The notes: generated by a model not told the origin, from the letters alone. Counted from the stretch's first letter, positions 1 through 39,840 are shown. The stretch is 39,840 bases of DNA from Acidobacteriota bacterium (GCA_022821265.1 JAJEDW010000302.1:1-39840); one strand, 5' to 3'. Numbers and translations are program-made.

Positions 1-507
1 GCCCGCGCCGATCACGGCCGGCGTCCCGTCCCAGTCGATCGCCCGGAAGTAGGACGCCTTGGGCTCGGCGCGGCCGGTGGCCGGGTTCGTAAACGAATAG
101 TACACCCACCCCTGGCCGAAGGCGGTCGCCACGCGGTCGAACTCCACGATCAAGTCGGTGCCGAAGTCGTCGACCAGGACGCCCCACGGCGTCCCTTCCC
201 TGGATGCGTCGGGCGGGAAGAGGATGGCGCGGGACTCCCCGGGCGTCGTGACGTCGACGAAGACGTAGGTCGGGCCGCTGCGCCAGCGCGCGTCCTCGTG
301 AAACGCGCGACGGGCCTCGTCGAAGCCCATTTCCTGGACGTACTCGTAGGCGCACTGGACGAACGCCTGAATGTCCTCGCGGTCGGCGACCGCGGCCGCA
401 CTGACCGAGCGGTCGGCGCACGGCACGATGGCGCCGTCATCGGCGAACGCCCGTTCCACGACGCCCATCGAAAGAAGAACCAACAGGGGAAGCGGAGTGG
501 TTTTCAT
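1..507 (-). CDS. Secreted single-cache-domain-like protein, partial (C-terminus runs off window)
   Basis: Reverse-strand translation from ATG at 507: MKTTPLPLLVLLSMGVVERAFADDGAIVPCADRSVSAAAVADREDIQAFVQCAYEYVQEMGFDEARRAFHEDARWRSGPTYVFVDVTTPGESRAILFPPD...; signal peptide then sCache-like pattern; open to window edge, hence absent from ORF track. Confidence 0.7.
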   Translation of the reverse strand, partial: MKTTPLPLLVLLSMGVVERAFADDGAIVPCADRSVSAAAVADREDIQAFVQCAYEYVQEMGFDEARRAFHEDARWRSGPTYVFVDVTTPGESRAILFPPDASREGTPWGVLVDDFGTDLIVEFDRVATAFGQGWVYYSFTNPATGRAEPKASYFRAIDWDGTPAVIGAG

Positions 508-767
508 AACGACCGGAGGCTAGCAGACCCGGCGCCGTAGGGGCAAGGACCGCGCCGGCCAAGAACCGGGCCGGCCGACGGGCGGTTTCGAATCTCGACC
601 GAGGCGGAGTCGCGGATCGCGGGCTCTCGCTTCAAGGCCTCGATGTAGTCGGGCTCGGTCCTGGCGCCCTCGCAGAACACCAGGAAGGTCCGTTTGGGTT
701 CTCGAATCGCGGTTCTGCGTCGGAGTGAACCGGCCCTGCGAGGCCTCCGGCCGTTCGGCTTGGCCAT
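504..767 (-). pseudogene. rloB: Truncated RloB-like protein (N-terminal about 60 residues only)
   Basis: KRTFLVFCEGARTEPDYIEALKREPAIRDSASVEI matches the RloB N-terminal signature; then non-homologous tail to stop at 504; immediately downstream of RloA-like ATPase. Confidence 0.6.
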
Positions 768-769
768 CG

Positions 770-2038
770 TCAGGCGGAAGCAAGGCCCAGAGCCCTGCGG
801 ACTGCCGCTCGGTCGACTTCAGGCACGGCGCCGAACCGGCCTTGCAGGTAGGCTCTCTCCAGGTTCAGCGATTTCCTCACACGTTCACCCCGGAACTCGG
901 CCAATCCAACCAGGCGCGTGGCCGCGTTGGGCGCTCTCTCCGTGAGCCAGACCTCGTCGCGGTTCAAGTGGTTCAGCAAGGAGGTGTCATGGGAAGTGAA
1001 GACGAGTTGAGCCCCGCGGATGTTGGTCTCGGGATCCTGGAAGATCTCGATCAGCCGCGCCGAGAGACGAGGATGCAGGCTTGCGTCGATCTCATCGAGC
1101 AGAAGCACCCGACCGAATCGGAGCGCTGCGAGCGCCGGACCGATGAGACGGAACCACGTCCGGGTTCCGGCGGATTCATCCTCGATATCGAAAGTGACCG
1201 GTTCACCGTCTCCTCGATGAACGAGACCCAGTTGACGGCGACGCCCACCCGGGCGCTCCGACACGTCTTCGGTCATCACGAATTCGTCGATTCCGGGATC
1301 CGCGAAGTGAAGCAATTCCATCGCGGCGCCGCGATCCGTGACCGCCGACCGATCTTGGCCCGTGTCGAACAGTCGTCCCTGACCGGCCTCGACGTCGGCG
1401 AGCAGGTCTGCCGTGTTATCCAACCAGATGAGGCCGCGGGCCCGAAACGTCCGACTGTTCCAGGGCCCAAGGAGGCGCATGCTCGACAGAGCCTGCGCAA
1501 CCCTTCGGAAGTCGGAATCGTGGACCCGCCTGCCTGCGGAGAGCGCCAACGTGGTCGGGGTCAGCAATTCCCGTATTCCGCGGGTTCCGTCGAGGCCCCG
1601 GCGAAAGTCGATTTCGCCTTTCCGGCGCGTGAACAGGTTGCGCCGGCGTCCTTCCGGATAACTGTCCAGGCTCTCGAACAGCACGGCCGAGTCGTCCAAT
1701 TCGAGCCGATACCCGTAGCGGACGCCCTCGACTTCCAGGTCCAAATCGAACTCCGTTGGAGACGTTGGTCCCTTTCCGAACATGTGAGCATCGCGCGGAA
1801 TGTGCTCGTCCCACCGTCGAAGCGACGTGGCGACCGCCATCGACAGCCAAGCCATGGCGTCAAGCACATTCGACTTTCCCGACGCGTTGGGTCCGTAGAT
1901 TCCGGCGACGGTCAGAACGTGCTCGGACAGGCGATCGAACCGTCGGGTCGCCGCCCGCTCCTTGTCGACGGCGATCATGGACAGCTCCACCGGCTCGAGA
2001 ATCGAGCGGTGGTTGGAGGCCCGCAATCGCAATAGCAT
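770..2038 (-). CDS. rloA: RloA-like AAA/ABC-type ATPase (AAA_15/OLD-like)
   Basis: Walker A GPNASGKSN, signature-like region, Walker B VLLLDEIDASLHP, TSHDTSLL. Confidence 0.8.
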   Translation of the reverse strand: MLLRLRASNHRSILEPVELSMIAVDKERAATRRFDRLSEHVLTVAGIYGPNASGKSNVLDAMAWLSMAVATSLRRWDEHIPRDAHMFGKGPTSPTEFDLDLEVEGVRYGYRLELDDSAVLFESLDSYPEGRRRNLFTRRKGEIDFRRGLDGTRGIRELLTPTTLALSAGRRVHDSDFRRVAQALSSMRLLGPWNSRTFRARGLIWLDNTADLLADVEAGQGRLFDTGQDRSAVTDRGAAMELLHFADPGIDEFVMTEDVSERPGGRRRQLGLVHRGDGEPVTFDIEDESAGTRTWFRLIGPALAALRFGRVLLLDEIDASLHPRLSARLIEIFQDPETNIRGAQLVFTSHDTSLLNHLNRDEVWLTERAPNAATRLVGLAEFRGERVRKSLNLERAYLQGRFGAVPEVDRAAVRRALGLASA

Positions 2039-2040
2039 GA

Positions 2041-2075
2041 ATCTATTCTAGCGAGGACTTGACATTTTCACTGAT
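2041..2075 (-). promoter_or_regulatory. Putative -10 promoter for rloA-like gene (possibly leaderless)
   Basis: Reverse strand reads GTGAAAATGTCAAGTCCTCGCTAGAATAGATTCATG; TAGAAT lies 6 nt before the ATG. Confidence 0.35.
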
Positions 2076-2433
2076 ACGACATCCCGCGGCTCAGCCTCAT
2101 TACCTGCTCTAACGCGGACGTGTCCGGCCGTTTTCGCGGGCGGTATCATGAATTCAAGTGTGGATCCGTTGGAGTTCAAGGGTCGCGTTTCAGCGGGCCG
2201 ACGCCGGTCCGGAAACGGAGGGAACGGCCTCGGAAGAGGCGGCCGCGAACTGGGCTTCGAGTTCGAGTTCCAGGCGGCAATCGCGACGGAGATCGAAGCG
2301 CCGATCGGAGGCGGCGCGATCGAAGACTGGCAGCCTCGGCGTCCCGTGGGCCGATAGGAGCGGCAAACGACTATGGCGTCGCGCCGTGGCGTGGGACAAT
2401 AGGCAATTGAAGCGGCAGCGACGAGGAATAGCG

Positions 2434-2970
2434 ATGGCCAAACAGGAATTCGCCGAGTTCGTCAAGAGAAAGACGGCACAGGTGCAGGACGAAGTCGACT
2501 GGGCCAAGGAGAGAGCCAACTGGCTGCAAGCGCTTGACGCGCTGTACACGCGCATGGAAGAGCATCTCAGGCCCTACACACAGGCGGGCGAGATCAAGGT
2601 CGAACGCACACCGATACAACTGATGGAGGACCATCTCGGGAGCTACGACGCGGACAAGCTCACGTTCAAGATCGGTCGCGAGAAGATCGTGGCGAAACCC
2701 ATCGGGACGTTGCTCATCGGCGCGCGAGGCCGGGTGGACCTGTCGGGACCGCGGAAGACCCTGAAGATCGTGCTGCTTGCCCAAGACGGCCCGGTTTTCA
2801 CCACGAAGATCGAGACCGTTGGGGTCACTGAGGAATCCAGCCGCGCAATGGCGCGGGGCGACGTCGACGAAGCGGGCTGGTACATCGAGACTCCGCCCCC
2901 GGAGAGCGCCGTTGTCGCGTTCGGCGAGGATTCGTTCCGGGACGCGATCATGGAAGTCTCGGGTGGCTAG
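2434..2970 (+). CDS. Hypothetical protein, first gene of two-gene unit with HEPN-like partner
   Basis: ATG at 2434 in frame with ORF 2158-2970, preceded by GAGGA; overlaps downstream gene. Confidence 0.7.
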   Translation: MAKQEFAEFVKRKTAQVQDEVDWAKERANWLQALDALYTRMEEHLRPYTQAGEIKVERTPIQLMEDHLGSYDADKLTFKIGREKIVAKPIGTLLIGARGRVDLSGPRKTLKIVLLAQDGPVFTTKIETVGVTEESSRAMARGDVDEAGWYIETPPPESAVVAFGEDSFRDAIMEVSGG

Positions 2971-3505
2971 ACGGGTATCGTTGTCGGGAGCTCATCTCGC
3001 AGCGAATCAGGTGGCCGAGCAACACGCGGTGGTTGAAGAGGCCATCCACCTGTACTACACGGAGGCGAGCCCCGGCTTCGAGACGAGGTTCGCGTTCTAC
3101 ACGGAGGACGAAGTCCTCGCGGAGCGGGACGAGAGGCTGTACGAGGCCGGCGCCGCGTCGGCGATGATGGTGCTGGCCTCGATCGAGGCCGCGTTCCGGG
3201 TCGAGTATCTGCGGCGCTGCTACGCGAAATACAGGGACCGGCTGTCGCGCACGCTTCGGACACTGTACGAGACCAAGGGAGCGAGAGTCTCGCTGTCGGA
3301 CGATCTGCTCGAGGCGTGGAAGAACCACGGCGAGATGAACGCGAGACTGGTCGGCGATGTCCGCAGCGCGTTCGGCTATCGGCATTGGCTGGCGCACGGA
3401 CGCTATTACGTTGCCAAGCTCGGTCGCCAGTACGACTTCGCGAGCGTGTACAACTTGGCGCGGGAAGTCGAAGCGGCGCTCTCTGCCCAGCGCTCGACGA
3501 ACTGA
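2963..3505 (+). CDS. HEPN-like protein (putative ribonuclease/toxin-like)
   Basis: GTG start at 2963 overlapping upstream stop (2968-2970); largely helical protein ending ...SAFGYRHWLAHGRYYVAKLGRQYDFASVYNLAREVEAAL with R-HWLA-H = Rx4H HEPN motif. Confidence 0.6.
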   Translation: MARRVSLSGAHLAANQVAEQHAVVEEAIHLYYTEASPGFETRFAFYTEDEVLAERDERLYEAGAASAMMVLASIEAAFRVEYLRRCYAKYRDRLSRTLRTLYETKGARVSLSDDLLEAWKNHGEMNARLVGDVRSAFGYRHWLAHGRYYVAKLGRQYDFASVYNLAREVEAALSAQRSTN

Positions 3506-3551
3506 CGGCGGGCAACGACAGTCCAGCCGACAGGACATACCCCGTCCCGCC

Positions 3552-5957
3552 CTAAGGCGCGGTCTGCGGGTGCAGGTAGGTCAGCCGGCCGCGGTCCACG
3601 CGCCCCAGGAAACCGATGGCCATCATGCGCGTAGACTCCGTGGACACGCGCACGTAGCCGCCGTCCTGGCCCATGTAGGACTCGTCCACGGCCTCGGGGT
3701 CGGGCGTCGGGTCGGGATCCTCGTCGGGCGCCAGCAGCGTGCGCAGCGCGGCGATGACGACGGCGTCGGCGGCAATCTCCTCTTCGGACGACGCCAACAT
3801 CTCGCCGTCCGCGCTCCACGCCTCCACGGTCACCGTCATCTCCTCGCTCCCGCCGTTCAGGATGGCCAGGCCCGTGTACTCGGTGTCGCTGGAGCGCACG
3901 GGCGTGAAGAACAGCTCATCCCCGCGGCCGACGCTCAGCGGCGACGAGGCCCGGCTGTCGCCGACGGCTTCGACGCGGACCGCCGCGGCCACCCGGGGCG
4001 GCGTCGCGAACGGGCTGGCCGTGGTCCCCCGCACCTCCACGTCGAACCACCCCCACTGGAACGTGTCCGGACCCAGGATCTCGCCCCAGCTCAACTCGTC
4101 CATCGTGTTCGAGGGCACGTTGGTGACGCGGGACCCCAGCTCCATGCCGTCCGCGCCGTAGGCCGTCAACCGGGCGAACGCGTTCTGGTCGGAACCGTTG
4201 ACGAGCGTGACGATGGTGTCGTAGCCGGCGCCCTTCGAGAAATAGGGATACACCCGCCGGCGGACGCTGGAGCGCAGCAGCGCCGGCGTGGAATGGGCCA
4301 GCGCGCCCGGGTTGTCGACGATGGCGCCGCGGAAGTCGGCGTCGTCGGACTCGACGCGCACGTGCCCGGCGAGCGGCAGCGTGGAGACGTCCACGCCGAA
4401 GACGTCGTGGAGCGCGCCCCGCACGGCCGCGCCCGGTTCGGCGTCCTCGGTGGTGACGCGGGCCTGCTCCATGCCCGCGTCGTCGTAAAGCGTCCACTCC
4501 CAGTCAGTCGCCTCGGGGCTTTCGCCCACGACACTCAGAACGGGCACCTGGGTGGAGTCCGCCCGGTTGAAGGGGAAGAATGCCGGGCTGATCGGAGTCT
4601 GCGAATGAACGGTGTAGTCCCCGTCCGCGACGGCGCCCGTGGAAGCGCCGACGATCCGGTCGCTGGCGGCGACGACCTCCACCCACGCCACGTTGTCCCG
4701 CGTCGCCGCCGTGCCGAACGTGTCCGCCAGCGTGAACGTCAGCGTCCGTTGCCCGCCGAGCGTGCGCGAGACTTCGCCGTCGACGCCGGCCGCCTCTACG
4801 GTCTCGCCGTCCGCACCGATGGCCGTCAGCGTCAGCGGCGCCGCCCCGGTGCCGACGTTGGACACCGTGAAGGTCTGCGATTCGGCCTCGGGGTCCACGG
4901 TGAACCGCAACGTCTTGGACCGCGGCCCGCCCGGCCCGGAGGCGGGAAGCCACAGCGCGTCGTAGCGGGGGCGGGCCGTGGAGGGCAGGTCCATCGTCGG
5001 CTCCAGGGCGCCGATAGGCCCGAGCGACACCTGGAAGTACCCGGTCCCCACGCCCGGCTGGTCGGTGTTCAGCGTCGGCCGGAAACTGAACCCGTCGAGA
5101 ACACGGCTGGAGGCGCCGCCTTCGGCCCCCACGAACTCATAGATGACGGGATCCTCCTGCAGACCGGCATCCACGTCACGTGCCTCGCAGGTCGAAATAT
5201 CGACGTTTTGCCAGTCGCAGTCGTTCAGCACGAGCGTGCTGCCCACGCCCGAGTCGATCGACGCCGGGAACACCAGCTGCGTGTTGGCCGGCAGCGACGG
5301 CACGCGGAAGACGATCTGCGTCGGCCCGCTCACGCCCGACGCCGTCTCGTCGACCCACGCGCTGGCGAACCCCTCGTTAAAGGTGAAGTTGCCCAGTTGA
5401 TCCGAGGCCACGCCTCGCGACGTGAAAGCGAAGGACGAATCCGATTCCGCGTCGAGGATCAGCCCCTGCATCACGCCGCCCAGGACCTGGACCTGGCGGT
5501 CGAGCTGCCCCAGCCGGTGCACGGACGACGAAATCCCGGCCGTCAGCGTCGTGATTCCGCTGGCGGGAACCGAAAACCGCACCCCCTCCACCGTCACGGA
5601 CTGCCCCTGGGTCAAGCCGGCCGGCAGGTTCACCGTGATGATGCCCCGTTCCTCGTCCTGCGACGCGCTGTATCCCGTCGTGGGCGCCCCCGTGCTGGGA
5701 GTGACGACGATGGCGTTCTCCGGCGTGGTCAGGACGATGTCCGAGCCCAAGTCGACCTCGAAGGCGCCGGCCGTGGATGTCCCCGAGGACACGGTGAACG
5801 TGATCGCGCCGAGGGGCTCGGCATGCCCGGTGCTGACCACCATGTTCGTCGAACTCGACAGCGAGAACGTCGCCTGCGCGTGGGCCGCGCCCCCGGCCAG
5901 AACGATTGCCGCCAGAAGCCGTCCCGCCCGGAGGCCCAAACGATGGAAATCTGTCAT
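3552..5957 (-). CDS. Secreted/surface protein with repeated beta-rich domains
   Basis: Start MTDFHRLGLRAGRLLAAIVLAGGAAHAQATF (signal peptide); beta-sandwich-like sequence, 'YFSKGAGYDTIVTLVNGS' module. Confidence 0.75.
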   Translation of the reverse strand: MTDFHRLGLRAGRLLAAIVLAGGAAHAQATFSLSSSTNMVVSTGHAEPLGAITFTVSSGTSTAGAFEVDLGSDIVLTTPENAIVVTPSTGAPTTGYSASQDEERGIITVNLPAGLTQGQSVTVEGVRFSVPASGITTLTAGISSSVHRLGQLDRQVQVLGGVMQGLILDAESDSSFAFTSRGVASDQLGNFTFNEGFASAWVDETASGVSGPTQIVFRVPSLPANTQLVFPASIDSGVGSTLVLNDCDWQNVDISTCEARDVDAGLQEDPVIYEFVGAEGGASSRVLDGFSFRPTLNTDQPGVGTGYFQVSLGPIGALEPTMDLPSTARPRYDALWLPASGPGGPRSKTLRFTVDPEAESQTFTVSNVGTGAAPLTLTAIGADGETVEAAGVDGEVSRTLGGQRTLTFTLADTFGTAATRDNVAWVEVVAASDRIVGASTGAVADGDYTVHSQTPISPAFFPFNRADSTQVPVLSVVGESPEATDWEWTLYDDAGMEQARVTTEDAEPGAAVRGALHDVFGVDVSTLPLAGHVRVESDDADFRGAIVDNPGALAHSTPALLRSSVRRRVYPYFSKGAGYDTIVTLVNGSDQNAFARLTAYGADGMELGSRVTNVPSNTMDELSWGEILGPDTFQWGWFDVEVRGTTASPFATPPRVAAAVRVEAVGDSRASSPLSVGRGDELFFTPVRSSDTEYTGLAILNGGSEEMTVTVEAWSADGEMLASSEEEIAADAVVIAALRTLLAPDEDPDPTPDPEAVDESYMGQDGGYVRVSTESTRMMAIGFLGRVDRGRLTYLHPQTAP

Positions 5958-6157
5958 CAACACAACCTCCGTGACTTCCCTTACGCCATGTAACGACATT
6001 CCCGCCCCAAAATCAAACCGCCCGGATCATCAGCCTTGATAGTATCCGCGGCGTCCTCGCCACGACTGGGCAACGCGTTCAGGGCTCGGCCATGGCCGTG
6101 GCGCAGCCGCCGTGTCAGTCCAAGAATGTAGTCCGAACCGATTCCTTCCCAAACGCA

Positions 6158-6193
6158 CGACGGGGGAGAAGCCCTGCGGCCCCTCCCCCGTCG
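6158..6193 (-). terminator. Hairpin downstream of surface protein gene 6231-7874
   Basis: CGACGGGGGAG ... CTCCCCCGTCG 11-bp perfect stem about 38 nt past the stop; only a weak T tract (TGCGTTT). Confidence 0.5.
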
Positions 6194-6230
6194 AATGGAT
6201 GGTTACGTTGCGAACGTCTCTAGATGACGC

Positions 6231-7874
6231 TCACTCGTCGGTGATGTCGTCGATCGCGCCTGCGGCGCCCCACGCGCCCCCGGCGAACGAACTCAAGAAC
6301 ACGAACCCCTTCGCGTCGGTGAAGTCGGTCGTGATCTCGACATAACCCGAGTAAGCGGCGTCGTGACCGGCCGCTTCCAGCACGTCACTGAGCTGCACGG
6401 CATACGTGCCGCCCGCTTCAAGCATGCCGTCGTCGTTCAGACCGCTACCGGGAGAACCGCCCATGGTCGTGTAGGGATCCATCTCCGCGTCGCCCGCGAA
6501 GAAGTTGAACGTGATCGCGCCCATCTGGTCAGACGCCGTGTTCGTGTTGGCGATGGCGATGCCGGTGTCCCAACTGTCGCCGATGACCGCCGCGAAAGGA
6601 ATCCGCAGCATGGTCTGGTCCGAAGTCACGTCGATGACCTTCACGGCGTGGCTCGGATCTGAGGCGAACCGGCGAGCCAGCCTGGTTCCCCGGAAAGTGC
6701 GCGCATAGGTCGCCGGACCGATCGGACCCACGTCCACGGTCGCGGCGATGTTCACGTCCCCCAGCGGCAGGCTGACGGCGCCCGGCCCACGCGTCGTGAC
6801 CCTGATGCTGCCCCGGATCACGACAACGTCGACCTTATTCGGGTCGAGACTGCCGGTCGTGATGTCGGTGAGCACGATGGCGTCGCCGTTTTCGTCCAGG
6901 CCATCTATTTGGACGCCCTCTGTGGCGTCGTCCGAGTCGAACCCATTGAGAGCCGTGCCGAAACCCATCTTGACCACGGCCTCGGTGCTTTGCGAGGTCA
7001 AGGTCTGCTCCAGCACGTCATCTTCCATCGCGCCGCCCACGAGGGCCAATTGGCCGTTTGTAGCCACGCAGTCGCGAGTCTCGTCGACCATTGTCGTCGC
7101 GTCGTCGGTGGCCGCTCCACAGTCGTTCAAGATCAAACTCGTCGGCTCGAGGTCGTCGAGATCTTCCTTGGCCGCTACCCAAGCGTCGATCGTGACGCTC
7201 ATGCCGCTGCCGATCCCGGAGAAGTCCAGGTTCAGTTCGGCCATGTCACCGAACGAGTCGACGGCGTTCTCCTCGATCAACAGCTTGAAGTACGCTTCGT
7301 CGGAGGGAGCCGCGGTGTGGCGGATCAGCGTGATCTTCTCACCGGCCGTCACGCCGCTGTCGACCAACTCGTCGACGATGCTGTTGATGACCGTCACCTC
7401 GTTGGCGCCGGCCGCCAACTGCACACCGCCCGACGAAGTGATGTTGGCCTGAACGTCGCTCAGGCCCTGCCCGGCGATCGCCACCCGGACGCCCGACACG
7501 TCGATACGATTGCCCACGGCGGTGCAAGTGTCGGCGTCCGTGACTTGGATGGTGATGGTACTGCCGGACACCGTCACCTGGCCCGTGCGGAGAGCGGTGG
7601 CGGCTGTGCCGCAGACACTGACGGTCTCACTGCCGGAGTTCGTGATCGTGGTGCCGTAGTCGATCATCACGCTGCCGTTGTTTGCGGCTGCCGCGATGGT
7701 TCCCGACGCCAACGTCAAGCCGATGCTCCCGGCCAACTCCGTCTGGCCGTTCATCCGGGCGCGCGGCTCGATGCTGCTCGCGACCGTGAAAGTGGCCTGC
7801 GCGAAGGCGCTGGTTGCGATCGTCATCGCTGCCAGGAGGCTCAATGCGCTAAGCACGTATTTGGTTTTCAACAT
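6231..7874 (-). CDS. Secreted/surface protein, distant paralog of 3552-5957
   Basis: Start MLKTKYVLSALSLLAAMTIATSAFAQATFTVASS with upstream GAAGGAG; signal peptide. Confidence 0.8.
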   Translation of the reverse strand: MLKTKYVLSALSLLAAMTIATSAFAQATFTVASSIEPRARMNGQTELAGSIGLTLASGTIAAAANNGSVMIDYGTTITNSGSETVSVCGTAATALRTGQVTVSGSTITIQVTDADTCTAVGNRIDVSGVRVAIAGQGLSDVQANITSSGGVQLAAGANEVTVINSIVDELVDSGVTAGEKITLIRHTAAPSDEAYFKLLIEENAVDSFGDMAELNLDFSGIGSGMSVTIDAWVAAKEDLDDLEPTSLILNDCGAATDDATTMVDETRDCVATNGQLALVGGAMEDDVLEQTLTSQSTEAVVKMGFGTALNGFDSDDATEGVQIDGLDENGDAIVLTDITTGSLDPNKVDVVVIRGSIRVTTRGPGAVSLPLGDVNIAATVDVGPIGPATYARTFRGTRLARRFASDPSHAVKVIDVTSDQTMLRIPFAAVIGDSWDTGIAIANTNTASDQMGAITFNFFAGDAEMDPYTTMGGSPGSGLNDDGMLEAGGTYAVQLSDVLEAAGHDAAYSGYVEITTDFTDAKGFVFLSSFAGGAWGAAGAIDDITDE

Positions 7875-8143
7875 TCGAATGTTCGCTCCTTCTAGAAGAG
7901 AGGTTGAGGCCCGCCTGGCGGCGAACCCGAGAAACGCGGCCGTGCCAGTTACGCAAGCCGCCCGATACAATACCAGATCCGCCCGAGAATTACACCTTCT
8001 GTCAAGCAAATCGTTCATCGGGTACCTGGCCCGCGGCCACACGCGGCCGCACGTCCTTCCTTATGCACTCGGGTTGCCAAACCAGCGGCTCCTGGCAGGT
8101 TGCTGATTCTAAAGGGGGCGGAGTTCGCTGGACGTCCCGCGGG

Positions 8144-8191
8144 GTGTGTCGTTCCGACACACGGCGCGCGCGGGGCGTGTCGTTCGGACAC
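8144..8191. repeat. Two tandem short inverted repeats
   Basis: GTGTGTCG-TTC-CGACACAC (8144-8162) and GTGTC-GTTCG-GACAC (8177-8191). Confidence 0.6.
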
Positions 8192-8509
8192 ACTTTCGGC
8201 GCCGGCGCGGGCTGGGCGGCGCGGAGGTTCTTTTTTTCGCCGGCGGGCGCTGGGCGGCCGGCGCGGTGGCCCGATCCGCGGGGCGGGGGCGGTTCGTTGC
8301 GTCTGGATGTTCCTTTGTATGGACGCGCGCGGGTGGGGGAAAGACGAGTGGGCGGGGTGGAATAGTTTGGGCTGCGGGGGGAGGGCCGGGGTGTTGTTCG
8401 GGACGCGTGTGCGTGGGGGCTGGGCGGGGCGTGGGGCGTGAAGATGTTCGGTTGCGTCGGACTGGTGAAGCGCACGTTGTGGGGCTGCGTCCTTGGCGTT
8501 CGAGGGGCC

Positions 8510-8700
8510 GGCATGGTTCCGACGGGCGGGGCTGTCCCGGCTCCGTGCATCCGGGCCGCGGGTTCATGCGCCCGGAACGCTCGTCCTACGTCCGGTCCGA
8601 CGGGCCGAAACGGTCGTCGAACTTCGCGTCCAGCCGCCGGATGCCGTCTGCCGATCTCTTGCATAAACGTCTTCATGGCGTCGCCGGCGTCGACGACGAC
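8510..8700 (-). pseudogene. Degenerate sixth copy of the TM/coiled-coil paralog family
   Basis: Reverse strand AAGACGTTTATGCAAGAGATCGGCAGACGGCATCCGGCGGCTGGACGCGAAGTTCGACGACC matches paralog KAFMQEIRDDIRRLDAKFDDR with a 1-nt frame change; lies in the same array spacing. Confidence 0.55.
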
Positions 8701-8735
8701 GGCGGACGGGAACGAGGTTGCCCGGCGCTCGGGCT

Positions 8736-9002
8736 CTACCCGGCCGCACGGCCGGCGAGAGTGTCCCGCAGGCCTTCGATCGATCCCGCCAGCCGGGCCT
8801 GTCCCTGCTCCACCCGGCCGAGCCGGTCGTCGAACTTGGCTTCCAGCCGCCGGATGTCGTCCCGGATCTCCTGCATGAACGCCTTCAGAAGCCGGCGGTC
8901 CGAATTCACCCGCCCGACCCACATGCCGACGCTGAGAACTCCACCGAGGGCCGCGATCCGGAACGCCGGACCCGTCGGCAACGCATTCGACCACTCCGCC
9001 AT
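8736..9002 (-). CDS. TM-anchored coiled-coil protein, array member 1 (88 aa)
   Basis: MAEWSNALPTGPAFRIAALGGVLSVGMWVGRVNSDRRLLKAFMQEIRDDIRRLEAKFDDRLGRVEQGQARLAGSIEGLRDTLAGRAAG. Confidence 0.75.
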   Translation of the reverse strand: MAEWSNALPTGPAFRIAALGGVLSVGMWVGRVNSDRRLLKAFMQEIRDDIRRLEAKFDDRLGRVEQGQARLAGSIEGLRDTLAGRAAG

Positions 9003-9129
9003 GGCGCACGATCTCCACGCCGCACGGAAAGGGGAGCGCGCGGCGCCGGTCCGGAAGGGCCGACGGCGAGTCTACGGCGTCGCCTTCGGCGGCGTCAACG
9101 GCGGACGGGAACGGGGCTGTCCGGCGGCT

Positions 9130-9480
9130 CTACCCGGCCGCACGGCCGGCCAGGGTGGCCTGCAGGCCGTCGAACCGCCGCTCCAGGCCGTCGAACCGGC
9201 CCTCCAGTCCTTCGAACCGCCGCTCCAGGCCGTCGAACCGGCCCTCCAGTCCTTCGAGCCGGCCCTCCAGACGGGCCTGTCCCTGCTCCAACCGCCCGAG
9301 CCGGTCGTCGAACTTGGCGTCCAGCCGCCGGATGTCGTCCCGGATCTCCTGCATGAACGCCTTCAGAAGCCGGCGGTCCGAATTCACCCGCCCGACCCAC
9401 ATGCCGACGCTGAGAACTCCACCGAGGGCCGCGATCCAGAACGCCGGACCCGTCAGCAACGTATTCAACCACTCCGCCAT
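9130..9480 (-). CDS. TM-anchored coiled-coil protein, array member 2 (116 aa), heptad repeats
   Basis: Same termini; GLEGRFDGLERRFEGLEGRFDGLERRFD. Confidence 0.8.
   Translation of the reverse strand: MAEWLNTLLTGPAFWIAALGGVLSVGMWVGRVNSDRRLLKAFMQEIRDDIRRLDAKFDDRLGRLEQGQARLEGRLEGLEGRFDGLERRFEGLEGRFDGLERRFDGLQATLAGRAAG
9175..9258. repeat. Two 42-bp tandem repeats inside array member 2
   Basis: ccgccgctccaggccgtcgaaccggccctccagtccttcga[a/g] repeated at 9175 and 9217. Confidence 0.85.
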
Positions 9481-9661
9481 GGCGCACGATCTCCACGCCG
9501 CGCGGAAAGGGCGTTGCGCGGCGCCGGTCCGGAAGGGCTGAGGATGAGTCTACGGCGTTGCGGACGGCGGCGTCAACGCCGAAGCGGGGCGGAATCGGGC
9601 GGCTCGCCCGAACGGATGGTTGTCGGGATGGCGGGCGCCCGGGCCCCGCCCGCGCGCCGTT

Positions 9662-10081
9662 CTACCCGGCCGCACGGCCGGCGAGGGTGTCCTGCAGGCC
9701 GACGAACCGCCGCTCCAGACCTTCGAACCGGCCCTCCAGGCGGGCCTGTCCTTGCTCCAACCGCCCGAGCCGGCCGTCGAACTTCGCGTCCAACCGCCCG
9801 AGCCGGCCGTCGAATTTCGCTTCCAACCGCTCGAACCGGTCGTCGAATTTCGCTTCCAACCGCTCGAACCGGTCGTCGAACTTCGCGTCCAACCGCTCGA
9901 ACCGGCCGTCGAACTTCGCGTCCAGCCGCCGGATGTCGTCCCGGATCTCCTGCATGAACGCCTTCAGAAGCCGGCGGTCCGAATTCACCCGCCCGACCCA
10001 CATGCCGACGCTCAGAACCCCGCCGAGGGACGCGATCCAGAACGCGGGACCCGTCAGCAACGCATTCAACCACTCTGCCAT
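9662..10081 (-). CDS. TM-anchored coiled-coil protein, array member 3 (139 aa), hendecad repeats
   Basis: RLDAKFDGRFERLDAKFDDRFERLEAKFDDRFERLEAKFDGRLGRLDAKFDGR. Confidence 0.8.
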   Translation of the reverse strand: MAEWLNALLTGPAFWIASLGGVLSVGMWVGRVNSDRRLLKAFMQEIRDDIRRLDAKFDGRFERLDAKFDDRFERLEAKFDDRFERLEAKFDGRLGRLDAKFDGRLGRLEQGQARLEGRFEGLERRFVGLQDTLAGRAAG

Positions 10082-10208
10082 GGCGCACGATCTCCACGCC
10101 GCGCGGAAAGGGGGTTGCGCGGCGTCGATGCGGAAGGGCTGAGGGCGAGTCTACGGCGTTGCGCGCGGCGGCGTCAACGGCGGACGGGAACGGGGCTGCC
10201 CGGCGGCT

Positions 10209-10691
10209 CTACCCGGCCGCCCGGCCGGCGAGGGTTTCCCGCAGGCCTTCCATCATCCCCGCCAGCCGATCCTGCCCCTGCTCCACCCGTCCGAGCCGCT
10301 CGTCCATCTGGGCGAAACGGGCGTCGAACTTCGATTCCAACTGCCGGATCTCGCCCCGAATCTCCCGCATGCACTCCCTGAGAACCGCGCGGTCCTCTTC
10401 GGCGCGCTTCTCCGACGCTTCACGGTCCTGGTCGGCACGCTTCAGGAACGCCTCACGATCCTGGTCGGCGCGTTGCCGGAACTCCTCACGATCCCGGTCG
10501 GCGCGTTGCCGGAACTCCTCACGGTCCTGGTCGGCGCGTTCCTGGAACGCCTTGCGGTCGTCGTCGGCTCGCTGATTCAGGAGGGCCCGATCGGTGTTGA
10601 CGTTCGAAATCCAGTGGATGGTTCCGTAGAGGAACCCCAGCGCACCGATCCCCGCGATGACGATCACGGGCGTCGAAAACCACTCGGCCAT
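10209..10691 (-). CDS. TM-anchored coiled-coil protein, array member 4 (160 aa)
   Basis: MAEWFSTPVIVIAGIGALGFLYGTIHWISNVNTDRALLNQRADDDRKAFQERADQDREEFRQRADRDREEFRQ...TLAGRAAG. Confidence 0.8.
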   Translation of the reverse strand: MAEWFSTPVIVIAGIGALGFLYGTIHWISNVNTDRALLNQRADDDRKAFQERADQDREEFRQRADRDREEFRQRADQDREAFLKRADQDREASEKRAEEDRAVLRECMREIRGEIRQLESKFDARFAQMDERLGRVEQGQDRLAGMMEGLRETLAGRAAG

Positions 10692-10823
10692 GACGCACGA
10701 TCTCCACGCCGCGCGGAAAGGGGGGCGCGCGGCGCCGGTACGGAAGGGCTGAGGACGAGTCTACGGCGTTGCGCGCGGCGGCGTCAACGGCGGATGGGGG
10801 CGGGGTCGCCCGGCGCTCCAGAT

Positions 10824-11558
10824 CTACCCGGCCGCGCGTCCGGCGAGGGCTTCCCGCAGGCCCTCGAGCCGACCCTCCAGACGCGCCTGGCCCTGCTCGA
10901 CCCCCCCGAGCCGGTCGTCCATGTGCCCGAAACGTTCGTCCCACTTCCGGTCCAGCCGCCCGAACCGGTCGTCGAACTTCGCTTCCAGCCGTCCGCACCG
11001 GCGGTCGAAATTAGCGGCCAACTGCCCTAGCCGGTCGTCGAACTTCGCGTCCAACTGCCCCAACCGATCATCGAACTTCGCGTCCAACTGCCCCAGTCGG
11101 TCGTCGAACTTCGCTTCCAGCCGCCCGAACCGGTCGTCGAACTTCGCGTCCAACTGCCCTAGCCGGTCGTCGAACTTCGCGTCCAATCGCTTGAAGTCGG
11201 CCCGGACCTCTTGCATGAACTCCCCGAGGACGGCCCGATCCTCCTGGGTGCGCTGCTCCCATGCGGCCCGATCCTCCTGGGCCCGCTGCTCCCATGCGGC
11301 CCGATCCTCCTGGGCCCGCTGCTCCCATGCGGCGCGATCCTCCTGGGCCCGCTGCTCCCATGCGGCGCGATCGTCCGTGGCCCGCCGTTCCGATGCGGCG
11401 CGATCGTCCTGGGCGCGCGCCTCCATCTCCGTCGTGCGCCGGTCGAAGGCGGCGCGATCGGCATCCACTTTCGCAACCCATCGGTCGGTCTTGACGATGA
11501 TCTTGATGACGCCCAGCGCCGCAATGAGAATCAGGGGGGTGTTCAGCCAATCCGCCAT
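10824..11558 (-). CDS. TM-anchored coiled-coil protein, array member 5 (244 aa), two hendecad repeat blocks
   Basis: RAQEDRAAWEQ x4-5 then LDAKFDDRLGQ x5-6; ends EALAGRAAG. Confidence 0.85.
   Translation of the reverse strand: MADWLNTPLILIAALGVIKIIVKTDRWVAKVDADRAAFDRRTTEMEARAQDDRAASERRATDDRAAWEQRAQEDRAAWEQRAQEDRAAWEQRAQEDRAAWEQRTQEDRAVLGEFMQEVRADFKRLDAKFDDRLGQLDAKFDDRFGRLEAKFDDRLGQLDAKFDDRLGQLDAKFDDRLGQLAANFDRRCGRLEAKFDDRFGRLDRKWDERFGHMDDRLGGVEQGQARLEGRLEGLREALAGRAAG
10960..11190. repeat. 33-bp tandem repeats (encode LDAKFDDRLGQ)
   Basis: cggtcgtcgaacttcgcgtccaactgccc-type units repeated about 6-7 times with substitutions. Confidence 0.85.
11236..11430. repeat. 33-bp tandem repeats (encode RAQEDRAAWEQ)
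   Basis: gcccgatcctcctgggcccgctgctcccatgcg-type units repeated about 5-6 times. Confidence 0.85.
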
Positions 11559-11744
11559 GACGCACGATCTCCGCGCCGCGCGGAAAGGGAGTCGCGCAGC
11601 GCCGTTCCGGAAGGGCTGAGAGTGAGTCTACCGGGTTGCCGGCGGCGGCGTCAACGGCGGATGGGAACGGCGCATCCGGGCGTCCGGTCCGTCCGACGGC
11701 GGGCGAAGGCGTCCCGGGGCCGTTCGAGCCGGCGCCGCGGGTGG

Positions 11745-12251
11745 ATGGAAACGGCTCGCCGTGATAGGCTCGCCGCCCGAGGGGGCGAATTCGTGGTCGA
11801 GCGTTTTTCCGACGATGAGACGGCCTATTCCGAGTGGCTCGCCGAGCATCCCGACGGGTTCGTTTTCAACCACTTCGGCGGCCCGCCCGCGTTCAACGTC
11901 ATCCATCGGGCCCGCTGCGGGCACCTTCACCGAACCGACAACGAGGGCCGGAGGACCGCCGTCGAGAAGCTGGCCGCGACCGGTCTGCGGGAGATGGTTT
12001 CCCGCGTGAAGCAGATTCGCGGGTCCGGACAGTGGAAGTTCTGCGCCGATTGCGCTCCGGCCGCGCCGGAACGGGCGGGCGCCGGGCGGCCGCGTGACGC
12101 CGCGGACGCGTCCTGGGTCACGCCGCCGGCGCTTCGCGTCGAGCTGGACGGTCTCGAGAACCGGGTGACCCGGCGGCTGCGATGGACGCTGGTGGGTCAC
12201 GCCGTGGCGATCCTGACCGGCGTGGCGCTGATCCTGTTGTTGGCGGGGTGA
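11745..12251 (+). CDS. Protein with conserved Cys/His N-terminal domain and C-terminal TM segment
   Basis: FSDDETAYSEWLAEHPDGFVFNHFGGPPAFNVIHRARCGHL...WKFCADC ... LRWTLVGHAVAILTGVALILLLAG; start could also be GTG 11793. Confidence 0.65.
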   Translation: METARRDRLAARGGEFVVERFSDDETAYSEWLAEHPDGFVFNHFGGPPAFNVIHRARCGHLHRTDNEGRRTAVEKLAATGLREMVSRVKQIRGSGQWKFCADCAPAAPERAGAGRPRDAADASWVTPPALRVELDGLENRVTRRLRWTLVGHAVAILTGVALILLLAG

Positions 12252-12910
12252 TGCCGGGCGCGAGGAGACACCCCGTGAGACTGGACCCGCACATCGGCCG
12301 GCGCTTCGGCTACCCCAACGACATCGGTCTTCCGGAGCGCGTCCTGCTGATCGGCGACTCGCACCACGGGGAGACGCCCGCCTACCCGGACCTGACCCGC
12401 CAGGTCGTCCGGGACGTCACGGTCCACGGCTACCGGTACCGGTTCTTCACGCGGATGTTCCACGCCGTGCGCGGCCCGGGCGCCGCCTCGACGCTCGAAG
12501 CGCTCCGGGATTTCTACGAATCCCTCGCGTTCGCCAATTTCATCCAGGAGGTCCGGACCGGCCGCGGCGAATTCCCGACCGAACAGCAGTGGAAACGGGG
12601 CGAAAAGGCCTTCGTCGAGAATATCGACCAGGTGCGGCCGACGCATTCGATCGTGTTCGGCGTCCGGGTGTGGGACCGATTGCCGCGCGACCGATTCGAC
12701 GCCTGCGCCGCGGAGATCGAAGCCGCCGGCCGGCGCCACATGCCGGATCCGATCCGAAACCAACCGCGGTATCGGGATGGGAAATGGATCGGGCGCTTCC
12801 GGTACGCCGGCGGATCATGCCCGATCGTGAGCGTCCGCCACCCGGCGTCCTACGGTTTCAGCGCGGCCGACTGGCATCCCGTCCTCTCGTGGTTCCTGGG
12901 TCTGGCCTGA
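12251..12910 (+). CDS. Uracil-DNA glycosylase-like fold protein (tentative)
   Basis: VLLIGDSHHG near N-terminus, FANFIQEV, and C-terminal HPASYGFSAADWHPVLSWFL resemble UDG-superfamily motif layout; TGATG coupling with upstream gene. Confidence 0.5.
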   Translation: MPGARRHPVRLDPHIGRRFGYPNDIGLPERVLLIGDSHHGETPAYPDLTRQVVRDVTVHGYRYRFFTRMFHAVRGPGAASTLEALRDFYESLAFANFIQEVRTGRGEFPTEQQWKRGEKAFVENIDQVRPTHSIVFGVRVWDRLPRDRFDACAAEIEAAGRRHMPDPIRNQPRYRDGKWIGRFRYAGGSCPIVSVRHPASYGFSAADWHPVLSWFLGLA

Positions 12911-12976
12911 GACGGCCGGCCCTTCGACGCCCGGCGGCGCGCTCGGGGCCGTCAACGCGGGGGCGCCGCGTTGGAG

Positions 12977-13405
12977 TTATCGGGCCGGTCTCCGGAAGCT
13001 GAACTCCGGCTCGGGGCGGCGTTTGATGACCATGATGGACGACAGGGCGTCCGTCGACGGGCCGGCCCGGTACGGCGGCGTGGGGAAGGCCGTGCGGATG
13101 ACGTACTCCAGCCGGAGCCACAACCTGCCCTCGCGGCGGTGGATGTTGGCGATCCAGAACCGGTCGTTCCCGCCGGCGTGATATCCCCGAGCCCGGACGC
13201 GTTCATCGATCGCCCGCACGTCCACATGGTCGCCGAAGATGACGGCGGGGTGGAGATAGGGCGCTTTCTCGAACGGCACGACGTAAGCGTCCTGGAACAC
13301 CCACCCCAGCGGGCCGGCTTCCGGGGCCGGCGGCCGGGCTTGGATCGGGCCCTGGCCGGCGGCGGGCATGGCCAGCACCAGCAACAGACCCTGCAAGGCG
13401 ATCAT
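12977..13405 (-). CDS. Secreted hypothetical protein, paralog A
   Basis: MIALQGLLLVLAMPAAGQGPIQARPPAPEAGPLGWVFQDAYVVPFEKAPYLHPAVIFGDHVDVRAIDERVRARGY. Confidence 0.7.
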   Translation of the reverse strand: MIALQGLLLVLAMPAAGQGPIQARPPAPEAGPLGWVFQDAYVVPFEKAPYLHPAVIFGDHVDVRAIDERVRARGYHAGGNDRFWIANIHRREGRLWLRLEYVIRTAFPTPPYRAGPSTDALSSIMVIKRRPEPEFSFRRPAR

Positions 13406-13455
13406 GCGGCCAATTGTGCCACGGGACGGCGAACCGGGGAAACGATTCCGGGCCG

Positions 13456-14064
13456 TCAACGCGGGGGCGCCGTCGCGTCGTCTTCCGCCGCGGGCTCGGC
13501 GCCGCCGGGCGCGGGTTCGGCCAACGGCCCGACCCGCTCGATCCGGTCGTCGCCGGCGATCTCGCGGAGGCGGTCCCAGTCCAGGCCGGCCTCGTCGTAG
13601 GGCGGCGGCGGCGCCACGCGAAGGGCGCGCTGGAGCTGTTCGGCCAGCCGCGCGTCGCTCGGTTCGGACTCGGCGTCGTGAGTGACGACGATGGAGAACG
13701 ACGGGGCGTCCGCCAGCGGGGCGCCCGCGTAGGGCGGCGTCGGGAAGTGCGTGCGGACGGCGTACTCCAGCCGGACCCACACCTCGCCGTCGCGGCGGTC
13801 GACGGCGGCGATCCGGAACCGGTCGTCCCCGTCGGCGTAGTAACCCCGCGCCCGGTTGCGTTCATCGACCGGCCGCACGTCCACGTCGTCGCCGAGGACG
13901 ACGGCGGGATGGAGATAGGGCGTTTCCTCCAGCGGCGCCAGGTAGGCTCCCTGGAACACCAGCCGCGGCGCGCCGGCTTCCGCATCCGGCGGCGGGGCCT
14001 GGGTGAGGCCCTGGCCGGCGGCGGCCATGGCCGGAACCAGCAACAGACCGGGCACGGAGGTCAT
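13456..14064 (-). CDS. Secreted hypothetical protein, paralog B
   Basis: MTSVPGLLLVPAMAAAGQGLTQAPPPDAEAGAPRLVFQGAYLAPLEETPYLHPAVVLGDDVDVRPVDERNRARGY; clear paralog of 12977-13405. Confidence 0.7.
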   Translation of the reverse strand: MTSVPGLLLVPAMAAAGQGLTQAPPPDAEAGAPRLVFQGAYLAPLEETPYLHPAVVLGDDVDVRPVDERNRARGYYADGDDRFRIAAVDRRDGEVWVRLEYAVRTHFPTPPYAGAPLADAPSFSIVVTHDAESEPSDARLAEQLQRALRVAPPPPYDEAGLDWDRLREIAGDDRIERVGPLAEPAPGGAEPAAEDDATAPPR

Positions 14065-14122
14065 GAAAGCGATTGTGGCACGGGACCGTCGCACGGCAAA
14101 TCGATTCCGGACCCTGGCCGAT

Positions 14123-14596
14123 TCAACCCCGAGCCGGCCGGCACCCCGAGTACAGCACGGGCCCGTCGAAACGCAGCGTCGTCCCGCGCCGAAGGTAGAC
14201 GGCCGTCGCCACGAGCGCCGTGTCCAGGGCGACGGCGCCCGACGTGGACCCGTCGCCGGTGTCCAGCATCGCCTGCACGCCGGCGCCCGCGCTCAGGTAC
14301 GTCACGACCATCGGCCCCTGGATCGAATCGGCGACGCGGGTCTCGAAGTTGTTCCCGTCGTCGCATCCCGCCGGCTCGAGGCGGACGTCCGGCATGCGGC
14401 TCACCTCGACGCGCGGTTCCACCCCGCCGGGGTTGATGTTGACCAGCGGCGGCGTGAAGGTCGGGTTGATGTTGACCCGGAGGTAATCGGTGCCGTCGGG
14501 CGCGGTCTCGGGCGGCCGCTGCGCCGCGGCCCGGCCGGGAAACAGGACGGCGGCCGACAACAACGCGACGGCGGCGGCCTTGGCTGACGTCTTCAT
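14123..14596 (-). CDS. Secreted hypothetical protein
   Basis: MKTSAKAAAVALLSAAVLFPGRAAAQRPPETAPDGTDYLRVNINPTF...; signal peptide; AGGAG upstream. Confidence 0.75.
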   Translation of the reverse strand: MKTSAKAAAVALLSAAVLFPGRAAAQRPPETAPDGTDYLRVNINPTFTPPLVNINPGGVEPRVEVSRMPDVRLEPAGCDDGNNFETRVADSIQGPMVVTYLSAGAGVQAMLDTGDGSTSGAVALDTALVATAVYLRRGTTLRFDGPVLYSGCRPARG

Positions 14597-14603
14597 GTCG
14601 GGG

Positions 14604-14632
14604 GGTCTCCTTTCGGAGACGCGCGCGTCTCC
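14604..14632. promoter_or_regulatory. Palindromic leader with alternative hairpins upstream of 14123-14596
   Basis: 18-nt perfect palindrome GGAGACGCGCGCGTCTCC (14615-14632) plus GTCTCC-TTTC-GGAGAC competing stem that includes the AGGAG. Confidence 0.5.
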
Positions 14633-14836
14633 TTGAAGTCCAGGACAACACGCGGAGGGCCGGTCGTTCGATGGAATCCGGCCCCGGGCCCGCCCCGTCC
14701 ACGGCCATCGGCGCGTTCACGTCCGCCCATCCCGCGCTATATTCGTTGTCGGACGCGGTTATACGGAAAACGTCATCATGTTCGGGATCACGGACGCCGG
14801 GCCGCGCCGGCCGGCGTCGGGGAAGGAGTCATATCG

Positions 14837-15793
14837 ATGCGATTCGCATGGACCGGAATGTTGCTCATCGCCTGTTCCGCGGCCGGGGCGGCCCAACCCG
14901 CGCCCGGGACGGCCCAATCCCGCGACGGCGGCTTCTACGTGAGCCAGGAGCTGGGCGTCCACTTCACGCGCGGATTGAACCTCGAGGCCGACGCCGTCAA
15001 CGCGCCGGGCAGCATCTGCGACCAGTACCTGAACCCGTTCACGGACCGGATGCCCGCCTTCTGCGGCAGCGCCGACGCTCCCGGCACGCAGTGGACGAAC
15101 GCGTTCCAGGCGACGGCGGGTTTCCTGGCCGGCGGCGCCGTCGGCTACCGCCTCGAAGGCGGGCCGTGGCGCGTGGAGGGCGAGTACTTCTTCCGCGAGT
15201 CGTCCTACGACGAAGCGTCGCCCATCCGGGGCCGGGAAGGCGCGGCCGTGGCCAAGCTCGACGGCGAGGTGATCATCGCCGACGACCGCATCGGCAGCCT
15301 GACCTCGCACAACTTCTTCGGCAACCTCTATTACGACTTCACGCCCGGCGGCCGCGTGACGCCCTACCTGGGCGCCGGCCTGGGGTTCGCCATCGCCCGG
15401 ATGGACTACGGGCTGTTATGGGTGCGCAACGCCGACCCGGACGCGATCACGTCGGTTGCGCCCTACTTCCCCGCCGACCGGATGGACGACCTCGGCGTGC
15501 TGCAGCGGAACCTGGCGTCGACGACCAGCAGCCTGCAGGCCAACCTGGGCGACCAGTTGGCCGGCTACCAGGTGATGGGCGGCCTGGACTACGCGTTGAG
15601 CGAGCGCGTGACGCTGGGCCTGAAGGGCCGGTGGGCCTACTTCACCGGCTTCGACGACTCCCGCGTGCTCGACCGCCTGCGCAGCCACGCGCCGACCAAC
15701 CAACTGGACGGCAGCCGGCCGGTCGCGGTCCACATCGGCGCCGGCGACATCCGGCTGTTCGCCTTCACCGTCAACCTGAAGTACCGGTTCTGA
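14837..15793 (+). CDS. Outer-membrane beta-barrel protein
   Basis: Signal peptide MRFAWTGMLLIACSAAGAAQ; NLYYDFTPGGRVTPYLGAGLGFA; terminal F (VNLKYRF). Confidence 0.8.
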   Translation: MRFAWTGMLLIACSAAGAAQPAPGTAQSRDGGFYVSQELGVHFTRGLNLEADAVNAPGSICDQYLNPFTDRMPAFCGSADAPGTQWTNAFQATAGFLAGGAVGYRLEGGPWRVEGEYFFRESSYDEASPIRGREGAAVAKLDGEVIIADDRIGSLTSHNFFGNLYYDFTPGGRVTPYLGAGLGFAIARMDYGLLWVRNADPDAITSVAPYFPADRMDDLGVLQRNLASTTSSLQANLGDQLAGYQVMGGLDYALSERVTLGLKGRWAYFTGFDDSRVLDRLRSHAPTNQLDGSRPVAVHIGAGDIRLFAFTVNLKYRF

Positions 15794-15817
15794 GGGGGGC
15801 GGGGGGCCGGGCCGGCG

Positions 15818-16096
15818 TCACTCTCCCACAAGGCGTATCTCGACCTTCATGCCGACGGCCCGGGCGTAGCGCTCCAGGGTCCTGAGAGACGGTTTGTGCC
15901 CGCTCTCCAGCCGGGCGACGGTCGGCTGGCTGGCCCCCATCCGCTCGGCCAACGCCTGCTGACTCAATCCCGCCTTCACGCGAGCCTGGATGAGTTCCCG
16001 CGCCAAGCGGAACTCCGGACCGATGGCCTCGAACTCGCGTCGATAGTCCGGATCGCGTCTCCACTTCTTCCGGAGCTCCGTGAATGGGACGGTCAT
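15818..16096 (-). CDS. higA: XRE/HigA-like antitoxin with HTH
   Basis: ARELIQARVKAGLSQQALAERMGASQPTVARLESGHKPSLRTLERYARAVGMKVEIRL; overlaps toxin-like ORF (ATGA). Confidence 0.8.
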   Translation of the reverse strand: MTVPFTELRKKWRRDPDYRREFEAIGPEFRLARELIQARVKAGLSQQALAERMGASQPTVARLESGHKPSLRTLERYARAVGMKVEIRLVGE

Positions 16097-16338
16097 GACT
16101 CCAACTCCTTCATTCTGGAAAGGGCCGTTCGAATCGCCCTCTCGGGGGTCTTTCGGGTCTTCTTGCGGAAGGCATGAAGAATCACTACCCGCCGCGCGCC
16201 CGCCACCACGTAGATGGCGCGGCCGACCCCGTCCCGTCCGCTCATCCGCATCTCCCACAGCTTGCGCATGTCCAGAGTTCCGCGACGACCCACCGGTTCA
16301 GGATCTCGACACGCCGATTCGCGACCAACTCCGTTCAT
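16093..16338 (-). pseudogene. higB: HigB/RelE-like (Gp49 family) toxin, N-terminal half apparently disrupted
   Basis: LWEMRMSGRDGVGRAIYVVAGARRVVILHAFRKKTRKTPERAIRTALSRMKELES is a typical HigB C-terminal half; expected N-terminus (VEILNRWVVAEL) is found in a different frame. Confidence 0.55.
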
Positions 16339-16352
16339 ATCACAATTGATAT
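16337..16352. promoter_or_regulatory. Operator-like inverted repeat upstream of higB-higA
   Basis: ATATCA-CAAT-TGATAT. Confidence 0.5.
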
Positions 16353-16490
16353 GATCGAGACGGGACGTCGCCTTGGTGAACTTCGCCGTCGACTTGGCGG
16401 AAAGCGGCCCCGCGGCGCCGTGATACGATCGCGTCCACGGCTTGCAAGTACCTGGCGCCCGGCGGCGCCCGACGGCCTCGGAGGAACGCC

Positions 16491-16670
16491 ATGGGGTTTC
16501 CCGACTGGACCATCGCTTTTCTGATCCCGCTGTTCGGTTTGATTCAACTCGCCTTCTGGGCGGGAGTGATCTGGGTGGTCATCGTCGTCCTGCGGCGCAC
16601 GATCGTTCGCGACATCACGCACGCGATCGACCGCGCCGTCGACCGGATCGAGGCCAAGCGCGGCCCGTAG
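16491..16670 (+). CDS. Small (59 aa) single-TM protein
   Basis: MGFPDWTIAFLIPLFGLIQLAFWAGVIWVVIVVLRRTIVRDITHAIDRAVDRIEAKRGP; good GGAGG upstream. Confidence 0.65.
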   Translation: MGFPDWTIAFLIPLFGLIQLAFWAGVIWVVIVVLRRTIVRDITHAIDRAVDRIEAKRGP

Positions 16671-16720
16671 CGATTCCGTTCGCTTTCACCGTCCCCCGTC
16701 ACGCGCCCGCGCCCGCCCGG

Positions 16721-16759
16721 CGGCGCGGCCACTCCACGGTCCACAGCAGCAGCACGGCG
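16721..16759. repeat. 39-bp direct repeat, copy A
   Basis: cggcgcggccactccacggtccacagcagcagcacggcg; 38/39 match to 19068-19106. Confidence 0.9.
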
Positions 16760-16771
16760 TCCCTGGAGGTT

Positions 16772-17773
16772 TCAATCCGCGGTCGCCGCGTTCATTATCC
16801 GAGCCGCCAGCTCCCGGAAGTCGCGCCGCGCGTCCCGGACGGCGGCCGCGTGGCTTCCGATGGCGCCGTCGGCCGGCGTGAGCTCGAAGATCGGCTTCCG
16901 GCACTCCTGCGCCATGGGGACCAGGCTGCGGTAACGCCGGACCGTGGCGAGACAATGCGGGTCTTCGGCCGGGGACGGGGGGAAGAGCCGTCGGTCTCCA
17001 CCGAGCAGGTTGCGGGCGTATTCCTCCGGCATGCGGTTGACCCAACGGTCGTAAGCCTTGACCGGCCGGCTGAGGCGGACGCCGTGTTGCTGCACGATGT
17101 ATCCGAGCGGCTCCATCCGACCTCCGGGCAAGTCGAACGACGGTTCGGGCCAGTTCTCCCGCCGCCTCCGCCACTCTTCACGCCAACGCCGGAGCGTCGG
17201 ACCGAGGTTCCGCAGCCCCTGCAACGAGAACAGGTCCGCCCCGAGCGGCACGATGACATGGTCGGTCGCGATCAGGGCGGAACGGTTGATGGCGCCCAGA
17301 TTGGGGCCGACGTCCGCCACGATCACCGAGGCGTCCATCAGGCGGGCGCCCTCCTGCATGACGGTCCAGAACGCGGTCAGGATGCGAAACGGCCGATACC
17401 GGTTGGACGTGGACAACGCGTCCGGCCAAACGCCGGACAGCGTATCTTCGAATCCGGACAGGGCGAGGTCGCCCGGGATCAGTCCGAGGGAGCCGGTGAT
17501 TTCCTGGAGCGCGGGAGCTGTCAGGTCCCCGACCTCCAGCAGAGGCTGGACGCATTGGAACACGGTCCGCCCAGCGCGCCCCGCGTGGTCGTTCCACAGC
17601 GTATCGAGCCGGTCTTCGTCCAGGAACGCGGCCGACAGGTTGGCTTGCGGATCCAGGTCGCAGGCGAGTACGCGTTGGCCGGTTTCCGACAGCATCCAGG
17701 CCAGGTGGTACACAAGCGACGTCTTGCCGACGCCCCCCTTGTTGTTGAAGAAAGTCAGTACGGGGACGGTCAC
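16772..17773 (-). CDS. ParA/MinD-like ATPase
   Basis: MTVPVLTFFNNKGGVGKTSLVYHLAWMLSETGQRVLACDLDPQANLSAAFL, deviant Walker A. Confidence 0.85.
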   Translation of the reverse strand: MTVPVLTFFNNKGGVGKTSLVYHLAWMLSETGQRVLACDLDPQANLSAAFLDEDRLDTLWNDHAGRAGRTVFQCVQPLLEVGDLTAPALQEITGSLGLIPGDLALSGFEDTLSGVWPDALSTSNRYRPFRILTAFWTVMQEGARLMDASVIVADVGPNLGAINRSALIATDHVIVPLGADLFSLQGLRNLGPTLRRWREEWRRRRENWPEPSFDLPGGRMEPLGYIVQQHGVRLSRPVKAYDRWVNRMPEEYARNLLGGDRRLFPPSPAEDPHCLATVRRYRSLVPMAQECRKPIFELTPADGAIGSHAAAVRDARRDFRELAARIMNAATAD

Positions 17774-18978
17774 GACGGGCGTCTCCGGATAGTCGCCTGG
17801 ACGAACGCGTCTTCGACGACGAATTCCGGCTCCGGATGCCCGGACTCGCTGAGCGCCCGTCGCGCGATGGCGATCCCGGCCCCGAAGCGCTGCACGTAAC
17901 CGAACACTTTCAGCGCCTCCGCGATATTGGGATTCCGATAGTCGGTGACGCCCGGCCGGCCGAAATTGCTTCGCGTCACCATGCCGAAGGCCCCTCCCGG
18001 GCTGTGGACCTCGACGCGATCGTTGAACCAGTTCACCCGAACCGGCGCGTTGGTGGCCTCGTATGCGCGGTGCATCACGGCATTGCGCGTGATCTGCTGA
18101 AGCGCCTCCAGGGGGTAGGTCGGCTCGCGCCGCTCGCGATCCGTTCCGTTCAGATCCAGGCGGGTACGGATATGCGCTCTCATCTTCTCGTCGAGCCGCC
18201 GCACGATTTCATCGAGCGTCCCATCGATATTCTCCTCGTCGACGATGGGATCCGAGAGTTCGGCCCCGTCGACGCGGAGGAATTGGACGTAAGCGTTCGG
18301 AATGAAGTCCCGCGGGCGTACGCCAAGGACAAGCAGTCCCAGCACGGTCGCCCTGGAATCGGACACGGACGCGATCATCTTGGCCGTCGCAAGCCGCTGC
18401 TCCGTCGTGCGTTCGTTGGCTTCCAGGACTTCGGCGCTGAACGCGCGAGGCAGGTACTCCTCGTCGAACCGGCGAAGGCCGAGGTCGGAAACACCGGATC
18501 CGGGGACCGGCTGAATGTCGAACGGGATGGTCCCCGCCCGGCGCCTCTCGTTCAGAATCCGTTCATCCTGTTCGGTCGCGACGCCTCGCATCGGGCCGTG
18601 CCGCACGTGGATGGACCCCTTGTAACGGACCGGCGGCGAGTCGGACGGCCGCACCGTCACCACGGCGACCGCGCAGTCCCGCACTATCCTCTTTTCTACG
18701 AGCATCGACGGCGGCGGCACGATGTTGCCGTCGGTCTTGATGGCGCCGAGTTCCGTCAGCAGCCGGTCGTTCACGGTAACGCCGCTGGATTGTCCGGCGT
18801 CGGTCAGGCCCACGATGACGACGCCGGCCTGACCGGATCCGGAAAGATCGTTGGCGAACGCGCAGACAGCCTCCCGGATGCGGGCCGGCGCGGAACCGTC
18901 CATCGTTTCCTTGGACTCGACGCGGAAGCTCTCGCCCCCATCCACAAGCTCCGCCAACTCCGCATCGGTCAGCCGCAT
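17770..18978 (-). CDS. AlbA_2/Schlafen-like domain plus RecG-like HATPase C-terminal domain protein
   Basis: ESFRVESKETMDGSAPARIREAVCAFAND...GVVIVGLTDAG; C-term EALQQITRNAVMHRAYE...VRVNWFNDRVEVHSPGG; ATGA overlap with parA-like gene. Confidence 0.8.
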   Translation of the reverse strand: MRLTDAELAELVDGGESFRVESKETMDGSAPARIREAVCAFANDLSGSGQAGVVIVGLTDAGQSSGVTVNDRLLTELGAIKTDGNIVPPPSMLVEKRIVRDCAVAVVTVRPSDSPPVRYKGSIHVRHGPMRGVATEQDERILNERRRAGTIPFDIQPVPGSGVSDLGLRRFDEEYLPRAFSAEVLEANERTTEQRLATAKMIASVSDSRATVLGLLVLGVRPRDFIPNAYVQFLRVDGAELSDPIVDEENIDGTLDEIVRRLDEKMRAHIRTRLDLNGTDRERREPTYPLEALQQITRNAVMHRAYEATNAPVRVNWFNDRVEVHSPGGAFGMVTRSNFGRPGVTDYRNPNIAEALKVFGYVQRFGAGIAIARRALSESGHPEPEFVVEDAFVQATIRRRPS

Positions 18979-19067
18979 CGCGCCGCCTCTCGCCCTCCGG
19001 CGATGATAGGGCGAAACGACGGATATTCACAGCGGCCGGCGCTCAAGAAGCCGTCCCGCCCGCCCTT

Positions 19068-19106
19068 CGGCGCAGCCACTCCACGGTCCACAGCAGCAGC
19101 ACGGCG
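19068..19106. repeat. 39-bp direct repeat, copy B (within potC 3' end)
   Basis: cggcgcagccactccacggtccacagcagcagcacggcg. Confidence 0.9.
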
Positions 19107-19153
19107 AACACGATCAGGAACGTGGCGACGGCCAGGATGGCCGGGCTGATCTG

Positions 19154-19855
19154 CTAGCGGACGCCGGCCCACATCTGCCGCGGGATGGTGCGCTGCGCCT
19201 CGCCCGCCATGAACAGCACCACCACGACCTCGTCGAAGGAGACGGCGAAGGCGAACAGCGCGCCCGACACCACGCCCGGGGCGATCAGCGGCAGCTCGAC
19301 GCGGCGGAACGTCCGCCACGGGCCGGCGCCCAGCCCTGCGGCGGCGCGCGTGAGGTTACGGTCGAAGGCCGACAGCGTGGCCGTGACCGTGATGACGACG
19401 AACGGGGTGCCCAGCGCCGCGTGCGCCAGGATGAGGCCCGCGTGCGTCTGCGCCAGTCCCAGCGACGAGTAGAAGAAGAACATGCCCGCCGCGGAGATCA
19501 CCAGCGGCGTGACCATCGGCGAGATCAGCAGCCCCATCGCCAGCCGGCGCCCCGGCATGGCCGGGTGCGCCAGCCCCATGGCGGCCAGCGTGCCCAGCGC
19601 GGTGGCCAGGGCCGTGGCGGCGGCGCCGATGGCCAGGCTGTTGCCCAGCGCGCGGCGCCAGACCGCGTCGGAGGCCACCTGCCGGTACCAGCGCAGCGAG
19701 AACGCGTCGGCGTCCAGCCGCAGCATGCCTTCGGTGAAGGTGAAGTAGGGCTCGGCGTTGAAGCTGAGCGGCACGATCACCAGCAGCGGCGCCAGCAGGA
19801 ACGCGAACACCAGCGCGCAGGCGGCCAGGAACACGATGCGTCCGAGGCGCGTCAT
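19154..19855 (-). CDS. potC: ABC transporter permease, PotC-like, apparently truncated by amber codon
   Basis: SFDEVVVVLFMAGEAQRTIPRQMWAGVR* ; open frame continues QISPAILAVATFLIVFAVLLLWTVEWLRRRAGGTAS* to 19043. Confidence 0.8.
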   Translation of the reverse strand: MTRLGRIVFLAACALVFAFLLAPLLVIVPLSFNAEPYFTFTEGMLRLDADAFSLRWYRQVASDAVWRRALGNSLAIGAAATALATALGTLAAMGLAHPAMPGRRLAMGLLISPMVTPLVISAAGMFFFYSSLGLAQTHAGLILAHAALGTPFVVITVTATLSAFDRNLTRAAAGLGAGPWRTFRRVELPLIAPGVVSGALFAFAVSFDEVVVVLFMAGEAQRTIPRQMWAGVR

Positions 19856-21069
19856 CCCAGCTTCATCCGGTCCACGCCGACGACGCGGTCGTAGGCCAGG
19901 TAGAGCACGCCCACCGAGGCCAGCAGGATGCCGCCCAGCGCGCCGGCCAGCCCCCAGTTCAGCGACGTCTGCATGTGGTAGGCGATGAGGTTGGATATCA
20001 ACTGCCCGCTCTGCCCGCCGACCAGCGCGGGCGTGATGTAGTAGCCGATGGCCAGGATGAAGACCAGCAGCGAGCCGGCGCCGACGCCCGGCACGGTCTG
20101 CGGCCAGTAGACCCGGCGGAAGGCGTGGACGAAGCCGGCGCCCAGCGAGGCGGCCGCGGCCATCTGCCGCGCCGGGATGCCGCGCATGACCGAGTAGAGC
20201 GGCAGCACCATGAAGGGCAGCAGGACGTGGGTCATCGCCACCAGCGTGCCGGTCATGTTGTGGACCAGGGCCAGGCGCTCCCCGTCGGCGACGAGGCCGG
20301 CGGCGACCAGCAGGTCGTTGACGACGCCCTGGGTCTGCAGCAGGACGATCCACGACGTGGTGCGCACCAGCAGCGACGTCCAGAACGGCACCAGCACCAG
20401 CGCCAGCAGCCACCGGGCGCGGGCCGCCGGCGCGTTCGCGATCAGGTATGCGATTGGATAGCCCAGCAGCAGGCACAGGGCCGTGACGGCGCCGGCGACG
20501 CCGAACGTGCGCGCGAACAGGCGCACGTAGATGCGGGCCTCGGGCGGCTGGCGGACCACGCCGCCGGCGGCGCCGCGGTCCAGGTCGACGGCGTGCAGGT
20601 AGTGGCGCAGGGTCCACCGCTCCCCGGCGGTGCGGATGGCGCGCCAGGTGGCCGGGTCGGTCCAATCGGGGTCGATGTCCGCCAGCGCGGCGCGGCGCGG
20701 CCCGTCGGGCGCGTCCCGCAACCGGCGCGGCGTGCGGACCATGACGCTCCGCAATCCCCCCTGGACCCGGTTGACGCGGCTGGCCACCTGGCCCAGCGTC
20801 CCGGCGTCGGAGGCCGCGGCCAACTCGCCGGCCGCGGCGGCGTATACGGCCTCGCCCGGGTCGCCCTGCCCGTCCCATTCGGCCAGCAGCGCCAGCGTGG
20901 CCGGCATGGCGTCGGCGACGACGGGATCGTGGACGCTGCGGAGGAGCATCAGCCCCAGCGGGACGGCGAAGGTCACGCCGATGAAGACCGCCAGCGGCGC
21001 GACCAGCGACGCCGCCCGCACGCGCACGCGGCCGGAATGCCCCGCCATGCGGCCCGATCGTTCAGGCAT
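19852..21069 (-). CDS. potB: ABC transporter permease, PotB-like, with long TM1-TM2 insert
   Basis: Binding-protein-dependent permease pattern; VLVPFWTSLLVRTTSWIVLLQTQGVVNDLL. Confidence 0.85.
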   Translation of the reverse strand: MPERSGRMAGHSGRVRVRAASLVAPLAVFIGVTFAVPLGLMLLRSVHDPVVADAMPATLALLAEWDGQGDPGEAVYAAAAGELAAASDAGTLGQVASRVNRVQGGLRSVMVRTPRRLRDAPDGPRRAALADIDPDWTDPATWRAIRTAGERWTLRHYLHAVDLDRGAAGGVVRQPPEARIYVRLFARTFGVAGAVTALCLLLGYPIAYLIANAPAARARWLLALVLVPFWTSLLVRTTSWIVLLQTQGVVNDLLVAAGLVADGERLALVHNMTGTLVAMTHVLLPFMVLPLYSVMRGIPARQMAAAASLGAGFVHAFRRVYWPQTVPGVGAGSLLVFILAIGYYITPALVGGQSGQLISNLIAYHMQTSLNWGLAGALGGILLASVGVLYLAYDRVVGVDRMKLG

Positions 21070-21183
21070 GGGGGTTCGGCCGGCCCGCCGCGGCGTCGAC
21101 CCTCGGCGGCGGGCTACACCGCGACGTCCGCCGCCGGGAACGCCATCGGCCCCGGCGCGGGACGCCGCTCCGCCGGCCTCGCG

Positions 21184-22494
21184 TCACGGGCCCGGCTCCG
21201 AGACGCGCACGCGGGGCGCGGTCACCGAGTTGATCCGCACCTCGCAGGGGAAGTGCAGGTAGCCGTAGACGAGCCTGCCGGGTTCCGCTTCCAGCGCGAC
21301 GGCGTTCTCGATCCAGTCACAGACCTCGTAGGCTTCCACCGTTCCGCTGGCGACGGCCAGCGTGAACGAGAACTGCGACGGGTAGAGTTCCGGAAGCTGC
21401 AGGTGAAAGTCGAACGTGTGCACGTCGCCGGGCCGGAACGGGGGCATGTCGGTCCCTTCCAGCGCGGTGTTGGTTCCCGCCAGGTCCACCCCGAGGTGAT
21501 TGCGCATCAGGAACCCCACGATGGGCATGGGCACCTCGGCGCGCACCTCGAGCGAGATGCGGACGATGATGCGGCCTTTCTGGGGCAGCAGCGGCAACGC
21601 CTCCCCGTCATCGCCGAGGACGGCGACTCCCAGGATCTCGGCCGCGCGGTTGCCGTACCGATAATCGACGTTCGGAATCCGCCGGACGATCTCGGGCGCC
21701 CGGACCGGCTCGGCGGGCTCGCCCGGCCCCTCTTCGCGCGGGAGCCGCTTGCGGTACGCGGAATCCTTCCGGACCATCGCCGCCAGGTAGTGGGCGACGA
21801 TCGGCTCGGCGTCGCCCGACTCGACGAGCCGCCCCCGATCCAGCCAGGCCGCCCCCTCGGCCAGGGTCTTGACCTCGCCGGCGGCGTGGGTGACGAACAC
21901 GATGGTGACGCCCTCCCGCTTCAGCTCGTGCATCTTGCGCATGCAGCGCTGGCGGAAGTAGATGTCGCCGACGGCGAGCGCCTCGTCCACCAGGAGTATG
22001 TCCGGGGCCACGCTGACGGCCGCCGCGAACGCCAGCCGGATCACCATGCCGCTGGAGTACGTCTTCACGGGGCGGTCGATGAAGTCGCCGATCTCGGCGA
22101 AGCTCTCGATGGCCGGATAGAGCCGCTCCATCTCCCGATGGCTCAAGCCCAGGATCGCTCCGTACAGGAAGACGTTGTCGCGGCCCGTGTACTCGGGGTT
22201 GAAACCGGAGCCGAGCTCCAGGAGCGCCGAGACGCGCCCCTCCACCGCCACCTCGCCGCTGGTGGGCTTCAGGATTCCCGCGATCAACTGCAGCAGCGTG
22301 CTCTTTCCCGAGCCGTTCTCGCCGATGAGCCCGAACGTGGCGCCCTTGGGTATTTCCAGCGACACGTCGCGCAAGGCCCAGAAGTCGCGTTGGCGGGAGG
22401 GCGCGTTCCCCGTGACGAGCTCCTTGAGCCGTTCCGCCGGCTGGACGTGGATCGGAAAGCTCTTCGAAACGTTGCGGATGCGGATGGAGCCCAT
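21184..22494 (-). CDS. Polysaccharide-type ABC transporter ATPase (Wzt/TagH-like) with C-terminal carbohydrate-binding-like domain
   Basis: LIGENGSGKSTLLQLIAGILKPTSGEVAVEGRVSALLELGSGFNPEYTGRDNVFLYGAILG; Wzt-like C-terminal region. Confidence 0.85.
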   Translation of the reverse strand: MGSIRIRNVSKSFPIHVQPAERLKELVTGNAPSRQRDFWALRDVSLEIPKGATFGLIGENGSGKSTLLQLIAGILKPTSGEVAVEGRVSALLELGSGFNPEYTGRDNVFLYGAILGLSHREMERLYPAIESFAEIGDFIDRPVKTYSSGMVIRLAFAAAVSVAPDILLVDEALAVGDIYFRQRCMRKMHELKREGVTIVFVTHAAGEVKTLAEGAAWLDRGRLVESGDAEPIVAHYLAAMVRKDSAYRKRLPREEGPGEPAEPVRAPEIVRRIPNVDYRYGNRAAEILGVAVLGDDGEALPLLPQKGRIIVRISLEVRAEVPMPIVGFLMRNHLGVDLAGTNTALEGTDMPPFRPGDVHTFDFHLQLPELYPSQFSFTLAVASGTVEAYEVCDWIENAVALEAEPGRLVYGYLHFPCEVRINSVTAPRVRVSEPGP

Positions 22495-22605
22495 CGGGAA
22501 ACCTGGACGCGGCCGGTCCGGAACGGCGCCGGGCGCGGGCGCGCCCCCATTATGCGGCCGGCCCGCGGCGCCGTCCAGACGGGATCGCGCGCCGGGCGGG
22601 GCGCC

Positions 22606-23697
22606 TCACTGCGCCAGCCACGCGGCGAAACGCTCGTTCATGGCGTCCATCTGGTCGCTCCACCACAGCCAGTCGCTGGGAAGCACGCGCCGCGTGTTGT
22701 CCGCGTAGGTCGGCATGTGCGGGTTCATGTCCACGCCCGTGTCGGCGTGCGTCCCCACCAGGGGCAGGCCCGAGGCGCGCGCCGGGCTGTAGGCGATGTA
22801 GCCGCTGACCCGCGCCATCGACTCGGCCGTGGTGGCGAACCGGACGAACTCCAGGGCGTTGGCCAGGTTCCGCGTGCCGGCGACGACGGCCATGTGGCCG
22901 ATGTCGAGCACCTGCCCGTCCCAGACGATGACGAAGGGCTGGTCCTCGAGCACCTGCGCGTTGAAGATGCGGCCGTTGTAGGCGGTCGACATCACGACTT
23001 CGCCGTCGGCCAGCATCTGCGGCGGCTGCGCGCCGGCCTCCCACCACACAACCTGGTCCTTGATCGTGTCGAGCTTCTCGAAGGCCCGGTCCAGGCCCTC
23101 GGGCGTGTCCAGCACGTCGTAGACCGCGTCGATGGGCACGCCGTCGGCCATCAGCGCCATCTCCAGGTTGACGACCGGCGCGCGGCGCATCCCGCGCCGG
23201 CCGGGAAAGCGCTCCAGGTCGAAGAAGTCCTCGATCGTGGCCGGCTTCTCGCCCGGGATGCTCTCGGTGTTGTAGGCGTAGACGGTGGAGTAGAACAGCG
23301 TGCCGATGCTGCAGTCCAGCAGCGCGTCGCCCAGGAAGTCGTCCTCGGCCGGGACGCCGTCGGGACCGGGCGGGAGCGCGGCCGCATCGATCGGCTCCAG
23401 CAGGCCCTCGTCGCAGCCGCTGACGGCGTCGGCGATCTCCAGGTCGATGACGTCCCAGTGCACGTTGCCCGACTCCACCTGCGCGCGCACCTGCGCCAGA
23501 CCTCCGTTGTAGTCCTCGAGCCGCATGTCGACGCCGGTTTCCGCGGCGAAGGGTTCGATGTAGGCGCGCGTGGCGGCGCGCGCGTAGGAGCCGCCCCAGG
23601 AAACGACGGTCAGCGTCTCGCCAGGCGCGGGGCCGCAGCCGGCGGCCAGCGCGGCCGCCAGGGCCGCCCCCGCCGCCCTCCGGTGTCGGGATGTCAT
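22606..23697 (-). CDS. potD: Extracellular solute-binding lipoprotein, PotD-like
   Basis: AAGCGPAPGETLTVVSWGGSYARAATRAYIEPFAAETGVDM. Confidence 0.85.
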   Translation of the reverse strand: MTSRHRRAAGAALAAALAAGCGPAPGETLTVVSWGGSYARAATRAYIEPFAAETGVDMRLEDYNGGLAQVRAQVESGNVHWDVIDLEIADAVSGCDEGLLEPIDAAALPPGPDGVPAEDDFLGDALLDCSIGTLFYSTVYAYNTESIPGEKPATIEDFFDLERFPGRRGMRRAPVVNLEMALMADGVPIDAVYDVLDTPEGLDRAFEKLDTIKDQVVWWEAGAQPPQMLADGEVVMSTAYNGRIFNAQVLEDQPFVIVWDGQVLDIGHMAVVAGTRNLANALEFVRFATTAESMARVSGYIAYSPARASGLPLVGTHADTGVDMNPHMPTYADNTRRVLPSDWLWWSDQMDAMNERFAAWLAQ

Positions 23698-24818
23698 GGC
23701 GTCTCCTCCTCGTCGTCCGGGTCCAGCACCCGGCAGTCGGTCGGCGTCCAGCCGACGCGGACCCGGTCGCCTTCGATGACGGCGCCGTGGCCCACCATGT
23801 TGGGGATCTTGACGATGAAGTCGCTCCGGCCGCAGACGTCGAGCCGGAGGCGCAGATGGTCGCCCAGGAACGTGATGTCCTCGACGCGGGCGTCGAACTC
23901 GTTGGTGTAAAGGCCGGGCGTGGGCGCGATGGCCACGCGCTCGGGACGGATCGACAGCGTCGCCCGGTCGCCCGGCCCGCAGGGCGCCACCCGGAAGGCG
24001 CGCACGATGCCGCCGTCGACCTCGACGTCGCAGATCTCGTTGTGGACGGCGGCGACACGTCCGGCCAGGCGGTTGTTCTCGCCGATGAAGCGCGCCACGA
24101 AGGAACGCTCCGGCTCCTCGTAGAGCGCCTCGGGCGAGGCGGCCTGCTCGATGCGCCCGTCGCGGAACACCGCCACGCGGTCGGACATGACCATGGCCTC
24201 GTTCTGGTCGTGGTTGACATAGAGCACGGTCACGCCCAGGTCGGCGTGGATGCGCCGGATCTCGTACTGCAGCTCCTCCCGCAGCCGGCGGTCGAGCGCG
24301 CCCAGCGGCTCGTCCATCAGGACCAGCTCGGGCTCGAACACCAGCGCCCGGGCGATGGCCACCCGCTGCTGCTGGCCGCCGGAGAGCTGACCGGGCCGCC
24401 GGCCGGCGAGCCCCTCCAGCCGCACCAGCTCCAGCGCGCGGTCGACGCGCCGGCGGCGCTCGGCCGCGTCGAGCCCGCGCACCTCGAGCGGGAACGCCAG
24501 GTTGCCGCCGACCGTCATGTGCGGGAACAGCGCGTAGTTCTGGAACACCATGCCGATGCCCCGGCGGCGGGGAGGCACGTCGTTGATCCGGCGGCCTTCG
24601 ATGCGGATCGTCCCCGCGGTGGGGGCCTCGAACCCCGCCAGCATCATCAGGCACGTCGTCTTGCCCGAGCCCGAGGGGCCGAGCAGGGTCAGGAACTCCC
24701 CCCGGCGGACGGTCAGGTCCAGGTCGTCGACGGCGCGCGTCCGCTGGTCGTAGCTCTTGCTGACGCCCTCGAACTCGACGTGGGGCGGGCCTTCCGCGGG
24801 CTGTGGTGTCGGCGGCAT
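23694..24818 (-). CDS. potA: Spermidine/putrescine-type ABC transporter ATP-binding protein
   Basis: Walker [39 protein letters not shown]-like C-terminus. Confidence 0.9.
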
Positions 24819-24833
24819 CGTTCGATGCCCGAT

Positions 24834-24852
24834 AGGGTAGCAGCCCGCGGCG
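24834..24852. repeat. 19-bp direct repeat upstream of potA, copy 1
   Basis: agggtagcagcccgcggcg; matches 27813-27831. Confidence 0.8.
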
Positions 24853-24889
24853 TGTCCGTCGACGCGGGGGCCGCGGCGCGCGCGGCCGG

Positions 24890-27544
24890 CTACTCCTCCG
24901 GCGCCGCCGCTTCCAACGGAATCACCGGCGCCGCGGCGAGGATGCGGTCCGCGGGGTCCGCTTCCACGGCGATGACCGTGAACCGGCTCCCCGCGGGCGC
25001 CGTGCAACGCATCATGCCGGAAAAGTCGTGGACGTCGGCCGCGGTGAACGCGTCCTCGATCACCCAGGACGTCTGCCCGTTGGCCCGCAGGGAAAACGGG
25101 ACGTCTTCCAGCACGGCGCCCCCGCGCATCAACATGCAGCGCACCTCCACGGCCTGCGCTTCCAGGTTGTGAAGCGCGACGCCCGTGGTGACGCCCCCCT
25201 CCCGGCGCCGGACCTCGAAGACGGCGTCGCCCACGGGCGCGCTGGCCCCCACGATGGCCTGGCCCAGGTGGGGCAGGTCGTACCGCAGCATGCCGCCCAC
25301 GGGACCGTCGGAAACCACACGGGCGGACCCGGTCACCAGGTCCCCGCGGCCGTGGGTGGCGATGGTCAGCACTCCCAGCGGGGCCATCTGGACCGAGACC
25401 GTCAGCGCCCCGTCCGCCGTCACCTCCAGGCCGTCGGCGAGGTCCACCAACGTGGCCGGAGCGATCGGAGCGCCGTCCACGTCATGGAAGTAGATCATCG
25501 GACGCGTCCGGGGGACGGGCCCCTCGAAGGGACTCGGCAACCGCCCGCCCACGCGCGTTTCCAGGTTCACGAAGACCAGGTCGGACGTCATGCCGTCGCC
25601 GTTGACGAAATGGGTGAAGTCCAGGTCCGCCGCCTCGGCGCGGCCGTCGGCCACCTCCATGACCGGCGCCGCGGTCAAGATGCCCCCGGCGTTGTCGATT
25701 TCGATGGCGACGGCGGCGAACCGCCCCCCGTCGGGCGCCGTGCAGCGCACGGACCCGGCGAAGTCCGACGTGTCGGCGGCGGTGAACGTCTCCTCGATGT
25801 AGCCGGACGCCTGCCCGTTGGCGTCCAGCGGGATGGTGACCTCTTCCAGGACGGCCCCGGCCGTCATCAACCTGCAGCCGAGCTCCATCGCGTACGCTTC
25901 CAGGTTGTGAACCGCGAAGCCGGTCTTCAAGCCTCCCTCCCGGCGTTCGACGGGGAACACGGCGTCGCTGACGGGCGCGCCCACCTCCAGGATGGCCCGG
26001 CCCACGTCGCGAACGTCCATCCGAAGCATCCCGGCGATGGCGCCGTCGGCGACCAGCTTGACGGATCCGTTGACCGGATCCCCCCGGCCGTGGGTGGAGA
26101 CGGCCACGCGCCCCAGCGGCGGCGTTGCGGCCGGGAACGTCAGGATTCCGTCCTCGGTGACCTCCATGCCCTCGACGAGGTCCACGACCGTTTCCGGATC
26201 GATCGTTGCGCCGTCCGGGCCGTCCATGTAGACGAGGGGCCGGATCGGGTCGGCGCTCGTGTTCATCAGCACCACCTCGGAGCTGACGCCGCCGCCGTTG
26301 GCGAAATACGGCAGGACCTGAAGGAGGTTGCCCAGCTCGCCGTCCGGCGAAGTCACGTAGTAGCCCGAACCGACGACGAGGTCCACCGGCCACGTGCTGC
26401 CGTCGGCCCGCCGGACGACACCCGAGAACTCGCGGGCGTATCCCACTTTGGGAACGTCGGCGCTGTCGGTGTCGTCGCTGGGATCGTCCCAGTAATACTC
26501 GACGAAACCGCCTTCCGGACCGCTGGCCGCCGCTTCGAGAACCTGCGAGAGAACCAGCTCGCCGGTCACGACGTCCCGGACGGTCGGTATCAGGGGCTTC
26601 AGCTCGAACCTGTCCGGAAAAGCCCCGTGAAACAGGATGACGTTGGCGACGCGATCCAGGATGTAGAGGTAGACGGCGCCGTGTCTCCAGGGGCCGTTCT
26701 CATCCCGCAGGGCGATTCGGGCCTGTGAGGAGGCGGCGATGTCGCCGCTCAGTTGGAGTTCGCGAACGAAGTTCCCGGCCTCGTTCACGAAGGCCTTCAG
26801 CGTCTTGCGGTCCACCACCTGCTCGGCCGTGACGGCCGGGGAACCGTAATCGATTTCCTCCTCGACCACGTGCGACGCGTCGAGGTCGAATCCGGCGAGC
26901 ACCACGAACGGGATCCGCAACGCGCCCGAGAGATAGACGGCGGCATGGCCGGAGGCGCCGGGTATGCCCGGTCTTAGGCCGGGTACGGGGACGGTCGCAT
27001 CGAAGGCGCCGTCCGGCTGTTGCAGCAACACGTTGAAGACGGCGGCCTGAGCCAGGGCGGCGGTCCGGGGATCGTCCGAAGCCAGGTCGGCCAGATCGGT
27101 CTGGGCGACTCCCAGCGCATGCAGGATCGTGCCGAAGACGAAGGGGTCGAGCAACCGGCCGGAAAGCGCCATGTCCTTGGCGTGTACGAACACGCGGCCG
27201 TCGTGGGGCGTCAACGTCACGACGTAGGTCGAACCGGAACGGTAGGGACCCCCTTCCTGCCGCACGAGACATCCGACATACAGCGCCTGCCCGACAGTCT
27301 CGATTCCGGCGCTCAGGCTACCGAATTGATTTCTCACGCCGACTGCGAAGTCCATCAGCGGAGCGGCGCCGGACGCGACCTGTTGCGCCGTTACGGGCGG
27401 CGCCTCGGGAGGCGTCGTGCCGGGAAGGAGCGGACACATCTCCTGCGCCCGGGCGGGGTTGGCGCCGAAAAAGACGCCGGCAAGCACCACCAGTCCGACG
27501 ACGCGGATCGTGAGTCGTGAACGAAGCCCAGTTCGAGTTCTCAT
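24890..27544 (-). CDS. Secreted Cache-domain protein with tandem duplicated beta-rich C-terminal repeat
   Basis: Start MRTRTGLRSRLTIRVVGLVVLAGVFFGANPARAQ; two sCache-like segments; about 200-aa module duplicated (HGRGDPVNGS.../HGRGDLVTGS...). Confidence 0.8.
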   Translation of the reverse strand: MRTRTGLRSRLTIRVVGLVVLAGVFFGANPARAQEMCPLLPGTTPPEAPPVTAQQVASGAAPLMDFAVGVRNQFGSLSAGIETVGQALYVGCLVRQEGGPYRSGSTYVVTLTPHDGRVFVHAKDMALSGRLLDPFVFGTILHALGVAQTDLADLASDDPRTAALAQAAVFNVLLQQPDGAFDATVPVPGLRPGIPGASGHAAVYLSGALRIPFVVLAGFDLDASHVVEEEIDYGSPAVTAEQVVDRKTLKAFVNEAGNFVRELQLSGDIAASSQARIALRDENGPWRHGAVYLYILDRVANVILFHGAFPDRFELKPLIPTVRDVVTGELVLSQVLEAAASGPEGGFVEYYWDDPSDDTDSADVPKVGYAREFSGVVRRADGSTWPVDLVVGSGYYVTSPDGELGNLLQVLPYFANGGGVSSEVVLMNTSADPIRPLVYMDGPDGATIDPETVVDLVEGMEVTEDGILTFPAATPPLGRVAVSTHGRGDPVNGSVKLVADGAIAGMLRMDVRDVGRAILEVGAPVSDAVFPVERREGGLKTGFAVHNLEAYAMELGCRLMTAGAVLEEVTIPLDANGQASGYIEETFTAADTSDFAGSVRCTAPDGGRFAAVAIEIDNAGGILTAAPVMEVADGRAEAADLDFTHFVNGDGMTSDLVFVNLETRVGGRLPSPFEGPVPRTRPMIYFHDVDGAPIAPATLVDLADGLEVTADGALTVSVQMAPLGVLTIATHGRGDLVTGSARVVSDGPVGGMLRYDLPHLGQAIVGASAPVGDAVFEVRRREGGVTTGVALHNLEAQAVEVRCMLMRGGAVLEDVPFSLRANGQTSWVIEDAFTAADVHDFSGMMRCTAPAGSRFTVIAVEADPADRILAAAPVIPLEAAAPEE

Positions 27545-27812
27545 CCGGAAGGCGCCCCCCTGCGTGTGGGGCGACATGGAACACTGACCCCGCACTGAAC
27601 AATCGTTTATCAAAGTCGGCGTGACGTGCGGGTGACAACTTGTCCGTTCAGTGTGTTCATTTCGCGATATTGGTCCATGTGCCCCGCGGGCGGGGTTCGA
27701 GACAGAAGAAAACAGAAGTAATCGATCGGACGGATGGCCGACCCCGCCCCGGACGCCGCGGCGGCCTGGCGGCGCGGCGGCGTGGCGGCGTGGCGGGATT
27801 CGATGTTCGATT

Positions 27813-27831
27813 AGGGTAGCAGCCCGCGGCG
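27813..27831. repeat. 19-bp direct repeat, copy 2
   Basis: agggtagcagcccgcggcg, preceded by ttcgatg-ttcgatt. Confidence 0.8.
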
Positions 27832-27981
27832 CGCGCGTCGACGCGCCGCCGGCCGATTCGGGCGCGCGGGGACCGTCGGCGCGGTGTATGCTGTCGCCGC
27901 GGAACAGGCTCGGGCGTCTCCGCCCAGGTGCTCATGGAATGATCGGACACGTATCCATCCGCTCGCGTTCGGAGGAGCGGC

Positions 27982-29208
27982 ATGCCTGAGCGCCGCCTCC
28001 TGACCCGGATCGCGCTACGCAACTACAAGAGCATCTGCGCCTGCGACATCGCTCCGGCGCAACTTTCGTTCCTGGTCGGGCCGAACGGTTCGGGCAAGAG
28101 CAATTTTCTGGACGCGCTGCGATTCGTCGCCGATTCGTTGCGTTACTCCATCGACCACGCACTCCTCGACCGCGGGGGCATCGGCGAGGTGCGCCGGCGC
28201 TCGGGCGGTCATCCGACGCATTTCGGGATTCGCCTCGAGTTCGATCTCGAGGCGTGGCGCGGCCACTACGCGTTCACCGTCGGCGCCATGGCGCAAGGCG
28301 GGTTCGAAGTTCAGGGCGAGGAATGCTACGTCATGCCTCGGGAAGGCGGCGGCTCTCATTACTACAAGGTGGACCGGGGTTCGATCGTCAAGAGCACGCT
28401 CTCGCCGCCGCCGGTCGCCGCAGCCGATCGCCTTTACCTGGTGACCGTCTCCGGGCTCGACGCGTTCCGCGCCGTGTACGACGCGCTGTCGACGACAGGG
28501 TTCTACAACCTGAACCCCGAGGCGATCCGGGATCTGCAACCGCCGGATCCGGGAATCCTGCTGAAGCGGGACGGAAGCAACCTGGCCAGCGTCCTTTCCA
28601 ACCTGGAGGCGCGCTCACCGGAATTCAAGCGGCGGATCGAGGCCTATCTCGGCAAGGTCGTCCCGGGGCTCTCCGGGGTCACCCGGCGCCGAATCGGTCC
28701 GAGAGAGACACTGGAGTTCCGGCAGGAGGTGCGGGGCGCGCAACATCCGTGGCGTTTCCTCGCCGGAAACATGTCGGACGGGACCCTTCGCGCGCTGGGC
28801 GTCCTGGTGGCGCTCTTCCAGGGCTCCGGACGCAACGGCGCGGACCGCCAACTCGTCGGCATCGAAGAGCCCGAGGTCGCGCTCCATCCCGCAGCCGCGG
28901 GCGTGCTCATAGACAGTCTCCGGGACGCCGCCGGCCATGCGCAGATCCTGGTGACCAGCCACAGCCCCGATCTGCTGGACAACGACGACATCGCCGCCGA
29001 GTCGATCATCGCCGTCGTCGTCGAGCACGGCGAGAGCCGCCTCGGCCCCTTGGACGATGTGGGACGCGCGGCGTTCAAGGAACACCTGTACACGGCCGGG
29101 GAGCTGCTCCGAATGAACCAGCTCAACCCGGACCCGGACCGCTCGAACCTGACGTCCGCTCAAATCGAGTTGTTCGGTCCAGTCCCCGCCTCGTGCGCCG
29201 CATCGTAG
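27982..29208 (+). CDS. AAA_21/OLD-RloA-like ATPase
   Basis: IALRNYKSICACDIAPAQLSFLVGPNGSGKSNFLDALRF; VGIEEPEVALHP; VTSHSPDLLD; GGAGG upstream. Confidence 0.85.
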   Translation: MPERRLLTRIALRNYKSICACDIAPAQLSFLVGPNGSGKSNFLDALRFVADSLRYSIDHALLDRGGIGEVRRRSGGHPTHFGIRLEFDLEAWRGHYAFTVGAMAQGGFEVQGEECYVMPREGGGSHYYKVDRGSIVKSTLSPPPVAAADRLYLVTVSGLDAFRAVYDALSTTGFYNLNPEAIRDLQPPDPGILLKRDGSNLASVLSNLEARSPEFKRRIEAYLGKVVPGLSGVTRRRIGPRETLEFRQEVRGAQHPWRFLAGNMSDGTLRALGVLVALFQGSGRNGADRQLVGIEEPEVALHPAAAGVLIDSLRDAAGHAQILVTSHSPDLLDNDDIAAESIIAVVVEHGESRLGPLDDVGRAAFKEHLYTAGELLRMNQLNPDPDRSNLTSAQIELFGPVPASCAAS

Positions 29209-29789
29209 CCATCGTCGAGGGTCACGGCGAAGTGGAAGCCGTGCCGATCCTCTTGCGCCGTATCGCGGAACGCGTCTTGCCGGAGACGACCATGGACGCG
29301 CCCCGCCCGATTCGCGTCGCACGCAATCGAATCCTGCGACAAAGAGAAGTCGAGCGAGCCGTCGAACTGGCCGCACGGAAGACGGGACCGGACGGTGGCG
29401 TCCTGATCCTGATGGACGCGAACGGCGACTGTCCCGCCGAGGTCGCGGGACGCGTTCTGGAACGCGCCTTGGAGACCCGTCGGGATCGCTCCATCCGGGT
29501 CGTCCTGGCCAAGATGGAGTATGAAGCCTGGTTCCTGGCAGCCGCCGCCTCGCTGGCCGGGAAGCAGGGAATGGACATGTCAGTGACCGGCCCGCCCGAT
29601 CCGGAGTCCATCCGGGACGCGAAAGGATGGCTGACATCCAAAATGCCGCGGGGGCAATCGTACCGCGAGACGCTGCACCAGGCCGCGCTGACCACGGCAT
29701 TCGACCTCGACGCGGCCCGAGCGTCGCCCTCGTTCGACAAGCTGTGGCGCGACGTGTGTTCGCTGCTCGGATTGCCCGGCGCCGCATAG
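29193..29789 (+). CDS. DUF4276-like (TOPRIM-like) protein
   Basis: GTG 29193: VRRIVAIVEGHGEVEAVPILLRRIAERVL...GVLILMDANGDCPAEVAGRVLERA...VRVVLAKMEYEAWFLAAAASLAG; overlaps ATPase gene by 16 nt. Confidence 0.75.
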   Translation: MRRIVAIVEGHGEVEAVPILLRRIAERVLPETTMDAPRPIRVARNRILRQREVERAVELAARKTGPDGGVLILMDANGDCPAEVAGRVLERALETRRDRSIRVVLAKMEYEAWFLAAAASLAGKQGMDMSVTGPPDPESIRDAKGWLTSKMPRGQSYRETLHQAALTTAFDLDAARASPSFDKLWRDVCSLLGLPGAA

Positions 29790-29807
29790 CAGCCCGGGCC
29801 GGAGCGG

Positions 29808-29837
29808 TTGATTTTCGTCCAAAGCCGCTGTTAGATA
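29808..29837 (+). promoter_or_regulatory. Putative sigma70-like promoter
   Basis: TTGATT-N18-TAGATA upstream of 29863 ORF with GGAACGGAGG RBS region. Confidence 0.4.
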
Positions 29838-29862
29838 CGTCCTATAGGAACGGAGGCGTTCG

Positions 29863-30297
29863 ATGACACCGCTCCTGATCGCGGCCGCGGCATGGCTGGC
29901 GGCGGGTTTCGCCGTCCAGTCCGAGTTCGACGCGCTCGGCCCCCGGGCCGACGAGTACTGGCGCCGGCTGGCGGCGGGCGACCGCCCGGGCGCGGCGGAG
30001 TTCATGCGCGAAGAAGTCCGCCTGGAATTCATCACCAACCCGGAACCGCCGTTCCTGGACCCCGAGGTGGAGGCCATCGAGCTGTCCGACGACGCGACGC
30101 GCGCCGTGGCCAGCGTCAACTTCGACGTGATCACGCCCCTCGGCGGGTTCCGCTGGGAGATCGACCAGCATTGGACCTGCGTCGAGGGCGCGTGGATCGC
30201 CGAGCTGCGCGAGGCGCCGCCCTTCCCCTTCGCCGACGCGTCCGGGGCGGCCCCGGAGGAACCCCCGCCGCCGGCGGATACGGGATGCGCGCCCTGA
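29863..30297 (+). CDS. Small secreted hypothetical protein
   Basis: MTPLLIAAAAWLAAGFAVQSEFDALGPRADEYWRRLAAGDRPGAAEFMREEVRLEFITNPEPPF. Confidence 0.7.
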   Translation: MTPLLIAAAAWLAAGFAVQSEFDALGPRADEYWRRLAAGDRPGAAEFMREEVRLEFITNPEPPFLDPEVEAIELSDDATRAVASVNFDVITPLGGFRWEIDQHWTCVEGAWIAELREAPPFPFADASGAAPEEPPPPADTGCAP

Positions 30298-30344
30298 CGA
30301 CGCGCCGCGGGTAGAGACCACCCCGGCGCCGGGGGCGCGGGCGT

Positions 30345-31589
30345 CTACGCCCGAGGCGGCTCGACTCCGTCGAGGGGCGCGTCCTGACGCCGGATGTAGT
30401 CGGCAAGCAGCGGAACGGCGAAGGAATAGCGGCCGTGGCGGTTCCTGTAGACCAGGCCCGCCGCGATCAACGACGCGAGCATCTGGTGAACGTGGCTGCC
30501 GCTGAACGGCTTGGCCGTCACGTCGCCCCGCTTCGACGCCTCCACGATCTGTCGCACCGTGAACTCGTCGTCGGCGCCCGGGAGCGACGCGATCACCCGC
30601 AGGAGCGTCCGCTGCCGATCGGTCGCCTGCGCCCACCGCCCTGAAAAGAAGTCCGAATCGAGCTTCCGGAAGATCGCGTCGACGGGAACCGACGGCATGT
30701 CGTCATCGGGGCGCCGTTGGATCCAGACGTCGAACGCCTCCCTGCAGATGAACTGGATGAAATAGGGATAGCCGCCGGAAACCCGGCAGATCGTGTCGAC
30801 GGAGGCGTCGTCGAACCGCACGGGGCCGGCCGCATCCTCGATCGGCTTCACGACGGCCTTGCGGCTGTGCGCGGGATTCAACCGCGAGAGAAACATGACG
30901 TGGAACATCCTCTCCGAGAACGTCCGCGCCTCGACGAGCTTCGGAAACAGCGTCGGCAGACCGGTCAACACCAGCATCAGCGGAAGCCCCTTCCTCTGCA
31001 GCGACTGGAAGACGTCGAGCAGCATGGCGAGCGGATACTCGTCCTTCCCGGCGTGGTCCGACAGGTTCTGGGCTTCGTCGTACGCGAAGACGACGCCTCG
31101 CCGGCCGCGTCGCGCCAAATGCGGCCACGCCAGCTCCAGGACGCCCTTGAGGCGGTCCGAAGCGAGTCCCGGCGTCTGATTGTGGATACGGACGAGCGTC
31201 TGGTAACCCAACCGCGACCCGGCGAGATCGCTTGGCCGGAGCTCGCCGGCGAAACCGAACGACGCCCCTCGGTCCGGGGCGACGGAAATTCCCGAGGTCA
31301 GAACCGCCAAATCCGCCAGGACACGTGTTGCGAGGCTCGACTCGCTGACGCTGGACGACTCCGAGAGGTCGGCGCCCGCCCACAACCAGCCGGACCCGAC
31401 GGCGCGGGGCTTGAACGTATCCAGTAGAACGGTCTTGCCGACGCCGCGAAGTCCCGTCAGAACCAGGTTTTCCAGGATCGGTCCCTGCTCGAGCAACTTC
31501 CCGAAATACTCGATTTCCGGATCCCGCCCCGCCAGATACGGCGGATAATGCCCCGCCCCCGGACGGAAGGGATTGGCGATCTCCGCCAT
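30345..31589 (-). CDS. AAA+ ATPase (AAA_16/Orc1-Cdc6-like) with C-terminal winged-helix-like region
   Basis: LAGRDPEIEYFGKLLEQGPILENLVLTGLRGVGKTVLLDTF; VVFAYDEAQNLSD; C-term VHQMLASLIAAGLVYRNRHGRYSFAVPLLADYI. Confidence 0.8.
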   Translation of the reverse strand: MAEIANPFRPGAGHYPPYLAGRDPEIEYFGKLLEQGPILENLVLTGLRGVGKTVLLDTFKPRAVGSGWLWAGADLSESSSVSESSLATRVLADLAVLTSGISVAPDRGASFGFAGELRPSDLAGSRLGYQTLVRIHNQTPGLASDRLKGVLELAWPHLARRGRRGVVFAYDEAQNLSDHAGKDEYPLAMLLDVFQSLQRKGLPLMLVLTGLPTLFPKLVEARTFSERMFHVMFLSRLNPAHSRKAVVKPIEDAAGPVRFDDASVDTICRVSGGYPYFIQFICREAFDVWIQRRPDDDMPSVPVDAIFRKLDSDFFSGRWAQATDRQRTLLRVIASLPGADDEFTVRQIVEASKRGDVTAKPFSGSHVHQMLASLIAAGLVYRNRHGRYSFAVPLLADYIRRQDAPLDGVEPPRA

Positions 31590-31605
31590 CTTCAGACCTC
31601 CTTAG

Positions 31606-31656
31606 GCGTCAACATAATGTCATAATAATGACTAACATCATATGAATTTATGACGC
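31606..31656. promoter_or_regulatory. AT-rich intergenic with nested inverted repeats
   Basis: GCGTCA (31606-31611) / TGACGC (31651-31656); GTCAT-AATA-ATGAC (31619-31632). Confidence 0.5.
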
Positions 31657-31730
31657 TCTATACGCACCCGGTGCATGCCCGGCGGCGCGGTTCACTGGAC
31701 GCCGACGCGGACACGGGCCACAATGGGGAC

Positions 31731-32471
31731 ATGAAACCCGCCCGGTGGATCTTTCCGGCGGCGCTCGCCGCTCTGGCGGCCGGCTTCGCCGCTCTTGCGG
31801 CCGGATGCGCCGCCGAACCCACCCCGATCCGCGCCTACGAGGCGCGGGGCGTGCTGGTCGACGTCCGCGAGGATCGATCCAGCGTCGTGATCTCGCACGA
31901 CGCCATCGCCAACTACATGCCGGCGATGGAAATGCCGTTTCCGCTTGCGCATCCGGACGTCGCGGACGGCTTCGAGGCGGGCGACGAGGTGGAGTTCCAC
32001 ATCGTCGTCTTCGACACGTTCGAATCCTCGATCGTGCACATGGAAGCCCCCCCGTCGCACGAGGGCCCCTTCCCCGCCTTCGCGCTGGAAGGGCTCGACG
32101 GCGGCGCGGTGACCTCGGCCATGCTCAAGGGCCGCGTGGCGATCGTCAACTTCTGGGCGTCCTGGTGCGCCCCGTGCCGCGAGGAAATGCCCGTGCTGGA
32201 CCGCCTGCGGGACGCCTACCGGGAGCAGGGGCTCGAAGTGGTCGGCATCGCCCAGGACCCGGAGAACATGGTCGACATCCGGGCGCAGGTCGCCGAGCTG
32301 GGCATCGACTACCCGATCGCCGTCGGCGACGGCGTCCTCGAGGAGGCCCTCGGCGGCGTCTGGGCCATCCCGACGACGTTCGTCCTGACGCGCGACGGCG
32401 AGGTCGCCGACACGCACGTCGGTCTCGTCACCGAGGCGGCGCTCGAGCGCATCATTCGCGAGCTGCTGTAG
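31731..32471 (+). CDS. CusF-like copper-binding domain fused to TlpA/thioredoxin-like domain
   Basis: Lipoprotein-like signal (LAAGCAAEP); VVISHDAIANYMPAMEMPFPL; NFWASWCAPCREEMPVLDRL. Confidence 0.8.
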   Translation: MKPARWIFPAALAALAAGFAALAAGCAAEPTPIRAYEARGVLVDVREDRSSVVISHDAIANYMPAMEMPFPLAHPDVADGFEAGDEVEFHIVVFDTFESSIVHMEAPPSHEGPFPAFALEGLDGGAVTSAMLKGRVAIVNFWASWCAPCREEMPVLDRLRDAYREQGLEVVGIAQDPENMVDIRAQVAELGIDYPIAVGDGVLEEALGGVWAIPTTFVLTRDGEVADTHVGLVTEAALERIIRELL

Positions 32472-32557
32472 CCGATTCGGCCGGCGATACGCCGCGAACG
32501 CATCCCGGATCGGACCGGTATCGGATATCATGACGGTCGGGATTCCGGGACCATGGC

Positions 32558-32590
32558 ACGCCCAAGGGCCGCGAGCCGCGGGCGTTTTTT
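32558..32590 (+). terminator. Rho-independent terminator
   Basis: ACGCCC...GGGCGT stem (inner GGC/GCC) followed by TTTTT. Confidence 0.7.
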
Positions 32591-32606
32591 CGTTTGGCGA
32601 GTCGCC

Positions 32607-33050
32607 ATGAAAAATCCAGAGGCCACATCCGGGGTTGGCGGACGGGCGGTAATCGCCGGTTACGACGTGCGTCTCGACGCATGGTTCCGGCGAGATGGCC
32701 GCGCCTGGCTGGCCTGGTGTCCGACCATCGACGTCATGACGCAGGCTTCCAGGAAAGAGACGGCGTTCGCGTCCCTGGAGGAAGCCGTCCAGCTTTGGTT
32801 CGAATCCTGCATCGAACGCGGCGTGCTGGCCGAAGCTCTGCACGAGTCGGGCTTCAGCGTGCGGACGCCGGGCGAGGATTCGCCGCGGAGATCGAACTTC
32901 GTTCACGTCCGATACGTCGCCGCCGAAGCCCCAGCCGCCGCGCTACGGTTTTCGGTAGGACACCGGCGGGGGTCCGACTACATAGAAGGCGTCATTCCGG
33001 CGAATCTGGCGGAAAGTCAGCTCGGGACCATGGCTCGTGCGAGCCATTAG
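32607..33050 (+). CDS. hicB: HicB-like antitoxin
   Basis: RDGRAWLAWCPTIDVMTQASRKETAFASLEEAVQLWFESCIERGVLAEAL. Confidence 0.7.
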   Translation: MKNPEATSGVGGRAVIAGYDVRLDAWFRRDGRAWLAWCPTIDVMTQASRKETAFASLEEAVQLWFESCIERGVLAEALHESGFSVRTPGEDSPRRSNFVHVRYVAAEAPAAALRFSVGHRRGSDYIEGVIPANLAESQLGTMARASH

Positions 33051-33251
33051 ATGGAGGGAACTCGTCCGGATCTGCGAGCAAGAGGGCTGGTCGTTCGATC
33101 GCCAGAGAGGCAGCCACCTTGTGATGACGAAGCCGGGGCGTCGCGCCCCGTGGTGATCCCGAAGCGAAACGGGCTGAAGGAAGACATCGTCTTCGGCGTC
33201 GGGCGAACCATCGGTCTGCCGAATCACGAACTGCGGCGCCGCCTGGGATAG
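33037..33251 (+). pseudogene. hicA: HicA-like toxin, frameshifted
   Basis: Frame 1 from GTG 33037: MRAIRWRELVRICEQEGWSFDRQRGSHLVMTKPGRRAPW*; remainder VVIPKRNGLKEDIVFGVGRTIGLPNHELRRRLG in the next frame from about 33150. Confidence 0.7.
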
Positions 33252-33383
33252 CCGACGTCCGCCGACGCTCCACGCAGGGGCTGCCGTCAACCCGCGGACG
33301 CATCGATCGGACGCGCATCCGACGGCGCACGCGTCCCGACGATTCCGTTGGCGACGGGACCCTTGGGAGACGTTGCCCGAGTC

Positions 33384-33815
33384 TCAATCCTCGCGCGCGG
33401 ATCCGGGTTCGGCCAGGAACCGCCGGACGCGGGCGCGGATGGCGTCCCGGGCGCGGCGGAACGCGTCGAGCTGGCCGGGGCCGGTGATCTCCGCCGGGTC
33501 GGGAAAGCTCCAGTGGAGCGAGCGCGCGCCGGGGAAGACGGGGCACTGCTCGCGGGCGTGGTCGCACACCGTGATCACGCAGTCGAACGCCCGGTGGCGG
33601 TAGCCGTCGACGTTCTCCGAGGCGTGGCCGTAGATGTCGACGCCCGCCTCGGCCATCGCCTCGACCGCGCGGCGGTGCAGCCCCTTGGGCGCCGTGCCTG
33701 CACTACAGACGTCGTAGTTCTCGCCTCCCAGGGTGCGCAGCCAGCCCTCGGCCATCTGGCTCCGGGCCGAGTTGCCCGTGCAGAGGAACAGCACCCGCGT
33801 CGAGGATCGTGTCAT
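33384..33815 (-). CDS. arsC: ArsC-type arsenate reductase / low-MW protein tyrosine phosphatase-like
   Basis: VLFLCTGNSARSQMAEGWLR; CVITVCDHAREQCPVFPG. Confidence 0.85.
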   Translation of the reverse strand: MTRSSTRVLFLCTGNSARSQMAEGWLRTLGGENYDVCSAGTAPKGLHRRAVEAMAEAGVDIYGHASENVDGYRHRAFDCVITVCDHAREQCPVFPGARSLHWSFPDPAEITGPGQLDAFRRARDAIRARVRRFLAEPGSARED

Positions 33816-33835
33816 GGCGTTCCCCGTCCCCCGGT

Positions 33836-34339
33836 TCAGCGCGCGAGGCGGCGAAGCTGCCGGGGCGTGAGCCACCATTCCAGCGTCGCCCCGCGCGGTT
33901 CGATCCTCGGGCACAGGAGCTTGAACGACCCGCCCTTGCCGAGCCGCAGGTCCACGTCGGCGCGGCCCGCGAGCAGGATGGATCCGATCGCGGAGAGCTG
34001 AGGCTCGTGCCCGACGACCATGACCGAGACCATGCCGCCCAACCGGCCGGCCAGCTCGGAGACGGCATCCTCGGGCGCGACCTCGGCCGCCAGCGGCGGG
34101 AACGTCTCCAGCCGGTGGCGCGCGTCGAGGACGCCGGCGACGATCTCGGCCGTCTCCCAGGCGCGCGCGTAGGGGCTGGAGAGGATCAGGTCCAGCGCCG
34201 CGCCCATGCGCGCCAGACCGCGCGCGCCGCGCCGCATGCGGCGCCGGCCCTCCGCGGTCAGGGGGCGCGCCGCGTCGTCGGGGTACTCGATCGGGTTCCG
34301 CTCCTCGGCGATCGCGTGGCGCAGGACGTAGAGTTCCAT
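33836..34339 (-). CDS. sixA: SixA-like phosphohistidine phosphatase
   Basis: MELYVLRHAIAE; SSPYARAWETAEI; VMVVGHEPQLS. Confidence 0.85.
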   Translation of the reverse strand: MELYVLRHAIAEERNPIEYPDDAARPLTAEGRRRMRRGARGLARMGAALDLILSSPYARAWETAEIVAGVLDARHRLETFPPLAAEVAPEDAVSELAGRLGGMVSVMVVGHEPQLSAIGSILLAGRADVDLRLGKGGSFKLLCPRIEPRGATLEWWLTPRQLRRLAR

Positions 34340-34342
34340 GCC

Positions 34343-35251
34343 TCAACCGGCCTTCCCGGCCCGGGCGTCGGCGGTGTCAGCCGCGCGCGAGGGCCGGAAG
34401 AAGCGGATCTCGTCGGCCACCTCGACGAACGCCTCGATCAGGCCGGCGCGCCGGCGCCGGACCTCGTTCTCGGCCACCAGCACGGAGGTGCGCCCCGTTC
34501 GCCGCCGGTAGGCCGCCATGGCGTCCAGCAGCGCGCCGGCGTCCTGGATCGCGCCCATGCGGTCCTGGAACCCGCGCATGGCCTCCAGGCGCTCGGGCGT
34601 CCAGTCCCGGCGGGCCGGGGCGACGATCTCGGCCATGTACCGGAACTTCTTGAACGCCAGGCGCACGCGGTGAATCGTTTCCGGCCGGCGCCGATCGACG
34701 CATTCCCGGACGACGACCACGCGGCGGTGCGCGTCTTCCACGGCGGACTGGATCCGGAGCCCCACCTGGGAGTCGACCTCCGGGTCGAAGCCGGCGATCA
34801 TGGCGTCGAGAACGCCGTCCGTGCGGCGGAGGAACGTCTTCAGGCTCCACTCGCCGAGCCGCTCCCGGGCGCGTTTCGCCAGGCGCCGCTCCCGGCGGTC
34901 CAGGGCGGCGTGGAAGGCGGCCAACTGCGGGAAGCCGGGGAGCAGCGTCTCGACGAGCCCCATCTGGACCTGGACGTCGCGCATCGCGCCCAGATCCTTC
35001 AGCCGGCGGCGGATGGAGCGCCGCAGGCGGATGAGGCCCGGCACGGGCGCGGCGGCGTCCAGCAGGGCGACCATGGACAGAAGGCGCCGCGACGCCACGC
35101 GGAGGTCATGGACGGCGGCCAGGGCCGGCTTGCGCCGCGCGCGCCGGAGACGGGCCTCGAAGACGCGGCGGCGCTGGTCGAAACCCTCGATGAGCAGGCC
35201 CAGGTGGGGCGCCTCGAGCAGGCGCTTCAGGCGCTGGACGTCGACGGCCAC
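34343..35251 (-). CDS. CHAD domain-containing protein
   Basis: VHDLRVASRRLLSMVALL; IHRVRLAFKKFRYMAEIV. Confidence 0.85.
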   Translation of the reverse strand: MAVDVQRLKRLLEAPHLGLLIEGFDQRRRVFEARLRRARRKPALAAVHDLRVASRRLLSMVALLDAAAPVPGLIRLRRSIRRRLKDLGAMRDVQVQMGLVETLLPGFPQLAAFHAALDRRERRLAKRARERLGEWSLKTFLRRTDGVLDAMIAGFDPEVDSQVGLRIQSAVEDAHRRVVVVRECVDRRRPETIHRVRLAFKKFRYMAEIVAPARRDWTPERLEAMRGFQDRMGAIQDAGALLDAMAAYRRRTGRTSVLVAENEVRRRRAGLIEAFVEVADEIRFFRPSRAADTADARAGKAG

Positions 35252-35257
35252 GGAAGC

Positions 35258-35632
35258 CTACTCGAACGCCGTCTTCATCATCTCGCGGACGGCCGCTTCG
35301 ATGCGGCGCAGGTCGCGCCGCCGCCCCTTCCGGGGCTTCAGGTCCAGCCCGTCGAGCACCGCGGTCCAGTTCCGCATCGTCCGCGTCTTGGGGCGGCCTC
35401 CGGCCGAGACCTCCGAGGCGCCTTCCAGGAAGTCGACCAGCGTCGCCACGTCCGAATCCAGGTTGGACAGGTAGGCGTCGGTCACTTGCCGGGCCTCCGT
35501 CCGAAGATGCTCCAGCCGCGCCACCAGCCCGCGCTCGACGGCGGACGCGCGCCCCCGCTTCGGCCGCTTCACTTCCTTGACGACCACGGCCGTGGACGAG
35601 CGTTTCGGCGCCTTGGATGTCTTCCGGGGCAC
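35258..35632 (-). CDS. Small basic hypothetical protein within ppx/CHAD operon
   Basis: MPRKTSKAPKRSSTAVVVKEVKRPKRGRAS...; tight spacing to neighbours. Confidence 0.65.
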   Translation of the reverse strand: MPRKTSKAPKRSSTAVVVKEVKRPKRGRASAVERGLVARLEHLRTEARQVTDAYLSNLDSDVATLVDFLEGASEVSAGGRPKTRTMRNWTAVLDGLDLKPRKGRRRDLRRIEAAVREMMKTAFE

Positions 35633-35640
35633 GCGGACTC

Positions 35641-36324
35641 CTAGTTCAACAGGCGCCCGATTTTACCAGCAAGTTCCCGAAAGATGGTCCGCGGCGACCG
35701 GTTTCCGTTGATCGTGTCGAACTCGTAGACGGATTCCATGCGCCGGAACTCGATCTGGATCTGCCGCTGGTAGCGGACGAAGTTCTCGTACATGTTGCCC
35801 GTGCGCCGCACGTCCATCCCGGCCTCCCAGTAGTCGAGCATGCTGTTCTTCCTGAAGTTGCGCTCGGCCAGCACCCGGGGGCTGACGGCCAGGTAGAAGA
35901 CCGCGTCGGGAACCAGCGCGATGCCGTAGACCTGCTGCAGCCACTCCGGCTCGGCCCCCCGGACCAGCGCGCGGGCCATCAGGGTGTAGATGTAGCGGTC
36001 GGCCAGGACGACGAACCGGGCGCGGAGCGCCGGCACGATGCGGTTCTCGAGCTGGTCGGCGAAGTCCGTGGCGTAGAACAGCGTCAGCGTGCGCGGGCTC
36101 AGGATGTTGCCCCGCATCGCGTCGTCGAGCTCGCGTCCGACCAGCCGCGAGCGCTTCAGGCCGACGTCGACCGTGGGGTGCCCGTCGCGTTCCAGCGCGT
36201 CGCGCAGGAGCTGGATCTGCGTGGAGCGTCCCGAGCCGTCCGCGCCCTCGACGACGATCAGCTTCCCGGGCAGCGCCTCGCTGTCCATGCCCGGCAGCCC
36301 GTGTCCGTAGGATCCCTTCGGCAT
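35641..36324 (-). CDS. Thymidylate-kinase-like P-loop kinase, paralog 2
   Basis: GKLIVVEGADGSGRSTQIQLL; FVVLADRYIYTLMARALVRG. Confidence 0.8.
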   Translation of the reverse strand: MPKGSYGHGLPGMDSEALPGKLIVVEGADGSGRSTQIQLLRDALERDGHPTVDVGLKRSRLVGRELDDAMRGNILSPRTLTLFYATDFADQLENRIVPALRARFVVLADRYIYTLMARALVRGAEPEWLQQVYGIALVPDAVFYLAVSPRVLAERNFRKNSMLDYWEAGMDVRRTGNMYENFVRYQRQIQIEFRRMESVYEFDTINGNRSPRTIFRELAGKIGRLLN

Positions 36325-37079
36325 CAGGTCTCCCGGGGCTCCCGGCCCGCGCGATGGCCGTCGAACTCGCCCGCCAGCCGGTTCAGGGCGGCGGCGTAGG
36401 AGGGCGGAATGCGCCAGCGGTGGTGGCCGAGGTCCATCCGCTCCTCGACGATGCGCCGGACGCGGACCTGCTGGGTTTCCGGCGACGCGGCCGCGTCGAT
36501 CTCCGTGAAGCCGAACTCCTCGGAGAGGCGGCCGTACTCGTCCTGGATCAACCCCTGGAACAGGCGGAAGCTGTCGTAGGGGTCGGGCGACAGGCCCATG
36601 TCCATGCCGGCCTCGTGGTACTTCAGTTGCGGGCGGCCTTCCAGGATGCGGCCCAGCGCCACCTCGAGCGGGACGTTGAAGTACAGCGTCAGGTCGGGCC
36701 GCCGCGCGTAGCCGTAGAGTTGCCGCAGCCACCGGCGGTCGCACCCGCGGACCGCGTCCCGAGCGAACGCGGTGTAGACGTAGCGGTCGGCCAGCACGAT
36801 GGCCCCGGCGTGGAGCAGCGGCAGGATCGTCCGGTCGTAGCGGTCGGCAAAGTCGGTGCAGTGGATCAGCGAGAACGTCGTCGGGGTCAGCAGTTGCCGT
36901 TTCTTGGCCTTGCGGGTGGCCTGCCGCACGATCGACGACGAGTTCCACTCGGTGAAGAACACCTTGTAGCCCCGCAGCTCGAGCCACCGCTTCAGCAGGT
37001 AGAGCTGCGTGGACTTGCCCGAGCCGTCCAGGCCCTCGACCGCGATCAGCTTTCCCGGGATGTCGCCGGATCGGTTCAT
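36324..37079 (-). CDS. Thymidylate-kinase-like P-loop kinase, paralog 1
   Basis: GKLIAVEGLDGSGKSTQLYLLKRWLE; AIVLADRYVYTAFARDAVRG. Confidence 0.8.
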   Translation of the reverse strand: MNRSGDIPGKLIAVEGLDGSGKSTQLYLLKRWLELRGYKVFFTEWNSSSIVRQATRKAKKRQLLTPTTFSLIHCTDFADRYDRTILPLLHAGAIVLADRYVYTAFARDAVRGCDRRWLRQLYGYARRPDLTLYFNVPLEVALGRILEGRPQLKYHEAGMDMGLSPDPYDSFRLFQGLIQDEYGRLSEEFGFTEIDAAASPETQQVRVRRIVEERMDLGHHRWRIPPSYAAALNRLAGEFDGHRAGREPRET

Positions 37080-38584
37080 GTCTCCACGGTGACGCGGCCG
37101 GGCAGGACGCTCTCGAACAGCGCGGCCTTCTTGGCCAGCGCCCATTTCTCCAGCAGCAGGTCGCCGTCGCCCTTCAGTATAAGCCGAACGCCGTCGGCGT
37201 CGGCCCGGACGTCGATGCCGCGCACCTTGCCGGCGTGCTCGTAATCGAGCGCGTCGGCCAGCCGCAGGATGGCGGCCAGCTTGGACACGGTCACGCGGTC
37301 GCGCGGGGGCAGCACGCGGTAGTGCTCGTGCTGCGTCTTCGGGAACGACTTCCGGTGGTAGCGGGCCGTGTTGGCGACGATGGCCGCCTGGGCCGGGCTC
37401 AGCCCGACCATGGGCGACGCCGTCAGCAGGTAGTAGGTGTGCTTGTGGTGCCCCGAGACGTTCAGGAAATACCCGATGTCGTGCAGCACGGCCGCCACCT
37501 CGAGCAGGATGCGGTTCTCCGCGCCCAGGTGGTGCAGGTGCGTCGTGCGGTCGAAGATCTCGACGGCGAACCGCGCCACCACCATGGCGTGCTCCTCGTC
37601 GAAGGCGAACTTGCGTCCCAACTGCAGGGCCGACGCGATGATCTGGTCCTCGGGCAGCGACGGGCCCCGGAACACGCGCTGGGCCAGGTCGAGCAGGACG
37701 CCGTCCTTCAGGCCGACGCGCGGCGCCAGCACCTCGGACACGCCGGCGCGCTCGACGATGGCCTTCAGGACGATGGCCGCCGGCACGATGACGTCGGCGC
37801 GGTCCGGGCGAAGCTGGAGCCGCTCGACCCGCTCGTGGGTGGTCATCCCTTCCAGGTCGCCGACCAGGTCGGCCAGCTCGGGGGCGGTGATCTTCTGGTT
37901 GCTGTTCTTGCCGTAGAGCGTGGCGCGCAGATCGGCCAGGCTGTCGATGCTGCCGCCCGTGCCCACGGCGAGCTGGATCTTCTGCTTGCCGATCTCGCGC
38001 CGCATCCGGCGGTGGGTGGCGTCGACGTAGTCGACGACCATCTGGTTGAACCGCTCCTCGCCCAGCGTGTGCTCGTCCAGGATCTGCAGGAGCCGGACCG
38101 ACCCCATCTTGTAGCTCTCGGCCAGCAGGATGTTGTCGCGGGTCGCGATGGTGATCTCGACGCTCCCGCCCCCGATGTCGATCAGCATCGCCAGGCGGTC
38201 CTTGAAGTCGACCTTCCGGGAAACGGCCAGGTGGATGAGCCGCGCCTCCTCCTGCGCGTTGATGACCTCGACCTCGATCCCGGCGTCCTGCAGGACCCGG
38301 TCCAGGAAGATGTCGCGGTTCGCCGCCTCGCGGACGGCGCTGGTGGCGACCGCCTGGACCTCGGCCACGCCGTGCTCGCGGATCAGCGTCCGGAACTTCC
38401 GGAACGCCTCGACGGCGCGCCCGATCGTGTCCTCGCGGATAGCGCCCTCGATGAACACCTCGCGGCCCAGCCGCACCGGCTCGCGCACGCTCTGGACGAC
38501 GCGGCTCTCGAGGTTGGCGTCGACGTCGCTGATGACGAGCCGTACGGCGTTGGTTCCGATGTCGATGGCGGCGAGCGCGGTCAC
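37076..38584 (-). CDS. ppx: Exopolyphosphatase Ppx/GppA family with C-terminal HD-like domain
   Basis: GTG 38584: VTALAAIDIGTNAVRLVISDV; IDIGGGSVEITI; AVLHDIGYFLNVSGHHKHTYYLL. Confidence 0.9.
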   Translation of the reverse strand: MTALAAIDIGTNAVRLVISDVDANLESRVVQSVREPVRLGREVFIEGAIREDTIGRAVEAFRKFRTLIREHGVAEVQAVATSAVREAANRDIFLDRVLQDAGIEVEVINAQEEARLIHLAVSRKVDFKDRLAMLIDIGGGSVEITIATRDNILLAESYKMGSVRLLQILDEHTLGEERFNQMVVDYVDATHRRMRREIGKQKIQLAVGTGGSIDSLADLRATLYGKNSNQKITAPELADLVGDLEGMTTHERVERLQLRPDRADVIVPAAIVLKAIVERAGVSEVLAPRVGLKDGVLLDLAQRVFRGPSLPEDQIIASALQLGRKFAFDEEHAMVVARFAVEIFDRTTHLHHLGAENRILLEVAAVLHDIGYFLNVSGHHKHTYYLLTASPMVGLSPAQAAIVANTARYHRKSFPKTQHEHYRVLPPRDRVTVSKLAAILRLADALDYEHAGKVRGIDVRADADGVRLILKGDGDLLLEKWALAKKAALFESVLPGRVTVET

Positions 38585-38734
38585 GATTCGGCGCGCCGGC
38601 GGCCCGGCGCGGGCCCGGGAACGCGGCACGGAAAGGGATTGTGGCAGATCGATGCCGACAACGAAAGGGGGCGTCCGCGGCGGCGCGCCCCGTTTCGGGA
38701 CAGAAGCGCGCCCCGTCCCGTGATTTTTCAAACA

Positions 38735-38779
38735 GTTTGCCGGCAGTTCACGCTCCGTTCACGCGGCGTGGGCTATTCT
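38735..38779 (+). promoter_or_regulatory. Pho-box-like 11-nt direct repeats and -10 upstream of pstS
   Basis: GTTTGCCGGCA-GTTCACGCTCC-GTTCACGCGGC (38735-38767), TATTCT at 38774-38779, ATG at 38788. Confidence 0.6.
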
Positions 38780-38787
38780 GGCCCGTC

Positions 38788-39639
38788 ATGACCATTCCCT
38801 CGAAACAAGCGTTCCCGGCCCTTGCAGCGGCCGCGGGCATGGTTCTCTTCGCGGCCTGCGCTCCCGTGACGGAGCGGCAGGCCGTCACGGTCCGGGGATC
38901 GGACACGATGGTGCAGCTCGTGCAGCGGTGGGCCGAGATCTACATGAACCAGCACCCCGACGCGCTCCTGCAGGTGACCGGGGGCGGCAGCGGCACCGGG
39001 ATCGCCGCGCTGATCAACGGGTCGACCGACATCGCGCAGGCATCGCGCGCGATGCGGGACGAAGAGAAGGAGCAGGCCCGGGAGCAGCGCGGCGCCGAGG
39101 TCACGGAGATTCCCGTGGCGCTGGACGCGCTCGCCGTGTACCTGAACGAGGCGAACCCGGTGGAGACCCTGTCCATCGCCCAGATCGATCGGATCTTCCG
39201 CGCCGAGATCACGAACTGGAGCGAGGTGGGCGGCCCGGACGCCGGCATCGTCCTCTACGGCCGGGAGAACAGCTCCGGCACCTACGTGTACTTCAAGGAA
39301 GCCGTGATGGACGACGCCGACTTCCCGGCGGGCTACCAGGCCCTGCCCGGGACGGCCGCCGTGATCAACGCCGTCAACAACGATCCCAACGGCGTGGGGT
39401 ACGGCGGGATCGGGTACGCGACCGGCATCAAGACCGTGTCGATCCGCCCCGCCGAGGGCGACGCCCCGGTCGAGCCATCGGAAGAGAACGTGCTGACGAA
39501 CGCCTATCCGCTGAGCCGGAACCTGTTCTTCTACACCGTCGGCGAGCCGGAGGGCCTGGTCGGGGACTTCATCGACTGGACGCTCGGCCCCGACGGACAG
39601 GCGATCGTGTCCGAGGTGGGCTACTATCCCCTGCGGTAG
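38788..39639 (+). CDS. pstS: Phosphate ABC transporter substrate-binding protein PstS
   Basis: VTVRGSDTMVQLVQRWAEIYMNQHPDALLQVTGGGSGTGIAALINGSTDIAQASRAMRDEE. Confidence 0.9.
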   Translation: MTIPSKQAFPALAAAAGMVLFAACAPVTERQAVTVRGSDTMVQLVQRWAEIYMNQHPDALLQVTGGGSGTGIAALINGSTDIAQASRAMRDEEKEQAREQRGAEVTEIPVALDALAVYLNEANPVETLSIAQIDRIFRAEITNWSEVGGPDAGIVLYGRENSSGTYVYFKEAVMDDADFPAGYQALPGTAAVINAVNNDPNGVGYGGIGYATGIKTVSIRPAEGDAPVEPSEENVLTNAYPLSRNLFFYTVGEPEGLVGDFIDWTLGPDGQAIVSEVGYYPLR

Positions 39640-39677
39640 CCGGGCCCGCCGATGGCCGGGGGCGCTGGAGACGACAC

Positions 39678-39840
39678 GTGCCAAGTCCTGATCCGCCGCG
39701 TTCCGGATCCGGGGCGCCGCCGCGTACCGGCGCCGGTTGGCGGCGACGGCTGGACACGCTGGCCGAGCGCGCCATCTTCGCCGTCTCGCTGGCCGCCATC
39801 TCGATCATCTTCCTGATATTCGTCTACGTCGCGCGCGAGG
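39678..39840 (+). CDS. pstC: Phosphate ABC transporter permease PstC, N-terminal part (runs off window)
   Basis: GTG 39678: VPSPDPPRSGSGAPPRTGAGWRRRLDTLAERAIFAVSLAAISIIFLIFVYVARE; position after pstS. Confidence 0.65.
   Translation, partial: MPSPDPPRSGSGAPPRTGAGWRRRLDTLAERAIFAVSLAAISIIFLIFVYVARE

Follow-up and report, generated by a model that had tools for sequence, protein, structure and literature searches.

The analysed DNA (hereafter the window) is a stretch of 39,840 nucleotides from an Acidobacteriota bacterium. It contains an array of five intact minus-strand open reading frames (ORFs), m1 to m5, at positions 8736-11558, together with one decayed remnant, the whole spanning about 8560-11654 when promoters and remnant are included (Table 1). 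The first-pass annotation of this DNA had counted five to six paralogs: five are indeed intact genes, but the sixth is the remnant. Its description of the proteins holds for all five translated ORFs, which have the MA[E/D]W start, a single hydrophobic segment and an end that reads TLAGRAAG or ALAGRAAG. A membrane anchor at the N-terminus and a cap at the C-terminus are common to all five proteins. The anchor can be called identical only approximately, as m1 to m5 have diverged in it (54-62% identity across the first 108 nt of coding sequence); between the m1-3, m4 and m5 types, identity in that stretch is 56-62%.

Table 1. Features of the array, in window coordinates
Feature	Position	Strand	Description
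m5	10824..11558	-	244 aa; leading gene in the direction of transcription; amplified in zone 1 (7 units of 11 residues) and zone 2 (8 units of 11 residues)
m4	10209..10691	-	160 aa; amplified in zone 1 (6 units of 11 residues)
m3	9662..10081	-	139 aa; amplified in zone 2 (5 units of 11 residues)
m2	9130..9480	-	116 aa; amplified in zone 3 (5 units of 7 residues)
m1	8736..9002	-	88 aa; minimal form, zones unamplified
Decayed sixth copy	8562..8712 (about)	-	leader-like at its start; carries FMQEI.., a stretch resembling zone 2 and a TAG in frame
m5 promoter-like element	11624..11654	-	TTGACG-N18-TAGACT
m4 promoter-like element	10757..10787	-	TTGACG-N18-TAGACT
m3 promoter-like element	10147..10177	-	TTGACG-N18-TAGACT
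m2 promoter-like element	9546..9576	-	TTGACG-N18-TAGACT
m1 promoter-like element	9068..9098	-	TTGACG-N18-TAGACT
m5 leader	11559..11623	-	hairpin about 11573-11602 and GGAGA ribosome-binding site
m4 leader	10692..10756	-	hairpin about 10706-10735
m3 leader	10082..10146	-	hairpin about 10096-10125
m2 leader	9481..9545	-	hairpin about 9495-9524
m1 leader	9003..9067	-	hairpin about 9017-9046
Zone 1 of m5, 33-bp repeats	11231..11418	-	Tandem Repeats Finder
Zone 2 of m5, 33-bp repeats	10916..11186	-	Tandem Repeats Finder
Zone 1 of m4, 33-bp repeats	10390..10568	-	Tandem Repeats Finder
Zone 2 of m3, 33-bp repeats	9756..9930	-	Tandem Repeats Finder
Zone 3 of m2, 21-bp repeats	9159..9270	-	Tandem Repeats Finder

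According to a listing of the units in m1-m5, the repeats fall into three zones: a juxtamembrane 11-mer of the RADQDREEFRQ type (zone 1), a middle 11-mer of the RLDAKFDDRFE type (zone 2) and a C-terminal 7-mer of the LEGRFDG type (zone 3). Different paralogs of one scaffold amplify different zones, and m1 amplifies none. The unit counts for zones 1/2/3 are 1/1/0 in m1, 1/1/5 in m2, 1/5/2 in m3, 6/0/0 in m4 and 7/8/1 in m5, as obtained by regular expressions, which miss single diverged units. The variable repeat interiors that had been noticed earlier are real at the DNA level in m2-m5, where they consist of 21- or 33-bp units, but m1 lacks an amplified zone. In the four amplified members residue self-identity reaches 0.35-0.57 at the repeat period, against 0.05-0.09 at other spacings. 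We also considered whether m1 arose by recombination between the m2/m3 and m4 types; the identities at its ends are suggestive, but the amplified ends of m2 and m3 confound them and the idea was dropped. Since the repeat units are multiples of three bases and keep the reading frame, the on/off phase variation that had been suggested for this locus is not expected. Length changes in steps of 7 or 11 residues would also keep the coiled-coil register.

Hydrophobic residues recur in the four amplified members with a periodicity whose observed value was reached in none of 1000 shuffles. The period is 3.56 in the heptad member m2 and 3.63-3.65 in the others (full range given, 3.54-3.65), and the values of m1-m5 fall between those of coiled-coil heptads (3.5) and hendecads (3.67). 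AlphaFold2, run on m1 with the ten array sequences, returned one continuous helix over residues 12-87 with moderate confidence (mean pLDDT 70.8, pTM 0.35). From these data we infer that the array proteins are helical and form coiled coils, although the zone 1 units, which have few hydrophobic residues, may form a single helix instead. An alpha-helix rises 0.15 nm per residue, and 56, 84, 107, 128 and 212 residues follow position 32 in m1-m5, respectively. The predicted rods would be about 8, 13, 16, 19 and 32 nm long if each is one straight helix.

Alternatively, the 11-mers might form amphipathic helices that lie along the membrane surface, in the manner of apolipoproteins or perilipins, and coat or shape membranes without forming rods. 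This would fit the 11-residue periodicity of 3.62-3.65 and the matches to the Apolipoprotein A1/A4/E domain (PF01442), the best of which (m5, E = 4.6e-9) scored 36.7 bits against a gathering score of 90 bits, so that the domain assignment was rejected. Nevertheless the hydrophobic face is narrow (L, F and F per 11 residues in zone 2), which suits coiled-coil cores, and the period of the 7-mer zone is near 3.55. We consider flat-lying helices improbable.

Regarding topology, 93 of 95 members have more lysine and arginine residues after the hydrophobic segment than before it, and none has fewer. The N-terminal tail is acidic and the charge pattern is not signal peptide-like. According to the positive-inside rule the positively charged side stays cytoplasmic, and the bias therefore points to an N-out/C-in topology with the long helix in the cytoplasm. 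The rods are thus predicted to be most likely cytoplasmic and not surface structures, contrary to the surface module proposed in the first-pass annotation. An anchor followed by a length-variable rod does resemble some surface stalks, but against a surface-exposed module of variable length stand the acidic tail, the charges after the anchor and the in-frame units, which exclude on/off switching, and we regard such a module as very improbable.

Every array gene is preceded by the element TTGACGCCGCC-N12-GTAGACTC, which ends ~65 nt upstream of the start codon. This pattern was found 5 times in the window, where 0.01 occurrences are expected, and its 5 occurrences in the whole genome sequence examined are all in the array. 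We take these elements to be putative promoters. They are followed by a leader of 65 nt in which a 9-bp hairpin adjoins the GGAGA. Over nine leaders from two species (the second species is described below), 98.8% of the cells of the hairpin alignment pair, against no more than 65% in slid controls, and the alignment holds one double compensatory change and several G-U changes. The covariation score was matched by column shuffles in 34 of 500 cases, and this support is modest because the leader sequences are very similar. A covariance model matched only the array leaders in the two genomes (next match E = 0.29), and Rfam gave no match in the array region, leaders included.

Identity among the leaders of m1-m5 is 83-93%, in agreement with the conserved intergenic DNA noted earlier. 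As the coding starts are much less alike, the leader has been conserved or homogenised independently of them. With a near-identical promoter-like element and leader before each gene, the five genes are probably co-regulated. In the window array, CUUUCC could alternatively pair with GGAGA to form another hairpin, which 98.6% of cells would allow; as covariation is absent, a leader with two states is no more than an idea.

For comparison within the genus we used genome G001, the sole same-genus member among 100 relatives. Its array lies on contig JAJEEE010000056.1 (Acidobacteria bacterium isolate p16x34bins.10) in a neighbourhood syntenic with the window, and comprises five genes in the order X1, m5', m4', m123', X2. 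The window has no copy of gene X, and its m1-m3 match the single gene m123'. Alignment of m5 with m5' requires two gaps, each of exactly 33 residues, whereas m4 and m4' differ by a length gap of 7 residues and m2 and m123' by gaps of 7 and 7 residues; X1 and X2, both of G001, are separated by gaps of 22, 14 and 7 residues. Orthologs 94-98% identical in the aligned bases of these gapped comparisons are yet already one to six whole repeat units apart, the exact counts coming from metagenome assemblies in which repeats are possibly collapsed. The array family is thus fast-evolving.

This comparison of array length and repeat counts revealed both copy and repeat variation, and what the sister species carries is a varying syntenic array, not a fixed invariant gene. 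An assembly artefact is unlikely because two independent assemblies, from different species, carry the same array. The earlier suggestion of a family of membrane-tethered rods whose different lengths are driven by recombination or slippage gains support from the changed gene content of the sister array and from differences in whole-repeat multiples. Over three ortholog pairs the pooled pN/pS is 0.32 (p = 4e-5), and the array proteins are therefore under purifying selection, with a constraint weaker than that of two of the three flanking genes. The array ORFs are intact in both species (10/10) and the length changes preserve register.

The array also has more distant relatives. A profile of short relatives found matches in 14 of 299 genomes of the class, two in the genus of the window, seven in genus g10 (family f7) and five in genus g68 (family f12). 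In a phylum sample of about 297 genomes three were positive besides the own genome, two of them with 16 and 19 matches and one with a weak match. A Gammaproteobacteria bin and one other bin hold a few members; 2 of 229 genomes were positive in a sample of that class, which belongs to another phylum. Some carrier genomes hold 6-19 copies. Members of this wider family are mostly 55-150 aa long; they have an anchor at the N-terminus, where the tail is acidic, and end in the motif type (R)ERMARLEGLLEGLREA. Both single copies and tandem arrays are found in the own and in other Acidobacteriota genomes. Tandem clusters of two to five genes hold 56 of the 106 members examined, a sample whose loci were chosen by matches and not at random, and which includes three loci (L077-L079) with the N-terminal block only. 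Another array, of four genes with open frames of 112-151 residues and its own interior repeats, was found at locus L119.

All of m1-m5 match profile A3 (C-terminal motif A-x-L-x-G plus amphipathic end), which was built from relatives and has m1 itself as a row: m1 gives the best E-value (1.8e-25), followed by m2, m4 and m5 (2.6e-19 to 4.5e-14) and m3 (1.2e-7). The array proteins share with the short anchor-plus-coiled-coil family the N-terminal anchor, the acidic N-tail and the type of C-terminal motif, whereas the longer amplified interiors, the own leader and the juxtamembrane block W-G-VN-DR-F-EFM-EIR-DI characterise the array branch. This block recurs in the L077-L079 proteins from other bins, whose C-terminal half differs from that of the array proteins, which suggests modular assembly. 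The wider family, in which the array forms an expanded branch, is patchy in its distribution and has tandem arrays in further lineages of the class and the phylum.

In genus g10 a conserved leader element was located at family genes in 21 of 21 copies from three genomes. A rule common to these and the array leaders, by which a pyrimidine-rich element sequesters the ribosome-binding site, was rejected as complementarity in the g10 leaders is near that of shuffles (5.5 vs 6.4 in group BC, 7.8 vs 6.8 in group A). Three syntenic locus groups of g10 adjoin unrelated genes, and the neighbour-cluster listing contained no recurrent partner gene beyond synteny.

The strongest rival to reading the array as rods of graded length is a weakly constrained cassette of leader plus gene that proliferates locally and in dispersed positions by birth and death, almost selfishly, with little benefit per copy and no function in rod length. 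The very patchy distribution with many copies where the family is present, the leaders that travel with the gene, the decayed copy and the absence of a constant neighbour are all what such a cassette would leave behind. It fits poorly with the pN/pS, with ten intact ORFs whose lengths change in register, and with the lack of any mobility gene and of any phage or plasmid relative of the short family. On balance we judge proliferation without function unlikely, although flat-lying helices, surface exposure and the PspB-like sensing discussed below are less likely still. A phage, plasmid or viral origin was rejected, as the short family had no matches: tblastn with a short relative found nothing in phages, and no match in viral contigs was confirmed.

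Searches of Pfam, NCBIfam, PHROGs and PADLOC returned only sub-threshold or coiled-coil matches for the array proteins and their relatives, none above the cut-off where one is defined, and the family is undescribed in these four protein-family libraries. The best PHROGs match joined the m3 repeat region to an unknown family (1.5e-5); PADLOC gave coiled-coil matches for m3 only (E 0.01-0.05) and none for the relatives. A PDB sequence search retrieved generic coiled coils only, and no homolog of known function emerged from it or from the family libraries. The first-pass annotation had recognised no characterised system with this layout, which stands for the four libraries and Rfam, but the array is not isolated: it belongs, as one branch, to a larger family that is itself uncharacterised.

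Some known proteins are nevertheless alike in design. CCDC90-like proteins (DUF1640, PF07798) are membrane-anchored bacterial coiled coils with the anchor at the C-terminus, whereas here it is N-terminal; m1-m5 had no match to PF07798 at E <= 1 and only 3 of 22 relatives did (best E 0.025), and a relationship was rejected. The Bdr proteins of Borrelia combine variation in repeat number with membrane anchoring, again through a C-terminal anchor unlike that of the array. They are described as an inner-membrane paralog family with repeats, as in the array, containing KID/KIE tripeptides and unique to Borrelia (PMC4370689). KID/KIE repeats are absent from the array, whose units are RADQDREEFRQ, RLDAKFDDRFE and LEGRFDG. 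Hendecad repeats also dominate the families of Martinez-Goikoetxea and Lupas (2023, J Struct Biol 215:108007; cited in PMC11676326). The array differs in that heptad and hendecad zones alternate between paralogs. Among solved structures, the short-family profile has a weak match to the hendecad-type construct 7o97 (E = 0.03).

PspB deserves separate mention, as the short relatives share its topology and size class, with a short N-terminal anchor and a C-terminal coiled coil, and a RERI-LE stretch is similar by eye. The proteins could then be small inner-membrane stress sensors or adaptors, whose cytoplasmic coiled coil binds a regulator through the conserved C-terminal motif. The hhalign probability of 24-42% covers 25-35 columns, all of the coiled coil, and does not amount to significant homology, so that PspB homology was rejected; Pfam PspB had no match at E <= 1 among array proteins and relatives. 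Among the genes recognised in the neighbour clusters listed there is no psp gene such as pspA or pspC. PspB is not known to carry amplified repeats. A PspB-like role therefore has little probability.

Taking the evidence together, we place about half of our confidence in inner-membrane-tethered cytoplasmic coiled-coil rods of graded length with a common cap, diversified by duplication and by gain and loss of repeats. The array proteins would cross the inner membrane once, with an external N-terminus and a long cytoplasmic helix, and rods of different lengths would present the same C-terminal cap. Each gene would form a unit complete in itself, with a promoter and leader nearly identical to those of the other copies, and new members would arise by tandem duplication of the whole unit, which would explain the array and the shared leader. 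Length would change by in-frame gain or loss of 7- or 11-residue units in one of the three zones, through slippage or unequal recombination between the 21- and 33-bp units. Such rods would hold a common cap at a graded series of distances from the inner membrane, which suggests a scaffold or tether role, the cap being the binding part. More tentatively, this may be an undescribed bacterial cassette family that, in several lineages of Acidobacteriota, builds tandem sets of membrane-tethered cytoplasmic rods and tunes their lengths by zone-specific heptad or hendecad changes, in other words a set of evolvable molecular rulers.

Coiled-coil rods set distances in cells, and to our knowledge natural paralog series that differ mainly in rod length and in the zone lengthened are rare. 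Two species here offer ten related candidate rods, alike in their type of anchor and cap, a natural experiment on in-register gain of heptads and hendecads. For uncultured Acidobacteriota, a family missing from the four libraries and so numerous in some genomes also represents a gain in annotation. A further array-type gene of G001 (L059) is located at a contig end, where it adjoins homologs of two secreted-protein genes; in the window these two genes come after the array.

The region upstream of the array is a gene-replacement site. Directly upstream of the array in the sister species (the same-genus genome, syntenic locus L056) lies a DarT/DarG toxin-antitoxin pair, and the same place in the window is occupied by unrelated genes (12275-13405). 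The window gene 11745-12251 (+) is intact, whereas the 3' end of its sister-species counterpart appears to have been replaced by X1, an array copy absent from the window. This appears to be a case of a neighbour damaged by array rearrangement. The small secreted-looking PYLHPAV protein is present in two copies in the window and in only one in the sister species, and the neighbourhood is therefore generally prone to tandem duplication. The HigB/HigA-like pair is retained in the sister species (L056:5608-6209).

Features of the array leaders, of the array neighbourhood and of related loci
Feature	Location	Remarks
Array leaders	window 9003-9067, 9481-9545, 10082-10146, 10692-10756, 11559-11623	
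Two related large secreted-looking proteins	window 3552-5939 and 6231-7874	downstream of array
Two adjacent, similar, small secreted-looking proteins	window 12977-14064	PYLHPAV stretch common to both
Small gene pair like HigB/HigA-type toxin-antitoxin module	window 15818-16269	partner Xre-type HTH
DarT/DarG toxin-antitoxin pair	L056:8655-10369, sister species	NCBIfam equivalog matches
X1 array copy	L056:10732-11589, sister species	
Proteins with array-type N-terminal anchor block	L077:668-1180, L078:5572-5970, L079:5929-6390	other sponge-like metagenome bins

In nearly all leaders the GGAGA ribosome-binding site can pair with the invariant CUUUCC loop as an alternative hairpin, the energy of which is, in several of them, near that of the main 9-bp hairpin. 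Covariation was looked for in the array leaders and none was found in support of this alternative pairing. It is conceivable that the leader is a two-state element.

In the proteins from other bins the array-type anchor block is followed by a RL..RGSPIRLTDLG-type sequence and a further domain, and none of them has a Pfam match.

Neither of the large secreted-looking proteins was matched in NCBIfam, and the one at 6231-8042 has no Pfam match. Homologs adjoin array-type genes at two sister-genome sites (L059, a further array-type gene at a contig end, and L056:14342-16102), their orientation being reversed at one of the two.
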